DNA of 64,000 bases from NCBI RefSeq assembly GCF_010499265.1, contig NZ_JAAGSC010000031.1, forward strand, positions 62,001 to 126,000, read 5' to 3'. The DNA comes from Wenzhouxiangella limi. Lineage in GTDB: Bacteria; Pseudomonadota; Gammaproteobacteria; Xanthomonadales; Wenzhouxiangellaceae. The position numbers were made by a program, and so were the translations under genes. The notes beneath the pieces were generated by a model that saw nothing but the letters and a program-made list of their open reading frames with translations, ran no database searches and was not told the DNA's origin. Below are positions 1-64,000 of this stretch, one piece after another (the first letter of the stretch is position 1; every line of letters begins with the position of its first letter).

Positions 1-474
1 CTCAGCCTGGTCGAGGAGGTCGAGCGCAAGGTTGACCAGAAAAAAGCGCGCGCCCTGGCCGGCAAGGTCGGCAAGGCCTCGCGACGCTTTGGCATGGACG
101 ACCTCAAAGAACAGCTGCAGCAGATGGAAAAGCTCGGTGGCGTCGGCTCGATGCTCGACAAGCTGCCGGGGATGAACCGCCTGCCGGAGGCGGCACGTGC
201 CCAGATGGATGATCGCCAGACCCGACGCATGATCGCCGTGATCAATTCCATGACCCCGAAGGAGCGGCGCTATCCGGACCTGATCAAGGGTTCTCGCAAG
301 CGCCGCATTGCCCTGGGTTCCGGCCTTCAGATCCAGGACGTCAATCGCCTGCTCAAGCAGCACAAGCAGATGCAGAAAATGATGAAAAAGGTCGGCAACA
401 AGGGCGCGATGTCGAAGATGATGAAGCGACTTCCCGGGGGCGGCGGTATGCCCGGCGGCGGCATGCCCTTCTGA
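1..474 (+). CDS. ffh: Signal recognition particle protein Ffh, C-terminal part (5' end outside window)
   Basis: This is the last 157 residues of the SRP GTPase Ffh, which binds 4.5S RNA and signal sequences of nascent membrane proteins and delivers them to FtsY. The reading frame is open from base 1, so the NG GTPase domain lies upstream of the window. What is visible is the end of the G domain (SLVEEVERKVD) and the whole methionine-rich M domain: LPGMNRLP, the SRP-RNA-binding region around MTPKERRYPDLI and SRKRRIALGSG, and a Gly/Met-rich tail (KRLPGGGGMPGGGMPF). The M-domain motifs are family-typical, so the assignment is secure. rpsP follows 89 bp downstream, the usual gammaproteobacterial order. 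Confidence 0.97.
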   Translation, partial: LSLVEEVERKVDQKKARALAGKVGKASRRFGMDDLKEQLQQMEKLGGVGSMLDKLPGMNRLPEAARAQMDDRQTRRMIAVINSMTPKERRYPDLIKGSRKRRIALGSGLQIQDVNRLLKQHKQMQKMMKKVGNKGAMSKMMKRLPGGGGMPGGGMPF

Positions 475-563
475 GCGGGGCGATCAGGCTTCCTTTTGCA
501 GCGTCCGCGCGATAGAATGGCGAGTTTGCCGTTACAACAACCAGTTTTTCGCAGGAGTTTTTG

Positions 564-827
564 ATGGTCAAGATTCGTTTAAGCCGTGGCGGTGCCAAAA
601 AGCAGCCGTTTTATCAAATCGTGGTGACCGACAGCCGCAGCGGCCGGGACGGCCGCAATATCGAGCGGCTCGGCTTCTTCAATCCCGTAGCCCGCGGTCA
701 GGAAGAGCGCCTTCGGCTGGACACCGATCGGGTGGATCACTGGGTCGGCGAGGGTGCGCAGATGAGTGAGCGTGTCAGTCACCTGGTCATCGAGGCCCGC
801 AAGGCGCAGCAGTCCGCAGCAGCCTGA
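564..827 (+). CDS. rpsP: 30S ribosomal protein S16
   Basis: Small-subunit ribosomal protein of 87 residues, normal length for the family, beginning [20 protein letters not shown], the conserved S16 N-terminus. ATG at 564 was chosen over the in-frame TTG one codon earlier because the Shine-Dalgarno AGGAG at 553-557 sits at normal spacing from it. A -10-like TAGAAT lies at 513-518. It is the first gene of the rpsP-rimM-trmD-rplS operon; its TGA overlaps the ATG of rimM by one base, so the two are probably translationally coupled. Confidence 0.97.
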
Positions 828-1348
828 TGAACGCCGGGTCCGCCGGGGATACGGTCGTCGTCGGCCGCATTCTCGGCGCCTGGGGCGTTCAGGGATGGAT
901 CCAGGTCTACTCCTGGACCGATCCGCCCGAAGCGCTGTTCACGTATCAGCCCTGGTATCTCGGCGGACCTGACCGGGCCGTCGCCCTGCTTGACTGGAAA
1001 CGCTCCGGCCAACGTCTTGTCGCCCGGCTGCCCGACGTTGATTGCCCGGAAAAAGCGGCCGCCCTGGCCGACGCCTCGATTCTCGTCGGCCGTTCGCAGC
1101 TCCCCGATCCCAGACCCGGACAATACTACTGGCACGATCTCATCGATCTGGAGGTTTTCAATCTCCAGGGTCATCGCTGGGGCCGCATTACCCGCCTTCT
1201 GCCGACCGGGGCGCACGATGTCCTCCAGGTTGTCGGGGAGGACAAAAAGACCATCCTGATTCCCTTTGTGCCCGATCGGTTTATTCGTGAGGTCGATCTC
1301 GCTGCAGGCCAGGTCCGGGTCGACTGGCCGCGGGAGTGGGAGGATTGA
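827..1348 (+). CDS. rimM: Ribosome maturation factor RimM
   Basis: 16S rRNA-processing factor that acts on the 30S head late in small-subunit assembly. The 173-residue protein has the N-terminal RimM barrel ([20 protein letters not shown], residues about 9-28) and a C-terminal PRC-barrel ([36 protein letters not shown]). Length fits the family. The ATG overlaps the rpsP stop by one base (TGATG), and the end of the gene overlaps the region holding the trmD ribosome-binding site. The operon context supports the call. Confidence 0.96.
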
Positions 1349-1350
1349 AG

Positions 1351-2124
1351 GTGGCGGGGCTGCGCAGAATCGACGTCATTACCCTGTTTCCGGAATGGGT
1401 CGAGAGCCTCAAGGGGCTCGGTGTGACCGGACGTGCCATGGCGCAGGGCACCATCAGTCTGCACTGCTGGAATCCCCGGGATTTTACCGAAGACGTCCAT
1501 CGCAGCGTCGATGATCGCCCCTACGGTGGCGGGCCCGGGATGGTCATGCGCCCCGAACCGCTGGCGCGCTGTATCGAGGCGGTGCTGGCCGAGGATATCG
1601 CCGCGCCGGTCAGCTTCCTCGGTCCGCAGGGCAGGGTGCTCGATCATGACGGGGTCAGCGAGCTGGCTGGGCGCGCGCGCCTGATCTTGCTTTGCGGGCG
1701 CTACGAGGGCGTCGATGAACGCGTTTTGCAGACGCTGGTTGACGAGGAATGGTCAATCGGTGACTACGTGCTTTCCGGCGGGGAACCGGCGGCTGCGGTG
1801 GTCATGGACGCCGTGATCCGGCAGCAACCGGGCGTGCTGGGCCACGAAGAGTCCGCGCTTCGGGATTCGTTCGTCGGCGGACGCCTGGACTGCCCCCACT
1901 ACACTCGGCCGGCGTCCTGGCGATCGCGGGATGTGCCTGAGGTTCTGCTCAGCGGAGACCACGCCCGAATCGAGCGCTGGCGGCTGGCCGAGGCACTGCA
2001 CCGGACCCGGCAACAACGCCCGGACCTGCTCGCCCGGTATCCGGTCAGCGAGGTCGAACGCGCTGCGGCAAAGAAACTTGGATCGGAAAAGGGTGCAAAA
2101 CCGAGCGAAAGCGGGTTAAAATAA
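1351..2124 (+). CDS. trmD: tRNA (guanine(37)-N1)-methyltransferase
   Basis: SPOUT-class methyltransferase that makes m1G37 in tRNAs reading CNN codons and so prevents +1 frameshifts. The family's deep trefoil-knot signatures are present: [11 protein letters not shown] at the N-terminus, [26 protein letters not shown] and [11 protein letters not shown] chose GTG 1351 (257 residues) because GGGAGG at 1338-1343 gives correct spacing and conserved sequence starts right after it; GTG 1336 or TTG 1345 would add five or two poorly conserved residues. The C-terminal tail ([20 protein letters not shown]) is unusually basic but short. Third gene of the ribosomal operon. Confidence 0.96.
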
Positions 2125-2174
2125 TGGGCTTGCCTGCCCGCGCGATCGGGCCCAACAGCGATCAGGATAACGAC

Positions 2175-2534
2175 ATGAGCACCATCATCGACGAAATCAA
2201 CCAGGAACAGACCCAGCGCGAAATCCCGGATTTCTCTCCTGGGGACACGATCGTGGTCAACATCTGGGTTCGCGAGGGCGACCGCCAGCGCCTGCAGGCC
2301 TTTGAAGGCGTGGTCATCGCCCGCCGCAACCGCGGGCTGAACTCGGCGTTTACCGTGCGCAAGATTTCCCACGGCACCGGCGTGGAGCGCGTTTTCCAGA
2401 CCTACAGCCCGCTGATCGAGTCAATCAAGGTCAAGCGTCGCGGGCGGGTGCGCCGGGCCAAACTGTTCTACCTGCGCAATCTGGAAGGCAAGGCCGCGCG
2501 CATCAAGGAAAAGCTCAGCCGCAAGAGCGCCTGA
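2175..2534 (+). CDS. rplS: 50S ribosomal protein L19
   Basis: Large-subunit protein at the 30S-50S interface, 119 residues, starting [12 protein letters not shown] and carrying the L19 core ([53 protein letters not shown]). ATG 2175 is preceded by AGGA at 2164-2167. An upstream in-frame extension to 2124 is not conserved and has no better ribosome-binding site. It ends the rpsP-rimM-trmD-rplS operon. Confidence 0.97.
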
Positions 2535-2576
2535 TTCGGTCCCAGGGGTCGCGGTCCCGGACGGCCCGGCCGCGTT

Positions 2577-3032
2577 TTGAAAGCGCGCCATCTCCGCTGG
2601 CTGATGAATGTCTGGCCGCCGTATCTGGCGGCCGGCATTCGCGTGCGCCGCATCAGTGATGACTTCCGCCATGCGCGGGTTGAACTGCGTCTGGGGCTGC
2701 TCAATCGCAACTACGTCCACGTCCATTTTGGCGGGTCGCTGTTCGCGATGACCGATCCGTTCTACATGCTGATGTACATCAAAAATCTCGGTCCGGATTA
2801 CCTGGTCTGGGACAAGTCGGCGGCGATCGACTTCGTTCGTCCCGGTCGCGGTACGGTTGCGGCCGAGTTTCGTCTCGAGGAAAGCGATTTCGAGCACGCC
2901 CGAACCGAGGCCTTGCGCCAGCGCGCGTTTCTGGTAAAGCACCCGGTCGAAATCCGGGACCGGGAAGACGCGGTGGTCGCGCGCGTGGAGCGAACCATCT
3001 ACATCAGGCGCAAGCTCGAGCGGGCCGCCTGA
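2577..3032 (+). CDS. DUF4442 (hotdog-fold, thioesterase-like) protein
   Basis: Small cytoplasmic protein of the DUF4442 family, related to hotdog-fold acyl-CoA thioesterases; the true substrate is unknown. Recognisable features are the WPPYLAAGIRVRRIS segment (residues 13-27), the NYVHVHFGGSLFAMTDPFYML region that corresponds to the family's central helix, and a strand-rich C-terminus. TTG 2577 is used because family members keep the sequence just before WPPYL; ATG 2604 (MNVWPPYL) is the alternative. No clear Shine-Dalgarno is visible for either. It follows rplS by 42 bp, and a GC-rich hairpin spans its stop codon. Confidence 0.8.
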   Translation: MKARHLRWLMNVWPPYLAAGIRVRRISDDFRHARVELRLGLLNRNYVHVHFGGSLFAMTDPFYMLMYIKNLGPDYLVWDKSAAIDFVRPGRGTVAAEFRLEESDFEHARTEALRQRAFLVKHPVEIRDREDAVVARVERTIYIRRKLERAA

Positions 3033-3045
3033 ACGAGGCCCGCTC
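3018..3045. terminator. Candidate bidirectional hairpin terminator between convergent genes
   Basis: A perfect 9-bp inverted repeat, GAGCGGGCC at 3018-3026 and GGCCCGCTC at 3037-3045, with a 10-nt loop that contains the stop codon of the DUF4442 gene. It lies between this gene and the convergent bactofilin gene. There is no U-tract on either side, so termination is uncertain. Confidence 0.35.
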
Positions 3046-3055
3046 CGGCTTACGA

Positions 3056-3538
3056 TCAGGCTGTTTCGTCTGCGCTTTCTTTTCTTGATGCTTTTTTGCC
3101 TGGGGCTTTGCTTTCCCCGGCGGATGGTTGTTCTGGTTGATCTGATGCCGGCTCGCTGGCGTGGGTGAGCTGGCGCGGCGGTTCGTCGCCCCGAATCCGG
3201 CTGGTGCCGTTGAAGTGGGCGCCCGACTCCACCACCAGCTGACCGACCGTCACCTCGCCGGTGACCTTCCCGGAGGCGACGATCTCGAGACGCTCGGCCT
3301 CGATGGTGCCGTCGAAGCTGCCGCTGACCAGCACGCGTTTTGCCTGCACCCGGCCTTCCATGTGCCCGGCTTGGCCGATGACGACCTCGGCCTTGGATTC
3401 AACGTCGCCACTGATGCGGCCGTCAATGTGGAGATTGTCCTCTAGGGCAAGGTTGCCGACCAGCTCTGTACCGGCAGCAATGACGGTCGTTCCGTTGCTC
3501 TTGCCTTGCTTCGAATGATTTCGACCAATGATTCCCAT
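3056..3538 (-). CDS. Bactofilin (polymer-forming cytoskeletal protein)
   Basis: Bactofilins polymerise without nucleotide into filaments that place cell-wall enzymes and shape the cell. The 160-residue protein has the expected right-handed beta-helix core with a six-residue rhythm (GTELVGNLALEDNLHIDGRISGDVES through GKVTGEVTVGQLVVESGAHFNG, residues about 22-114). It is flanked by a short N-terminal tail and a disordered Pro/Ser/Lys-rich C-terminus (about residues 118-160). The ATG at 3538 has a GAGGA-like ribosome-binding site about 10 bases upstream. The gene begins 97 bases inside the 3' end of the LytM peptidase gene, in another frame. Bactofilin-M23 peptidase pairing is known in other bacteria and suggests a joint role in local wall remodelling. 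Confidence 0.9.
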   Translation of the reverse strand: MGIIGRNHSKQGKSNGTTVIAAGTELVGNLALEDNLHIDGRISGDVESKAEVVIGQAGHMEGRVQAKRVLVSGSFDGTIEAERLEIVASGKVTGEVTVGQLVVESGAHFNGTSRIRGDEPPRQLTHASEPASDQPEQPSAGESKAPGKKASRKESADETA

Positions 3539-4395
3539 TCGATCCGATCCTCGTTGGCAAACAGAATGTCGTACTCGGAGATGGACCAGCGCAGGAAAGT
3601 GGCCGGATCCAGCCGCCGGTTGAGGTGGCGGACTTCGTAATGCAGGTGCGGACCGGTGGATGCGCCGGTGTTTCCGGAGTACCCGATCAGATCCCCGCGC
3701 CGAACGTAATTGCCCGGTTTGACCTCGATCTGGTCAAGATGACCGTATACGGTCGAGAAGCCGTAGTTGTGCATCAGCCGGATCATCTTGCCCATGCCGC
3801 TGCTTTCATGATGACCGGCCCACTCGATCACACCGTCGGCGGTGGCATAAATGGGGGTACCACGCGGTGCGCTGAAGTCGATCCCGCCGTGCAGGGCCAT
3901 GTGGCCTTCGATGGGATGGCGACGCATGCCGAACTCGCTGGTGACCCGTTCTGACTGCAACGGCAACCCCGACGGGATACTGTTGAGCATCAGACGCTTT
4001 TCGAAGGCGGTCTGACTGGCGGTGTCGACGCGCTGGGCCAGCGGGCGTTCGGGTTCGGCGCGCAGGCCGATCATGATCTCGATGTTTTCCAGCTCGTCGC
4101 CCAGTGCGAGCAGGGCCATGGTCTTGTCGCTGACTTCCGACTCCAGCTGGTCGCGTTCGGCGGCGAGCGTCTGGCGTTCGGCCTCGACGCGCGTGCGCTC
4201 GGCTTCCAGTTCGGCAAGCTCGTCGTTGAGGTTGCCAACCCGCCCGGTGAGCTCATGAATGATCGCCGAGCCGGCCACCAGAATCAGGGCCAGCACCGCC
4301 AGCGCGGTCAGCAGGCCGTGCCGCATCAGCTGGTTGAGGGTGAAATGCCGGGCGCCGCGATAGTCGGTGATGGTGATCTGGTAGTGATTTCTCAT
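3442..4395 (-). CDS. M23/LytM-family membrane-anchored peptidoglycan endopeptidase
   Basis: Predicted cell-wall endopeptidase with a cytoplasmic N-terminus, one transmembrane segment (residues about 26-48), a periplasmic coiled coil rich in Glu/Arg (about 52-107) and a C-terminal LytM domain. Zinc ligands of M23 peptidases are visible: H169 and D173 (HGGID), and H250-L-H252 in GPHLHYEV, with H219 in YGHLD. All catalytic positions appear intact, so it should be active, unlike EnvC-type activators. The last 33 codons overlap the bactofilin gene in a different frame. It is divergent from htpG across 201 bp. Confidence 0.92.
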   Translation of the reverse strand: MRNHYQITITDYRGARHFTLNQLMRHGLLTALAVLALILVAGSAIIHELTGRVGNLNDELAELEAERTRVEAERQTLAAERDQLESEVSDKTMALLALGDELENIEIMIGLRAEPERPLAQRVDTASQTAFEKRLMLNSIPSGLPLQSERVTSEFGMRRHPIEGHMALHGGIDFSAPRGTPIYATADGVIEWAGHHESSGMGKMIRLMHNYGFSTVYGHLDQIEVKPGNYVRRGDLIGYSGNTGASTGPHLHYEVRHLNRRLDPATFLRWSISEYDILFANEDRIEWESLVEIIRSKARATERPSLLPVQSWSATLP

Positions 4396-4517
4396 GCTGG
4401 GTTGGCCGGGCTATCCAGGAGCGACAGCAACCGGCCGCAGATCCTTCTGGGCTGGTGAGCCGACAATTATGGTCGGCCCGGCGAGCGGATGCAAACCGTC
4501 CTGAGCCCGGGACCAGA

Positions 4518-4545
4518 CTTGAAATCGGTCTGCAAGCGCCCAAAT
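4518..4545 (+). promoter_or_regulatory. Heat-shock (sigma-32-type) promoter for htpG
   Basis: CTTGAAA at 4518-4524 and CCCAAAT at 4539-4545 are separated by 14 bases. This closely matches the sigma-32 consensus (CTTGAAA, 13-17 nt, CCCCATNT). It lies 51 bp upstream of the htpG ATG, on the correct strand, and htpG is a classical RpoH regulon member. Seen in sequence; use by RpoH is inferred. Confidence 0.7.
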
Positions 4546-4596
4546 CCAGACCACCGACACCTTAATCCCGGTTTGCGATCAACGAGGAGATCTGCC

Positions 4597-6525
4597 ATGA
4601 CAGACGCGCCAGCCATCGAAACCCGGACCTTTGATACCGAGGTCCATCAGCTGCTTAAGCTGATGATCAACGCGCTCTATTCCAATCGCGAGATTTTTCT
4701 GCGCGAGCTGATTTCCAACGCATCGGACGCCAGCGACAAGCTGCGTTTCGAGGCCCTGACCAACGATGCACTGAAAGGTCTCGACCATGACCTGGCCATC
4801 GACATCGCATTCGATGCCGAGGCCGGGGTGCTGACCCTGCGCGACCGGGGGATCGGCATGAACCGGGACGAGGTTATCGAGAACCTCGGCACCATTGCGC
4901 GCTCGGGGACTCGCCGGTTCCTGGAAAGCCTTTCGGGTGACCAGCAGAAGGATGCACGCCTGATCGGCCAGTTCGGGGTCGGTTTCTACGCCGCTTTCAT
5001 CGTCGCCGAGAAGGTCACCGTGGAAACCCGTCGCGCCGACGAGCCGGCCGATGCCGGGGTGCGCTGGACTTCGTCCGGCGACGGCGAGTACCAGATCGAG
5101 ACCATCGATCGGCCCGAGCAGGGCACCACCATCACCCTGCAGCTGCGCGAAGAGCACCGCGATCTGCTGACGGAATGGCAACTCAGGCGCATCATCAAGC
5201 ACTACTCCAACCACATCGCCTTTCCCATTCGCCTGCACAAGCCGGCCGAAGAAAAAGACGGCGAGGAGGCAAAAGCCGACAAGGACAGCGCCGAGACCGA
5301 ACTGGTCAACGCCAGCCAGGCGCTGTGGACCCGCCAGAAAAGCGAGCTCTCCGAGACCGACTACACCGAGTTTTACACCAGCCTGACCGGCGACCCCGAG
5401 ACGCCGCTGAGCTGGGCCCATCACCACGTCGAGGGCAGCCAGCGCTACAGCCTGCTGCTGTACCTGCCGTCTTCGGCGCCGTTCGACATGCTGATCAACC
5501 GCGACGAGCGCGAGGGCATCAAGCTCTACATCCAGCGCGTTTTCATCATGGATGCCGCCGAGCAAGTGGTGCCGCGCTACCTGCGCTTCATGCGCGGCGT
5601 GATCGATTCGGCCGACCTGCCGCTCAATATCTCGCGCGAAATGCTGCAGGACTCGCCGCTGCTCAAAAAGATCCGAGCGACCGTGGTCAAGCGCAGTCTG
5701 AACCTGATCGAAAAACTGGCCGAGCAGGGCGGCGAGCCCTGGCAGAAGTTCCTGGCCGCTTTCGGCTCGGTCCTCAAGGAAGGCGTGATCGAGGATTTCG
5801 AGCAGCGCGAGCGCATTGCCGGCCTGCTGCGTTTTCCCACCACGGCTACGGAAGGTGATCAGGATCTGGCCGGGCTGGACGACTATATCGGTCGCATGAA
5901 CGAAGACCAGGAACACATCTGGTATCTGACCGCCGACTCGCTGAAGGTTGCGCGCAACAGTCCGCATCTGGAGGCCTTCCGCAAGCACAACGTGGAGGTA
6001 TTGCTGCTGACCGACCGGATCGATGAATGGCTGGTCAGCCATCTGCACGAATACAAGGGCAAATCGCTGAAGTCGGCTGCGCGCGGCAAGCTCGAACTGG
6101 GCGAAAAAACCGAACCCGATGAGGAGGCCAGGAAGCTGGCCGGCCGGATCAAGAAGGCGCTGGGCGAGCGCATCGGCAACGTCCAGCCCAGCGAGCGGCT
6201 GACTGAATCTCCGGCCTGCGTGGTGGCCGACGAGCACGGCCTGTCGCCGGTAATGGCGCGGATGATGCGCCAGGCCGGCCAGGAAGTGCCCGAGGTTACG
6301 CCCAACCTGGAGATCAACCCGCACCATCCGCTGCTTTCGCTGATGGCCGACCAGCACGATGAAAACCGTTTCGACGAGCTGGCGAGCCTGCTGCTGGACC
6401 AGGCCCTGCTGGCCGAGGGCGGCGAGCTGGCCGACCCGGCCGCTTACGTGCGGCGCGTCAACCAGTTGCTGGTCGAGGCCCTGGGCGGTAGCGACAGCGC
6501 CGATTCGGTCAAAGCCGCTTCATGA
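4597..6525 (+). CDS. htpG: Molecular chaperone HtpG (Hsp90)
   Basis: Bacterial Hsp90, a dimeric ATP-dependent cytoplasmic chaperone. The 642-residue protein carries the GHKL ATP site (FLRELISNASDASDKLRF at residues 34-51, DRGIGMNRDEV, GQFGVGFYAAFIV), the middle domain and the C-terminal dimerisation domain (EINPHHPLL). ATG 4597 is chosen because GAGGA at 4584-4588 precedes it and the protein then begins in family register. A sigma-32-like promoter lies upstream. The sodium channel gene starts 37 bp downstream and hslR, another heat-shock gene, follows that. Confidence 0.97.
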   Translation: MTDAPAIETRTFDTEVHQLLKLMINALYSNREIFLRELISNASDASDKLRFEALTNDALKGLDHDLAIDIAFDAEAGVLTLRDRGIGMNRDEVIENLGTIARSGTRRFLESLSGDQQKDARLIGQFGVGFYAAFIVAEKVTVETRRADEPADAGVRWTSSGDGEYQIETIDRPEQGTTITLQLREEHRDLLTEWQLRRIIKHYSNHIAFPIRLHKPAEEKDGEEAKADKDSAETELVNASQALWTRQKSELSETDYTEFYTSLTGDPETPLSWAHHHVEGSQRYSLLLYLPSSAPFDMLINRDEREGIKLYIQRVFIMDAAEQVVPRYLRFMRGVIDSADLPLNISREMLQDSPLLKKIRATVVKRSLNLIEKLAEQGGEPWQKFLAAFGSVLKEGVIEDFEQRERIAGLLRFPTTATEGDQDLAGLDDYIGRMNEDQEHIWYLTADSLKVARNSPHLEAFRKHNVEVLLLTDRIDEWLVSHLHEYKGKSLKSAARGKLELGEKTEPDEEARKLAGRIKKALGERIGNVQPSERLTESPACVVADEHGLSPVMARMMRQAGQEVPEVTPNLEINPHHPLLSLMADQHDENRFDELASLLLDQALLAEGGELADPAAYVRRVNQLLVEALGGSDSADSVKAAS

Positions 6526-6562
6526 GCGGGCCGGATCCGTTGCCTTTCGAGCCGGGGCGGCG

Positions 6563-7357
6563 ATGATGAGGGACGACTCGCCCGGCGGCTGGCGCGGCCG
6601 CCTGGGCGAGTGGGTCGAGGGAACCGGTTTTACCCGGTTCATCATCGGCCTGATCGTGTTCAACGCGGTGATCCTGGGGCTGGAGACCTCGTCGCGGGTG
6701 ATGGAGGCGGTGGGCCCGGCGCTGATCCTGGCAAACAACCTGATCCTGGGCATCTTCGTTATCGAAATCGCGCTGAAGCTGCTGGCCTTCGGCCCGCGCT
6801 TTTTCCGTTCCGGCTGGAACGTGTTCGACTTTTTCATCGTCGCTATCGCGCTGGTGCCGGCAGCCGGGCCGCTGGAGATCCTGCGCGCGCTGCGCATTCT
6901 GCGCGTACTCCGCTTGCTGTCGCAGATCCCGAAGCTCCGCGCGATCATCGAATCGCTGATGCGGGCGCTGCCGGGCATGGGCTGGACCGCGCTGCTGCTG
7001 GTGCTGGTGTTCTACATCTTCGCGGTCATGGGCACCATGCTGTTTGCCGAGGAGTTCCCGGAATACTGGGGCAACCTGGGCTTGAGCCTGTTCTCGCTGT
7101 TCCAGATCATGACGCTGGAATCCTGGTCCAGTGGGGTCGCCCGGCCGATGATGGAGGTCTACCCGCTGATCTGGGTTTACTTCGTACCCTTCATCCTGAT
7201 CTCGAGCTTCATGGTCCTCAACCTGTTTATCGCCATCATCGTCACCGCCACCCAGTCGATTCACCACGACGAAGAAGCCCAACAGCACCAGGACCTGCTC
7301 AATGAACTGCGCAAGATCGACGAGCGGCTGGAGCGCCTGGAGCAATCGCGGCGGTGA
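6563..7357 (+). CDS. Voltage-gated sodium channel, NaChBac/NavAb type
   Basis: Single-domain six-helix cation channel that forms homotetramers in the inner membrane. S1 is near residues 25-43 and S2 near 53-74. S4 carries four arginines spaced by three (R108, R111, R114, R117). The pore loop has the bacterial sodium selectivity filter TLESWS at 184-189, followed by S6 (about 205-230) and a C-terminal coiled coil (about 240-262) typical of tetramerising BacNav channels. Length of 264 residues fits. ATG 6563 and ATG 6566 are equivalent candidates. It sits between htpG and hslR on the same strand, so read-through from the heat-shock promoter is possible. In marine bacteria such channels are linked to sodium and pH homeostasis and motility. 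Confidence 0.93.
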   Translation: MMRDDSPGGWRGRLGEWVEGTGFTRFIIGLIVFNAVILGLETSSRVMEAVGPALILANNLILGIFVIEIALKLLAFGPRFFRSGWNVFDFFIVAIALVPAAGPLEILRALRILRVLRLLSQIPKLRAIIESLMRALPGMGWTALLLVLVFYIFAVMGTMLFAEEFPEYWGNLGLSLFSLFQIMTLESWSSGVARPMMEVYPLIWVYFVPFILISSFMVLNLFIAIIVTATQSIHHDEEAQQHQDLLNELRKIDERLERLEQSRR

Positions 7358-7363
7358 TAAAGA

Positions 7364-7393
7364 ATCTGCGGTCATCTGCGTTCATCTGCGGTT
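7364..7393 (+). repeat. Three tandem 10-bp units between channel gene and hslR
   Basis: Three back-to-back copies of a 10-mer, ATCTGCGGTC, ATCTGCGTTC and ATCTGCGGTT, fill 30 of the 40 bp between the sodium-channel stop and the hslR start. The unit resembles short dispersed repeats I recall from other proteobacterial genomes. It covers the position where the hslR ribosome-binding site should be. Confidence 0.75.
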
Positions 7394-7397
7394 TCCA

Positions 7398-7781
7398 ATG
7401 ACCGACCCAGTCAGGCTCGACAAGTGGTTGTGGGCGGCGCGGTTTTTCAAGACCCGAAGCCTGGCCCAGCAGGCCATTCGCGGCGGCAAGATCGAACTCA
7501 ACGGCGACAAGCCCAAGGCGTCCCGGCTGGTACGGGCGCAGGACCGTCTGCGCATCAGCAAGGGCGAGTGGCTGATCGAGGTCGACGTGATCGAGGTCGG
7601 CGAAAAGCGGGTTTCGGCGCCGCTGGCCCGCCAGATGTATCAGGAAACCGAGGACAGCCGCCAGCGGCGGGAAGCCGTTCAGGCGCAACGAGCCGCCGAG
7701 CACACCCGTTCCGGCGATCCCGGCAAACGCCCGGACAAGCATTCGCGCCGTGCGTTGCGCCGCATCCACCGTGGCGACTGA
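7398..7781 (+). CDS. hslR: Heat shock protein 15 (ribosome-associated S4-domain protein)
   Basis: Hsp15 binds free 50S subunits carrying stalled nascent chains and helps recycle them after heat stress. The 127-residue protein has an N-terminal S4 RNA-binding domain (VRLDKWLWAARFFKTRSLAQ, GGKIELNG; residues 4-52) and a basic, charged C-terminal tail (KRPDKHSRRALRRIHRGD), as in E. coli HslR. ATG 7398 gives the standard N-terminus; no ordinary Shine-Dalgarno is visible because a tandem 10-bp repeat occupies the leader. Second heat-shock gene in this block after htpG. Confidence 0.93.
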   Translation: MTDPVRLDKWLWAARFFKTRSLAQQAIRGGKIELNGDKPKASRLVRAQDRLRISKGEWLIEVDVIEVGEKRVSAPLARQMYQETEDSRQRREAVQAQRAAEHTRSGDPGKRPDKHSRRALRRIHRGD

Positions 7782-7796
7782 CCCCGGCGCGCGTCC

Positions 7797-9032
7797 GTGA
7801 CGTCTTCGAATCCGGCGGCGGGGCTTCCGGCGGCGGGGCGCTTTGCGCTGGCGGCGGCGCTGGTTTCGAGCTTCGGGCAGACCTTTTTCATCGGGCTTTT
7901 CGGGGCCGATTTCCGGGCTGAGTTCGGGCTTGGCGAAGCCGGACTGGGCCTGCTCTACGGGGCGGCCACGCTGGTCAGCGGACTGCTGATGTTCTGGCTG
8001 GGCGCCATCGCCGATCACTGGCGGCTGGCGCGGGCGGCGATCCTGAGCACCGGGCTGCTGGCCGGCGGGGCGCTGGGCATCGCCCTGGCCGAAGAACTCT
8101 GGCACCTCGCGGTGGGATTGTTCCTGGTTCGCCTGGGCGGGCAGGGCCTGACCGGCCACCTGGCCGTGGTGGCCGCGGCGCGATACGCGCGTCGGCGACG
8201 CGGCCGCGCGGTGGCGATGGCTTCCTACGGCTTCATTCTCGGCGAGGCGGTTTTCCCGCTGTTGGTGGCTTCAGTGCTGGGCGTTCTGGCCTGGCACCAG
8301 GTCTGGCTGCTCGCGGCGCTGCTGGTCGTGGCGATCACCATGCCGGGCCTGTATCTGCTGGCCGCTAGGCTGCAATCGCCGGTTGCGGAGGATCATGATT
8401 CCGATTCGGGTTCGGGCAAGATTCTGGCGCGCCGGGAGTTGTTCATTCACGGCGGATTCCTGCGCGTGCTCGGCGTCGTGCTGGTGCCGCCGGTGCTGGT
8501 GACGGCGGTGTTTTTGCACCAGGGCACGCTGGGCGAGATCCAGGGCTGGCGGCTGGCGGAGGTGGCCCGGGGGTTCGTGCTGTTTGCCGCCATGCAGGGC
8601 CTGCTGGCTTTTGTCGGTGGTCGCCTGATCGACCGCTTCAGCGCTCGGGCTTTGCTGCGCTTCGCCTTGCTGCCGGCCGGTGTTGCCATGCTGGGTCTGG
8701 GCCTGCTGCCGTCGCAAGTGGCACTGTGGCTGCTGTTTGCCGGTCTGGGCATGACTGCCGGCCTTAACGGGGTGATCAGCGGCGCGGTCTGGGTGGAGCT
8801 GTTCGGGACTGCCCAGCTCGGTATGATCCGCGGCGTCTATGCCGCGCTGATGGTCGTCAGTACGGCGGTCGGTCCCGTGCTTTTGGGAGCATTGCTGGCC
8901 GTGGAGGTCTCGCTGCTGGTCCTCGGCGCCGGCTTTTTTGCCTACGCCATCGTCGTGCCGGCCCTGCTGGTGCCCGGCATCCGCGGCTTTGCCGAACCTG
9001 GTCAGAAAGGCGCTCCCGGGCCTTGCCGGTAA
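7797..9032 (+). CDS. Major facilitator superfamily transporter
   Basis: Integral inner-membrane transporter of 411 residues with about 12 hydrophobic helices and the MFS cytoplasmic loop signature between helices 2 and 3 (LGAIADHWRLARAAIL). A polar break near residues 196-210 (SPVAEDHDSDSGSG) marks the central loop. The substrate cannot be told from sequence. It starts at GTG 7797, 15 bp after hslR, and ends 6 bp from the convergent uup gene. Alternative: a permease-like protein without transport role is unlikely given the complete fold. Confidence 0.85.
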   Translation: MTSSNPAAGLPAAGRFALAAALVSSFGQTFFIGLFGADFRAEFGLGEAGLGLLYGAATLVSGLLMFWLGAIADHWRLARAAILSTGLLAGGALGIALAEELWHLAVGLFLVRLGGQGLTGHLAVVAAARYARRRRGRAVAMASYGFILGEAVFPLLVASVLGVLAWHQVWLLAALLVVAITMPGLYLLAARLQSPVAEDHDSDSGSGKILARRELFIHGGFLRVLGVVLVPPVLVTAVFLHQGTLGEIQGWRLAEVARGFVLFAAMQGLLAFVGGRLIDRFSARALLRFALLPAGVAMLGLGLLPSQVALWLLFAGLGMTAGLNGVISGAVWVELFGTAQLGMIRGVYAALMVVSTAVGPVLLGALLAVEVSLLVLGAGFFAYAIVVPALLVPGIRGFAEPGQKGAPGPCR

Positions 9033-9038
9033 GGGTGT

Positions 9039-10925
9039 TTAAAGCGCTGATTCGGCCTTGATTTTTTCCAGTTCTTCCCAGCGAGCGAAGGCGGCGTCCA
9101 GCTTATCCTGGAGTCGGTTCATCTCTTCGGCGGTACGAACCATCCGCTCCGGATCGTTGGCGTGCAGGCCCGGATCATTCATCTGTTCGGCCAGGCTGGC
9201 CAGGTCGGTCTCCAGGCGGTCGACGCGTTCCGGCAGTTCGGCCAGTTCCCGGGCAAGCTTGTAGCTGAGCTTGCCGCCGGCGGGCTTGGTCTTGCGCCTG
9301 GCCGGCGAACCTTCCGGGCGGGAGGTGTCTTGAGCGCGAGCCAGGGTGGCGGGGCGCTGTCGCAGCCAGTCGCTGTAGCCGCCGACGTACTCGCCGATGC
9401 GCCCGTCGCCTTCCAGGACGAGGGTGCTGGTAATTACCCGGTCGAGAAAGTCGCGGTCGTGGCTGACCAGCAACAGCGTGCCCGGATAGGTAGCCAGGCG
9501 TTCTTCAAGCAGCTCCAGCGTTTCGGTATCGAGATCGTTGGTGGGCTCGTCCATGACCAGCAGATTGGAAGGCCGGGCAAACAGCCGCGCCAGCAGCAGG
9601 CGATTGCGCTCACCGCCGGACAGGCGCGAAATCGGCGCTCGCGCCCGTTCAGGCGTAAACAGGAAGTCCTGCAGATAGCCGATGATGTGGCGGGCCTTGC
9701 CGTTGATCTCGACGAAATCGCGTCCTTCGGCCACGTTGTCGGCCGCGCTCCAATCGTCGCGAAGCACCGCTCTTTGCTGGTCGAAGTAGGCAATTTCCAG
9801 ACCGGTGCCGAGGGTGACCGTACCCTTGTCCGGCGGAATCCGGCCCAGCAGCAGGCCAATCAGGGTGGACTTGCCGCTGCCGTTGGGACCGATCAGGCCG
9901 ACCCGGTCACCGCGCAGGATGGTCGTGGAGAAGTCGCGGGCGATGACCTGATCATCCCAGGCGAAATGAAGATCTTCGACCCGGATGACTTTCTTGCCCG
10001 AGGGTGCGGCCAGGCCGGTCTCCAGGCTGACCGTGCCCGTTCGTTCGCGCCGCGCCGCGCGTTCTGCGCGCATCCGCTCCAGCGCCCGAACGCGTCCCTC
10101 GTTGCGGGTGCGCCGGGCCTTGATGCCCTGACGAATCCAGGTTTCCTCCTCCGACAAGCGGCGATCGAACTGCTGCTGCTCGAGTTCTTCGGCGTGGGCC
10201 CGTTCGGCCAAGCGGCGCAGGTAATTGTTCCAGTCACCCGGCCAGGACGTCAGCTGGCCGCGATCGAGTTCGATGATGCGGGTGGCCAGGTTTTTCAGAA
10301 AGCGCCGGTCGTGGGTCACGAACACAAGCGCCGCGTCGAGCTGCAGCAGCAGGTTCTCCAGCCATTCGATGGCTTCGATGTCGAGGTGGTTGGTCGGCTC
10401 ATCGAGCAGCAGCAAATCGGGCTCGACGACCAGCGCCTGGCCGAGTAGGACGCGGCGCTTCATGCCGCCGGAGAGCTGATCAAAAGGCTGATCGCCGTCC
10501 AGGTCGAGCTGGCCGAGTACGCGCTCGACCCGGGCATCCAGGTCCCAGCCGCCGCCGGCTTCGATTCTTGACTGCAGATCAGCCATCTTTTCCGGGTCGT
10601 ACTCGGCCTGGCTGGCCTGGTGAAAATCGGCGATCAGGGCACCGAGCTCGCCCAGTCCGGCGGCGACCTGCTCGAACACCGAACCCCGGGCACCGGAGGG
10701 GACTTCCTGCTGCAGGCGCGCCATGCGCAGGCCGGGCGCAAACTCGATGCGGCCCCCGTCAGGCTGCAGGGCACCGGTGATCAGGCGTAGCAAGGTTGAT
10801 TTTCCTGCGCCGTTGCGGCCGACCAGGGCGATACGCTCGCCGCGCTCGATGTCCAGATTGACCCCGTCGAGCAGCAGCGGGCCGCCGATGCTGAACTCGA
10901 CACCTTTCAGGGAAATCAGCGACAT
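9039..10925 (-). CDS. uup: ABC-F family ATPase Uup
   Basis: Soluble tandem-ATPase protein of the ABC-F group, acting at the ribosome or on branched DNA, not in transport; E. coli uup mutants raise precise transposon excision. Two complete nucleotide-binding domains are seen: Walker A GRNGAGKST and signature LSGGMKRR in the first, GPNGSGKST and LSGGERNR in the second, each with a Walker B LLLDEPTN/LVMDEPTN. The charged inter-domain linker (about residues 240-300) is present, and the C-terminal coiled coil typical of Uup (about residues 555-628, ELAELPERVDRLETDLASL) separates it from the shorter EttA. Length of 628 is normal. Confidence 0.93.
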   Translation of the reverse strand: MSLISLKGVEFSIGGPLLLDGVNLDIERGERIALVGRNGAGKSTLLRLITGALQPDGGRIEFAPGLRMARLQQEVPSGARGSVFEQVAAGLGELGALIADFHQASQAEYDPEKMADLQSRIEAGGGWDLDARVERVLGQLDLDGDQPFDQLSGGMKRRVLLGQALVVEPDLLLLDEPTNHLDIEAIEWLENLLLQLDAALVFVTHDRRFLKNLATRIIELDRGQLTSWPGDWNNYLRRLAERAHAEELEQQQFDRRLSEEETWIRQGIKARRTRNEGRVRALERMRAERAARRERTGTVSLETGLAAPSGKKVIRVEDLHFAWDDQVIARDFSTTILRGDRVGLIGPNGSGKSTLIGLLLGRIPPDKGTVTLGTGLEIAYFDQQRAVLRDDWSAADNVAEGRDFVEINGKARHIIGYLQDFLFTPERARAPISRLSGGERNRLLLARLFARPSNLLVMDEPTNDLDTETLELLEERLATYPGTLLLVSHDRDFLDRVITSTLVLEGDGRIGEYVGGYSDWLRQRPATLARAQDTSRPEGSPARRKTKPAGGKLSYKLARELAELPERVDRLETDLASLAEQMNDPGLHANDPERMVRTAEEMNRLQDKLDAAFARWEELEKIKAESAL

Positions 10926-11064
10926 GCTTGGGCGAACTCAGGCGATGATGAAGGCTCGATGGTAGCGGAAACCGGCACGATCGCGGTGCCCGCTTATAGT
11001 CGTGGCGGCCGATGGGGTATGCTTTTCCGGTCTGACCGATCCCGAATCCGGGCCGCGAGGCGGT

Positions 11065-12534
11065 TTGAAAAACGACCCAAGTGATGCGCTGGACTGGTGC
11101 TACCGCAGTGATTTCTGCGACGAGCTGATTGGCCCGCGTGGCGGCCCGCGGGTTGCTGCAAGAAGGGTCTGGAAATATCTGCGGAGCCTGGATCGGCACG
11201 AACTGGTGGAGCGCCGGGAGGCCTGCGAAATCGCCGCGCTGGTCGCCGGCATCACGTTCCGCGTCTACCACGACGAAGGCAGCGCCGACCGGGCCATGCC
11301 CTTTGATCTCATACCGCGGATCATTTCGCTACGCGAGTGGGAGCGCACCCGGGCGGGTCTGGAGCAGCGGGTGACGGCGCTCAATCTGTTCATCGATGAT
11401 CTTTATGGTGATCAGAAAATCGTAGCCGACGGCGTCTTTCCTGCCGACGTCCTGGCCGGTTCGGTCAATTTCCGCGAGCAGTGTCGCGGTGTGCGACCGC
11501 GCTACGGCGTGTGGGCGCACATCTGCGGCAGCGACCTGGTGCGCGATGCCGACGGGACTTTATACGTGCTCGAAGACAACCTGCGCGTGCCGTCCGGGGT
11601 GTCCTACATGCTCGAAAACCGCCAGGTGATGAAAAAAGTCTTTCCCGAGCTGTTCGAAGACATCGACATCCTGCCGGTCGACGATTACCCGGCTCGCCTG
11701 TTCGACACCCTGGCCAGCCTGTCTCCGCGTCCGGCCGATTACCCGGTCGTCGTCGTGCTCACGCCGGGGATGTTCAATTCGGCCTATTTCGAGCACGCCT
11801 GGCTGGCCCAGCAGATGGGCGTGGAACTGGTCGAGGGGCGCGACCTGATCGTCGATGATCACGACTGCGTGTTCATGCGGACCATCCACGGGTTCGAACA
11901 GGTCGACGTCATCTATCGCCGCATCGATGATGCCTTCCTCGATCCGGATGCCTTTCGCGAGGATTCTCTGCTCGGTGTAAAAGGCCTGATGCGGGCCTGG
12001 CGAGCCGGCAGGGTCGGCCTGGCCAATGCGCCGGGGGCGGGCGTGGCCGACGACAAGGTGGTCTATTCCTACGTCCCCGACATCATTCGCTATTACCTGG
12101 ACCAGGATCCGCTGGTACCCAACGTGCCGACCTGGCGCTGCAGCATCCGCAGCGAGCTCGATCACGTACTCGCCAATATCGATCAGCTGGTGGTCAAGCC
12201 GGCCAACGAGTCCGGCGGCTACGGCATGCTGATCGGCCCGCACGCCACCCGGAAAGAACGAGACCGGTTCAAGAAGCTGATCAAGGCCGATCCGCGCAAT
12301 TACATCGCCCAGCCCACCCTGGCCATTTCCACCTGTCCCACCCTGGTCGGCGCGCAGGTCGCCCCGCGCCACGTCGACCTGCGGCCGTTCATCCTGTCCG
12401 GCGACCAGCAGTACGTCACCACCGGCGGCCTGACCCGGGTCGCCATGCGGGCCGGATCGCTGGTGGTCAATTCCTCCCAGGGGGGCGGCAGCAAGGACAC
12501 CTGGATTGTCGATACCAACGGGGAGGCCGGCTGA
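11065..12534 (+). CDS. Circularly permuted ATP-grasp protein (COG2308), Anbu-locus type
   Basis: Member of the circularly permuted ATP-grasp type 2 family (DUF404/DUF407), presumed to form peptide-type amide bonds; substrate unknown. Recognised from GVRPRYGVWAHICGSDLVR, LYVLEDNLRVPSGVSYMLENR, VVLTPGMFNSAYFEHAWLAQ, VVKPANESGGYGML and RHVDLRPFILSG near the end. Together with alpha-E proteins and Anbu it forms a known conserved neighbourhood. The start is uncertain: TTG 11065 (489 aa) has a close GAGG at 11057-11060, whereas GTG 11002 (510 aa) has no visible ribosome-binding site and lies beside a TATAGT -10-like motif. It overlaps the next gene by one base (TGATG). Confidence 0.9.
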   Translation: MKNDPSDALDWCYRSDFCDELIGPRGGPRVAARRVWKYLRSLDRHELVERREACEIAALVAGITFRVYHDEGSADRAMPFDLIPRIISLREWERTRAGLEQRVTALNLFIDDLYGDQKIVADGVFPADVLAGSVNFREQCRGVRPRYGVWAHICGSDLVRDADGTLYVLEDNLRVPSGVSYMLENRQVMKKVFPELFEDIDILPVDDYPARLFDTLASLSPRPADYPVVVVLTPGMFNSAYFEHAWLAQQMGVELVEGRDLIVDDHDCVFMRTIHGFEQVDVIYRRIDDAFLDPDAFREDSLLGVKGLMRAWRAGRVGLANAPGAGVADDKVVYSYVPDIIRYYLDQDPLVPNVPTWRCSIRSELDHVLANIDQLVVKPANESGGYGMLIGPHATRKERDRFKKLIKADPRNYIAQPTLAISTCPTLVGAQVAPRHVDLRPFILSGDQQYVTTGGLTRVAMRAGSLVVNSSQGGGSKDTWIVDTNGEAG

Positions 12535-13490
12535 TGCTTTCGCGCGTGGCTGAAAACCTTTACTGGTACGGGCGCTATCTGGAACGGGCCGAGGACCTGG
12601 GCCGGATGGTCAACGTCAACGCCCACCTGATGCTGGACCTGCCCGGGCGCCTGGCGCCGGGCTGGGCGCCGCTGGTTCGAATCACCGGCAGCCAGGCCTT
12701 GTTCGACGAGCTCCATGACGTGGCCGAAGAACGCCAGGTGGTGCGCTTTTTGCTTGCCGAGCCCCGACACGGCGGCTCCGTGCTTTCCTGCCTGGGCCAG
12801 GCGCGCGAAAACCTTCAGGCCGCTCGCGATCTGGTGCCCAGGGAAGTCTGGGAACAGACCAACGATCTGTACCTGGCCGCACGCGAGCGACTGGCGGGTC
12901 CGCTCGGCAAGCGCGCGCGCCATGAATTCATTGTTTCCGTGATCCGTCGGTGCCAGCAGCTGATCGGCATGCTGGCCGACACCATGAGCCATGACCATGC
13001 CTGGGACTTTATCCTGCTCGGTCGTTACCACGAGCGGGCTGATATGACCACGCGCATTCTGGATGTACGTTCCGCCCATCTGCTGCGCGGGGTCGAAGAC
13101 ATCCAGCCCTTCGACCAGCTCCAGTGGATGAGCGTGCTGAAATCGCTGACCGCCTACCAGATGTATCGTCGGCACGTGCGGCTGCGGGTCAACGGTCCGG
13201 ACGTGTTGCGCTTTCTGCTCGGCAATCCGATGTTTCCGCGCTCGGTCTCTTTCTGCCTGGAAGCGGTGGCCGAGCGCCTTCACGGATTACCCGATCACGA
13301 AGCGGCCCTGGTCGCCGTGGGTCGGGCGCAACGCATGATCGACCAGGCTGATCTGGAGAGACTGGTCGACGGCGGTCTGAGCGCCTTCGTCGATCGCCTT
13401 CAGCTCGAGCTGATCGGCATCGGGGATCGAATCACCGTGACCTGGTTTCGGACCGCGCCGACCGCTGCACCGGTATCCGGTAACGCCTGA
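12534..13490 (+). CDS. Alpha-E domain protein (DUF403, COG2307)
   Basis: All-helical protein of the alpha-E family, 318 residues, beginning MLSRVAENLYWYGRYLERAED, the family hallmark. The internal repeats RYHERADMTTRILDV (about residues 163-177) and the Tyr/Arg-rich helices are typical. Function is unknown; the family nearly always accompanies the circularly permuted ATP-grasp protein. The start codon overlaps the stop of that gene (TGATG), so the two are translationally coupled. The stop codon is 31 bp from the end of the convergent Anbu gene. Confidence 0.92.
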   Translation: MLSRVAENLYWYGRYLERAEDLGRMVNVNAHLMLDLPGRLAPGWAPLVRITGSQALFDELHDVAEERQVVRFLLAEPRHGGSVLSCLGQARENLQAARDLVPREVWEQTNDLYLAARERLAGPLGKRARHEFIVSVIRRCQQLIGMLADTMSHDHAWDFILLGRYHERADMTTRILDVRSAHLLRGVEDIQPFDQLQWMSVLKSLTAYQMYRRHVRLRVNGPDVLRFLLGNPMFPRSVSFCLEAVAERLHGLPDHEAALVAVGRAQRMIDQADLERLVDGGLSAFVDRLQLELIGIGDRITVTWFRTAPTAAPVSGNA

Positions 13491-13521
13491 GCTTGCTCGG
13501 CGCAGGGCCGGGACCGCGCTG

Positions 13522-14265
13522 TCAGCCGGACTGCCATCCCTGCGGATCCGGCAGTTCGAGGAAGGCCTCGCGCAGCTGGTCGTTCCAGCGCTCGGCCAGA
13601 ATCTGCAGGTACGGATCCTGCTCGCCGAGCTTGAGTCGGTGGGTGATCTGATGGGCGCCGTCGGGACAAATTGCCACTTCGATCGGCGGGCCGACCGAGA
13701 GGTTGGAGCGCATGGCGGCATCCATCGACACCAGCGCCAGGCGCGCGCCCAGCTCGAGCGAGAGTTCTCCGTCGGCCAGGCGCGAGAGGATGGGCTTGCC
13801 GTACTTGGTTTCGCCGATCTGCAGGAAAGGCTTCTGGCGCGAGGCCATGATGTGGTTGCCCTGGGGATAGATCAGGAAGATGTCGTGGGCCCCGTCACCA
13901 ACCTGGCCGCCCAGCAGGAAGCTGGCTTCCGGGTTGAAGCTGCTGGCCTGATCAGGCTCCGGGGCGATGCTGTTTTGCACCTGGCGGTTGATCTCTCCGA
14001 TGTAGCCAGCGATTTCGTCGAGGTGTTCGAAGGTATCGAGGTTGCGTTCGGCCTGCGGGTTTTGCAGGTCCCGGTTGATCTGGCTGCGCACGGCCTGGGA
14101 GGTCGCGAGGTTGCCGGACGAGAGCAGTACCACCACCCGGTCGGGCCGGGTCCGGAACGTGTGCATCTTGGAGTAGACGCTGATGTCGTCGACGCTGGCG
14201 CTTGTTCGGGAATCCGAAGCCAGCACCAGGCCGGAGGTCAGTCTCAGGCCGAGACAATAGGTCAT
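13522..14265 (-). CDS. Anbu proteasome-type peptidase (COG3484)
   Basis: Ancestral-beta-subunit protein, a self-assembling proteasome-like Ntn hydrolase found in Proteobacteria. ATG 14265 must be the start because residue 2 is Thr (MTYCLGLRLTSGLVLASDSR), and Ntn activity needs that Thr at the mature N-terminus; the 12-residue upstream extension would block it. Lys33-equivalent and the SGNLATSQ and SMDAAMRSNLSVGPP segments match the family. Length is 247. It is convergent with the ATP-grasp/alpha-E pair. In the canonical locus all genes are on one strand and include a transglutaminase-like protein, which is absent here. Confidence 0.93.
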   Translation of the reverse strand: MTYCLGLRLTSGLVLASDSRTSASVDDISVYSKMHTFRTRPDRVVVLLSSGNLATSQAVRSQINRDLQNPQAERNLDTFEHLDEIAGYIGEINRQVQNSIAPEPDQASSFNPEASFLLGGQVGDGAHDIFLIYPQGNHIMASRQKPFLQIGETKYGKPILSRLADGELSLELGARLALVSMDAAMRSNLSVGPPIEVAICPDGAHQITHRLKLGEQDPYLQILAERWNDQLREAFLELPDPQGWQSG

Positions 14266-14367
14266 GAACGGGCGGTCATCGCAGGGATCGCAAGCCGCCA
14301 AGGATAGCAGACCGGACCGCCGACACGCGGGGCCCGGTACAGCTGATTCAGGCTGACACGCGCCGGC

Positions 14368-14832
14368 TTACTCGGCGACCGCGCCCTCGGACTTTTCGTC
14401 CTCGCTCGCCTCCCGGACGTCCTTGACGGCGACCTTGAAGTTCAGGACCTGGCCGGCCAGCATGTGGTTGCCGTCGACCTTGACGGTGTCTTCGCCCACT
14501 TCCCGAACCGTCACCGTCATCGGGCCGGCCGACGACTCGGCCCGGAAGCTCATGCCAGGTTCGACCTTGTCCATGCCGTCGAAGGCCGACTTGGGCACAT
14601 CCTGAACCAGTTCCTCGCGGTAGGGGCCGTAGGCTTCCTCGGGCTCCACGCTGACGGCCAGTTCATCGCCCTCGGTCTTGCCTTCGATGGCCTTTTCCAG
14701 GCCCGGAATGATGTTGCCATGCCCGTGCAGGTAGACCAGCGGCTCGCGTCCTTCGGACGTGTCGATGATCTGCCCGTCGGCACCGGTGAGGGTGTAGTCG
14801 ATGCTGACGACGGTGTTCGGTTTGATTTCCAT
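14368..14832 (-). CDS. FKBP-type peptidyl-prolyl isomerase, SlyD-like
   Basis: Cytoplasmic prolyl isomerase and chaperone of the SlyD/SlpA branch, 154 residues. The FKBP core (VVSIDYTLTGADGQIIDTS, PLVYLHGHGNIIPGLEKAIEG) is interrupted by the insert-in-flap chaperone domain (EEAYGPYREELVQDVPKSAF through GNHMLAGQVLNFKV), which defines SlyD proteins. The metal-binding His/Cys tail of E. coli SlyD is missing; the tail is acidic instead (EASEDEKSEGAVAE). ATG 14832 has GGAAG upstream and matches family starts. It lies 83 bp downstream of the RuBisCO-like gene on the same strand. Confidence 0.9.
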   Translation of the reverse strand: MEIKPNTVVSIDYTLTGADGQIIDTSEGREPLVYLHGHGNIIPGLEKAIEGKTEGDELAVSVEPEEAYGPYREELVQDVPKSAFDGMDKVEPGMSFRAESSAGPMTVTVREVGEDTVKVDGNHMLAGQVLNFKVAVKDVREASEDEKSEGAVAE

Positions 14833-14915
14833 GTTGCTTCCAGATTTGAGTCGAACACTCAGGGTAACATGCCGCCTTTTTTCGGGCGTCCTGGCCGGGC
14901 CTTCCGGCACGCTTT

Positions 14916-16022
14916 TCAGCAAGCCTGCAGGGCCGCCACCGTAGCCGCGACATCGGCCTGAATCCGGTCGTGGCGCGCGATCAGGTCGCCGCCGACGAGG
15001 ATGGCGCAGTCCGGTCCCTGTGCTCGCGCGGTGGCGACGGCCTGTTCCAGCGTTTTGCCGCCGCCGGTGCAGGGCAGGGTGGCCTTGAGCGACCCCAGCG
15101 GTCCGGCCAGCGCCCGGCAGGTGGCGGTTTCGTCATCGGCGTGACCGGAACGAATGCGGCCCCCGCGGCCGGGAAAGATGCTGATATCGGCACCGGCAAC
15201 CCGCAGCAGCGTGCCCAGCAGCACCGCGCTGGCGATGCCGGTGGCCTCGGGTTCGGTGAAGGCACCGGCCATGGCCGGGTGGGAAAGCCACATCAGTTCG
15301 CGTTCCCGCGCGGCGGCCGCGGCCGTCTCCAGCCCCATGACCCAGGTACACAGCACCACGCCGCCCAGACCTGAGTCCCTGACGAAGTCGAGCTGCCGTT
15401 CGAGGTGGCTGCCGCTGCCGGCCACGTGCGGCAGGTACAGGCAGCGGCGTCCGGTCTCTTCGGCGGCCTTTTCGACGGCTGCAGCACACGCGCCGACCCG
15501 CTGCCGGAAAGCCGGGAGCTCGTCTTCGACCAGGTTCTGGTCGTCCTTGATCAGGTCGCCGCCACCGCGCGCGAACGCCAGCGCCAGATCGGCCAGCACC
15601 GACGGCGCGCTGCCGCGCGGCTTGAGCACGGTCATCAGCAGGGCGCGGTCGGGCACCCCGGTCCAACAGCGGATATCCGGCAGACCGCCGATGGGGCCGG
15701 GGAAGCGGGCGAGCAGGCTCTCGGGCAGCTTCAGCCCGGTCAGGCGGATGCGCGGGTAGAACGAGACGTTGCCGTAGAGCAGGTGCAGCAGCTGCCCGGC
15801 CTGGCCGCTGGCCAGCTCGACGGGATAGCCGATCTCCAGAGCCCAGCGATTTTCGGCGAGCGGAGTCACGTCCAGCACCCGGCCGAGCAGGCGCTCGGCG
15901 ATGGCTTCGGGAATCAGCGCCCGGGTCAGCTCCAGGCTTTGCTCGCGGGCGATGTTCTCGGCCAGTGTTTCCGGATTCCGTTCCGGTGAAGTGGCCTGGT
16001 AGACGGCTCTGATCAGCTCCAA
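14916..16022 (-). CDS. RuBisCO-like protein (form IV-type large-chain homologue)
   Basis: The 368-residue protein has the RuBisCO large-chain fold: an N-terminal alpha/beta domain (ELIRAVYQA, EIGYPVELASGQAGQLLHLLYGNV) and a TIM-barrel with K134 (VLKPRG), K159-D160-D161 (LIKDD), H248 and a phosphate-loop-like FPGRGGRI (283-290). The carbamylated-lysine position and one metal aspartate are kept, but the second metal ligand (Glu204 of RuBisCO) is Gln162, and the loop-6 lysine is missing. CO2 fixation is therefore unlikely; form IV members act in methionine-salvage or other enolisation reactions. The start is TTG 16022, with a GGAGA at correct spacing; the frame runs on upstream only as a shadow of trpS. 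No other salvage genes are adjacent. Confidence 0.85.
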   Translation of the reverse strand: MELIRAVYQATSPERNPETLAENIAREQSLELTRALIPEAIAERLLGRVLDVTPLAENRWALEIGYPVELASGQAGQLLHLLYGNVSFYPRIRLTGLKLPESLLARFPGPIGGLPDIRCWTGVPDRALLMTVLKPRGSAPSVLADLALAFARGGGDLIKDDQNLVEDELPAFRQRVGACAAAVEKAAEETGRRCLYLPHVAGSGSHLERQLDFVRDSGLGGVVLCTWVMGLETAAAAARERELMWLSHPAMAGAFTEPEATGIASAVLLGTLLRVAGADISIFPGRGGRIRSGHADDETATCRALAGPLGSLKATLPCTGGGKTLEQAVATARAQGPDCAILVGGDLIARHDRIQADVAATVAALQAC

Positions 16023-16091
16023 GCCGGGGTCTCCAATGCGTCGTGAAGGTCTACAATAACGTCTTTCCGTGACCCGATCGGATCCGCCACG

Positions 16092-17105
16092 ATGATGACC
16101 ACCAGACAGCGCGTTCTCACCGGCATCACGACCACCGGCACGCCTCATCTGGGCAACTATGTCGGTGCGATTGAGCCGGCGATTGCCGCCAGCCGCGATG
16201 AGGCTACCGAGTCGTTCTATTTCCTGGCCGACTACCATGCGCTGGTCAAGTGCGAGGATCCGGAACGGGTTCAGCGCTCGACCCTGGAAATTGCCGCGAC
16301 CTGGCTGGCGCTGGGCCTGGACACCGGGCGCGCGGTGTTCTACCGCCAGTCCGACGTCCCCGAAATCCCCGAGTTGACCTGGCTGCTGTCCTGCGTGACC
16401 GCCAAGGGGCTGATGAACCGTGCCCATGCCTACAAGGCGGCCGTCGACGACAATCGCGATGCCGGCGAGGAGCCCGATCAGGGCATCACCATGGGCCTGT
16501 TTTCCTACCCTGTGCTGATGGCCGCCGACATTCTGATGTTCAACGCCCATCGCGTGCCGGTCGGCAAGGATCAGATCCAGCACCTGGAAATGGCACGCGA
16601 TATTGCCCAGCGCTTCAATCATCGCTACGGCGAGCATTTCGTCGCACCCGAAGCGATCATCGATGAGCACGTGGCGACCCTGCCGGGCACCGACGGGCGC
16701 AAGATGTCGAAAAGCTACGACAACATCATTCCGCTGTGGCTGCCCGAGAAAAAACTGCGCAAAGCGATCATGAAGATCAAGACCAACTCGCTCGAGCCGG
16801 GCGAGCCCAAGGATCCGGACACCGCTTCGGTCTATGCCATCTATGCCGCTTTCGCCGGCCCGGAGCAGCGCCAGGCCATGCGCGCGGCGTTCGCCGATGG
16901 GATCGCCTGGGGTGAGGTCAAGCAGCAGTTGTTCGAGCTGGTCAATGCCCAGCTGGCCGCCCCTCGGGAACGTTACGAGGCGCTGATGGCCGATCCCGCC
17001 CGGGTCGAGGATGAACTCCGGCGCGGGGCGAAGAAGGCGCGTGCAATCAGCCGGCCGCTGATGGACCGGTTGCGCGCGGCGGTCGGCATTCGCGCGCTGG
17101 GCTGA
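16092..17105 (+). CDS. trpS: Tryptophan--tRNA ligase
   Basis: Class I aminoacyl-tRNA synthetase charging tRNA-Trp. The 337-residue protein shows the HIGH-type motif as [10 protein letters not shown] (residues 17-26) and a canonical KMSKS loop ([10 protein letters not shown]), with the Trp-binding region [19 protein letters not shown] and [17 protein letters not shown]. Length fits the bacterial enzyme. Two consecutive ATG codons at 16092 and 16095 are possible starts. It is divergent from the RuBisCO-like gene across 69 bp, and the FAH-family gene follows after 10 bp. Confidence 0.97.
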
Positions 17106-17115
17106 GGGGCGGTCG

Positions 17116-17799
17116 ATGGAACGGGTGGTCGACTGGCAGGCGCCGCTTTTGCCGGTCGCCGGAGGCGGGGTCTTTCCCGTGCGTTCGGTGTGGTGCGTGG
17201 GACGAAACTATGCCGAGCATGCCCGGGAGATGGGCGTCGATCCGGAACGTTCGGCGCCGGTTTTCTTTTCCAAGCCGGCCCAGGCGCTGGTCATGGCGGA
17301 CCGCATCGACTATCCACCCGATACGGCGGATCTGCACCATGAGGTCGAGCTGGCTGTTTTTTTGCGGGCCGGCGGCCGCAACCTCTCGCCCGCCCAGGCG
17401 AAGGCGTCTGTTTTCGGTTATGCGGTGGGCGTCGACCTGACCCGACGCGACGTGCAGGCGCGCGCCAAGGCAACCGGTCAGCCCTGGGAAATGAGCAAGG
17501 GCTTTGACCAGTCTGGCCCGGTCGGGCTCCTCGTTTCCGAAAAAGACTGGAAGCCCGATGCGCAGGCCCGGATCGGGCTGCTCGTTGACGGTGAGCAACG
17601 CCAGTCGGGCCGGCTCGGAGAGATGCTCTGGCCGGTGCCCGAACTGCTTGCCGCGCTGTCGCGCACGGTTACGCTGGGCCCCGGCGATGCCGTGTTTACC
17701 GGCACCCCGGCCGGCGTTGCTGCGCTCGAGCCCGGGCAGCGGGTCCGCGCCCGGATCGAGGGCCTGCCAGAGCTGGATTTCACCCTGGTCGCTGGCTGA
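17116..17799 (+). CDS. Fumarylacetoacetate hydrolase family protein
   Basis: Predicted C-C bond hydrolase, isomerase or decarboxylase of the FAH superfamily, 227 residues, closest in type to fumarylpyruvate hydrolase/YcgM. Key features: SVWCVGRNYAEHAREM (substrate loop), the metal-binding acidic residues in DLHHEVELAVFL, DLTRRDVQ with the following lysine region (KGFDQSGPVG), and GDAVFTGTPAGVAAL at the C-terminus. These metal and catalytic positions appear intact. It starts at ATG 17116, 10 bp after trpS. The natural substrate cannot be determined; YcgM-like members often act on oxaloacetate or acylpyruvates. Confidence 0.9.
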   Translation: MERVVDWQAPLLPVAGGGVFPVRSVWCVGRNYAEHAREMGVDPERSAPVFFSKPAQALVMADRIDYPPDTADLHHEVELAVFLRAGGRNLSPAQAKASVFGYAVGVDLTRRDVQARAKATGQPWEMSKGFDQSGPVGLLVSEKDWKPDAQARIGLLVDGEQRQSGRLGEMLWPVPELLAALSRTVTLGPGDAVFTGTPAGVAALEPGQRVRARIEGLPELDFTLVAG

Positions 17800-17845
17800 C
17801 GCCTCGGGTCGTGGACAATCGCGCCGTTAATAGGAGAAGTTCGAC

Positions 17846-18400
17846 ATGATGTCCGACGATTCATACTCGGTCGATGCCCTGCTGGACTTCCACAAGCACG
17901 CCGGCATGGAGGGCCTGATCAACCCGGCCGTGGCGCGCGCGCGGCGCAAGGCAGTCGAGCAGCTAAGAGGCCAGATGAGCGACGCCGAACTCGCCGACGT
18001 TCGCACGATCGACGTCGATCGACTGGCCTCGCGCTTTCACAAGCTGGAGGGCTCGAGCATCCGGAGCGAGACCCTGTCGCTGTATGCCGAACGGGTGCGA
18101 ATGGCGCAGGTGGATTTCCTGGCCTGGGCCGAGAATCCGGTCGGCTTCCGGAGCGTCGGCGGGGAGCGCAACCGAACGATGCCGCGGGGGTCGTTGACGC
18201 CCGAGCGCGAAGTGGCCGAACGCATCACGCTGGAGTCGACCGAAAATCCGTCCAACATCATTCCCATCGCGTTGCGTGGCGATGCCACGGTCTACGTTGC
18301 GAATTTGCCGCTGGACCTGACGCCCCAAGAGGCCGAACGCATAGCCCGGGTGGTGCGAGCCTTCGCCTGCGACGATGACGGGCTGGATTGTCCGTCGTGA
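17846..18400 (+). CDS. Uncharacterised protein with integrase core-binding-like N-terminus
   Basis: Protein of 184 residues without assigned function. The N-terminal half (about 8-95) is helical and resembles, from memory, a family of small proteins with a SAM-like or tyrosine-recombinase core-binding-type fold (DALLDFHKHAGMEGL, DVDRLASRFHKLEG, YAERVRMAQVDFLAW). No catalytic domain follows. The C-terminal 45 residues form a separate conserved-looking block (IPIALRGDATVYVANLPLDL followed by TPQEAERIARVVRAFA). A strong ribosome-binding site, AGGAG at 17832-17836, supports ATG 17846. Its stop overlaps the GTG of the next gene (GTGA), so the two are co-translated. Not a transposase or integrase by itself. 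Confidence 0.75.
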   Translation: MMSDDSYSVDALLDFHKHAGMEGLINPAVARARRKAVEQLRGQMSDAELADVRTIDVDRLASRFHKLEGSSIRSETLSLYAERVRMAQVDFLAWAENPVGFRSVGGERNRTMPRGSLTPEREVAERITLESTENPSNIIPIALRGDATVYVANLPLDLTPQEAERIARVVRAFACDDDGLDCPS

Positions 18401-18987
18401 GCCGGCTGTTCATCATCGTTCTGATGGTGATTTTCTGCCTGGCAGGGCTGGGCCTGTGGCTGTACTTCATCCTCGGCAGCGGCGGCGGCTCGTTTCGTGA
18501 GGAGCTGGTCCCGGAGCTGGTGGTCTTTTGTATCGAGGCCTTTTTCCTGGTCGGTCTGCTCGGGCTGATTCAGCGCTACCTGGAGCATCAGCGCCGGCGG
18601 CAGATGTGGCTCAGCCTGCGCGGCTCCTTTCGCGATTTGCTGTCGCTGCTCGATATCGCCTTTCTCGAGCCCAACACCGAGCCTACTTCGTCGAAGGAAC
18701 TGGAGCGCGATCCCGGGGTGATCCCTCGCCTGCTCGAAGAGCTTGAGCGCAAGCACCCCGATCTGGACAGCCTCGTGGCGCTCAAGCGGGAGGGGGAGGA
18801 GTCGCTGTCCATGACGCGCGATCTGGTGGCGGTCGCGGCCCAGCTTTCGGCTACCCACATGAACTGGTGGATCGCCATCGTCGACAGCATCCGTCGTCTG
18901 GCCGAAGCGCGCGACCGACGGGGTCTTGAGAAGGCGATCCACGAGATGCTGGTCAACATTCGCGAATTTGACCGGCTGGAATTTTGA
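18397..18987 (+). CDS. Uncharacterised two-helix membrane protein
   Basis: Unrecognised 196-residue protein. Two hydrophobic segments are seen at about residues 4-27 and 42-60, followed by a basic stop (EHQRRRQ) and a long charged, mostly helical soluble part (RDLLSLLDIAFLEP, VIPRLLEELERKHPDLDSL, WWIAIVDSIRRLAEARDRRG). GTG 18397 was chosen because it overlaps the upstream stop as GTGA; TTG 18388 is an alternative. It is translationally coupled to the preceding uncharacterised gene, implying a joint function, and ends 50 bp from the convergent rimK. Confidence 0.7.
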   Translation: MSRLFIIVLMVIFCLAGLGLWLYFILGSGGGSFREELVPELVVFCIEAFFLVGLLGLIQRYLEHQRRRQMWLSLRGSFRDLLSLLDIAFLEPNTEPTSSKELERDPGVIPRLLEELERKHPDLDSLVALKREGEESLSMTRDLVAVAAQLSATHMNWWIAIVDSIRRLAEARDRRGLEKAIHEMLVNIREFDRLEF

Positions 18988-19037
18988 GGCTGCTCGCGCC
19001 GGTTCTCGGGGAGCGATGATTCAGTGGCGCGGCCGGC

Positions 19038-19943
19038 TCAGCCCGTGCCGCGCGTGCGGGTCTTGTCCTTGCGCGCGTTCTTTTCGAGAAAGCCGATGAT
19101 CATGCCGGCCACGTCCTTGCCGGTGGAGGTTTCGATGCCTTCCAGCCCGGGCGAGGAGTTGACCTCCATGATGACCGGACCATGATTGGCGCGCAGAATG
19201 TCGACGCCGGCGACGTTGAGGCCCATGATCTTGGCCGCGCGCACCGCCACCGATCGCTCCTGGGGCGTGATCTTGACGAGCGTGGCGGTGCCGCCGCGGT
19301 GCAGATTGGAACGGAACTCGCCCGGCTTGGCCTGGCGCTTGATGGCGGCCACCACCTTGTCCCCGACCACGAAGCAGCGGATATCGGCGCCGCCGGCTTC
19401 CTTGATGTATTCCTGCACCATGATCGACACGTTCAGCCCCATGAAGGCTTCGAGCACGCTCTCGGCGGCCTTGCGCGTTTCGCACAGGACCACGCCGATG
19501 CCCTGGGTGCCCTCGAGCAGCTTGACCACCAGCGGCGCGCCACCGACCATTTCGATCAGATCGCCGATATCGCTGGACTGGCGCGCGAAACCGGTGACCG
19601 GTAGGCCGATGCCGCGGCGTGAGAGCAATTGCAGGGAGCGGAGCTTGTCGCGCGACCGGGTCACGGCAACCGATTCGTTAAGCGGGAAAGTCCCCATCAT
19701 TTCGAACTGGCGCAGTACGGCCGTGCCGTAGAAGGTGATCGAGGCGCCGATGCGGGGAATGACGGCGTCGAACGATTCGAGTTGCTTGCCGCGATAGTGA
19801 ATCGTCGGCCGGTGCGAGGCGATGTTCATGTAGCAGCCCAGAGTGTCGACCACCTGGACTTCGTGGCCGCGCTCCTGGCCCGCTTCCACCAGACGCTGGG
19901 TCGAGTAGATTTTGCGGCTGCGTGAAAGAATGACGATTCGCAT
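19038..19943 (-). CDS. rimK: Ribosomal protein S6--L-glutamate ligase RimK
   Basis: ATP-grasp ligase that adds glutamates to the C-terminus of ribosomal protein S6 and in some bacteria also makes poly-glutamate. The 301-residue protein has the RimK N-domain ([22 protein letters not shown]) and ATP-grasp elements ([63 protein letters not shown]), with metal-binding E and N in MEVNSSPG. It lies 27 bp after the rimB-like gene on the same strand, matching the rim operon of pseudomonads, where RimK activity is tuned by c-di-GMP and the RimB protease. Confidence 0.95.
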
Positions 19944-19970
19944 GCTGTCGACTCTCCGGCAATGAGGTGG

Positions 19971-20432
19971 TCAGAAACCGGCGTCCAGACGCGGCTTTCC
20001 CTGAAGAAAGGTCCGCGCCGGGTACACCAGGGCATGGTTCTCCATGGCCTTGCGGCCCAGCAGCATACGGTAGCGCATTCGGCCACGATCGGTCAGCGTG
20101 ATGTCGACCATCCAGCGCGAGTGGCCGATGATGATCGGCGTCTGAATCGTGTACCGGGGCTCGGATTCTCCGGAGGTGGATCGAACGCGTCTTACCGCCT
20201 TGAGCAGGCACTCGCAGTCGCGGTCGTCGCGAGGCCGCGGGTGGCCCAGATGGACCCGAAAACGGATCCGATCCACGCCGTCACGGCGAATCGGCTCGAT
20301 GTCGCTGGCGTGCAGGGCACAGGACTTGGCGCCGGTGTCGACCCTGGCGCGCAGCCGGTCGATGCCGAGCTCAGGCAGCGCCACCCACTCACAGGCGCCG
20401 ATGATCATGCTCGGGGCGATCTGCCCGATCAT
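19971..20432 (-). CDS. rimB: RimB/ATP-dependent zinc protease family retropepsin-like protein
   Basis: Protein of 153 residues from the family often annotated as ATP-dependent zinc protease, whose fold is retropepsin-like. The catalytic Asp-Thr-Gly motif is seen in ARVDTGAKSCALHA (about residues 29-42), and VDITLTDRGRMRYRMLLGRKAM near the C-terminus is the family's second conserved block. In Pseudomonas the homologue RimB cleaves glutamylated S6 and controls RimK; the adjacency to rimK here supports that role. Start ATG 20432; ATG 20408 (MIIGACEW) is an alternative. It starts 31 bp after the E2 gene, so it may be co-transcribed with the dehydrogenase operon. Confidence 0.85.
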   Translation of the reverse strand: MIGQIAPSMIIGACEWVALPELGIDRLRARVDTGAKSCALHASDIEPIRRDGVDRIRFRVHLGHPRPRDDRDCECLLKAVRRVRSTSGESEPRYTIQTPIIIGHSRWMVDITLTDRGRMRYRMLLGRKAMENHALVYPARTFLQGKPRLDAGF

Positions 20433-20463
20433 CGCCCGGTGCTCGCCGTTGAGGCCAACGGCT

Positions 20464-21795
20464 TCATTCGCTGCGGGCGAGATCGTCGAGCATGGCCTTG
20501 AGGAAGCGCGCGGCCTCGCCGCCGGTGCAGGCCCGGTGGTCGAAGGTCAGCGACAGCGGGATCATGCGGTGGACCTCCATGCCCCCGAGCACCGGTACGA
20601 CTTCATGCCGCAACGTCCCGGCAGCAACGATGGAGACGCACGGTGGCGTAATCACCGGGGTGGCGTAGCGTCCGGCAAACTTGCCGAAGTTGGACAGGAT
20701 GATGGTGTAGTCCTTGAGGTCTTGCGGCGGGATGGATCGGTTGGCGGCGTTTTCGCGCAGACGGTTGATCTCGGATCGAAGCTGGGGCCGCTCCAACTGG
20801 TTGACGTTGCGCAAGGCGGCGACGAACAGGCCGTCGGCGGTGTCGACGGCCATGCCGACGTGCATGTTCTTGTGGACCATGCGAACGCCGTTCTCGCCGT
20901 CGAACCAGGCGTTCAGCCCCGGCTCGGCGGTGGCGCCGGCCCACAGGGCGCGAATCAGGCGAGCCGTGATGTCCTCGCCGACGCGCCAGGCATGGATATC
21001 GGCATCGTCCATCAAGGTGGTCGGCACGATACTGCGATGGGATTCGCTCATCACCCGGGCCATGGTTCGGCGGGTGCCCCGCACCGGTTCCCAGTCGCCG
21101 CTGGGCGGCGGGGCCGGGGGTTCAGGAGCCCGGGTGGGCGGAGGGGAAGCCGGACCGGGTTCGATCCCAGCGGCCGCGGGCGCGGCGGCACCCAGGGGCG
21201 CGCTGCCGCTTTCGGCCGCTTCGCGCACGTCTTTGGCCGTCACCACGCCATCGGCGCCTGAAGGCTGAACCCGGCGAATGTCGACCTTGAGCTTTCTGGC
21301 CAGGGCGCGCACGGCCGGGGTGACGCGCACACCGCCGAAATCGCTGGTGCGTTCCTGCAGCACTTCATTGCCGGCGGGCACGTTGCCGACCACGGTGCCG
21401 CTGTCGTCGCGTTCGGATTCGTCGGCCGCTGCCGCTTCGGTGCCTGCCGGTACGGTGTCCGTTTCCTGTGTTTGTTCGGCGGTGGCCGCGGACGCTTCGG
21501 TCAGATCGTCTTCGACCAGGGCCGACTCGGGATCTTCCACGGCGGCCGCTTCCTCAGCCCCCTCGATTTCGAACTCCGCCAGCGGAGCGCCAGTCCTGAT
21601 CACGTCTCCGGCCTGGCCATGGAAACGGAGCACGCGGCCGCTGACGGGGCTGGGCACTTCCACCACCGCCTTGGCCGTTTCCATCGACACCAGCGGTTGA
21701 TCGAGCTTGACCTCGTCGCCCTCGGCAACGAGCCACTGGACGATTTCGGCGTCCGGCAGACCTTCGCCCAGATCGGGCAGTTTGAAAACCGTCAT
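20464..21795 (-). CDS. 2-oxoacid dehydrogenase E2 component (dihydrolipoamide acyltransferase)
   Basis: Core acyltransferase of a pyruvate or branched-chain 2-oxoacid dehydrogenase complex, 443 residues. Domains in order: one lipoyl domain (residues 1-80, lipoyl lysine K42 in ETAKA); a long acidic Ala/Glu/Thr linker (about 85-145); a peripheral-subunit-binding domain (VTPAVRALARKLKVDIRRVQ and VTAKDV); a Pro/Ala linker; and the catalytic domain (about 215-443). The usual HxxxDG active site reads H420-RAC-T424-G, with Thr in place of Asp. ATG 21795 follows a GGAGG and overlaps E1 beta by 4 bp. No lipoamide dehydrogenase gene is in the window. Confidence 0.92.
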   Translation of the reverse strand: MTVFKLPDLGEGLPDAEIVQWLVAEGDEVKLDQPLVSMETAKAVVEVPSPVSGRVLRFHGQAGDVIRTGAPLAEFEIEGAEEAAAVEDPESALVEDDLTEASAATAEQTQETDTVPAGTEAAAADESERDDSGTVVGNVPAGNEVLQERTSDFGGVRVTPAVRALARKLKVDIRRVQPSGADGVVTAKDVREAAESGSAPLGAAAPAAAGIEPGPASPPPTRAPEPPAPPPSGDWEPVRGTRRTMARVMSESHRSIVPTTLMDDADIHAWRVGEDITARLIRALWAGATAEPGLNAWFDGENGVRMVHKNMHVGMAVDTADGLFVAALRNVNQLERPQLRSEINRLRENAANRSIPPQDLKDYTIILSNFGKFAGRYATPVITPPCVSIVAAGTLRHEVVPVLGGMEVHRMIPLSLTFDHRACTGGEAARFLKAMLDDLARSE

Positions 21796-22772
21796 GAAAC
21801 CTCCAGAACCTGATGAGCCGCGTCCAGAATGCGCTGGACGCTGGGCATGTATTTGAGCTCGTTGCGGTACAGCGGCATGACCGTATCGTAGCCGCAAACC
21901 CGCTTGACCGGCGCCAGCAGGCTCCAGATGCCGGCATCGGCGAGCCCCGCCGCGATTTCACTGGCCACGCCGCAGTGGCGCGGGGCTTCCTGGACGACGA
22001 CGCAGCGACCGGTGCGCGAGACCGACTCGACAATCGTGTCCATGTCCAGCGGGCTGATCGTGGCCACGTCGATGACCTCGGCGCTCACGCCCGCGGCTTC
22101 GAGCTGGTCGGCCGCGGCCAGGGTTTCCTTGATCATCGCGCCCCAGGTGACCAGGGTGATGTCGCTGCCGTCGCGCAGGGTAAAGCACACGTCCAGCGGC
22201 AGTTCCTCGCCATCGTCGACGACCTCTTCTTTCTGCCAGCGATAGATGCGCTTGGGCTCCATGAAGATGACCGGATCCGGGTCGCGGATGGCCGCGAGCA
22301 GCAGGCCGTAGGCTCGGGAGGGCGAAGACGGCATGACCACCCGGATACCGGGCATGTGGGCAAACAGCGCTTCGGGGCTTTCGGAGTGGTGCTCCGGGGC
22401 GTGGATGCCGCCGCCGCTGGGAAAGCGCAGCACCATCGGGCAGCTCAGGCGCCCACGGGTGCGGTTGCGCATGCGCCCGGCGTGGCACATCAGATGATCG
22501 ACCATCGGCATCGTAAAACCGCAGAACTGGGCCTCTGCGACCGGCTTCATGCCCTGGGCCGCCATGCCGACGCTCATGCCGGCGATCATGACCTCGGCCA
22601 GCGGTGTGTCGAGGACACGCTGTTCGCCAAAGCGCTGCTGCAGCCCGGCGGTGGCGCGGAACACGCCGCCGTTGACGCCGACGTCCTCGCCCAGGACGAC
22701 GACCGCCGGGTCTTCTTCCATGGCTCGGGCCAGCGCCATCGTCACGCCTTCGATCAGGGTCATTGCGGCCAT
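21792..22772 (-). CDS. 2-oxoacid dehydrogenase E1 component, beta subunit
   Basis: Thiamine-diphosphate-dependent E1 beta subunit, 326 residues, pairing with the alpha subunit upstream. Visible motifs: LGEDVGVNGGVFRATAGL, VLDTPLAEVMIAGMSVGMA, the metal and substrate region RFPSGGGIHAPEHHSESPEA, and the C-terminal domain that binds E2 (LVTWGAMIKETLAAADQLEA, EVIDVATISPLD). The alpha2beta2 arrangement is that of branched-chain dehydrogenases and of pyruvate dehydrogenases in many non-enteric bacteria; sequence alone does not tell which substrate is used. Overlaps E1 alpha by one base and E2 by four. Confidence 0.93.
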   Translation of the reverse strand: MAAMTLIEGVTMALARAMEEDPAVVVLGEDVGVNGGVFRATAGLQQRFGEQRVLDTPLAEVMIAGMSVGMAAQGMKPVAEAQFCGFTMPMVDHLMCHAGRMRNRTRGRLSCPMVLRFPSGGGIHAPEHHSESPEALFAHMPGIRVVMPSSPSRAYGLLLAAIRDPDPVIFMEPKRIYRWQKEEVVDDGEELPLDVCFTLRDGSDITLVTWGAMIKETLAAADQLEAAGVSAEVIDVATISPLDMDTIVESVSRTGRCVVVQEAPRHCGVASEIAAGLADAGIWSLLAPVKRVCGYDTVMPLYRNELKYMPSVQRILDAAHQVLEVS

Positions 22773-23872
22773 CAGTGCTGCCCTCCGTCGTCCGGATACT
22801 GCTCGGCGCAGGCGCGCTGCTCAGCCAGATCGTGCGGCAGTTCGGCAAACATGTAGTCGAACATGGCGGTGACCGGTTGCGGATCGTCGGCGACTTTCGC
22901 CAGATACTCGTCGGCGGCCTGCTGGACCTCCTCCGTGCTTTCATCCTGCAAGGCCTGTTCGCGTTCGTCGTCCCAGGCGCCCTGCTCGATCAGGTAGTTT
23001 CGCAAGCGAGCGATCGGCTCCTTGCGCCAGGCATCCTCAACCTCTTCATTGGGTCGATAGCGGCGGGCGTCGTCGGCCGTGGTGTGGTCGCTGATGCGGT
23101 AGGTGAGCATTTCGATCACGAAGCTGCCGTGGCCGTCGCGGGCGGCCGCAAGCGCCTTCTCCATGGCCCACAGGCAGGCGATCAGGTCGTTGCCGTCGAC
23201 CTGGATGCTGGGCAACCCGCCGGCGACGCCTTTCTGGGCCAGGGTGGCGGCCGTGTTCTGGCGCGAGCGCGGGACCGAGATCGCCCACTGGTTGTTGACG
23301 ATGACCAGCACCAGCGGCAGCTTCCAGGCGCTGCCGGCGTTGATGGCCTCGAGAAAATCGCCCTTGGACGAGCCGCCGTCGCCGACCACGGAGACGGCCA
23401 CCCGCTTCTCGTCGCGCAGCTTGTAGGCCATCGCGGCACCGGCGGCGTGCAGGCACTGGGTGGCGATCGGCACGCTCCAGGCGAAGTCGTGCGGGGCCCC
23501 GGCGTAGTCGCTGCCGCGCTCGTCGCCGCCCCAGTAGAGCAGGACGTCGGTCATGCGCACACCACGACAGAACTGGACGCCGTACTCGCGATACATCGGC
23601 GCAAAGCAGTCTTCCGGGCGCATGGCCGAGCCGATGGCCACGTGCGCGGCCTCGTGGCCCAGGCAGGAGGCATAAGTGCCCAGCTTGCCGGTGCGCTGCA
23701 GGGCAATGGCCTTTTTGTCGAACACCCGGGTCAGCACCATTTGCCGGTAAAGCCGGGTCAGGCGATCGAAGTCCTTTGCCAGCGCCGGCACCTGCTGATC
23801 TTCGATCAGCTTGCCGTCCGGGTCCAGGAACTGGAAGTGGTCTACCTTGAAAGCGGCGACGGTACGCGCCAT
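22772..23872 (-). CDS. 2-oxoacid dehydrogenase E1 component, alpha subunit
   Basis: Alpha subunit of a thiamine-diphosphate-dependent 2-oxoacid decarboxylase, 366 residues. The ThDP/Mg motif GDG...NN is present ([20 protein letters not shown] followed by [13 protein letters not shown]), as is the family's phosphorylation-loop region ([18 protein letters not shown]). A GAGGTGA ribosome-binding site precedes ATG 23872. Upstream on the minus strand a perfect TATAAT lies at 23942-23947 and may be the -10 of the operon promoter. First gene of a likely five-gene operon: E1 alpha, E1 beta, E2, rimB, rimK. Probably pyruvate or branched-chain 2-oxoacids as substrate. Confidence 0.93.
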
Positions 23873-24011
23873 GGGTCACCTCGTGATTATCGTGATATTC
23901 GGATCGGGGCCGACACCCCGAAGGTCGACCGCAAGACCGAAATTATACCTGCGCGGTGCTGACTCGTTACACTTGCAGGCCGCTACCACAAGACCGCACT
24001 CGGCCGGCATC

Positions 24012-24860
24012 ATGACCACCGACAACAACGAGCGGCGCCTGGAAACCTCGATCCGGACTGATCTTCGGGGGCGTCTGGACTACCGTGCCTACCTTGGCCT
24101 GGACCGGATCCTGAGTGCCCAGAACACGCTCAGCGATCCGCCACACCACGATGAGTTGCTGTTCATCATCCAGCACCAGACCTCGGAGTTGTGGTTCAAG
24201 CTCATCATTCACGAGCTGCGCGCGGCCATGCGTCACCTGGCCGCAGATGACCCGGATCCGTGCCTGAAGATCCTGGCTCGGGTCAAGCAGGTCCAGCAGC
24301 AGCTTTTTTCGCAGTGGGCGGTGCTCGAGACCCTGACCCCAAGCGAATACGTCCAGTTCCGCAACGTGCTTGGCGAGGCCTCGGGCTTTCAGTCCTTCCA
24401 GTACCGGCTGGTGGAGTTTCTTTTGGGCAACAAGAACGGCTCGGTCATTGCGCTGTTCGATCATGACGAGCAGGCCCGAACGCTGCTGGCCGAGGCGCTG
24501 GACAGGCCCTCGCTCTACGACGAGTTTCTTCGGTTTCTGTCCCGGGGCGGACATCCGGTTCCAGCGCGACTGGTGGATCGGGACTGGTCGCGGGCGCATC
24601 GTCGCGACCCCGGGCTGGTGCCGGTGCTGCTGGAGATCTACCGCCAACCGCAGCGCTTCTGGACTGAATACGCACTGTGCGAGCGCTTGGTCGACGTCGA
24701 GGAGTCCTTTCAGCTGTGGCGCTTCCGGCATTTGAAGACCGTCGAGCGCATTATCGGCTTCAAGTCCGGCACCGGCGGCTCCAGCGGGGTGGGTTTTCTC
24801 AAGCAGGCGTTGGAGCTGACCTTCTTTCCGGAGCTCATGGACGTGCGCACCCGGCTCTGA
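24012..24860 (+). CDS. kynA: Tryptophan 2,3-dioxygenase
   Basis: Heme-dependent cytoplasmic dioxygenase that opens the tryptophan indole ring to N-formylkynurenine, the first step of the kynurenine pathway. The 282-residue protein carries [20 protein letters not shown] with the substrate-contact His, FKLIIHEL, and the C-terminal heme-ligand block [23 protein letters not shown] 24012 gives the family's usual length and start; the frame is open further upstream without conservation. No kynB or kynU lies nearby, so the rest of the pathway is elsewhere or absent. It is divergent from the dehydrogenase operon. Confidence 0.96.
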
Positions 24861-24943
24861 GTCGGTCAGGCGCGCCGTCCGGAAAAGAACGCCGTTTGTG
24901 CAATAATCGGACGCTCACAACAAGATCAATCGGGGTAATACAA

Positions 24944-27790
24944 ATGAGGCGATTTTCGATTCTGGCCGCCGGCTTGCTGGCGGCTTCCGTGGTCTCGGCC
25001 CAGAACGTCGAGGTGCCGCGGCTTCAGGCCGATGTGAACGTATTCACCGACGCCAACGGCATTCCCACCATCGTCGGCGAAACCGAGGCCGATGTGACCT
25101 TTGTCCAGGGCTATCTGCACGCCAGGGATCGCTTTTTCCAGATGGATTTCCTGCGCCGAGTGGCCTCGGGCAGCCTGGCCGAGCTGGTCGGCACCCCGGC
25201 TCTGGATAGCGATATCCAGCTTCGCACGCTGGGCCTGCGGCGGGCGGCCTGGGCCAGCTTTTCCGCGCTGGATACAGCCGAGTCGGCCTGGCTGAAAGCC
25301 TATGCCGACGGCGTCAATCACTGGCTGGCGACCAATCCCCTGCCGCCGGAATACGGTGGCCTGGAGCTGAGCGCCGCCGAGCCCTGGAGCGCGGTGGATT
25401 CGCTGGTTATCGGCAAGCTGCTGGCGTTCCAGTTGTCGTTCGACCAGAGCCTGTCGGCGATCGGCAACACGGTGCGCATCGGGACTTACCAGGCCGTCGG
25501 CGAGGCGGTCGGTTTCGACGGCACGGCGCTGTTCCTGCAGGATCTCAACCCGACCATCCCGGTCGACGACCGGGTCTCGATTCCCGATTTCTTCGAGCGC
25601 ATCGGCATCATCGTGCCCGACGCAGGGCAGGGCGAAGCCAGCAAGGGCGCGGGCGCCGGCCTGCAGCAGGCCGCCGAGTCCGCGTCCATGGATCGCGTCG
25701 ATCCCAAGCTGGTCGAGCTGGGCCAGCGCTACCTGGAGCGGGTGGAAGGGCTGCCGTTTCTGGGTCAGAACCTGGATCTGGGCAGCAACTGGTGGGCGGT
25801 GGCCGGCGAGCACACCGCGACCGGCTACCCGCTGTTTGCCAACGATCCCCATCTGGGCCTGACGATGCCGCCGATTTTCATGAACGAAAATCTGGTCATC
25901 CGCGATGAAGACATGGCCGTCAGCGGCGTGGTCTTTCCGGGCGCGCCGGTCAACGCGCAGGGCTGCACCCCGTTTTTGTGCTGGGGTTCGACCGTCAACC
26001 GGCTTGATGTTACCGACGTCTTCCAGGACCCGATTCTGGTCAACAACTTCGGCCTGCCCACCCACACCATCCACAAGGGCGTGCCCGAACGCATCCTCTA
26101 CGTGTTCCAGTCGTTTTTTGCCAACACGCCGGGCAACGGCGAAGTCGACGACGTCAATCGCGTCAACGTCGGTTTCGACGCCGGCGGCATTACCTTCATC
26201 GTGCCGCGGCGCAACAACGGCCCGATCCTGGAGCTGATGGGCGACAGCGCATTGACTGTGCAGTACACCGGCTGGGGTCCGACCTTCGAGCTGTCGGCGT
26301 TTCGCACCTGGGCTCGGGCCCGGAGCCAGGAAGACTTCGAGCTCGGCCTGCGCGATTTTGCCTTCGGTTCGCAGAACTTTCTCTACGCCGATGTTGAAGG
26401 CAACATCGCCTACTACGTCGGCGGCGAGATGCCGCTGCGCGCCGATCTGCAAAACGATCTGACCGCCGACGGCGGCCGCCCGCCCTGGTTCATCCGCGAC
26501 GGCAGCGGCGCCCTCAACCATGAGTGGCTGATCGATCCGGATCCCCAGCCCGGTCAGACCACCCCCTACGCGCTGATCCCCAGAGAGGAGATGCCGCGGG
26601 TAGTCAATCCGCCCTGGGGTTATATCGCCAACGCCAACAACGACCCGGTCGGTACCAGCCTGGACGGCAACCCGCTCAACCAGCTGCGCCCCGGCGGCAA
26701 CGGCATTTACTACCTCAATACCAGCTACGCCGATTTGCGCATGGGCCGGATCGACCGCGAGCTGCAGGACCTGGTCGCGCGCGGCAACGTCAGTATCGAC
26801 GACATGAAAGCGCTGCAGGCCAACAACGAGCTACTCGACGCCGAGCTGCTGCTGCCGTTCCTGCTGCAGGCGTTCGAAAATGCCACCGCCGATGAGGCCT
26901 GGCCGGGCCTGACCGAGCTCGCGGCCGATGAGCGGATCCAGGAAGCGATGGGCCGCCTGGCGGACTGGGATTTCTCCAGCCCGACCGGCCTGGCCGGTGG
27001 TTTCGATCCGGGCGGCGATCCTGGCGGCAACAGCACGCCCAGCCCCGATGAAATCGCCAACAGCGTCGCCACGACGATCTACAGCGTCTGGCGTGGCGAG
27101 GTCATCGCCAACACCATCGATGCCACGCTCAGCGCAGTCGGCCTGGGTGATTCCCTGCCGTCGAGCACGCTGGCCTGGCGGGCGCTGGTCAACCAGCTGC
27201 GCGCCTTTCCGCTGACCCAGGGCGAGGCGCCTTCCGGCCTGAGCTACTTCAACGTGCCCGAAGCACCAACGCCGGCCGATGCCCGCGACGCGGTGCTGCT
27301 GGCTTCGCTGCAGGGCGCGCTGGATCGGCTGGCCGGCGAGCCCTTTGCCAACGCGTTCGAGATGTCGGAGGATCAAAACGACTACCGCTGGGGCAAGCTC
27401 CACCGCGTGGTGTTCGATCACCCGCTCGACAGCGCGCCGTTCAACGTGCCGGGTGCGGGCGGTTTCAGCGACGTGGGCGAAAACCTCCCCGGCGTGGCCC
27501 GATCCGGCGGTTTCGAAGCCGTGGATGCGTCCAGCCACAGTGCCCGGGCGCGCTCGGAGAACGCGTTCACGTTCGGCTCCGGCCCGGCCCGCCGCAACGT
27601 CGCGGTGGTGACGCCTGAGGGTCCGGAGGCTGAGGAAATCGTTCCCGGTGGACGCAGCGGGCTGTTCTTGAGCCCGTTCTACACCAACCAGCTGCGCCTG
27701 TGGCTGGTCAACGATTACCTGCCGCTGACCATCGGTGAGGACCAGGCCGGACTCGGTGCGGCCGAGGTCACGACGTTCTCGCCGCGGTAA
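24944..27790 (+). CDS. Penicillin acylase family protein (secreted Ntn hydrolase)
   Basis: Large periplasmic or secreted amidase of 948 residues; relatives hydrolyse beta-lactam side chains or acyl-homoserine lactones. A signal peptide is clear (MRRFSILAAGLLAASVVSA, cleavage near residue 19). The precursor is self-cleaved to expose the beta-chain Ser: Ser281 in LGSNWWAV fits exactly. Supporting motifs are PTIVGETEADVTFVQGYLHARDRFFQMD, ANDPHLGLTMPP and FGSQNFLYADVEGNIAYYVGG (given in parts). A Gly/Pro-rich insert lies near residues 685-705 (GGFDPGGDPGGNSTPSP). Homoserine-lactone quenching is possible but unproved. kynA is 83 bp upstream. Confidence 0.92.
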   Translation: MRRFSILAAGLLAASVVSAQNVEVPRLQADVNVFTDANGIPTIVGETEADVTFVQGYLHARDRFFQMDFLRRVASGSLAELVGTPALDSDIQLRTLGLRRAAWASFSALDTAESAWLKAYADGVNHWLATNPLPPEYGGLELSAAEPWSAVDSLVIGKLLAFQLSFDQSLSAIGNTVRIGTYQAVGEAVGFDGTALFLQDLNPTIPVDDRVSIPDFFERIGIIVPDAGQGEASKGAGAGLQQAAESASMDRVDPKLVELGQRYLERVEGLPFLGQNLDLGSNWWAVAGEHTATGYPLFANDPHLGLTMPPIFMNENLVIRDEDMAVSGVVFPGAPVNAQGCTPFLCWGSTVNRLDVTDVFQDPILVNNFGLPTHTIHKGVPERILYVFQSFFANTPGNGEVDDVNRVNVGFDAGGITFIVPRRNNGPILELMGDSALTVQYTGWGPTFELSAFRTWARARSQEDFELGLRDFAFGSQNFLYADVEGNIAYYVGGEMPLRADLQNDLTADGGRPPWFIRDGSGALNHEWLIDPDPQPGQTTPYALIPREEMPRVVNPPWGYIANANNDPVGTSLDGNPLNQLRPGGNGIYYLNTSYADLRMGRIDRELQDLVARGNVSIDDMKALQANNELLDAELLLPFLLQAFENATADEAWPGLTELAADERIQEAMGRLADWDFSSPTGLAGGFDPGGDPGGNSTPSPDEIANSVATTIYSVWRGEVIANTIDATLSAVGLGDSLPSSTLAWRALVNQLRAFPLTQGEAPSGLSYFNVPEAPTPADARDAVLLASLQGALDRLAGEPFANAFEMSEDQNDYRWGKLHRVVFDHPLDSAPFNVPGAGGFSDVGENLPGVARSGGFEAVDASSHSARARSENAFTFGSGPARRNVAVVTPEGPEAEEIVPGGRSGLFLSPFYTNQLRLWLVNDYLPLTIGEDQAGLGAAEVTTFSPR

Positions 27791-27803
27791 GCGTTTGGAC
27801 CCG

Positions 27804-27862
27804 CGACCTGCCGGCAGCGGCAGGTCCACAACAGCAAAGCGCCCGCCTCGAGCGGGCGCTTT
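27804..27862 (+). terminator. Tandem hairpins after the penicillin acylase gene
   Basis: Two hairpins follow the stop codon. The first pairs ACCTGCC with GGCAGGT near 27806-27826. The second is a perfect 11-bp stem, AAAGCGCCCGC at 27836-27846 and GCGGGCGCTTT at 27852-27862, with a 5-nt loop. The stem ends in TTT but no longer U-run follows, so it is a moderate terminator candidate. Confidence 0.6.
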
Positions 27863-27923
27863 GTGCTTGAAAGCCGGACCGATGGCTGCCATTTCTCCTC
27901 TCTACTCCCAAAGACGCCAAGCG

Positions 27924-28376
27924 ATGCTGAACCTGTTGGATCGATTTTCCCTGGCCCACACCCAGGTCACCCGTCTGAACGCCGACCTCAAGGAGATCGT
28001 GGCCCCGGACCAGGCTTTCCGCGCCCAGGTCGAGCTCAAGCTCACCCCGCGCGCGATGCCGCCCGACCAGGGCGTCAACCAGTACCAGGTCACCGCGCGC
28101 ATGACCTGTCGCGGCAGCCGCGAGGCGGATGATCCAGAACACGCGCTGTTTGAAGTCGAGTTGGTGGTGCAGACGGTCTACCGCCAGTTCCAGGGCGATG
28201 CGGTGAGCTTCGAGGAGTTTTCCGGTGCTCATGCCAGCCTGACGCGGCAGCTTTACCCGCTGATGCACCACCAGCTGCAGCCGGTGTTCAAACAGTTCGG
28301 TCTCGACCAGGTCAAGCTGCCCTACGATCTGGTCAAGTCACCGGATACGCCGAGCGATGGACGCCAGCTGCACTGA
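27924..28376 (+). CDS. Uncharacterised protein with SecB-like features
   Basis: Protein of 150 residues without firm assignment. Its strand-rich N-terminal half (LNADLKEIV, FRAQVELKLTPRAM, QYQVTARMTCRGSRE, ALFEVELVVQTVYRQF) followed by a Leu-Tyr-Pro turn and a long helix (QLYPLMHHQLQPVFKQFGL) ending in QVKLPYDL recalls the SecB chaperone fold, whose C-terminal helix begins after a similar LFPY motif. Length also fits SecB (150-170). This is an inference from pattern, and overall identity to SecB is low. ATG 27924 was chosen; ATG 27882 would add 14 residues. It lies right after a terminator and 74 bp before the wax ester synthase gene. Confidence 0.6.
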   Translation: MLNLLDRFSLAHTQVTRLNADLKEIVAPDQAFRAQVELKLTPRAMPPDQGVNQYQVTARMTCRGSREADDPEHALFEVELVVQTVYRQFQGDAVSFEEFSGAHASLTRQLYPLMHHQLQPVFKQFGLDQVKLPYDLVKSPDTPSDGRQLH

Positions 28377-28450
28377 AAGACTCGATTGACCCCCGGCCGG
28401 GTGCGTGAAAGAATCATTCGCCATCGACAACAACAAGCAGGGAGAACGCC

Positions 28451-29935
28451 TTGAGCACCGCCCGTAGGGAACCGATCGCCAAGGTCGATACGGCCTGGCT
28501 GCGCATGGAGCAGCCGACGAACCTGATGATGATCACCGGCGTGATCGAGTTCTCCGGGTCGGTGGATTTCGAGCATTTCCGGCGCATCGTCGCCAACCGT
28601 TTCCTGGCCTTTCCGCGGTTTCGTCAAAAGGCGGTGGATCATCCGCGGGGCTGCTGGTGGGAAGAAGATGACCAGTTCGAATTGTCCAGCCATATCCGGC
28701 GCACCGCGCTTCCGGGTGATGCCGGCAAGGCCGAGCTCGAGGAACTGGTCTCGGAGCTGGCCTCGACCCCGCTGGACAAGACCAAACCGCTGTGGCAGTT
28801 CCATTTCGTCGAAAACTACGTCGGCGGGCCGGTCGCGATCAGCCGGATCCATCACTGCTACGCCGATGGCATTGCCCTGGTCGAGGTCATGCTGTCGCTG
28901 ACCGAACGCTCGGCCGAGGCTTCCAATCGCCTGGTCGAGCAGGAGGCCTGGAAACAGAAACGCGCGGCCGAGTCGAATATCTTCAATCGGCTTACGGCGC
29001 CGGCCCGCCAGAGCGCCGGGTTGATCCAGAACGTCAGCCAGAAGGTGGTCGACGAGGCCGGTGACCTGCTTCGTGAGCCCCACAAGGCGGCCCAGTATCT
29101 GTTTGGCGCCGGCGAGATCGTGTCCGAACTGGCCACCGCGTTGCTGCTCGAGGACGACCCGCCATCGCGATTCAAGGGTTCGCTCAGCGTGCGCAAGCGG
29201 GTCTCCTGGGCGCGGCCGCTGCCCCTGGAGGAAGTCAAGGCCGTCGGCCATGCGCTGGGCGCCACGGTCAACGACGTCCTGATCTCGGTCATGACCGGCG
29301 CGCTGCACCGCTACCTGGTCGACGCGGGCGATGATCCCCGGGATCTGACGATGCGTGCGACCGTGCCGGTCAACCTGCGGCCGCTGGAGCACGCGCGCGA
29401 CCTGGGCAACCACTTCGGCCTGGTCTTCCTGGATTTGCCGATTGACGAGACCAATCCGCTGGCGCGGCTGTATCAGGTCGCGGAGTTCATGGGTCAGCTC
29501 AAGCGCTCGAAGCAGGCGGTCATGTCGCTGGGGCTGCTGGCGGTACTCGGCATGGGTCCGGCTGCGCTGCAGAAGCCGGCGCTGGAGTTATTCAGCCGCA
29601 AGGCCAGCACCGTTTTGACGAATGTTCCCGGACCTCAGCAGACGCTCTACATGGCCGGCGCGCCGATCCGCGAGATGATGTTCTGGGTCCCGCAGACCGG
29701 CTCGATCGGCATGGGCATCAGCATCATCAGCTACCGGGGGCAGGTCTTTTGCGGCCTGATTACCGACAACAAGCTGGTGCCGGATCCTGAAACGGTCATG
29801 ACCCACTTTCTCGAAGAATTCGACAACCTGTTGCACCTGACGCTGCTGATCGGGCCGCAGGACGGGCACGTTGCGCCGGATACCTACGACGAGGTGCACG
29901 AGTGGATTCGCGGCAGCGATCAGGTCGCGAGGTAG
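28451..29935 (+). CDS. Wax ester synthase / acyl-CoA:diacylglycerol acyltransferase (WS/DGAT)
   Basis: Bifunctional acyltransferase that joins acyl-CoA to fatty alcohols or diacylglycerol, forming wax esters or triacylglycerol at the cytoplasmic membrane and lipid inclusions. The 494-residue protein has the catalytic HHxxxDG motif as HHCYADG (residues 134-140), the neighbouring PLW (residues 113-115), the NDVLISVMTGAL motif in the middle and the C-terminal TNVPGPQQTLYMAGAPI block. TTG 28451 is preceded by GGGAG at normal spacing. It lies near a phasin, an acyl-CoA-binding protein and a fatty acyl reductase, so wax ester synthesis is a coherent role. Its 3' end overlaps the convergent TPR gene by 16 bp. 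Confidence 0.95.
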   Translation: MSTARREPIAKVDTAWLRMEQPTNLMMITGVIEFSGSVDFEHFRRIVANRFLAFPRFRQKAVDHPRGCWWEEDDQFELSSHIRRTALPGDAGKAELEELVSELASTPLDKTKPLWQFHFVENYVGGPVAISRIHHCYADGIALVEVMLSLTERSAEASNRLVEQEAWKQKRAAESNIFNRLTAPARQSAGLIQNVSQKVVDEAGDLLREPHKAAQYLFGAGEIVSELATALLLEDDPPSRFKGSLSVRKRVSWARPLPLEEVKAVGHALGATVNDVLISVMTGALHRYLVDAGDDPRDLTMRATVPVNLRPLEHARDLGNHFGLVFLDLPIDETNPLARLYQVAEFMGQLKRSKQAVMSLGLLAVLGMGPAALQKPALELFSRKASTVLTNVPGPQQTLYMAGAPIREMMFWVPQTGSIGMGISIISYRGQVFCGLITDNKLVPDPETVMTHFLEEFDNLLHLTLLIGPQDGHVAPDTYDEVHEWIRGSDQVAR

Positions 29936-30753
29936 CTTCTGGCGTACTCGATATCGAGTTTCTGCATGGCGTCGATGGGTGAGATGGCGACGGCCTGCTC
30001 GTAGGCCTGGTTGGATTCCTCCAGGCGCTTGTCGCCGTACAGGAGGTAGAGCGCGTTGCCGTATTCGATGTGGGCAATGGGCGCTTTCGGGGTGAGCTCC
30101 AGGGCGGCCTGGCACTCTGAAATGGCCTTGTCGGCCTTTGCGCCATAGGTCATGCCGCCCACCAGTTTGCCCACCTTGTCGATGATTTCGGCATGGTACA
30201 GCCCCGAAGCGGTGCGTGCCTCGGCGTGATCGGGTGCGAGTTCCAGAGCCCGGTCCAGCGACTGTCGAATTCTGCCGCCGACGCCCTGGGTCAGCGCTTT
30301 GGCCACGGAGATGCACTGGCTGTAGCGCCCCAGCAGAAAGGCGTGGAAATAGTGCGCGTTGGCGTCGCCGGGATAGGCCTGGATGGCCGCATCGGCGCGC
30401 TTGATGCCGGCCTGGTAGATGGCCAGCCGGGTCTTTTCGTCTTCTTCCAGGTAGTCGGCGTAGATGCCGCTGGCCTTGTTGGCCACGGCATGGGCCAGAG
30501 GGCCGATGGCCAGGGCACCTTCGACGGCAGCGGCGAATCGTCCGGCATGATAATCACGCCAGGCCTGCTGCCAGGCCGCCGCCGTGGTCTCCGGGTCGGG
30601 TTGATCGGGATCGAGCGAACGGACTCGGTCGGCATCGGGAAAAGGTTCAAGATCGCCCTGGTGCAGACGTGCCCAGGTTTTCTCCAGCGCCTGACCGTCG
30701 AACTGGAACTTCGGGCTGCTGTGCGGAAAGGCCGACCACGCGCTGGTGTCCAT
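29920..30753 (-). CDS. TPR-repeat protein, uncharacterised
   Basis: Helical repeat protein of 277 residues, predicted cytoplasmic. At least three tetratricopeptide-like units are seen after residue 60 (AWRDYHAGRFAAAVEGALAI; ADAAIQAYPGDANAHYFHAF; AISECQAALELTPKAPIAHIEYGNALYLLY). The conserved-looking segment with LGRYSQCISVAKALTQGVGG and GLYHAEIIDKVGKLVGGMTY recalls a bacterial family similar to regulator-of-microtubule-dynamics TPR proteins. ATG 30753 was chosen since upstream codons read through an unrelated Trp/Pro/Arg-rich shadow. It is divergent from the phasin (98 bp) and tail-to-tail with the wax ester synthase, so it may belong to the storage-lipid cluster. Confidence 0.8.
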   Translation of the reverse strand: MDTSAWSAFPHSSPKFQFDGQALEKTWARLHQGDLEPFPDADRVRSLDPDQPDPETTAAAWQQAWRDYHAGRFAAAVEGALAIGPLAHAVANKASGIYADYLEEDEKTRLAIYQAGIKRADAAIQAYPGDANAHYFHAFLLGRYSQCISVAKALTQGVGGRIRQSLDRALELAPDHAEARTASGLYHAEIIDKVGKLVGGMTYGAKADKAISECQAALELTPKAPIAHIEYGNALYLLYGDKRLEESNQAYEQAVAISPIDAMQKLDIEYARSYLAT

Positions 30754-30851
30754 GATTAGTGTGACTGCTCTAGAACCCGGACGTATCTTAACCATCAAAG
30801 CTGATCGAAAGACAGCGTTTGACTGAAACGATTTCCAAGGAGGCACACACA

Positions 30852-31445
30852 GTGGCCAAGAAAACCGCAAAGAAAAAGGTTGCCAAGAAAAAGGTGACCA
30901 AGAAAACCGCAGCGCGCAAGAATGTCGCCAACCAGGCGCAGGATTACGCGCACGAAATCTGGCTGGCCGGTCTGGGTGCTTTTGCCATGGCACAGGACGA
31001 AGGCAGCAAATTGTTCAAGGAAAGCAGCAAGCGGTTCGACGACACCACCAGCAAGGTGGTTGGCGAATCGACCAAGCTGTTTGAACGCCTGGTCAAGGAA
31101 GGCTCCAAGATGGAAAACAAGGGCCGCAAGATGGCATCGGATACCGTCGGCGGCGTTCGCGGCGACGTAGAATCCCGGATCGACGAAGTTCGCAAGTCAG
31201 CCCAGACCAACTGGGACAAGCTCGAGAAAGTCTTCGAGCAGCGCGTTGCCCGCGCCCTGAGTCGTCTTGGTGTCCCGACCTCCGACGAAATCCGCGAGCT
31301 CAGCGACCGGGTCGCGGAGCTCAACAAGCGCGTCACAGAACTGGCCCGCAAGCAACAGGCGCCGAAGCCGGCGGCCTCGAAAAAGGTGGCCAAAAAAGCC
31401 GCAGCCAAGCCGGCCGAGCCGCAAACGCCTGCCAAGTCGGACTGA
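30852..31445 (+). CDS. Phasin (PhaF/PhaI-type granule-associated protein)
   Basis: Storage-granule coat protein of 197 residues. The central part (about 25-150) is an amphipathic phasin helix with the family segment YAHEIWLAGLGAFAMAQDEG, followed by coiled-coil repeats (SDRVAELNKRVTELARK). Both ends are strongly basic: Lys-rich at residues 2-22 (AKKTAKKKVAKKK) and an Ala/Lys/Pro tail like the histone-like region of PhaF, which binds DNA and helps distribute granules. GTG 30852 is selected by a textbook AAGGAGG at 30837-30843. A PhaD-like regulator is convergent downstream, as in Pseudomonas PHA loci, but no PHA synthase is present; the wax ester synthase is the nearby lipid polymer-forming enzyme. 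Confidence 0.88.
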   Translation: MAKKTAKKKVAKKKVTKKTAARKNVANQAQDYAHEIWLAGLGAFAMAQDEGSKLFKESSKRFDDTTSKVVGESTKLFERLVKEGSKMENKGRKMASDTVGGVRGDVESRIDEVRKSAQTNWDKLEKVFEQRVARALSRLGVPTSDEIRELSDRVAELNKRVTELARKQQAPKPAASKKVAKKAAAKPAEPQTPAKSD

Positions 31446-31507
31446 TCGAAACGACTACCCCGAAGCAGTCCGGGCTTCCCTCGGCCCGTATCAGACTGCT
31501 ACTTTTG

Positions 31508-31535
31508 ACCCGGGCGATTCGCCCGGGTTTTTTTT
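31508..31535 (+). terminator. Strong intrinsic terminator after the phasin gene
   Basis: An 8-bp perfect stem, ACCCGGGC at 31508-31515 and GCCCGGGT at 31521-31528, with a 5-nt loop, is followed by eight consecutive T residues (31528-31535). It ends phasin transcription before the convergent TetR gene. The other strand lacks a U-tract. Confidence 0.92.
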
Positions 31536-31538
31536 GCC

Positions 31539-32156
31539 TTATCCATATGCGTCGGCCAGCGCCTGCAGATGTTCGCGCGAGCTGCCCACCAGGTAGGGGC
31601 TGATCAGGCTCATGACCTGCCAGGCGGCTCGGTCAGGTCGCACGCCGTCGGCGTCCTGGACCTGATCGAAGGCCAGCCAGAAGGTGCTGACCAGCGCGAT
31701 GTTGCGAATCAGCGCTTCGAGTTCGCGCGCCGACGCCTGCATCTGACCGTCGGCGATCAGATCGTCGCACAACCCGCGGGCCGACTGCATGGTCAGGCGC
31801 AATATGCCGCGGAACCGCTGGTGCAGCCCGCGATAGCGGTGGCACAGGTCGATCAGGTCGCGGTAGATGAAACGGTATTCGCCGATGGTTTCGAAGGCGA
31901 CGTGCAGCAGGAACCAGATGTCTTCAATGTTGGCCGCGCGCTCCTCCGGGGCGGCGAGAATCTCCAGCATGCGGTGCTCGAAAGACGCAAACAGGGTCTC
32001 GATCAGGTCTGACTTGGTGCGGAAGTGGTAGTGCAGGTTGCCGGGACTGATATCGAGCTCGTCGGCAATCCGGTTGGTCGTGACGTTGGGTTCGCCTTCA
32101 TCGTTGAAAAGGACCAGGGCGGTTTCCAGGATGCGCTGGCGGGTATTACGAGCCAT
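31539..32156 (-). CDS. TetR family regulator, PhaD-like
   Basis: Transcription factor of 205 residues. The N-terminal helix-turn-helix (RQRILETALVLFNDEGEPNV through ISPGNLHYHFRTKSDLIETLF) resembles Pseudomonas PhaD closely in the FN..GEPNV and DISPGNLHYHF segments, and the C-terminal domain follows the PhaD pattern (ANIEDIWFLLHVAF, YRFIYRDLIDL). PhaD activates phasin and PHA genes and senses an acyl-CoA-type ligand. Here the gene is convergent with the phasin and 15 bp downstream of the acyl-CoA-binding protein gene, so the pair probably forms one operon. Control of the wax ester genes is inferred. Confidence 0.88.
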   Translation of the reverse strand: MARNTRQRILETALVLFNDEGEPNVTTNRIADELDISPGNLHYHFRTKSDLIETLFASFEHRMLEILAAPEERAANIEDIWFLLHVAFETIGEYRFIYRDLIDLCHRYRGLHQRFRGILRLTMQSARGLCDDLIADGQMQASARELEALIRNIALVSTFWLAFDQVQDADGVRPDRAAWQVMSLISPYLVGSSREHLQALADAYG

Positions 32157-32171
32157 GCACTGGGCGCCCTT

Positions 32172-32429
32172 TCAGCTTTTGAGCGATTCGACCAGGTCGA
32201 TGTATTTCTGCTTGGCCTCGTCGCTTGGCATGCCCTTGCGCTTTTCCCAGGCCTCGTACTTGGCTACGCCGACAAAGTCGAAAAAGCCCGGCTTTTCGCC
32301 GCTGACATCCCCCTCTGCGGCCTGCTTGTAGTAGCTGTAGAGCTTGAGCATGGTGTCGTTGTCGGGCCTTGCCGGCAGTTGCTTGGCGTCTGCTTGTGCC
32401 TGCTCGAAGCGGGTATCTAAATCGCTCAT
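32172..32429 (-). CDS. Acyl-CoA-binding protein
   Basis: Small soluble carrier of long-chain acyl-CoA (ACBP), 85 residues, typical length. The four-helix bundle signature is clear: DTRFEQAQADAKQLP, DTMLKLYSYYKQAAEGDV (the KLYSYYKQA ligand-binding motif), FFDFVGVAKYEAWEKRKGM with the conserved K..AW..., and AKQKYIDLVESL. ATG 32429 matches family starts. ACBPs are sporadic in bacteria; here it lies upstream of the PhaD-like regulator and divergent from the fatty acyl reductase gene, which uses acyl-CoA. It probably buffers or delivers acyl-CoA to FAR and WS/DGAT. Confidence 0.95.
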   Translation of the reverse strand: MSDLDTRFEQAQADAKQLPARPDNDTMLKLYSYYKQAAEGDVSGEKPGFFDFVGVAKYEAWEKRKGMPSDEAKQKYIDLVESLKS

Positions 32430-32486
32430 TGTAGGTTCCGGGTCGATTGCAATACGAAGACCCACTTTCTAGCATGCACCCCCGTT

Positions 32487-32501
32487 CCGGTCAATGACCG
32501 G
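32487..32501. promoter_or_regulatory. Candidate operator palindrome in the ACBP/FAR divergent region
   Basis: A perfect 15-bp palindrome, CCGGTCA-A-TGACCGG, lies in the 194-bp intergenic region, 58 bp upstream of the acyl-CoA-binding protein ATG and 123 bp upstream of the reductase ATG. Its size fits a TetR-dimer site, and the PhaD-like TetR gene lies in the ACBP operon. Binding is inferred; no second copy was found upstream of WS/DGAT or phasin. Confidence 0.4.
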
Positions 32502-32623
32502 CGCGAGCAAGCGTCCGGACCGATTGATTCAAGAAAGCCTCAGGTGGCACAAATCCGGGTCAGGCGGTATCTTAGGCGGTCAGAGAGGCATTCTTGAAAA
32601 AACGACTGCAGGGAGAAGTATTC

Positions 32624-34612
32624 ATGACCTATTTCGTCACCGGCGGCACGGGGTTCATCGGCCGTAACCTGATCGATCAGCTGCTGGCGCGCAAGGGCGT
32701 CGTGCACGTGCTGGTGCGCAGGGGTTCGAAAAAGAAATTCAACCGCCTGGTCGAGGAGCGCTGGAGCGATCACAAGAAACGGCTCGTGGCCGTGAGCGGT
32801 GACCTGACCAAGCCCGCGCTGGGATTGAGCGCGGCCGATCGCGAAGCCCTGACCGGCAAGGTTCGGCACTTCTTCCACCTGGCTGCCGTCTACGATCTCA
32901 AGGCCAGCGCCGAAGACAACCAGGCCGCCAACATCGACGGCACCCGGCACGCCATCCAGTGTGCTGAAGTACTGCAGGCCAAGTGCTTTCATCACACCTC
33001 CTCGATCGCTGCAGCCGGTCTTTACCGGGGCACTTTCCGCGAGGACATGTTCGAAGAAGCCAGCGACCTCAACCATCCCTACTTCCGGACCAAGCACGAT
33101 TCCGAAGGGCTGGTGCGCAAGCACTGCAATATCCCCTGGCGAATCTATCGGCCCGGCATCGTGGTCGGACACTCGGAGACCGGCGAGATCGACAAGATCG
33201 ACGGCCCCTACTATTTCTTCAAGCTGATCCAGAAAATGCGGCGCATGCTGCCGCCCTGGGTGCCGACGCTGGGCCTGGAAGGCGGACGGGTCAACCTGGT
33301 ACCGGTCGACTTCGTTGCCAGGGCGATGGATCACATTGCCCACAAGCCAAAGCTGGACGGGCAGTGTTTTCACTTGACCGATCCCAGCCCCAAGCGGATC
33401 GGCGCGGTCATGAACCTGTTTGCCGAGGCGGCCCACGCGCCGCTGATGTCGATGCGCCTGGACGCGCGCCTGTTTTCGCTGATCCCGGCGCCGGTCAAGC
33501 AGGGACTGGGCATGCTGCCGCCGGTGCGGCGGATCATCAACCAGGTGCTCAAGGACCTGGGGATTCCGAAGGACATGCTGACTTTTTTCAATTACCCGAC
33601 CCACTTCGATACCCGCGAAGCCGAGCGAGCGCTCAAGGGTTCCGGCATCAGCGTGCCCCCGCTCGATGACTACGCCTGGGTGCTGTGGGATTACTGGGAG
33701 CGCCACCTGGATCCGGAACTGTTCATCGATCGCTCCCTGTCGGGCAAGGTCCGCGACAAGGTGGTGGTGGTCACCGGGGCGTCCTCGGGCATCGGCAAGG
33801 CCACCGCGCTGATGATGGGGGAGGCCGGTGCGAAAACCATCATCGTGGCCCGTGGCGAAGAGCAGTTGCTGGAAACCAGAGCCGAAATCGAGGCTGCCGG
33901 CGGCCAGGCCCATGCCTACACCTGCGACCTGGCCGATCTGAGCGACGCCGAACGCCTGATCGGGCAGGTCCTGTCCGATCATGGTCACGTCGATATTCTG
34001 ATCAACAACGCCGGGCGTTCCATCCGGCGCTCGATCTCGCTGTCCTACGACCGTTTTCACGACTACGAGCGCTGCATGCAGTTGAACTATTTCGGTTCGC
34101 TGAAGCTGATCATGGGCTTCTTGCCGGTCATGGAGAAGCGCCGCAAGGGCCAGGTCATCAATATTTCGTCTATCGGCGTGCTCTCCAACGCGCCGCGGTT
34201 TTCGGCCTACGTTGCCTCCAAGGCGGCGCTGGATGCGTTTGCCCGCTGCGCGGCCTCCGAGTTCAACGACACCGGCGTGTCGTTTACCACCATCAACATG
34301 CCGCTGGTGCGCACGCCGATGATCGCGCCGACCAAGATGTATGAGTCGGTGCCGACGATCACGCCGGAGGATGCGGCCGACATGGTCAAGCAGGCCGTGA
34401 TCTATCGGCCGCAGCGCATCGCCACGCGGCTGGGTATTTTCTCCCAGGTGCTGCACTCGATTGCGCCAAAGAGCTCGGAGATCATCATGAACTCCGCTTT
34501 CCGGATGTTCCCGGACTCATCCGCCGCGCGAGGGCAGCAGTCGGACACGGACGACCAGCCGACCCAGGAACAGGTGGCGTTCGCCTCGCTCATGCGGGGT
34601 ATTCACTGGTAA
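32624..34612 (+). CDS. Fatty acyl-CoA/acyl-ACP reductase, alcohol-forming, two-domain (Marinobacter FAR type)
   Basis: Four-electron reductase that turns acyl-CoA or acyl-ACP into fatty alcohol with NADPH. The 662-residue protein fuses two SDR domains. Domain 1 is male-sterility-like (residues about 1-370): nucleotide motif TGGTGFIG at 6-13, Ser/Tyr/Lys site with Y153-x3-K157. Domain 2 is Acr1-like (about 375-610): TGASSGIG at 384-391, NNAGRSIRRS, and YxxxK in YVASKAALDAF. The length, domain order and C-terminal EQVAFASLMRGIHW match the Marinobacter FAR as I recall it. ATG 32624 follows GGGAG at 32611-32615. With WS/DGAT and ACBP nearby it gives a complete wax ester route. Confidence 0.93.
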   Translation: MTYFVTGGTGFIGRNLIDQLLARKGVVHVLVRRGSKKKFNRLVEERWSDHKKRLVAVSGDLTKPALGLSAADREALTGKVRHFFHLAAVYDLKASAEDNQAANIDGTRHAIQCAEVLQAKCFHHTSSIAAAGLYRGTFREDMFEEASDLNHPYFRTKHDSEGLVRKHCNIPWRIYRPGIVVGHSETGEIDKIDGPYYFFKLIQKMRRMLPPWVPTLGLEGGRVNLVPVDFVARAMDHIAHKPKLDGQCFHLTDPSPKRIGAVMNLFAEAAHAPLMSMRLDARLFSLIPAPVKQGLGMLPPVRRIINQVLKDLGIPKDMLTFFNYPTHFDTREAERALKGSGISVPPLDDYAWVLWDYWERHLDPELFIDRSLSGKVRDKVVVVTGASSGIGKATALMMGEAGAKTIIVARGEEQLLETRAEIEAAGGQAHAYTCDLADLSDAERLIGQVLSDHGHVDILINNAGRSIRRSISLSYDRFHDYERCMQLNYFGSLKLIMGFLPVMEKRRKGQVINISSIGVLSNAPRFSAYVASKAALDAFARCAASEFNDTGVSFTTINMPLVRTPMIAPTKMYESVPTITPEDAADMVKQAVIYRPQRIATRLGIFSQVLHSIAPKSSEIIMNSAFRMFPDSSAARGQQSDTDDQPTQEQVAFASLMRGIHW

Positions 34613-34649
34613 CGATCCGTCGCGACGGGATCGATCAGGTCAGGAATGC

Positions 34650-35882
34650 TCAGCCGCGCAGCAGGCGATCGAGCTGGTCGAGGCTGCGCGCCAGGCTGTT
34701 GCCCATGGGCGCCAGGTAGCGTTTTTCCGCCGCCATGGCCTCGGTGAAGCTGCGCTCTTTGCGGAGAATCTGGCGGTTGAGGCCCAGTTCGTAGGGCTCG
34801 AGAAACGATTCCATGGCGTCGGCGCGGGCCAGCAGTTCGGCGCGCGTGGTCCGGTAGGCGTGATCGACCAGTTCGTTGCGCGATGAATAGCTGAACACGT
34901 TGGTAAAGAACATGCGCTCATCGTTGCGGTTGGGTTCGACCAGCAGGATGGAAGAGCCCGGGAACTCGGTCTGGTATTTCGCCATGCCGACCTGCATGCG
35001 CGACTGGATGAGCGAGCGGAAGGTCTGCGAGAGCACCACCGGCAGCCCCCCCTTGATCATGCGGCTGGAACTGCGCCCGTCCGGGGGTACCTGCGGATCC
35101 AGCTCGGCATCGTAAGGCACCAGGGGGTTGATGCCGATCAGCAGATCGGCGCCTTCCTTGAGGGCAACCGATGCGTGCAGGGTTCGCCGCAGGGCGCCGT
35201 CGACGAAGTAATGGCCGTCGATTTCGACCGGTGGATACAGGCCGGGCAGGGCGGCCGAGGCCTGGACGGCGGTTGATATCGGCACGTGGTCACGGCCACT
35301 CTCTCCGAAGCGGACCGCCTGGCCGGTTTCCAGGTCCACGGCCACGATGCGCAGGCGCGCGCTCAGGTTCCGGAAATCGTTGCTGCGACCCGGACGCGCC
35401 AGAATTCCAGCCACGAAGTCGTCAATGCTGTGATTATCGAAAATACCGGTCGGTATCAGTCGGCTCAGGCTCTCGATACTTTCCAGGTGGGCGATGCGCT
35501 CGGGGTGGCGCATGGCCTCGACCAGGATATCGAGCACGACGCCGGGTACGCTCATCGCGCGGTCGAAATACTCGCGCACGGCCGGGCGCAGGAACAGTTC
35601 GGGCTGGAACCGGAACTCCGCCTCCGGCGAGCTCATGAAGATCCGGCTCATCTGGCTGGTTGTGATGCGGTTGGCCAGGCTTGCCGTCAGGAACGAGCCC
35701 GAGCTGACGCCCACATAGACGTCCAGGTCGTGCATGCGAACCCCGTCGATGGCTTCCTCCAGTGCTTGCAGGGCGCCGAGTTCGTAGATCGCGCCCAGCG
35801 GACCACCGCCGGCAATGGCCAGGCCGATGGTCGGGGGTCGCGTGAGCTGTCGATCCTGGCTGGCCGGGGTGAGCTTGAGCAT
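34650..35882 (-). CDS. Patatin-like phospholipase / lipid hydrolase
   Basis: Serine lipid acyl hydrolase of 410 residues. The patatin catalytic dyad is intact: oxyanion hole GGGPLG (residues 25-30), nucleophile S60 in GVSSGSF, and D228 in DGA. ATG 35882 is chosen because an AGGAGG-like ribosome-binding site precedes it; upstream sequence is not conserved. No signal peptide is seen, so action is on the cytoplasmic side. Its place next to the fatty acyl reductase, convergent, suggests turnover of stored neutral lipid or of membrane lipids, but a phospholipase role is equally possible. Confidence 0.9.
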   Translation of the reverse strand: MLKLTPASQDRQLTRPPTIGLAIAGGGPLGAIYELGALQALEEAIDGVRMHDLDVYVGVSSGSFLTASLANRITTSQMSRIFMSSPEAEFRFQPELFLRPAVREYFDRAMSVPGVVLDILVEAMRHPERIAHLESIESLSRLIPTGIFDNHSIDDFVAGILARPGRSNDFRNLSARLRIVAVDLETGQAVRFGESGRDHVPISTAVQASAALPGLYPPVEIDGHYFVDGALRRTLHASVALKEGADLLIGINPLVPYDAELDPQVPPDGRSSSRMIKGGLPVVLSQTFRSLIQSRMQVGMAKYQTEFPGSSILLVEPNRNDERMFFTNVFSYSSRNELVDHAYRTTRAELLARADAMESFLEPYELGLNRQILRKERSFTEAMAAEKRYLAPMGNSLARSLDQLDRLLRG

Positions 35883-35906
35883 CGAAGTTGCCTCCTGTTG
35901 CTCGAT

Positions 35907-35912
35907 TATAAT
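35907..35912 (+). promoter_or_regulatory. Candidate -10 element of the peroxiredoxin operon
   Basis: A perfect TATAAT lies 40 bp upstream of the peroxiredoxin ATG, in the divergent region with the patatin gene. A good -35 at 17-bp spacing is not evident. Confidence 0.35.
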
Positions 35913-35951
35913 GCAGGGCCTGATCATCTTTTCAGCACGAGAAGAAAACCC

Positions 35952-36401
35952 ATGACGATCCAGACCGGCGATCGCGCGCCCGATTTCGAACTGCCTGACC
36001 AGGATGACGCATTGTTCCGACTGTCTGATCATCTCGGCAAGCGGCTGCTGCTGGTGTTCTATCCGGGCGATGACACGCCGGTCTGCACAGCCCAGCTATG
36101 CGACTATCGCGACGGCCTGGACGCCTTTGCGGGGCTGGAGGTGGACGTCATCGGAATCAGTCCCGACGATCCTGCCTCTCACCGCGCTTTTCGCGACAAG
36201 CACGATCTCCCCTTCACGCTACTCAGCGACACCAACCTAGAAGTCGCTCGAAAGTATGACTGCAAGGCATTGATTGGAATGAAAAGAGGGGTGTTTCTCC
36301 TGGACGAAAATCATCGCGTTAGGTACCGCCACGTGGAAAGCGTGGCCGTTTTCCGGCGCCGACGCGATGAGCTGATCGAGGCGATCCGGCAGCTGGGATG
36401 A
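35952..36401 (+). CDS. Thioredoxin-dependent peroxiredoxin, Bcp/PrxQ type
   Basis: Thiol peroxidase of 149 residues that reduces hydrogen peroxide and lipid hydroperoxides. The peroxidatic Cys45 ([10 protein letters not shown]) and resolving Cys50 (CTAQLC, five residues later) define the BCP/PrxQ atypical 2-Cys group. ATG 35952 gives the standard N-terminus ([13 protein letters not shown]). The stop overlaps the next ATG by 4 bp (ATGA). Codons from about 36220 to 36330 look foreign: CTA twice, AGA, AGG and several A/T-ending codons in a lower-GC patch, unlike the rest of the gene. Confidence 0.93.
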
Positions 36402-37120
36402 CCCTTTCGGCGTCCTACCGGCATCTGCATGAGCAGATCCTTCTCAATCAGGAGCTGGGCCGGCGCATCCAGGCGCTTGACGTGCCGCATGCCCGGTCGC
36501 TGGCGCGTCTCCAGCACTGGCAGCTGCAGCGCCTGGATGCCACTTACCAGGACCTGCGCGACGATCCGCGCTACCTGCCGGCCTGCGAATTCTTTCTTCA
36601 CGAACTCTACGGCGGGCGAGACTTCGTCGAACGTGACCGCCAGCTGATGCGGGCCGCTCCGGTGATGCGAAGGTTTCTTCCCGATCACCTGCTGGCGGCG
36701 GTGGGAGATGCCATGCAGCTGCAGGCCGTCAGTCTGCAGTTCGATCTGGCGCTGGCCGAGCTGCTGGTGGCAGTCGATCCGATTACCCAGCCCGACTATG
36801 CGCGCGCCTACCGCGCTCATGGTGACTGGGCCGGGCGCGAGCGTCAGCTGGTGCTGATCCGCGAACTTGGTGAACTGCTGGGAGAGACCGTCCAGCGGCC
36901 GCTGGTGCATCGCCTGATCCGCCTGATGCACGGCCCGGCCGTGGTCGCGGGATTCGGGATGCTGCAGGTCTTTCTGCGCGACGGTCTGGACGCGTTTGCC
37001 GAAATGGGCCCGGCCGATCATTTCCTCGACACCATCAGCGCGCGCGAGCGTGCCGGGCTCGAGGCCATGCGCGCCGGCAGCGACTGGCCGTTCGAGCGCT
37101 GGATCGGCCAGGGGCCATAA
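36398..37120 (+). CDS. FFLEELY-motif family protein, uncharacterised
   Basis: All-helical protein of 240 residues of a gammaproteobacterial family named for its FFLEELY motif, read here as [16 protein letters not shown] (about residues 66-81). No enzyme motif is seen. Predicted soluble, rich in long helices and conserved Arg/Asp. It is co-translated with the peroxiredoxin through an ATGA overlap, which hints at a role in oxidative stress or in the same regulon, but function is not known. The family name is from memory. Confidence 0.75.
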
Positions 37121-37183
37121 GTCGCGCCGCGGCGCGCCGAACGCCTGGATGGTGCCGACAGCGTTTCGATCGGGCCGGCCGGG

Positions 37184-37189
37184 TATAAT
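37184..37189 (+). promoter_or_regulatory. Candidate -10 element of typA
   Basis: A perfect TATAAT lies 28 bp upstream of the typA ATG, within the 97-bp gap after the FFLEELY-family gene. A convincing -35 box at 16-18 bp is not seen. Confidence 0.4.
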
Positions 37190-37217
37190 GCGCGGCCTTA
37201 GTCTGAGCCCGCCCTCC

Positions 37218-39026
<1,809 letters not shown>

Positions 39027-39109
39027 AACAGGATTCGCTGTCGGGCGATCGCGGATCGGTCCGGGTTCAACAATGGCATAATCGGCCTTTGTACACGCAG
39101 CGCAAAACC

Positions 39110-40906
39110 ATGCTCAGCGGGGAGGATCGGGGATTCGGAGCAGGCGGAATTCAGGGGGTATGCTGGCTATTCGTGCTGATGTCGTCCGCCCTCTGGGTTT
39201 CGACTGTGATGGCGTCGGATCTGCCCGATTTTCGTCGCACCCTGGATGAAGCGCGCCGCGTCAGCGACCAGGACTGGCAGCAGGCGCAGATGCTGCTGGA
39301 TGAGCTGGCGCCGGTGATCGATCGGGCCGGGCAGCGCGAATACGTCGATTTTCATCTGCTCCAGGCGCGTCACCGGGTGCTGGCCGATCGGTCCGAGGAA
39401 GCGCTGGCGCGGACGCGTGAGCTCCTGGCCCTGGATCTTCCCGACGACCAGCGTCTGCGCGCGCTGCAGTTCAGCGCCAACATCGGCGTGCTGCTGCGTC
39501 GCTACGAAGCCGCGTTCGGCGCGCTAAGCGAAGCCCTTGCCATCGAGGTCGATCCGGAAAACCCGGCGCCCCGTGTTTCAACCCTCAACATGGCCGCCTA
39601 CATGTTCGGCCGCGTTGGCGAGCATGAGCGGGGTATCGACTACGGTGAGCAGGCCGTGTCTCTGGCCCGTGAAATGGATGACCCCGCGCAGGTCTGCGTT
39701 GCGCTGCAGCGCCTGGCGCCGGTCTACAAGTGGGCCGAGCGCCCCGAAGAGGCCGAGCAGGCCTATCGGGCCGGCATCGAGCGCTGCAGCGAGATCGACA
39801 ATGCCCTGTTCGTGGGGGTATTGCAGCATGGTCTGGCCGATTTGCTGCGACGCCAGGGCCGACCCGAAGAAGCCCTGGCCCTGGTTGAATCGGCCATCGC
39901 GGCGCTGGAAGCGTCGGTGTATCCGCTGGGTGAGTTCGAAGCCCGACTGGTGCGGGCTGAGACCCTGCATGCAATGGATTCATTGCCATCGTCAGGGCGC
40001 GATGAACTGATCCGGCTGGCGGCGTATTTCGGTGAGCGCGAGCTGTGGGATCAGCAGGCCCGACTGGAAGCCCTGAAAGCGGAGCTGGCCGAGGAAGAAG
40101 GAGACTTCCCGGGCGCACTGCTGCATCTGCGTCGTTTTATTAAGGCGCGTGAGTCGTTTCTGGGCCGGGAGCGATCCATGCGCCTGGCCTATCTCGAAGT
40201 CGAGTTCGACAGCCAGCTCCAGCGTCAGCAAATCAGGCTGTTGCGCGAGTCAACGCGCGTGGCCCAGCTGGAAGCGCGGGCTGCCGCCCAGCAGCGGCAG
40301 ATCCGTGGTTTCGGCGTGCTGCTGGTCGCTCTGGTCTTCCTCGCCATGGTCGGTCTGCTGGTGCGGGTGTTCCGTAGCCGTCGCCGGTTCCAGGCCCTGT
40401 CCCGTAGCGATGGACTCAGTGGTCTGGCCAATCACACCTGGTTCTTCGAGCAGGCCCAAGCGCTGCTCGACCATGCAGCGGCCGAACCCCGCCATGGCCG
40501 CGCCGTGCTGGTCGCGGCCGATATTGACCACTTCAAAAACGTCAACGATATTCACGGTCATCGCGTTGGTGACGAGGTGCTGGGCCGAACCGCTCGACGT
40601 TTGCGCGAGGTCTTCCCCGAACAGGCGCTGGTGGGGCGCATCGGGGGCGAGGAGTTTGCCGTGCTGGTGGCCGGCAAGACCCTGGAGGACGTGTTGACGT
40701 GCATCGAGCGCTTTCGGGCGCCGGATCCCTCGGCCGGGCGCGACGGCGACCCGGTTGTCACGGTCAGCTTTGGTCTGAGCTGCTACCGAGCCGGTGATGA
40801 CATCCATTCCTTGCGCGAGCGCGCGGATCGTGCCTTGTACCAGGCCAAGCAGGAAGGGCGTGACCGCCACGTGCTGGATGAGTCCTGTCTGCCCGCGCCG
40901 CGATAA
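39110..40906 (+). CDS. Diguanylate cyclase with periplasmic TPR sensor domain
   Basis: Predicted membrane-bound c-di-GMP synthase of 598 residues. An N-terminal signal-like segment (VCWLFVLMSSALWVSTVMA, about 17-35) is followed by a long tetratricopeptide-type helical region (about 40-370) probably in the periplasm. Then come a coiled coil, one transmembrane helix (about 401-421, VLLVALVFLAMVGLLVRVF) and a GGDEF domain (about 430-595). The active motif is GGEEF, and the substrate-helix signature reads SDGLSGLANHTWF. The inhibitory RxxD site upstream of GGEEF is not conserved (PEQA), so product inhibition may be absent. ATG 39110 is the likely start. This architecture is common among environmental gammaproteobacteria. 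Confidence 0.9.
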   Translation: MLSGEDRGFGAGGIQGVCWLFVLMSSALWVSTVMASDLPDFRRTLDEARRVSDQDWQQAQMLLDELAPVIDRAGQREYVDFHLLQARHRVLADRSEEALARTRELLALDLPDDQRLRALQFSANIGVLLRRYEAAFGALSEALAIEVDPENPAPRVSTLNMAAYMFGRVGEHERGIDYGEQAVSLAREMDDPAQVCVALQRLAPVYKWAERPEEAEQAYRAGIERCSEIDNALFVGVLQHGLADLLRRQGRPEEALALVESAIAALEASVYPLGEFEARLVRAETLHAMDSLPSSGRDELIRLAAYFGERELWDQQARLEALKAELAEEEGDFPGALLHLRRFIKARESFLGRERSMRLAYLEVEFDSQLQRQQIRLLRESTRVAQLEARAAAQQRQIRGFGVLLVALVFLAMVGLLVRVFRSRRRFQALSRSDGLSGLANHTWFFEQAQALLDHAAAEPRHGRAVLVAADIDHFKNVNDIHGHRVGDEVLGRTARRLREVFPEQALVGRIGGEEFAVLVAGKTLEDVLTCIERFRAPDPSAGRDGDPVVTVSFGLSCYRAGDDIHSLRERADRALYQAKQEGRDRHVLDESCLPAPR

Positions 40907-40948
40907 TTCCCAAGCGCTGGTCCAGGCGGCAGCCCGCGCCCGAAGCGT

Positions 40949-41884
40949 TTATTGGCCGGCGTCCTGGCGCCAGTGAGCAAGGTCTCTGCCGATCAGGTCT
41001 TCCAGCGTCAGGATCTGTTGCTCGAACCGCTCGGTCAGTTCGCGCCGCAGTTCATGATCCAGCGCCGGCCAGGGTTGGTCTCGATCCCTGTCTGCGCGAA
41101 CACGTTGTTTTCGCTGCAGATGAAGTTTCTGGTACCAGGCCGGTCGGAGTCTGCGGATGGTGTAGCGCCAGGTACCGCGACGCCACAGTCGTCGAAAGAG
41201 GGAATCCGGTACCGGTGCAGACCGGTTGTAGACGTCGAGCTGCGGCTGGAAGCCCGGATCAAGCCCGAGAAAGGCCAGGATGTCGGAAAAGGTTGCCAAG
41301 GGTCGGTCCCGAAGATCGTCGAACAGGACGATGCGCACCTGTTCAGGGCCGAAATCATCAACAAATCGTTGCACGCCCGCAGCATAGTCCGCGAGCATGG
41401 AATACTGGAATTTCTCCGGGAAACCGCCACGCGCCGGTAGCCGGCGGCCTCGCTTTCGTTCTCCTTCCAGCGCCATGGCCTGGCGCAGATCGGTCATCGT
41501 CTCGCGTTGCCCGCGCCGGCAAAGATGAGCATGCAGGGAATAAAGCATTTCGGCCGGCTGGCGCACCAGAATCAGAATGCGGGCCGCGGGATTGGCGGCG
41601 CGGATGGCGCTGCTCGCGACCCGTGAATACAGATACCAGGTGGACCGGTCACCGCAGCATTGCCCGGGCCGTGCGGCCCGGCACAGGGTGGCGTAGCGGC
41701 GGGCCGGCATGGCCGGCTGGTTGTAGGCCAGATCGTGGGCAAAAAAGTGCGGTTCGCCCGGCAGCATGTGGACGCCTGGATGCTGATCCAGCCAGTGATG
41801 CAAGGACGTGGTGCCGCACTTGGGTGCCCCGGCAATGACGAAATCCGGCGTTGCGGTCAACCCGTGGCGGGCGGAAGATGACAT
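40949..41884 (-). CDS. Sulfotransferase domain protein
   Basis: Predicted cytoplasmic PAPS-dependent sulfotransferase of 311 residues. The 5'-phosphosulfate-binding loop is GAPKCGTTSLHHWL (residues 19-32), and the 3'-phosphate-binding region is ILVRQPAEMLYSLHAHL. The C-terminal part is basic and aromatic-rich (RYTIRRLRPAWYQKLHLQRK). Closest in type to heparan N-deacetylase/sulfotransferase-like domains, whose bacterial members modify cell-surface sugars or lipids. ATG 41884 was chosen; upstream sequence is not conserved. It is divergent from the acyl-CoA dehydrogenase gene and has no glycan gene near it. Confidence 0.88.
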   Translation of the reverse strand: MSSSARHGLTATPDFVIAGAPKCGTTSLHHWLDQHPGVHMLPGEPHFFAHDLAYNQPAMPARRYATLCRAARPGQCCGDRSTWYLYSRVASSAIRAANPAARILILVRQPAEMLYSLHAHLCRRGQRETMTDLRQAMALEGERKRGRRLPARGGFPEKFQYSMLADYAAGVQRFVDDFGPEQVRIVLFDDLRDRPLATFSDILAFLGLDPGFQPQLDVYNRSAPVPDSLFRRLWRRGTWRYTIRRLRPAWYQKLHLQRKQRVRADRDRDQPWPALDHELRRELTERFEQQILTLEDLIGRDLAHWRQDAGQ

Positions 41885-42094
41885 CGGAAAATCAGCCCTT
41901 GAGGCCAGGGAACGGAGTGGACCGATCGCAGATCGAACACGAAATCGCGGTGCTGTCGGTCGGCTGCATCCGGGCAATGATATCAAGCCGGCTTTCCCGG
42001 ACCGCGAGTTTTTGAGGTGTCTGCCGGCGTGCGCGCTCAAGCGCGGCCGGGTACTCTGATGGCAACCTTTTCAAGCTGCTGCAAGGAAAACATC

Positions 42095-43297
42095 ATGAAT
42101 TTCACCCCGTCCGAACACGCTCAAGATCTGGCCGCCAAGTTGCGTGACTTTTTGCGTGAGCGGGTTCTGCCCGTGGAACCCGAGTGGCACGCTCGCATGG
42201 CGCAACTCGACGATCCCTGGCAGGTGTTGCCGGAAATCGAAACGCTCAAGCGCGAAGCACAAGCGGCGGGTCTCTGGAACCTGTTTCTGCCCGATCATGA
42301 GCGGGGGCAGGGTCTGGGCAACCTGGACTACGCGCCGCTGGCCGAGGCCATGGGGCGTTCGTTCATCGCCCCGGAGATCTGCAACTGCAACGCCCCGGAT
42401 ACCGGCAACATGGAGGTGCTCTACCACTACGGCTCCGAGGATCAGAAAAAACGCTGGCTCGAGCCGCTGCTGGCCGGCGAGATCCGCTCGGCGTTTTTCA
42501 TGACCGAGCCGGATGTGGCGTCTTCCGATGCGACCAATATGCAAGCCACGGCAACTGTCGAAGGCAGCGAGGTCGTGCTCAACGGGTGCAAATGGTGGTC
42601 GACGGGCCTCGGCCACCCGGACTGCAAGGTTGGCATCTTCATGGGGCTGACCGATGCGCAGGCCGATCGCCATCGTCGTCACTCCATGGTGCTGGTGCCG
42701 CTGGATGCGCCCGGCGTCAAGATCGAGCGCATGCTCACCGCCATGAACATGCTCGATGCGCCTTACGGCCACGGTGAGGCCAGCTTCACCGACGTGCGGC
42801 TGCCGGTCGATCACATCATCGCCGGTCCCGGCCGCGGCTTCGAGATCGCCCAGGGCCGGCTGGGGCCGGGCCGCATCCATCACTGCATGCGCCTGATCGG
42901 GCTGGCCGAACAGGCGCTGGAACTGACCTGTCAACGCGCCCTGCAGCGAACGGCTTTCGGGCGGCCGCTGGCCAAGCTGGGCGGCAACGCAGAGCGCATT
43001 GCCGAGGCGCGAATCGCCATCGAGCAGGCCCGTTTGCTGGTCCTCAAGGCTGCCTGGTGCCTGGACCACAAGGGCATCGGCCAGTCCATGAGCGAGGTGT
43101 CGCAGATCAAGGTCGCCGTGCCGCGCATGGCCCAAGACGTTATCGACATGGCCATCCAGCTGCACGGCGGGGCCGGCGTTTCGAACGACTTCCCGCTGGC
43201 TGCGGCCTGGACTGCGGCGCGATCGCTGCGCCTGGCCGACGGGCCCGACGAAGTCCATCGCGGCCTGATCGCGCGCCTGGAGCTGGCCGGATATTAA
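42095..43297 (+). CDS. Acyl-CoA dehydrogenase
   Basis: FAD-dependent acyl-CoA dehydrogenase of 400 residues. Three-domain fold with N-terminal helices, the FAD/substrate strand region FFMTEPDVASSDATNM, and the C-terminal helical domain with QRTAFGRPLAKLG, IQLHGGAGVSNDFPLA and the substrate-end motif RLADGPDEVHRGLIARLEL. ATG 42095 is preceded by AAGGA. It forms a likely two-gene unit with the phosphotransferase downstream (84 bp gap), the bacterial split equivalent of human ACAD10/ACAD11, which act on 4-hydroxy acids. Sequence is of the ACAD10/11-like group. Confidence 0.92.
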   Translation: MNFTPSEHAQDLAAKLRDFLRERVLPVEPEWHARMAQLDDPWQVLPEIETLKREAQAAGLWNLFLPDHERGQGLGNLDYAPLAEAMGRSFIAPEICNCNAPDTGNMEVLYHYGSEDQKKRWLEPLLAGEIRSAFFMTEPDVASSDATNMQATATVEGSEVVLNGCKWWSTGLGHPDCKVGIFMGLTDAQADRHRRHSMVLVPLDAPGVKIERMLTAMNMLDAPYGHGEASFTDVRLPVDHIIAGPGRGFEIAQGRLGPGRIHHCMRLIGLAEQALELTCQRALQRTAFGRPLAKLGGNAERIAEARIAIEQARLLVLKAAWCLDHKGIGQSMSEVSQIKVAVPRMAQDVIDMAIQLHGGAGVSNDFPLAAAWTAARSLRLADGPDEVHRGLIARLELAGY

Positions 43298-43380
43298 GCG
43301 GTTCAGTTGACGCGATTGATGACTGACAGACGCCACCTGCCCGGCTACACTTGAGGCTGGTTTTTTGGCGCGCGTGGGCT

Positions 43381-44469
43381 ATGTCCGTTTCTTCAACGTC
43401 TTCCGGTTTGCTGGATCGTCCCCGGCCTTTGCGCCAGGAGGACCGCTTCGATGTCGATGCGGTCGATGAGTGGCTCAAGGCGCGGATCGACGGGCTGGAG
43501 GGCGCGCCCGAGGTCGAGCAGTTCTCGCGCGGGGCCTCCAACCTGACCTATCGCCTGCGCTACCCGGACCGGGACTTGATCCTGCGGCGTCCGCCGCCGG
43601 GCACCAAGGCCAAGTCGGCCCACAACATGGTGCGCGAGTACAAGGTCCAGAAAGCGCTCAAGCCGGCCTACCCGTATGTTCCGGAAATGCTGGCGCTGTG
43701 CACTGATGAAAGCGTCATCGGCTCGGATTTCTACGTCATGGAACAGCTCGAGGGCATCATCCTGCGCGCCAACCTGCCCGAGGGACTGGCGCTGGACCCC
43801 GAGCAGGCCCGGCGCCTTTCCACCGCCGCCGTCGATCGCCTGATCGATCTGCACCAGGTCGACGTGCAGGCGGCCGGCCTGGAAAAACTCGGCAAGGGCG
43901 CCGGCTACAACCGGCGCCAGATCGAGGGCTGGTCGGAGCGCTTCAAGCGCGCAAAGACGTGGAACGTGCTGCCCGGGCGATCGGTGATGCGCTGGCTGGC
44001 CGAGCGCGTACCCGACGAGGTCGCCATCCGCGTCATCCACGGTGATTTCCGCTTCGACAACCTGGTGCTGGACCCGGATGATCCGCTCAAGATCATTGGC
44101 GTGCTGGACTGGGAGCTGGCCACCCTGGGCGACCCGCTGATGGACCTGGGCAATTCCATGGCCTACTGGGTCCAGGCCGACGACGAGAAGTACTTCAAGG
44201 GTTTCCGGCGCCAGCCCACTCATGTTCCCGGGATGCTGACGCGCACCGAGGTGGTCGAGTACTACTGCGACAAGACCGGGTTCCGGCCCGAAAACTGGGC
44301 GTTTTACGAGGTCTACGGGCTGTTCCGGCTGGCGGTGATCGCCCAGCAGATCTATTACCGTTACCACAAGGGCCAGACCCGCAATCCGCAGTTCAGGCAC
44401 TTCTGGCTTGCGGTCAATTACCTGATGTGGCGCTGTCGGCGCATCATCGGCAAGGCTGATCGAGCCTGA
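43381..44469 (+). CDS. Aminoglycoside-phosphotransferase-fold kinase, ACAD10/ACAD11-like
   Basis: Kinase-like protein of 362 residues with the APH fold: N-lobe (FSRGASNLTYRLRYPDRDLIL, with R/K in place for ATP), catalytic loop HGDFRFDNLVLDPDD (Brenner motif with Asp and Asn), and the metal-binding VLDWELATLGDPLMDL. Human ACAD10/11 fuse this domain with an acyl-CoA dehydrogenase and phosphorylate 4-hydroxyacyl-CoA before dehydration; here the two are separate adjacent genes. A role in 4-hydroxy acid catabolism is inferred. Antibiotic inactivation is unlikely. ATG 43381 lacks a strong ribosome-binding site. Confidence 0.9.
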   Translation: MSVSSTSSGLLDRPRPLRQEDRFDVDAVDEWLKARIDGLEGAPEVEQFSRGASNLTYRLRYPDRDLILRRPPPGTKAKSAHNMVREYKVQKALKPAYPYVPEMLALCTDESVIGSDFYVMEQLEGIILRANLPEGLALDPEQARRLSTAAVDRLIDLHQVDVQAAGLEKLGKGAGYNRRQIEGWSERFKRAKTWNVLPGRSVMRWLAERVPDEVAIRVIHGDFRFDNLVLDPDDPLKIIGVLDWELATLGDPLMDLGNSMAYWVQADDEKYFKGFRRQPTHVPGMLTRTEVVEYYCDKTGFRPENWAFYEVYGLFRLAVIAQQIYYRYHKGQTRNPQFRHFWLAVNYLMWRCRRIIGKADRA

Positions 44470-44470
44470 C

Positions 44471-45070
44471 GTGGACAATGGTTCGGCAAATACTCCGCGG
44501 CGGCCGGGCCAGGCCGTATTCAGCAACCGGCAGGTGCCTCTTGCGGAGCTTCCCGATTACCAGGCCGCGAAGCTCGATCTGGTGTCGCTGCGCTTTGCGC
44601 CTTACGCTGCCCTGACCGCCGGCCTGCTTTGGCTGGGATTGGCCGCGGCGGTCTTCATCGCACCCCGGCTGCCGTTTGCGGATGTGACCCTGCCGCCCGG
44701 ACTTGTGCTGGTGCCTCTGGTTGCGCTGATCTGGTTTGTCGCCGTGGCCTGGATCGATGGTCGTCGACGCGGCTGGGCGCTCAGAGAGCATGACCTGATT
44801 TATCGCTCCGGTTTGATCTGGCAGCGAACCGCCATCCTGCCATTCGCCCGCATCCAGCATGTCGAAACCGCCTCCGGGCCGCTGGAGCGGCTATTCGGAC
44901 TGATGCGGGTCAAGTGCTTCACTGCCGGCGGCATGGGCGCTGACCTCAGCGTTGAAGGGCTGGACCGGGCCTCGGCGCGCAAGGTGCGCCAGCACCTGCT
45001 CGAACAGATCCGCGATGAGGACGGCATGGACGATGCGGCCCGGGGCGAGGACGAAGAGGCGGGCGGGTGA
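44471..45070 (+). CDS. bPH2-domain membrane protein, YdbS-like
   Basis: Inner-membrane protein of 199 residues with two transmembrane helices (about 44-64 and 76-95) followed by a bacterial PH-like domain (DGRRRGWALREHDLIYRSGL, LPFARIQHVETASGPLERLF, LMRVKCFTAGG). It matches the YdbS family in layout and is always paired with a YdbT-like protein, as here. Function is unknown; roles in resistance to antibiotics or stress have been reported for the family. GTG 44471 starts one base after the upstream stop; its end overlaps the next start by 4 bp (GTGA). Confidence 0.85.
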   Translation: MDNGSANTPRRPGQAVFSNRQVPLAELPDYQAAKLDLVSLRFAPYAALTAGLLWLGLAAAVFIAPRLPFADVTLPPGLVLVPLVALIWFVAVAWIDGRRRGWALREHDLIYRSGLIWQRTAILPFARIQHVETASGPLERLFGLMRVKCFTAGGMGADLSVEGLDRASARKVRQHLLEQIRDEDGMDDAARGEDEEAGG

Positions 45071-46584
45071 GCGAGTCGGACGACTGGCAGCGGCTCAGCC
45101 CGCTGGCGCTGGTCTTTCTCATCGTCAGCGGGCTGCAGCGCCAGGTCCGCGAAAACCTGTTCCTGTTTGCCGGCGCTGGCGCCGGGGCGGCTTTTACCGA
45201 CTGGCTGGGCTTGCGCGAACTGGCGTTGATCGCTCTGGTGTTCGTGCTTTTTTCGGTGCTGGGCGCGATGCTCTACCACCGTCGTTTCCGCTTCCGGATG
45301 GAAGCCGATGCGGTGCGTGTCCGACGCGGCCTGGTCGAGCACAAGGAACTGCGGGTGCGCTTTGCCCGGGTTCAGAATATCCAGCTTGGGCAGCCGTTCT
45401 ATTTCCGTCCGTTCAACCTGGTCCGCTTCAGCCTCCAGACCCCGGGGGCATCCGACAAGGAAGTCGAGCTCCCCGGTATCGATCGGTCGCTGGCCGAGAC
45501 CATGCGCGATCGCATCAGCGCGGCGCGCGGTGAACTCGAGGAGACGGAAGCCCGGCCGGAACCGGAAGAGGGGGCCGATCCGGAGCCGCTCGAACAACCG
45601 GCCGTGTTCGCGCCTTCGTCGGGCCGTTTGTTCCTGCACGGTCTTTCCAGCAACCAGGTGTGGGTGATTGCTGGCCTGTTTTTCTACGTGGGCGGTAACC
45701 TGCTTGAGCGTTTTGGCGAGCGCGTCGAGCAAGTGGCCGAGCGCGCGCTGGAAAACGGCCAGGCGATTGATCTGCCGGTCTCTGCCTGGGCGCTTGGCGC
45801 GGGCGCGCTGCTGGTTTTTCTGCTGATTCTGTTTGTCCTGTCAGGCTTGCTGGCGCTGGTGCGCTTCTGGCGCTTTCGCCTGCGCGAACGTGGCGATCGG
45901 GTCATCGCTCTGGCCGGGCTGTTCGACCGGCGCGAGCAAACCCTGCGCCGAGCGAAGGTTACTGGGCTGCAGCTGCGCCAGTCGGCCGTCGGTCGTGTGC
46001 TGGGCTGCTGGAGTCTGGTGCTGCGCCAGACCCGAAGCTCGGATCACGAGACCCCGGCCGGCGGGAATGCCTTCGTGGTGCCGGGCCTGCGCCAGGATGA
46101 CCTGGCGCTGGCCGAAGCGCTGCTGCCGGGCGCTGTGTTTCCGGGCCGATTCCAGCGTATCAGCCCGCGCTACCGGCGCTTTGCCTTCTCGCGCCTGTTG
46201 CTGGGCCTGCTGCTGGCGCTTGTTCTGGCCGGCCTGCTGTTCGGGTTCGATCACTGGAGCCTGCTGGCGCTTTCTGTCGGCGCGCTCGTTGCCCTGCCGG
46301 TTCTCCACCTGCGCTTTCGCCAGTGGGGCTGGGCCCTCGAAGAGGGCGTGCTGTGGGTGCGCCGGGGTCTGCTCGGGCAGCGCATCGACGGCTTCGATCT
46401 GGAGCAGGTGCAGCAGGCCCGGGTGACCAGCAGTCCATATCTGCGGCGGCATGATCTTGTTGGCCTCGAACTGGTGCTGCCCCAGGGCGTGATCGGGCTG
46501 CCGTTCCTGCCTTCAAGGCCGGCGGCCGAGCTCGCCAACCGGGCCCTGGCGACGGCCGAGCAGGCGAGGTTTCATCGGGTCTGA
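45067..46584 (+). CDS. bPH2-domain membrane protein, YdbT-like
   Basis: Multi-pass membrane protein of 505 residues with repeated units of two transmembrane helices plus a PH-like domain. The units start near residues 10, 195 and 375, and their PH signatures are [40 protein letters not shown] and [20 protein letters not shown]. This is the YdbT organisation, always downstream of YdbS. It starts at GTG 45067, overlapping the YdbS stop as GTGA. Substrate and function are unknown. Confidence 0.85.
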
Positions 46585-46664
46585 GTCGATGCTTTCCGCC
46601 TCTGGAACGCCGCGGACTGCGTGCTAGAATCCAGGATTGGACGGGTTTTCGGGAGAGAACAGGG

Positions 46665-47555
46665 ATGACGCAGCCTGCGGCGGGTTCGAGGTTCCGCGCG
46701 CTGGTGGCCGAACAGGCCCCGGTGCAGATTGTCGGCACGGTCAATGCGTACAGCGCATTGCTGGCCCAAAAGGCCGGCCACAAAGCCATCTACCTCTCCG
46801 GTGCCGGTGTCGCCAACGCGTCCCTGGGGCTGCCCGATCTGGGCATCAGCCAGCTGGCCGACGTGGCCGAGGATGCCCGCCGGATCACGGCGGTATGCGA
46901 CCTGCCGCTGCTGGTCGACGTCGATACCGGCTGGGGCAGTGCGTTCAACATTGCCCGCACCGTGCGCGAAATGGAGCGCGCCGGCGTCGCTGCCATCCAC
47001 CTGGAAGATCAGGTCCAGGCCAAGCGCTGCGGCCATCGGCCCAACAAGGCCCTGGTGAGCATCGAGGAAATGGTCGACCGGGTGCGCGCCGGCGTCGATG
47101 CACGCACGGACGCGAGCTTCGTGTTCATGGCCCGCACCGACGGCCACGCTTCCGAGGGCATGACGGCCGCGGTCGAGCGCGCCAATCGCTACGTCGAGGC
47201 CGGCGCCGACATGATTTTTGCCGAAGCGCTGCACACCCTGGAGGAATTTGCCACCTTCACCCGCCAGGTGCCAGTGCCGGTGCTTGCCAATATCACAGAG
47301 TTCGGTCAAACGCCGCTGTTCGACGTCGATGAACTCGCCGGCGTCAACGTCGCCATGGTGCTGTACCCGCTATCCGCTTTCCGGGCCATGAGCAAGGCGA
47401 CCCTGGCGGTCTACGGGGCGATCGCCCGCGACGGCCACCAGCGCGGCGTGGTCGAGGCCATGCAAACGCGCACCGAACTCTACGAGATCCTGGGTTACCA
47501 CGACTACGAGCAAAAGCTCGATGAACTGTTCAGCAAGGAGTCGCAGCATGAGTAA
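46665..47555 (+). CDS. prpB: Methylisocitrate lyase
   Basis: Cleaves 2-methylisocitrate to pyruvate and succinate in the methylcitrate cycle of propionate use. The 296-residue protein has the PEP mutase/isocitrate lyase TIM-barrel with the catalytic KRCGH loop (residues 124-128, AKRCGHRP), the metal-binding DVDTGWG and the substrate-loop [13 protein letters not shown]. The conserved TEFGQTP follows. A TAGAAT -10-like motif is at 46625-46630. It overlaps prpC by 8 bp, and a good ribosome-binding site for prpC lies inside it. Confidence 0.95.
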
Positions 47556-48669
47556 AAAAAACACCGGGGCCGGCCTGAGAGGGCAGTCGGCCGGACAGAC
47601 GGCCATTTGCACGGTGGGTGCGGCCGGCAACAGCCTGCGCTATCGCGGTTATGCGGTTGATGACCTGGCTGAAAACGCCAGCTTCAACGAAGTCGCTCAC
47701 CTGATCCTGAAAGGCCACCTGCCCGACGCTGATGAACTGGCCGCCTACAGCGCGCGGCTGCGCGCCCTGCGTGGCCTCCCCGCGGCGCTCAAGGAGGTGC
47801 TGGAGCGGATTCCGGCATCGGCCCACCCGATGGATGTGCTGCGCACAGGGTGTTCGTTCCTGGGCAATCTGGAGACCGAAGCCGACTTCTCGCGACAGCA
47901 GGACGTGGCCGATCGCCTGCTGGCCGCCTTCCCGTCGATGATTACCTACTGGTACCGCTACAGCCACGATGGCGTGCGCATCGAGGTCGAGACCGACGAT
48001 GACGGCATTGGCGGGCATTTCCTGCACCTGCTGCGCGGCGAAAAGCCCAACGCACTCCACGCCCGCGTCATGGACGTCTCGCTGATCCTGTATGCCGAGC
48101 ACGAATTCAACGCCTCGACCTTCACCGCGCGGGTCTGTGCCTCAACGCTTTCGGACCTGCACTCGTGCGTGACGGGTGCGATCGGTTCGCTCCGGGGTCC
48201 GCTGCACGGCGGGGCGAATGAAATGGCCATGGCCATGATCGAAAAATACCGTTCGCCCGAAGAAGCGCGCGCCGACGTGCTGCGCATGCTCGAGGCCAAG
48301 GAAAAGATCATGGGCTTCGGTCACGCCGTCTATCGCGAGAAGGACCCGCGCAACGCCATCATTCGCGAGTGGTCGCGCAAGCTGGCCGAAGACGTCGGTG
48401 ATACGGTCCTGTTCCCGGTCTCCGAGGTGGTCGAAAAGACCATGTGGGAAGAAAAGAAGCTGTTCGCCAACGCTGATTTCTACCACGCCTCGGCCTATCA
48501 CTTCATGGGCATTCCCACTGGTCTGTTCACGCCGATCTTCGTGATGTCACGCGTCACCGGCTGGTGCGCTCATGTGATGGAGCAGCGTGAAAACAACCGC
48601 ATCATCCGGCCCGGCGCCGACTACACCGGCCCGGACCCGCGCCCGGTACCGCCGATCGACCAGCGCTGA
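47548..48669 (+). CDS. prpC: 2-methylcitrate synthase
   Basis: Condenses propionyl-CoA with oxaloacetate; 373 residues, the short form typical of PrpC, not of the longer hexameric GltA. Citrate-synthase active-site histidines are seen in LHGGANE and GFGHAVYR, and the catalytic Asp and arginines lie further on ([27 protein letters not shown]). ATG 47548 has AAGGAG at 47535-47540 and overlaps prpB. The usual downstream genes acnD and prpF, or prpD, are not here: a minus-strand gene follows at once, so 2-methylcitrate dehydration must be encoded elsewhere. Confidence 0.95.
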
Positions 48670-48678
48670 GCGAGGCGC

Positions 48679-49278
48679 TCATTTTCTTCGGCTCATGGCC
48701 GCGGTCAGGATCAGCCTGATCGCGTCCTCGAACGGCATGTCGACCGGCTCGCACCACTCGCGCGGCACAAACAGGGTGTAGCCGGCGATCTGGTAGCTCA
48801 GCGGCAGGTAGACGGCGACCTCACCGTCGTCGCCGAAGGGCAGGCCGGAAAAGTCTTCGCGGGTGATGAAGCCAAGCAGGGAGTAGCCGGACGGGTGGCG
48901 TACGCGCACGACCTGGTTGAACTTGTCCTTGTCGTCGCCGGAAAAATAGTCGACGAAGTCCTTGGTGGCGCGAAACACCGACTTGACCACCGGCATGCGA
49001 TCGAGGATGCCCTCGCCGAAGTCGATCAGCTTGCGAAACAGGTAGACCTCGCTGAGCAGTCCGATGAGCAGGACCAGCAGGATGCCGCCCACCAGGCCCA
49101 TGCCCTGGATGTACCAGCTTTCCGGCAGCACGATCTGAATCAGGCGGCCCACCCCGCCTTCGGCCAGCCCGGCCAGCCAGAACACGATGATCAGGGTCAG
49201 CGCGATCGGGATGATCGTTGCCAGGCCCTTGAAGAAAAGCGGCAGCAGGGCCGCAAAACGATGGTTTTCAGAGTTCAT
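48679..49278 (-). CDS. DUF502 membrane protein
   Basis: Inner-membrane protein of 199 residues from the DUF502 family. Two transmembrane segments near residues 12-36 and 56-78 are followed by the conserved cytoplasmic domain (RMPVVKSVFRATKDFVDYFS, GFITREDFSGLPFGDDGEVA, VPREWCEPVDMPFEDAIRLI). Function is unknown. Its start overlaps the end of the small PspB-like gene upstream by 11 bp, so the two are co-translated. The gene is convergent with prpC, 9 bp away. Confidence 0.88.
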   Translation of the reverse strand: MNSENHRFAALLPLFFKGLATIIPIALTLIIVFWLAGLAEGGVGRLIQIVLPESWYIQGMGLVGGILLVLLIGLLSEVYLFRKLIDFGEGILDRMPVVKSVFRATKDFVDYFSGDDKDKFNQVVRVRHPSGYSLLGFITREDFSGLPFGDDGEVAVYLPLSYQIAGYTLFVPREWCEPVDMPFEDAIRLILTAAMSRRK

Positions 49279-49483
49279 CGAATTTCTGTCTGAGTGTTTC
49301 TCGCTGATCGGTGACGATCCGCTCCAGTGTTTCCACGCGCTCGCGCAGGTCTTTTAGATCGGTCTCGATGCGTTCGGCCTCCTCGGGTCGCCGGCGCCTG
49401 GCCTCCAGCCACTTGATGCCGAGGGTGTAAATCATGTAAAGCGCGGTCAGCGTTACGAGGAAAGAAAAGACATTCACGGACAC
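49268..49483 (-). CDS. Small PspB-like membrane protein
   Basis: Protein of 71 residues with one N-terminal transmembrane helix (about 5-24) and a charged coiled-coil tail (ERIETDLKDLRERVETLERI). This layout and the ERVETLERIVTD segment resemble phage shock protein B, the inner-membrane partner of PspC that activates the psp response. No pspA, pspC or pspF is present here, so a true Psp role is uncertain. It overlaps the DUF502 gene by 11 bp in an apparent operon. Confidence 0.6.
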   Translation of the reverse strand: MSVNVFSFLVTLTALYMIYTLGIKWLEARRRRPEEAERIETDLKDLRERVETLERIVTDQRETLRQKFDEL

Positions 49484-49523
49484 GACCTGTCATGAGCGGG
49501 CTTGGGTTTCATTATGGCTCGAT

Positions 49524-50594
49524 TCAGGGCAGGGTTTCCGGCAGGCTGGATTCCTCGCCCTGATCGACGGCCGGCGCCTCGCGGGGCTCGACGGTGACCC
49601 GACCCATGAGATAACAAAGGCAGTCGTTGCGGACGATGAACTCGTCGGTGGTCAGCATGGCCGGCATCAGCGGCTTGCGGGTCAGGATTTCCCGCCCGCT
49701 GAGCATGAAGCATTCTTCCGACACATCGCGGCCATCGTGACCACAGGCCAGCAGCGGTTGCCGTTGGCCGTCGGCGTGGATTGCAAACCGGGTACCGGGC
49801 GGCAGTTCGCGAAAATTCATCCGGTCGAGGTCAGGCGAAAACTGCAGCTCTGCCCCGGGCTGGAAACTGAACTCGGCGTCCTCGGCCACTCGCACGGTCG
49901 CAAACATGCTAAACAGCTCCAGGTCTTCGGGAGACGGCATTGCGGTCGGAATCTCGGGCAAGTTGAGCACGGTGTCCAGATACGCCAGCGCGTGATCGGT
50001 GCCGTCGCTGTCGCCGGACAGGCCGCATTCCAAAGTCACGGACGGACAGAACTCGCCGAAGGCCATGGACTGCACGCCCCGTGGCTCGGTGAAATAGATG
50101 ACGGTCCGCGAGAACAGGGTCGCGAGCTGCAAGCGCAGGGGCTCGATGCGGTTGACCGCGGAATAATGGGGGTTGAGCCCGGTGTTGTTGTGGATGTCGA
50201 TACTGGCAATGGGTTTGCGCAGACGAACGTGATCGGTGATCTCGCCGAACACGTCGTGCCAGATGGTCGGGACGGTGTCCGAGCCGGGCCAGCAGCGGTT
50301 GAAATCGGGCTGGTCGGCGAGGTGGCGGCGGCCGCGGCCGGCGGCCCGGACGTTGCCGATCAGCAGGATCAGGCTGCGGGGCAGGGGATCGCGCCGGTAG
50401 CGGCTTTTGAGCAGGCGCCGAACCGCTTCCCAGCCGGACACCTCGTTGCCGTGCTGCAGCACCGAGACGAACAGCGGCTGCGGCCGTCGACCGGGCAGAT
50501 GGATCAGGGTCGGGCCGTCCAGGTGCCGATGCAGCTCGGTGGCCGGCTGCTCGAGCAGTCCGTCGGGCAAATGATCCAGTATGACCGGTTTCAT
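49524..50594 (-). CDS. Succinylglutamate desuccinylase/aspartoacylase family protein (M14-type)
   Basis: Predicted zinc hydrolase of 356 residues in the AstE/aspartoacylase branch of the M14 carboxypeptidase superfamily. Zinc ligands are seen as HxxE in LQHGNEVSGWE (residues about 47-57) and a downstream His in SIDIHNNTGLNPHYSA, and the catalytic Glu may be that in VTLECGLSGDSDG. The C-terminal 100 residues form a separate strand-rich domain. No arginine-catabolism (ast) genes are near, so the substrate is unknown. It starts at ATG 50594 with weak upstream signals and is divergent from the Gld-type transporter operon. Confidence 0.85.
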   Translation of the reverse strand: MKPVILDHLPDGLLEQPATELHRHLDGPTLIHLPGRRPQPLFVSVLQHGNEVSGWEAVRRLLKSRYRRDPLPRSLILLIGNVRAAGRGRRHLADQPDFNRCWPGSDTVPTIWHDVFGEITDHVRLRKPIASIDIHNNTGLNPHYSAVNRIEPLRLQLATLFSRTVIYFTEPRGVQSMAFGEFCPSVTLECGLSGDSDGTDHALAYLDTVLNLPEIPTAMPSPEDLELFSMFATVRVAEDAEFSFQPGAELQFSPDLDRMNFRELPPGTRFAIHADGQRQPLLACGHDGRDVSEECFMLSGREILTRKPLMPAMLTTDEFIVRNDCLCYLMGRVTVEPREAPAVDQGEESSLPETLP

Positions 50595-50745
50595 GCGCTA
50601 TCCTGTTCAGGGCAACCCTATAAGCTAACGCCTTTGGTCGCGACTTGAAAGCCTGATCGCGTCCGTGCCGAGGCTTGAATCCTCTCTTTTCAGCCCCCAG
50701 TCCAAGGCGGCGGAGAACAAACACCACGCTGCCAGAGACCCGGAG

Positions 50746-51669
50746 ATGATCAAAGCCAAGTCACTGAGTCGTCATTACGGCCCGCTCGTCGCTGTCGACA
50801 GACTATCGTTCGAGGTCGAACCCGGGACCATCCTGGGTTTTCTCGGGCCCAACGGGGCCGGCAAGTCCACCACCATGAAGATGCTGACCGGCTTTCTAGA
50901 GCCCAGCAGCGGCACGGCCGAGATCTTCGGACATGATATTCGCAGCGACAGTCTGGCCGCCCGCCGGCTGCTGGGCTACCTGCCCGAAGGCGCTCCCCTG
51001 TACGGTGAACTCAGCGTCGAGCGCTTTCTGCGTTTCGTCGGCGAGGCGCGCGGCTTTCGCGGCGACGAACTGATCCGGCGGGTGGGCTCGGCCGTCGAGC
51101 GCCTGAGCCTGGGCGAAGTGCTGGGTCAGAGCATCGAGACCTTGTCCAAGGGCTTCAAGCGCCGGGTCGGGATTGCCCAGGCCATACTCCACGATCCGCC
51201 GGCGCTGATCCTCGATGAGCCGACCGACGGGCTGGATCCGAACCAGAAGCACGAAGTGCGCCAACTGATCCGCGACATGGCCAGCGAACGCATCATGATC
51301 ATCTCCACCCACATCCTGGAGGAAGTCGACGCCTTGTGCACTCGGGCCATGATCATTGCCCGGGGCCGCCTGCTGGCTGACGATACGCCGACCGGCCTGC
51401 TGGCTCGATCGCGCTACCACAACGCCGTCACGCTGGTTCTAGATGACCTCCAGGCGGCTGCTTCGTCCCTGGGCGCGCTGCAGGAGTCGCGCGAAGTCGA
51501 GATCCGGCGCGGTCAGCTGACCGTTTTTCCCAGCGGCGAGGGTGACCTGTTCGAGGCCGTGACCCGTGAAGTCCGGGCCGCCGGCTGGAAGGTTTCGCAA
51601 ATCCAGCTCGAGTCGGGCCGCCTGGACGAGGTCTTTCGCACGGTGACTGGAAGCGAGGAGGCGGCATGA
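50746..51669 (+). CDS. Gld-type ABC transporter ATP-binding protein
   Basis: ATPase of 307 residues for an ABC transporter similar to GldA or the copper-nitrosyl NosF class. Walker A is GPNGAGKST, signature LSKGFKRRVGIAQ, Walker B LILDEPTDGLDP; the H-loop is STHILEEVD. A C-terminal extension of about 80 residues follows. ATG 50746 was chosen, MIKAKSLSRHYG being the usual family start, though the GGAG is too near it. It opens a four-gene operon with 4-bp overlaps or less. The substrate is unknown; in Bacteroidetes the relatives serve gliding, in other phyla they may handle polysaccharides or lipids. Confidence 0.9.
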   Translation: MIKAKSLSRHYGPLVAVDRLSFEVEPGTILGFLGPNGAGKSTTMKMLTGFLEPSSGTAEIFGHDIRSDSLAARRLLGYLPEGAPLYGELSVERFLRFVGEARGFRGDELIRRVGSAVERLSLGEVLGQSIETLSKGFKRRVGIAQAILHDPPALILDEPTDGLDPNQKHEVRQLIRDMASERIMIISTHILEEVDALCTRAMIIARGRLLADDTPTGLLARSRYHNAVTLVLDDLQAAASSLGALQESREVEIRRGQLTVFPSGEGDLFEAVTREVRAAGWKVSQIQLESGRLDEVFRTVTGSEEAA

Positions 51670-52403
51670 TGAACAACCTCGGCGTTGTCCTCAGGCGTGA
51701 ACTGGCGAGCTACTTCGCCACGCCTGTGGCCTACGTATTCATCGTGATTTATCTGGTCATGGCGGCGGTGTTCACCTTCTACCTCGGCGGGTTCTACGAA
51801 CGGGAAATCGCCGACCTGGAGCCGTTTTTCCGATTCCATCCGTGGCTGTACCTGTTCCTGGTGCCGGCCATCGGCATGCGTCTGTGGGCCGAGGAGCGCA
51901 AGTACGGCACCGTGGAGCTGCTGCTGACCCTGCCGATCACGGCGACCGAAGCCGTACTGGGCAAGTTCCTGGCGGCCTGGCTGTTCATCGGTCTGGCGCT
52001 GCTGCTGACTTTCCCGATCTGGATCACGGTCAACGTGCTGGGCCACCCGGACAACGGCGTGATCGTGGCGGCCTATGTGGGCAGCTGGCTGATGGCCGGC
52101 GGTTTCCTGGCGATCAGCGCCTGTCTGTCGGCCGCCACCCGCAACCAGGTGGTTGCCTTCATCCTTTCGGTCGTCGCCTGCTTCGTGTTTCTGCTGTCGG
52201 GTCTGCCGATGGTGCTCGACCTGTTTCGAGGCTGGCTTCCGCAGGCCGTGATCGACGGCATTGGCAACCTGAGCTTCCTGGTCCATTTCACCTCCATCTC
52301 GCGCGGGGTGCTGGATTTGCGCGACGTGCTCTACTTCGTCCTGGTGATCGGCTTCTGGCTGGCCGCGAACCGGATCGTGCTGGAACGAAAGAAGGCGGAG
52401 TGA
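51666..52403 (+). CDS. Gld-type ABC transporter permease
   Basis: Six-helix membrane permease of 245 residues (GldF family, ABC-2 type). Hydrophobic segments are seen near residues 20-42, 54-70, 98-122, 138-160, 167-188 and 222-238, and the loop EERKYGTVELLLTLPITATE (about 77-96) is the conserved ABC-2 coupling motif. The start overlaps the ATPase stop by 4 bp (ATGA). It pairs with the ATPase before it and the GldG-like protein after it. Confidence 0.9.
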   Translation: MMNNLGVVLRRELASYFATPVAYVFIVIYLVMAAVFTFYLGGFYEREIADLEPFFRFHPWLYLFLVPAIGMRLWAEERKYGTVELLLTLPITATEAVLGKFLAAWLFIGLALLLTFPIWITVNVLGHPDNGVIVAAYVGSWLMAGGFLAISACLSAATRNQVVAFILSVVACFVFLLSGLPMVLDLFRGWLPQAVIDGIGNLSFLVHFTSISRGVLDLRDVLYFVLVIGFWLAANRIVLERKKAE

Positions 52404-54280
52404 TCAAAGCTGCGATGAACATGAAATACGGGTATTCGACGACGGCGCTGATCCTGCTCGGCGTGCTGTTTCTGGCCGTGACCATGCTGTCCGGGGCATT
52501 CCTGACCGGCGCCCGGCTCGATCTAACCGAAAACCGGCTCTACACGCTCAGCCCCGGGACAGTCAACCTGCTCGAGGCCATTAACGAGCCGATCAAGCTG
52601 GAGTTTTTCTTCAGCGAAGAGGCCAGCAGCGAGCTGCCGATGGTGCGCAACTTCGCGCGCCGGGTCCAGGAGCTGCTCGACGAAATGGCCCAGCACGCCG
52701 ATGGCGGTCTGGAGGTGCGACGGATCGATCCTGAGCCGTTCAGCGAGGCTGAGGACCGCGCGGCACTGCTGGGGCTGGAAGGCATACCGGTCGGTGCCGG
52801 GCAGGAAGAATCGCTCTACCTGGGGATCGTTGGCACCAACCGGGTCGACGGGCGCGAGGTGCTGCCTTTCATTTCGCCGGCGCGGGAGGCGTTCCTGGAA
52901 TACGAACTGGCGCGCATGATCTATATCCTCAGTCAGCCGCAGCGCCCCCGGGTCGGTTGGCTGAGCTCCCTGCCCATGACCGGTGGCATGGATGTCCGGA
53001 CCGGCCGCGAGCAGGAGGCCTGGGCGGTTTACGAGGAGATTGCCGAGCTGTTCGAGCTCGAACGAATCGAGGCTTCCGCCGAGGCGCTGCCGGAGGACAT
53101 CGACGTCCTGGTCCTGGTCCATCCGCGCGAGCTCAGCGACGCCATGCTGGCCGAGATCGAGGCATTTACGCTTGACGGCGGCCGCCTGCTGGCTTTTCTC
53201 GATCCGTTTGCCGAAACCGATCCCGGACCCGATCCGACCGACCCCGCCGGCGCGCTGACCGCTGATCGTCATTCCACCCTGGAACCGTTGCTGGCCTCCT
53301 GGGGCGTGGAGTTTTCCACTGAGGAGTTCATCGCTGACCTGGGACAGGCGCTGCAGGTTAATCTGCAGCAGGGCCAGCCGCCGGTGCGCCACCCCGCGAT
53401 CCTCGGCGTGACGGCCGACAACATGAATCCGGACGATGTCGTGACCGGCGATCTTGAGGTGATCAACATGGCCTCGGTTGGCTGGTTCGAGCTGACCGAG
53501 GAAAGCCCCTTAAGCCTTGAGCCGCTGCTCAGCAGCAGCCGCAACGCCGGACCGCTGCCGACCGAGCGGCTGCGCATGCTCGATGATCCGGAGGCCCTGG
53601 CCGATGAGTTCGGGCCGACCGGAGAGCGCTACACCCTGGCGGGAAGATTGTCCGGGCCGCTGGAAGCCGGGCGCATTACCGATGCGTCCGAGCCGGTTCC
53701 GGCGAGCGGACGAATCGACGCCATCCTGGTTGCTGACGCCGATTTCCTCGCCGACCGCTACTGGGTCCAGCGCCAGCGCTTTTTCGGGACGAGCCTGCTC
53801 GAGCCTTTTGCCAACAATGCCGATTTCGTCATCAACGCCATCGACAACCTGCTGGGCAATGCCGATCTGATCAGTATCCGCAGCCGGGCCACCTCGCGCC
53901 GGCCCTTTACCATGGTCGAGGAACTTCGACGTTCGGCCGAGCAGAGTCTGCGCGCCACCGAGCAGCGCCTGGAGTCCGAGCTGGCCGAGGCAGAGCGTCG
54001 GATCAATGAGCTCCAGCAGGCCCGGGGCGATGCCGATCTGAACGTGTTGACCGCCGAGCAGGAAGCCGAAATCGACCGTTTCATGGCTCGCCGCCTGGAA
54101 ATCCGGCAGCAGCTGCGCCAGGTGCGACGCGATCTGGACCGCGACATCGAGGCCCTGGGGACGCGTATCAAGGTCATTAATATCGCCATGATGCCGCTGC
54201 TGGTGACGATCTTCGCCCTGGTCCTGGCCTGGCGACGACGAAAAGCCTTTCGCCGCTCGCGCACGGGGGATGCGGCATGA
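52400..54280 (+). CDS. GldG-family ABC-type accessory protein
   Basis: Membrane-anchored protein of 626 residues of the GldG/ABC-type uncharacterised transport (PF09822) family. It has a transmembrane helix near residues 17-35, a soluble periplasmic region with GldG-like blocks (RLDLTENRLYTLSPGTVNLL, FISPAREAFLEYELARMIY, LDGGRLLAFLDPFAE), a coiled coil (about 535-600) and a C-terminal helix (about 597-615, VINIAMMPLLVTIFALVLAW). GTG 52400 overlaps the permease stop (GTGA); ATG 52415 or 52421 are alternatives. It probably forms the extracytoplasmic part of the transporter. Confidence 0.88.
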   Translation: MIKAAMNMKYGYSTTALILLGVLFLAVTMLSGAFLTGARLDLTENRLYTLSPGTVNLLEAINEPIKLEFFFSEEASSELPMVRNFARRVQELLDEMAQHADGGLEVRRIDPEPFSEAEDRAALLGLEGIPVGAGQEESLYLGIVGTNRVDGREVLPFISPAREAFLEYELARMIYILSQPQRPRVGWLSSLPMTGGMDVRTGREQEAWAVYEEIAELFELERIEASAEALPEDIDVLVLVHPRELSDAMLAEIEAFTLDGGRLLAFLDPFAETDPGPDPTDPAGALTADRHSTLEPLLASWGVEFSTEEFIADLGQALQVNLQQGQPPVRHPAILGVTADNMNPDDVVTGDLEVINMASVGWFELTEESPLSLEPLLSSSRNAGPLPTERLRMLDDPEALADEFGPTGERYTLAGRLSGPLEAGRITDASEPVPASGRIDAILVADADFLADRYWVQRQRFFGTSLLEPFANNADFVINAIDNLLGNADLISIRSRATSRRPFTMVEELRRSAEQSLRATEQRLESELAEAERRINELQQARGDADLNVLTAEQEAEIDRFMARRLEIRQQLRQVRRDLDRDIEALGTRIKVINIAMMPLLVTIFALVLAWRRRKAFRRSRTGDAA

Positions 54281-55320
54281 GCCCTCGCAGCATCGTTTTG
54301 CTGGGCGTCACTACCCTGATGGCGATCGTCGCCGCTTTGCTGTTGACTGGCGAGCGCAATGACCCGCAAGCGGAGCGCGCCGGGCGCCTTGTGCCCGAGT
54401 TGCGGCCGGTCGTCAACGAGATCGACGCGATCGATATCGTGGCCGCCGGCGAGACTGTGGTGGCCCGTTTGCGCCGCGACCAGGAGCGCTGGCGAGTGGA
54501 GAATCGAGACGGTTACGACGCCGATTTCCGACGCGTTCATGACCTGCTGCGCGAGCTGGCCGAGGCGAGCCGGGCCGAGCCGCGGACGACGCTGGAAGAG
54601 TGGTACCCACGCCTGGGACTGAGTGGCGTGGAATCGGAAGCGGCCCGAGGTCTGCGGGTTTCCTTCCCGGGCAGAGATCTGCCCGCGGTCATCCTGGGTG
54701 ATCGTGACGAGACCACCGGCGGTCGCTACGCGCGGCTGGTCGGGCAGGGGCAGAGTTGGCTGACTGACCAGCCCCTGGCGTTGCCGCCGACCGCAATCGG
54801 CTGGCTGGAGCGCAGCGTCATGGACATCCCGGGCACCGAACTGGCAGAGGTCACCATCGTCCATCCAGACGGCGACCGGGTGCGCCTGCGCCCAGGCAGC
54901 GAAGAAGGTGATCAATGGGTGCTGCTGGACGTGCCCGAGGGTCGTGAAGCCCGTCCGGCGTGGGAAATCCGGCCCGTCGCCAACGGCCTTGCCAATATCA
55001 CGCTGGAAGATGTCCGCCGTCATGAGGCGGTGCCCGATGATGCCATTCGCGCGCTCTACGTCACCCGCGATGGGCTGAACTTTGTTGTCGACCTGTTCGT
55101 CGACGAGGACGTTGCGTGGGCTCATTTCACGGTTTCGGCCGAGCCTGAAGCGGTCCCGGTCGGCGAGGAGACTGGCAATCAGGAACGGGATCGCCTGTTG
55201 GCCGACGCCGCGGCGGTCGATGCCCGGCTCTCGCCCTGGCAGTTTGCCCTGCCGACCGCCAAGTTCGAGACCATGACCCGCCGCCTGGAAGACCTGCTGG
55301 CCGATCCGGCGGCCGACTAG
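54277..55320 (+). CDS. DUF4340 domain protein
   Basis: Protein of 347 residues with one N-terminal transmembrane helix or uncleaved signal (about 5-24) and two DUF4340-type repeats (WRVENRDGYDADFRRVHDLL at about 69-88; WEIRPVANGLANITLEDVRR at about 229-248). DUF4340 proteins often follow GldG-like genes, as here, and appear to be an extracytoplasmic partner. The ATG overlaps the previous stop by 4 bp. Its TAG stop falls within the CTAG at the left border of a MITE-like inverted repeat, so the reading frame may have been truncated or altered at its very end by the insertion. Confidence 0.85.
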   Translation: MSPRSIVLLGVTTLMAIVAALLLTGERNDPQAERAGRLVPELRPVVNEIDAIDIVAAGETVVARLRRDQERWRVENRDGYDADFRRVHDLLRELAEASRAEPRTTLEEWYPRLGLSGVESEAARGLRVSFPGRDLPAVILGDRDETTGGRYARLVGQGQSWLTDQPLALPPTAIGWLERSVMDIPGTELAEVTIVHPDGDRVRLRPGSEEGDQWVLLDVPEGREARPAWEIRPVANGLANITLEDVRRHEAVPDDAIRALYVTRDGLNFVVDLFVDEDVAWAHFTVSAEPEAVPVGEETGNQERDRLLADAAAVDARLSPWQFALPTAKFETMTRRLEDLLADPAAD

Positions 55321-55585
55321 TGGGCCATGCGGCTAATTGGGTAACACTCAGCCGTCGCACAAGCGTTGTGGGCAAGGCGCGCGAGCGCAGGACTGGCCTT
55401 CGCCAATTCAAGCGAGTGGAACGCAGCCCACGGCGCTTGTGCGGCGGCCCTGCGGGAGCCACTGTGCTGGCGCGACTCGGCGTTGCGTTCCTTGGCAAGG
55501 GCTGGCCATTCCCTGCGGAACGCGCCTTGATTCGCGCCAGCACAGTGGCTCTGAGTGTTACCCAATTAGCCGCATGGCCCACTAG
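55317..55585. mobile_element. MITE-like nested inverted-repeat element flanked by CTAG
   Basis: Perfect 35-bp inverted repeats bound the element: left arm 55317-55351 (beginning CTAGTGGGCCATGCGG) and right arm 55551-55585. Inside are two further stems: A, 55351-55365 with 55434-55448 (14 of 15 match), and B, 55456-55475 with 55532-55551 (20 of 20 match), so the strand can fold as a cloverleaf. Removing CTAG leaves a 261-bp element with TGGGCC/GGCCCA ends and a 4-bp CTAG at both sides, like a target duplication. TGGCCCACTAG is repeated in tandem at 55575-55585 and 55586-55596. It has no gene of its own. It lies between convergent DUF4340 and oxyR genes and contributes both TAG stops. Confidence 0.75.
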
Positions 55586-55592
55586 TGGCCCA

Positions 55593-56495
55593 CTAGGGTC
55601 GGAGCAGGGCAGGTTCGATGCTGGCGAATATTTTGGCGATCTGCTCGAGGAAATCAGCCAGCGCGGAACTCTTTCGCCAGACCATGGCGATGCTGCGTTT
55701 GGGGCCCTTGCTGTCGAACGGCCGCGTGACCAGGTTCTCGGTCGGGGCAACCGGCGGTTTGACCGACAGCACGGGCATCAGGGTGATCCCGGTATTGGCC
55801 GCCACCATCTGCCGCAGGGTTTCCATGCTGGTGGCGTGAAAATCGAGTTTCTCGTGCGCCCCGGTCATCTGGCAGACTTCGAGGGCGTGCTCACGCAGGC
55901 AGTGCCCGTCTTCAAGCAGCAGCAGCTCCTGGTCTTCCAGGTCGGCCATGGTGAGTTCCCGGTTGCGGCTGAGCGGGTGACCGTCGGGCATGGCCACCAC
56001 GAAGGGCTCTTCGAACAGCGTGCGCGCCATCAGCTGGTCGCTGCCCACCGGCAGCGCCAGCAGTCCGGCATCCAAGCGCCCCTGGGCCAGCATGTCGAGA
56101 ATTTCTTCGGTTTTTTCCTCGAACAGCCGCAGCGTCAAACGGGGGAAGCGGCGGCGGATGGTCGGGACCACGTGCGGCAGCAGGTACGGCGCCAGGGTCG
56201 GGAAAATGCCGATTCTCAGCAGGCCGCTCTCCGGGTCCAGCGCGCGGCGGGCGGTGGCGCGCATGGCCTCCACTTCCGCCAGAATGCCGCGGCAGCGCGC
56301 GACCACTTCTTCGCCGACCCGGGTCAGCATCACCTGCCGGGGAGACCGCTCGACCAGCTGCACACCCAGCTCTTCCTCGAGCTTGCGGATCTGCGTGCTC
56401 AGCGTCGGCTGACTGACGAAACAGCGCTCGGCCGCCTTGCTGAAATGGCGCACGTCAGCCAGGGTAACCAGGTACTGCATCGCCCGTATGTTCAT
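55593..56495 (-). CDS. oxyR: Hydrogen peroxide-inducible regulator OxyR
   Basis: LysR-type regulator of 300 residues. The N-terminal winged helix (AMQYLVTLADVRHFSKAAER, VSQPTLSTQIRKLEEELG) is followed by the OxyR sensor domain. The redox cysteines are at C199 and C208 (EDGHCLREHALEVC), the same numbering as in E. coli OxyR, so disulfide switching by H2O2 is expected. The TAG stop lies in the CTAG repeated at the right border of the MITE-like element. It follows aidB by 111 bp on the same strand; a TAGAAT-type -10 lies just upstream of its ATG. Confidence 0.95.
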   Translation of the reverse strand: MNIRAMQYLVTLADVRHFSKAAERCFVSQPTLSTQIRKLEEELGVQLVERSPRQVMLTRVGEEVVARCRGILAEVEAMRATARRALDPESGLLRIGIFPTLAPYLLPHVVPTIRRRFPRLTLRLFEEKTEEILDMLAQGRLDAGLLALPVGSDQLMARTLFEEPFVVAMPDGHPLSRNRELTMADLEDQELLLLEDGHCLREHALEVCQMTGAHEKLDFHATSMETLRQMVAANTGITLMPVLSVKPPVAPTENLVTRPFDSKGPKRSIAMVWRKSSALADFLEQIAKIFASIEPALLRP

Positions 56496-56606
56496 GATTC
56501 CATTCTACGCCAGGGCAGGATTTTTTTACTGACGGGTTGTTTCATGGCTTTTCACCCGTCCTGAGTGCACGGCTGGTGAACAGGCTCGATCAAGTGGCGC
56601 TGCAGG

Positions 56607-58253
56607 TCAGCTTGGCCCATTCAGCGGATGGGCGCGCGCAATCAGGCTGACGCTGTCCACGCCCTCGGGTAACTGGCCGAACAGCAGCCCGGGTTGTTGC
56701 TCCAGCCGGCTGGCGACAAACGCGGAAGCAACCAGGTTGTTGCCGCCTTGCATCAGAATGCTGCCCTGCAGCGCCAGCGCAATGTCCTCGACCACGATTC
56801 GGGCTTGCGCTTGCTGCGGCTTGCCGGGGCGAAGCCGGTCCAGGATTCGTTGCCGGCACCTTGCCAGGGCGTCGCTGGCGGTTGCGTGCGGTTCGAGCAG
56901 GCTCATCAAGGCGTCCAGACAGCGCGGTTCGCGCTCCAGAGCGCGCAAGACGTCCAGGCACTGGACGTTGCCTGAACCCTCCCAGATGGCGTTGACCGGG
57001 GCTTCGCGATACAGGCGCGGCAGGATGAATTCTTCGACGTAGCCGGCCCCGCCCATGCATTCCTGGGCTTCGTTGATCACTCCGACGGCGCGTTTGCAGA
57101 CCCAGTACTTGGCAACCGGCGTGGCGATGCGCGCCAGCAACTCGGACTCCGGGTCGCCCCGGGCGGCGAGCTCGAAACGCCGGGCCAGGTGCAGGGCCAG
57201 CCGCATGGCGGCCTCGGACTCCAGCGCCAGATCGGCCAGGACGTTCATCATTAGCGGCTGGCTGGCCAGGCGCTGCCCGAAAGCCTCGCGCTGGCTGCAG
57301 TGGTGGACGGCCTGGGCCACGGCCTGGCGCATCAGCGAAGCCGACCCGATCACGCAGTCCAGCCGGGTCTCGCCGACCATGCGGATGATGGTGGCCACGC
57401 CGCGGCCGGGTTCGCCGAGCATCTGCGCCCAGGTGCCCGGGTATTCGATTTCCGACGAGGCGTTGGAGAGATTACCAAGCTTGTCTTTGAGGCGCTGGAT
57501 ATGGATCGGGTTGACGCTGCCGTCGGGACGCCAGCGCGGCACCAGAAAGCAGCTCAGGCCGTCGCTGGTCTGGGCGAGGCTCAGAAACGCGTCGGACATG
57601 GGCGCTGAGCAAAACCACTTGTGGCCGACGAGTTCGTAGGCCTGTCCCGGCCCGGCCGCGCCCAGCGGCCTGGCGCGGGTGGTATTGGCGCGCACGTCCG
57701 ATCCGCCCTGTTTTTCGGTCATGGCCATGCCGAAGGTGGCGCCGCGTTTTTCACCGGCCTGGCAAAACCGGGGATCGTAGGCCTGGGTGAGAACGCGGGG
57801 CTCCCAGACTTCGGCGATCTCGGGTTGGAGACGCAGCGAAGGAACCACCGCATGGGTCATGGTGATCGGGCACATGGTGCCGGCTTCGAATTGGTTGTGC
57901 AGGTACATCAGGGCTGAGCGGGCGATGCGCGCGCCTGGCTGACCGGTCCAGGTCAGCGACGCCAGGCCGTGACCGATGCCCAGTTCCATCAGTCGGTGAT
58001 AGCTGGGGTGGAAGTCGACCTGATCGATGCGATGGCCGTAGCGATCGTGGGTTCTGAGCACGGGTTTGTGCCGGTTGGCCAGATCGCCGAGGCTGAGAAT
58101 CTCATGTCCGGCAATCTCGCCGTAGTTCAGAAGCTGCGCCGCCCATTCGCTGCCGCCTTCCAGGGCGACGGCCTCCTGAAGCGCCGGATCGCCGGCATAG
58201 GCGTTGTAGTTTTCCAGGGGCAGGGGCTGGTTGTTGACTTCATGGGTTGCCAT
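56607..58253 (-). CDS. aidB: AidB-type acyl-CoA dehydrogenase
   Basis: Flavoprotein of 548 residues close in length and motifs to E. coli AidB, which belongs to the adaptive response to alkylation and binds DNA. Visible blocks: NQPLPLENYNAYAGDPAL at the N-terminus, FGMAMTEKQGGSDVRANTT for FAD, GHKWFCSAPMSDAFL, LGNLSNASSEIEYPGTWAQM and ECMGGAGYVEEFILPRLYRE, which are characteristic of AidB. ATG 58253 is preceded by no strong ribosome-binding site. Divergent from a small lipoprotein gene. No ada gene is present in the window. Confidence 0.94.
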   Translation of the reverse strand: MATHEVNNQPLPLENYNAYAGDPALQEAVALEGGSEWAAQLLNYGEIAGHEILSLGDLANRHKPVLRTHDRYGHRIDQVDFHPSYHRLMELGIGHGLASLTWTGQPGARIARSALMYLHNQFEAGTMCPITMTHAVVPSLRLQPEIAEVWEPRVLTQAYDPRFCQAGEKRGATFGMAMTEKQGGSDVRANTTRARPLGAAGPGQAYELVGHKWFCSAPMSDAFLSLAQTSDGLSCFLVPRWRPDGSVNPIHIQRLKDKLGNLSNASSEIEYPGTWAQMLGEPGRGVATIIRMVGETRLDCVIGSASLMRQAVAQAVHHCSQREAFGQRLASQPLMMNVLADLALESEAAMRLALHLARRFELAARGDPESELLARIATPVAKYWVCKRAVGVINEAQECMGGAGYVEEFILPRLYREAPVNAIWEGSGNVQCLDVLRALEREPRCLDALMSLLEPHATASDALARCRQRILDRLRPGKPQQAQARIVVEDIALALQGSILMQGGNNLVASAFVASRLEQQPGLLFGQLPEGVDSVSLIARAHPLNGPS

Positions 58254-58350
58254 GCAGACGTGCTCTTTGCGGTTGTTTGCCGGGGTGGGCGGAGAAGCTC
58301 CAGTCTAACAACCGGCTGACGCGGCATGCCGCAGGCGCTAGACTGAGCTT

Positions 58351-58536
58351 GTGAAACGGATAGCCCTCGTGCTGGTCGTTGTGGTCTTGCTGCCCGCCTG
58401 CGGCGGTAGCGATTCCGAACCGGCTGATCTCCTGGCTCCGCAGCGAGAGGCGCTGGAGCGGGCCGAGGGCGTGGAGCAGGCCCTCGACGAGGCCGCAGAA
58501 CGGCAGCGGCGGCGGATCGACGAGCAGGGCGGCTGA
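58351..58536 (+). CDS. Small lipoprotein, uncharacterised
   Basis: Protein of 61 residues with a lipoprotein signal (KRIALVLVVVVLLPACGG; lipobox LPAC, modified Cys17), followed by a short charged helix rich in Glu, Ala and Arg (QREALERAEGVEQALDEAAE). It starts at GTG 58351 and has its own terminator at 58544-58582. Function is unknown. It is divergent from aidB by 97 bp. Confidence 0.75.
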   Translation: MKRIALVLVVVVLLPACGGSDSEPADLLAPQREALERAEGVEQALDEAAERQRRRIDEQGG

Positions 58537-58543
58537 CCGTGAC

Positions 58544-58582
58544 CGCGGCCGCCGCCTGGCTATCGGGGCGGCCGCGCTTTTT
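58544..58582 (+). terminator. Intrinsic terminator after the small lipoprotein gene
   Basis: A perfect 10-bp GC-rich stem, CGCGGCCGCC at 58544-58553 and GGCGGCCGCG at 58567-58576, has a 13-nt loop and is followed by five T residues (58578-58582). It separates the lipoprotein gene from the convergent S9 peptidase gene. Confidence 0.8.
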
Positions 58583-58597
58583 CAACGGCAGACGGCT

Positions 58598-60547
58598 TTA
58601 CGGATCCAGTCCCAGCACCTCGGTCAGGAACAGCGTTTCGGCTTCGCGGCGGAATTCGCGGTTGGACTGGCGGGCGAAGCCGTGGCCTTCGTCCAGTGCC
58701 AGCAGGTACCAGGGGTTGCCGCCAGCACCGCGCACGGCCTCGAGAATTTGTTCGGCCTCCGAAGCGGGCACGCGCGGATCATTGGCGCCCTGAATGATGA
58801 ACAGCGGGGCGGTGATGCGCTCGGCGTTGTTCGACGGCGAGATCGATTCGAGGTGTTCCCGGACCTCCGGGTCGCGTTCGTCGCCGTATTCGACGCGGCG
58901 CAAATCTCGCCGGTAGCCGGCGGTGTTCTCGAGAAAGGTCACGAAGTTCGAGATCCCGACGATGTTGACACCGCCTGCCAGGCGGTCGGAGTAATGCATC
59001 AGGCTGGCCAGCACCATGTAGCCGCCGTAGGAGCCGCCGTAGACGACGACCCTGTCCTCGTCCAGGTCGGGCTGCTGGTCGATCCAGTCGAGCAGGGCGC
59101 CGATATCGAACACCGAGTTTTCGCGCAGCAGGACGTTGTCGAGGTTGACGTACTCGTTGCCGTAGCCGGCCGAACCACGCACATTGGGGACCACGACCGC
59201 TGCCCCCATTTCATGCACCCAGTACATGTAGGTCGAGCTGAAGCCCGGCCGGGCCTGGCTTTCCGGGCCGCCGTGAATGGAGACGATGACCGGATGCGGT
59301 CCGTCGCCATCGGGTCGGTGGACAAAGGCCGGGATTTCCAGACCGTCGAAGCTCGTGTACTGGATCAGCTCGGGCGCGCGAAAGCGCGACGTGTCCAGTC
59401 CACCGACTTCGGATTCGGTCCAGCGCAGCAGTTCGCCGGAGGCCGGTTCGAAGGTCCAGGCATCGCCCGGGGAGCCGGCATAACTGTGGCTGAAGCCAAG
59501 GCGCTGACCGTCCGGGCTGAAGCGCACGCTGCCGATCCGGCCGGCCGGTAGTTGCGGACCGCTCCGGCGCTGACCGGAGACCAGATCGAGCAGGTGCAGC
59601 TCGGAAACGCCGCCGGCGTTGATGGTGTAGGCCATCAGCTTGCCGTCGGGCGAAATGTCCATGGCCTGAACGTCCCAGGGGTGCTCGACCACCACCCGCT
59701 CTTCGCCGGAGGACAGGTCGATCGCCAGGATGCGGCGGAATTCGGCGTCGGCATCGCTGACCACGAAAAGCTCGGAGCCGTCGGCAGAAAACCGCGCCGC
59801 GCCGTAGGCGACCTGGCGATCCGGCTGGATTCGGGTCATCTCACCGCTTTCCAGATCGAGCAGGAACAGGCGCGACTCGTTGATCGAGATGTAGCGTCCG
59901 AGCAGCAGCTGGCGGCCATCCGGGGACCACTCGCGCGGTGCGGTCGCGCCTTCGGCCTGGACCAGCCTGCGGCGCGTGTCCGGCTTCGACGGGTCGGCCA
60001 CCCAGATGGTGTAGTCAGGCTGCTCCCAGGTCGCCGATGCCCACGCGACCTGGTCACCGTCGGGTGACCAGGTAAAGCCCTGGTTGCGGGTCTCGCTTTC
60101 GGTGAAACGGATCGAAGTGCCGGTTTTGGGGTCGAACAGGAAGCCCTGGTAGAACTCGTCACCGCCGACATCCCGGGAAAACATGAACTGGCCCGAGCCA
60201 TCCGGCCGCACGCTGGCTCCACCGGTGCGCTCGTCGTAGAAGGTGACCTGGCGCCGGGCGCCCATGGGCCGGGCTACATGGTGAATCTGGCTGGTCTCGC
60301 CGAAGCGGGTGGTGATGTAGATACCGCCGTCAGGGCCGAAATCCGACAGCGACGCCGAGCGCACGTTCTGGTACTGGCGCAGGCGTTCGCGGACCTCTGG
60401 CGGAATGTCGGGGATGTTCTCCATCACCAGGTTGCCCTGCTGCACGCGCACGGGGGCCTGGTCGGCGATGGCGGGTGCCAGCAGACACAGGCCGGCCAGC
60501 AGGCCAAACAGGTGCAGGGAAGATCGGGTTCTACGGCATTGGGGCAT
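58598..60547 (-). CDS. S9 family prolyl oligopeptidase-type peptidase, secreted
   Basis: Periplasmic serine peptidase of 649 residues with a signal peptide ([15 protein letters not shown], cleaved near residue 28), a WD/PD40-type beta-propeller (about 50-385, repeats such as [14 protein letters not shown] and [14 protein letters not shown]) and a C-terminal alpha/beta hydrolase domain. The catalytic triad is intact: Ser in GGSYGGY, Asp in GANDPRVP and His in DEGHGF. Likely acts as a dipeptidyl or oligopeptidyl peptidase in peptide scavenging. It ends 61 bp from the convergent lipoprotein gene. Confidence 0.93.
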
Positions 60548-60581
60548 GTTTGGGTCTCCAGAAAACAGGCGGTTGAGAAGT

Positions 60582-60959
60582 TCAGTCGGGAAGAATCATG
60601 CCGGCCAGCGCGCGGCGATCCTCGCTCATCAAGACGTTGAAAGTGCGCGCTGCGGCAACCAGCGTCATGCACTCCAGGCCGATCCCGTGGCGGAAGAACA
60701 GGTTTTGAACGCGGGCATCCGGAAACTGCGGACGAGAGCCGATTCCGATCAACACCAGCTCTGGCTGCAGCGCCACCAGCGGTTCGACCGTGGCCTCGTC
60801 GAGGTCGGCCAGGGATCGCACCGGCCAGTGGTCTTCGAGCAGCCGCGCCCCGACCAGGAAGCTGGCGGAGAAGGCACGATCATTGACCACGACAAGACCG
60901 TCGTCGATCTGGCGGATGTAGTGATGATTGCCGGGCCGGTTCTCGGTCAGGTTCAGCAT
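60582..60959 (-). CDS. Mth938-like domain protein
   Basis: Small protein of 125 residues in the Mth938/DUF498 family (NDUFAF3-like). Recognisable features are the beta-strands [19 protein letters not shown] and the conserved core [20 protein letters not shown], with [20 protein letters not shown] near the end. In mitochondria NDUFAF3 helps assemble complex I, but the bacterial role is unknown. It lies 34 bp upstream of the S9 peptidase gene and 18 bp downstream of yhbY on the same strand. Confidence 0.88.
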
Positions 60960-60977
60960 GATGGGAACGGAAGCGCC

Positions 60978-61271
60978 TCAGCGGGGCAGGGCAATTCCGG
61001 GTTTTTTGCGATGGCGCCGATAGTAGCAGGCCACCTGGCCGATCTGGTGAACCAGTTCTGCGCCGGTCATGGCGGCGATTTCCGCGATCCAGGTCTTGCG
61101 CTGTTCACGATCGGCCCGAACCTTGACCTTGATCAGCTCGTGGTGCTCCAGTGCCTGTTCGAGCTCCGCGCGCACGTTTTCGCTCAGGCCCTTGTCGGCC
61201 ACCATGACCACGGGGTCGAGATCGTGCGTCAGTCCGCGCAGATACTTGCGCTGCGTGTTGCTCAGGGCCAT
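60978..61271 (-). CDS. yhbY: Ribosome assembly RNA-binding protein YhbY
   Basis: CRM-domain protein of 97 residues that associates with pre-50S subunits. The fold is shown by [20 protein letters not shown] and the KH-like GxxG equivalent in [19 protein letters not shown], then [20 protein letters not shown]. Divergent from rlmE across 66 bp, the conserved gammaproteobacterial arrangement yhbY/rlmE-ftsH. The ATG at 61271 gives the standard length. Confidence 0.94.
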
Positions 61272-61337
61272 GCCTATTCCGGTGATAATGGGGGCATTAG
61301 TGTAACCAGTTCGCGTCGGCTGAAGGAGGCTGCGTCT

Positions 61338-61940
61338 GTGAGCAAAGCCTGGAAGAACCGGCAGCAGAATGATCCCTACGTGCGCCGTGCCCGGGAGGAA
61401 GGCTACCGGGCCAGGGCCGCCTACAAGCTGCTGGAGCTCGACGAAAAGGACGGGCTGCTGCGCGGCGCCCGGGTGGTGGTCGACCTGGGCGCGGCGCCGG
61501 GCAGCTGGTCACAGGTCGCGCGCCGAGTGCTTGGAGATGGGGCAAGCGTGATTGCGCTGGACCTGCTGCCCATGGAACCCTTGCCGGGGGTCACTTTCCT
61601 GGAAGGCGATTTTCGCGAGGACGCGGTGCTGGCCGAGCTGGAAAGCCGGCTCGAGGGTCGCAAGGTCGATCTTGTGCTTTCCGACATGGCCCCCAATTTA
61701 TCGGGCATCGGACCGGCGGACCAGGCTCGCAGCATCGACCTGGCGGAACTCGCGCTGGCGTTTGCGCGCGACTGGCTGGATCCCTCCGGGCATTGTGCGG
61801 TCAAAGTGTTTCAGGGCGCTGGATTTGACGAATTGCTCACCGATTTCCGGCGAACCTTTTCGACCGTCAAAGTCCGCAAGCCTGCCGCTTCCCGGGCCGA
61901 AAGCCGGGAGGTTTACCTGGTTGGCGCCGGGCTGGCCTGA
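61338..61940 (+). CDS. rlmE: 23S rRNA (uridine(2552)-2'-O)-methyltransferase
   Basis: RrmJ/RlmE methylates U2552 in the A-loop during late 50S assembly and is a heat-shock enzyme in E. coli. The 200-residue protein has SAM-binding [16 protein letters not shown] (about residues 37-52) and the K-D-K-E tetrad in AYKLLEL, LSDMAPN, AVKVFQG and [10 protein letters not shown] 61338 is selected by AAGGAGG at 61323-61329. It lies upstream of ftsH by 71 bp, the same pair as in E. coli. Confidence 0.96.
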
Positions 61941-62011
61941 TTGTCCGGAGTCGTCACGTCTCTGCCGTACAATACGGGTTCGCTATCACAGTTCAGAACC
62001 GGAGAAAGCCG

Positions 62012-63925
<1,914 letters not shown>

Positions 63926-63951
63926 CCGCGCGACGCGCCCGTTGCACGCAC

Positions 63952-63979
63952 AAACGCCGGCCACGCTGCCGGCGTTTTT
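63952..63979 (+). terminator. Intrinsic terminator after ftsH
   Basis: A perfect 10-bp stem, AAACGCCGGC at 63952-63961 and GCCGGCGTTT at 63968-63977, with a 6-nt loop and T residues up to 63979. It lies 27 bp after the ftsH stop, so ftsH may not be co-transcribed with whatever follows. Confidence 0.85.
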
Positions 63980-64000
63980 ATGTCAGTCGTTCGCGGCACT

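Follow-up and report, generated by a model that had tools for sequence, protein, structure and literature searches.

Genes and features of the island

The window, that is, the whole 64,000-nucleotide stretch of Wenzhouxiangella limi DNA analysed, contains an island of seven genes with intact reading frames. These genes encode a WS/DGAT, a TPR protein, a phasin, a TetR-family regulator, an ACBP, a two-domain fatty acyl reductase (FAR) and a patatin. The features of the island and its borders are as follows.

27924..28376, + strand: 150-aa protein of no known family with a predicted SecB-like fold; conserved neighbour of WS/DGAT in the genus
28451..29935, + strand: WS/DGAT acyltransferase, TTG start, HHCYADG
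29920..30753, - strand: TPR protein, 277 aa, uncharacterised family; closest folds: BstC and the TPR domain of PTPIP51
30756..30774, + strand: conserved block TTAGTGTG-N4-CTCTAG(A), situated where the TPR and phasin genes diverge
30784..30790, + strand: promoter-like element TATCTTA of the phasin gene
30852..31445, + strand: phasin, PF05597, Lys/Ala-rich ends; GTG start inferred from relatives
31539..32156, - strand: TetR-family regulator, PF13972
32172..32429, - strand: ACBP, YKQA motif
32430..32623, unstranded: promoter region between the divergent ACBP and FAR genes; two promoter-like hexamer pairs, conserved at most of the genus loci listed
32568..32574, + strand: promoter-like element TATCTTA of the FAR gene
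32624..34612, + strand: two-domain FAR, NF005539/PRK07201, YFRTK and YVASK
34650..35882, - strand: patatin-like lipase, GVSSG and DGA
36398..37120, + strand: FFLEELY-motif family protein, NF047641; frequent but peripheral neighbour of patatin

The named genes lie where an earlier note on this DNA had placed them, and their family matches are strong. That note counted seven genes and named six functions; the count holds, and the seventh gene is the TPR gene. This overlooked gene proves to be among the most informative members of the module. The 150-aa protein is a possible partner of the module; neither it nor the TPR protein had a match in PHROGs.

The WS/DGAT reaches 411.6 bits with TIGR02946 (cut-off 309.95), and its HHCYADG at residue 134 fits HHxxxDG, the active-site motif of WS/DGATs. 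The FAR scores 992 with NF005539 (cut-off 549), combines NAD_binding_4 with adh_short and carries a YxxxK motif in each half; judged by its sequence, it is a two-domain reductase of the alcohol-forming kind. The phasin (PF05597, 135.1 bits versus 28.8; TIGR01837, 111 versus 94.7), the ACBP (PF00887, 100 versus 28.3) and the patatin (PF01734, 95 versus 27.7) all exceed their cut-offs. The regulator belongs to the TetR family (PF13972, 128 versus 25); it matched only general TetR models, and its earlier name, PhaD-like, is at most tentative. In a sequence search of solved structures (E<=1e-20), WS/DGAT matched two distant acyltransferases and FAR matched no entry named as a two-domain fatty acyl reductase. 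A plasmid search with FAR, covering up to 5000 records, gave, among the matches listed, only identities below 60%.

Gene order in the genus and beyond

The gene order is largely kept among Wenzhouxiangella. Scattering in all close relatives, which the earlier note had considered as evidence against a common system, is not the pattern found, as the cluster persists with a few breaks in the stretches fetched from 17 other genomes of the genus. Are the genes adjacent merely through inherited order, with no common function? The genus loci are related and have flanks such as BCP and FFLEE in common, as such an explanation would expect. It is nevertheless highly improbable, given that all seven genes occur in changed order on three betaproteobacterial contigs (L111, L139 and L154), that gene pairs persist after the cluster breaks and that the module is present or missing as a block within six clades (f1, f2, f9, f12 and two genera of f8).

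The FAR and ACBP genes lie within 3 kb of each other in 71 of the 77 genomes that have both, which is more than chance would give. The TPR gene is within 3 kb of the phasin gene in 55/77 genomes, 26 of which do not have it within 12 kb of FAR; the patatin gene is equally close to the phasin gene in 35/74 genomes and stands away from FAR in 21 of these 35. Only 23/81 FAR-positive genomes have WS/DGAT within 12 kb of FAR. In 13/81, no more than 12 kb separates FAR from any of WS/DGAT, TPR, phasin, ACBP and patatin, although many assemblies are fragmented. Some FAR loci (L110, L126, L144, L145, L150 and L160) have no partner gene nearby.

Co-occurrence of the module genes across genomes

The sample comprised 121 genomes of the order Xanthomonadales, 81 FAR-positive and 40 FAR-negative. 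Co-occurrence is given as genome counts, and Fisher values ignore shared ancestry. Three short WS/DGAT fragments, the second pieces of split genes and eight genomes whose phasin matches passed E<=0.001 without reaching the cut-off were left out of the counts.

FAR, WS/DGAT, TPR and patatin co-occur in a near all-or-none manner. FAR and WS/DGAT are both present in 81/121 genomes and both absent from 39; FAR never occurs by itself, and the sole genome with WS/DGAT only is 67% complete. The TPR family is present in 77/121 genomes, every one FAR-positive, and patatin in 75/121, 74 of them FAR-positive. All four families are jointly missing in 39/121 genomes. The phasin exceeds its cut-off in 96/121 genomes, namely 81/81 FAR-positive and 15/40 FAR-negative ones, and ACBP also occurs in 14/40 FAR-negative genomes. 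All six families (FAR, WS/DGAT, TPR, phasin, ACBP and patatin) are found together in 70 genomes, and one or two of the partner families are missing from 11/81 FAR-positive genomes. In addition, the pairing of TPR with phasin and of FAR with ACBP recurs.

Because the families switch together within the six clades, and given that the cluster is kept in the genus and that the scattered genes mostly co-occur or are all missing, the genomic data support a single neutral-lipid system, most likely for wax ester. The earlier note had claimed one functional wax-ester system with a dedicated carrier and coat. Co-occurrence upholds the single neutral-lipid system, but a coat dedicated to wax ester is less sure, given the PHA locus described below; ACBP and phasin also occur in FAR-negative genomes.

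Alternatively, the system may mainly make TAG, with WS/DGAT acting as a DGAT and the FAR alcohol being used elsewhere. WS/DGATs are bifunctional, and a second WS/DGAT is encoded elsewhere in this genome. In the partly available text of PMC10351704, Kennedy-pathway TAG clusters combine WS/DGAT with neutral-lipid genes, as the island does. Unlike these clusters, the island has no GPAT, AGPAT or PAP domain in the ten proteins scanned at 27735-37120. Together with the near-complete coupling of WS/DGAT to FAR, this makes a mainly TAG-forming system improbable, and we continue to favour wax ester as the main product.

In a class-wide sample of 369 genomes, FAR was found in 12, TPR in 6 and both in 4, counts too sparse for strong statistics. 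Eight of the 12 FAR genomes are without the TPR family, and two of the six TPR genomes (G317 and G483) are without FAR; in G347, the TPR gene is located away from FAR. The fetched TPR loci of G317, G483 and G347 (19.9, 11.5 and 19.9 kb, respectively) contained no other module gene.

The phasin and polyhydroxyalkanoate metabolism

Does the phasin coat wax ester exclusively? Like PHA granule loci with their phasin and PhaR/PhaD, the island has a Lys/Ala-ended PF05597 phasin and a TetR regulator. Unlike in such loci, none of the ten proteins scanned at 27735-37120 is a PhaC, and PHA synthases are located elsewhere in this and other genomes. In this genome, PhaC (PF07167, 245 bits), an adjacent SDR and PhaR are encoded on another contig (G000:C15), and the island phasin is the only PF05597 protein. 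Thus, the phasin, and TetR with it, may serve PHA metabolism, or both stores, instead of being reserved for wax ester.

PhaC_N was matched below 1e-40 in 11/121 genomes and more weakly and partially in 28, of which 14 lie over the cut-off or were raised over it. Twelve of these 28 weak-match genomes were fetched and ten were scanned with TIGR01836 (L189 and L191 were left unscanned); all ten proteins exceed the cut-off as class III PhaC. Among the 58 genomes with a phasin gene no more than 12 kb from FAR or WS/DGAT, the PhaC match is strong in nine and weak in eight, and seven of the ten class III enzymes come from these eight genomes. PhaC_N at E<=0.001 finds nothing in the other 41 of the 58, which does not show that PhaC is absent, since the model detects class III PhaC poorly. 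Because the weak matches scanned turned out to be class III PHA synthases, PHA synthesis is possible in most module genomes, and the proposal that most of them keep a phasin without a PHA synthase was rejected.

A PHA-related role of the phasin is countered by its distribution: the phasin is universal among FAR-positive genomes, whereas detected PhaC (a PhaC_N match of any strength in 21/81 FAR-positive versus 18/40 FAR-negative genomes) does not track FAR. Moreover, the closest neighbour of the phasin gene is the TPR gene, which within the order is confined to FAR-positive genomes, and the PHB locus of this genome has PhaR as a regulator of its own. On balance, we regard PHA metabolism, alone or shared, as a rather unlikely assignment for the phasin. 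However, the PHB locus and the class III PHA synthases in ten other genomes make a coat dedicated to wax ester less sure.

The TPR protein

For the TPR protein, Foldseek ranks BstC (E 3e-6) and PTPIP51 (E 4.4e-5, TM 0.58/0.69) first and places designed TPRs behind them (1.5e-4 or weaker), and RMD1-3 (PF21033) is matched at E<=0.01 by 12/33 family members, with at least one, L116, over the cut-off (27.0 versus 26.7 bits). These results are consistent with a lipid binder. The likeness to BstC and to the TPR domain of PTPIP51/RMDN3 is nonetheless one of fold with a weak sequence signal: the window protein reaches 22.2 of 350 bits with the BstC model NF045602, far under its cut-off, and does not match RMD1-3 at E<=0.01. 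A plain protein-protein adaptor of the MamA or PilF kind, without lipid binding, is an evenly balanced alternative. The sequence profile against the PDB places designed TPRs first (4e-29), far above PTPIP51 (0.004) and BstC (0.33), the weak NCBIfam matches among the 33 members are to PilW (19), Tgl (15), MamA (15) and BstC (8), and MamA structures are also among the Foldseek matches.

Proposed storage system and its relation to known systems

We propose, with a probability of roughly three in four and on genomic grounds, that the island would be a chromosomal storage module for wax ester and possibly TAG. ACBP would buffer long-chain acyl-CoA, part of which FAR would turn into fatty alcohol, and WS/DGAT would esterify the alcohol with acyl-CoA to give wax ester. 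The TPR protein, whose gene lies back to back with that of the phasin, would most likely be a lipid binder or a droplet-surface adaptor. The phasin would probably coat the droplet, and perhaps also PHA granules where these are present, and the patatin lipase would free fatty acids from the store. A more specific proposal is that the wax-ester stores of Proteobacteria have non-enzyme machinery of their own. In it, the phasin would pair with a TPR protein that binds lipid and resembles the lipid carriers PTPIP51 and BstC in structure; this conserved pair would build the droplets and be inherited together with FAR, WS/DGAT, ACBP and the patatin lipase as a single, near all-or-none module. We offer this proposal tentatively and consider it doubtful.

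The Marinobacter pathway (MAQU_2220/MAQU_2507 FAR and WS/DGAT) uses the same two-domain type of FAR together with WS/DGAT. The island FAR is 63% identical to a FAR of M. xestospongiae, the comparison being with that protein and not with the MAQU proteins. In contrast to the island, the one Marinobacter locus compared (L160) has no phasin, TetR, ACBP, TPR, patatin or WS/DGAT gene within 10 kb of FAR in either direction, which agrees with the earlier note that Marinobacter lacks such clustering. In the accessible portion of PMC3522743, a related two-domain FAR of M. tuberculosis, 40% identical to MAQU_2507 along 639 aa, produces fatty alcohol, and mutants in it make far less wax ester.

The proximity of ACBP and FAR to WS/DGAT is already in print. 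In the portion available of Galvan et al. 2023 (PMC10351704), beta- and gammaproteobacterial scaffolds carry ACBP close to WS/DGAT, as well as SDRs 49.5-61.9% identical to MAQU_2507, and one scaffold has a phasin. That portion names neither TetR, TPR and patatin as members of these neighbourhoods (the main text never uses the word "patatin") nor co-occurrence over genomes. The near all-or-none module and its TPR protein seem to be undescribed.

To our knowledge, the building and coating of wax-ester droplets outside actinomycetes are little understood. The module offers a compact gene set of carrier, reductase, synthase, phasin, TPR partner, lipase and regulator, and its pattern of occurrence connects a hitherto uncharacterised TPR family with wax-ester genes. 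It also predicts which Xanthomonadales should produce wax esters and supplies parts for their production in other hosts.

Regulatory elements

TetR, encoded beside ACBP, would be a probable acyl-CoA sensor controlling the ACBP/FAR promoters. Inspection by eye of the listed ACBP/FAR, TPR/phasin and WS/DGAT upstream regions revealed no common palindromic operator, and, apart from the TTAGTGTG-N4-CTCTAG block, only promoter-like hexamers were prominent; the TetR regulon is thus something we infer. The block occurs once in the window, allowing up to three mismatches. The FAR and phasin promoters have TATC[TG]TA in common, and they account for 27 of its 34 matches in the 399 kb of genus sequence surrounding the island.

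Composition of the island

Genomic tests support the island (28451-35882) as one neutral-lipid storage system. The seven genes that the earlier note had grouped there are all present with intact frames. Pfam and NCBIfam assign six of the products to WS/DGAT, phasin, TetR, ACBP, two-domain FAR and patatin; the seventh, left unnamed in that note, is a 277-aa TPR protein whose gene is transcribed away from the phasin gene. HHCYADG of WS/DGAT, YxxxK in each of the two FAR halves, GVSSG and DGA of patatin and YKQA of ACBP, which we take to be active-site motifs, are in place. Flanking genes presumably encode TDO, penicillin acylase and TypA, judging by their sequence. Three additional features were recorded:

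27924-28376, 150-aa protein, predicted SecB-like chaperone fold, immediately upstream of WS/DGAT throughout the genus
36398-37120, FFLEELY-motif protein (NF047641), present in 32 of the best 80 of at least 594 FAR loci, mostly adjoining patatin
4446-7568 of L179 (G000:C15, own genome), PHB locus with PhaC, an SDR gene and PhaR

The 150-aa protein belongs to no Pfam family; the best E is 0.24 for the window copy and 8e-4 for one relative. A Foldseek search with its predicted model (pLDDT 80; the other four models scored lower) returned Rv1957 first (4.7e-7) and SecB next. The genome of the window comprises 3.35 Mb in 44 contigs and shares its genus with G003 and G011. It carries a second WS/DGAT (G000:C35:215568) with 26% identity to the island copy; searches around this gene with 14 proteins of the island and its flanks found no match.

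Conservation and co-occurrence

Within the genus (30 genomes including our own), WS/DGAT is found in 27 genomes and FAR exceeds the cut-off in 25. In the 19 stretches fetched from 17 other genomes (one more, from our own genome, covers its second WS/DGAT copy), the cluster proposed by the earlier note recurs with a few breaks behind the 150-aa gene, in the order WS/DGAT, TPR, phasin, TetR, ACBP, FAR and then usually patatin. The island is split between phasin and TetR into halves ~310 kb apart in G023 and lies as two halves on two contigs in G015; patatin is located elsewhere in the genome, away from FAR, in G002, G003 and G024, and the contig fetched from G020 starts at TetR. In the genus member G028 (1.8 Mb, 98% complete), only ACBP of the six families was found, and no FAR, WS/DGAT, TPR, patatin or phasin.

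Across 121 evenly drawn genomes of the order, FAR (NF005539, E ≤ 1e-120) occurs in 81 and WS/DGAT in 82: 81 genomes contain both, 39 neither, none FAR only and one WS/DGAT only (G101, 67% complete). The TPR family (E ≤ 1e-30) was detected in 77 genomes, all FAR-positive, and patatin (E ≤ 1e-60) in 75, namely 74 FAR-positive genomes and G101. ACBP is present in 77/81 FAR-positive versus 14/40 FAR-negative genomes. All six families, phasin included, are present in 70 genomes, and FAR, WS/DGAT, TPR and patatin are jointly absent in 39; the 12 intermediates are G101 and 11 FAR-positive genomes that lack one or two families. The Fisher values for co-occurrence, 5e-31 (FAR and WS/DGAT) and 8e-28 (TPR), ignore ancestry and should not be read at face value. 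Because four families (f1, f2, f9 and f12) and two genera of f8 include both members with the set and members without FAR, WS/DGAT, TPR and patatin, gain or loss of the whole block seems to have happened approximately six times or more, as read from family and genus patterns.

Adjacency, in counts lowered by assembly breaks, differs by pair: no more than 3 kb separates FAR from ACBP in 71/77 genomes, TPR from phasin in 55/77 and patatin from phasin in 35/74, and FAR and WS/DGAT lie within 12 kb in just 23/81. Since 26 of the 55 TPR-phasin pairs have no FAR within 12 kb of TPR, FAR-ACBP-TetR, TPR-phasin and patatin-phasin seem to travel as sub-modules that are united in the window.

Among the best 80 of at least 594 FAR-recruited stretches, many of them short, partners called by set score thresholds were TetR (68), ACBP (68), phasin (54), TPR (43), patatin (41) and WS/DGAT (24); in the 42 loci that extend 9 kb or more to either side of FAR, the counts were 37, 37, 33, 25, 27 and 14, respectively. 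All six occur together in 12 of the 80 loci. Three of these, from Burkholderiales/Betaproteobacteria (L111, L139 and L154), show a different gene order, which argues against mere inertia of gene order. Competibacteraceae and Contendobacter loci (L143 and L158) lack only TPR. Contrary evidence comes from three Marinicella loci (L133, L134 and L140), which retain only ACBP and TetR, and from loci in which none of the six was found at FAR: those of Hahella, Sansalvadorimonas and Parendozoicomonas (L144, L145 and L126), two betaproteobacterial loci (L110 and L150) and, unlike the window island, the Marinobacter locus (L160).

The chemistry is already known. Two mycobacterial reductases, one with 40% identity to the Marinobacter FAR MAQU_2507, are reported to form fatty alcohol, and mutants to make much less wax ester (PMC3522743). 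In another report, WS/DGAT scaffolds resemble the window island in carrying ACBP and SDRs with 49.5-61.9% identity to MAQU_2507 (beta- and gammaproteobacteria) and, in one case, a phasin (PMC10351704). Neither the near all-or-none module nor its TPR member appears to have been described: among the matches listed from open-licence literature, judged by title and abstract start, none deals with the seven genes as a set or with the TPR protein.

Phasin and PHA synthases

The earlier note envisaged a single wax ester system with a dedicated coat. The genomic tests support a single storage system, but a coat exclusive to wax ester is less sure, given the PHB locus of the own genome and class III PhaC in relatives. 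The phasin may have a dual use, because the only PF05597 gene of the own genome is that of the island, and no PF05597 phasin was found among ten proteins scanned at the PHB locus. However, the module is tracked by phasin (over the cut-off in 81/81 FAR-positive versus 15/40 FAR-negative genomes), whereas detected PhaC does not track it (21/81 versus 18/40).

PhaC_N (PF07167) matches in the 121 genomes are below 1e-40 in 11 and weaker in 28; all ten weak matches scanned are class III PhaC (519-550 bits, cut-off 365). These ten synthases of order relatives (L180-L190) have PF07167 E-values of just 1e-6 to 1e-3, and a survey by PF07167 alone would miss such enzymes. In 58 genomes a phasin lies no farther than 12 kb from FAR or WS/DGAT; PhaC_N is strong in 9 of these, weak in 8 and without a match at E ≤ 0.001 in 41, which therefore cannot be called PHA synthase-free.

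The TPR protein

The TPR protein has 32 other sequences at 47-67% identity, and its AlphaFold2 model has a mean pLDDT of 97.4. Among PDB folds, BstC ranks first (E 3.2e-6), followed by the PTPIP51 TPR domain (4.4e-5) and designed TPRs (1.5e-4). Pfam RMD1-3, the PTPIP51 domain, matches 12 of the 33 family members at E ≤ 0.01 (best 2.5e-9, with the L116 member narrowly over the cut-off) and does not match a TPR-containing GGDEF protein of the window. A special link to BstC or PTPIP51 is nevertheless argued against by the sequence profile, for which designed TPRs top the PDB list (4e-29) ahead of PTPIP51 (0.004) and BstC (0.33), and by NCBIfam models, of which PilW (19 of 33), Tgl (15) and MamA (15) match more members than BstC (8). 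The PTPIP51 TPR domain is reported to bind phospholipid and to transfer phosphatidic acid in vitro (PMC9239997), and the bacterial sterol transporter BstC to contain hydrophobic cavities (PMC10942540). We hypothesize from the predicted fold that the window TPR protein may bind lipid, which does not imply membership in a lipid-carrier family.

Upstream elements

Most genus loci keep TGGCa-N17-TATCTT upstream of FAR and TTGACC-N17-TAGAAA on the ACBP side of the FAR/ACBP region. Inspection by eye identified no TetR operator in the FAR/ACBP and TPR/phasin upstream regions of the genus loci. Between TPR and phasin, 16 of 17 sequences retain TTAGTGTG-N4-CTCTAG and, after it, TATC[TG]TA, with L080 divergent. 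Of the 34 copies of TATC[TG]TA in the 399 kb of genus sequence surrounding the island, 16 fall at phasin (17 loci), 11 at FAR (18 loci) and 7 elsewhere, a concentration that hints at a promoter class common to phasin and FAR. At 30754-30800, the TPR start codon directly adjoins the conserved CACACTAA block, and the TPR mRNA may therefore be leaderless.
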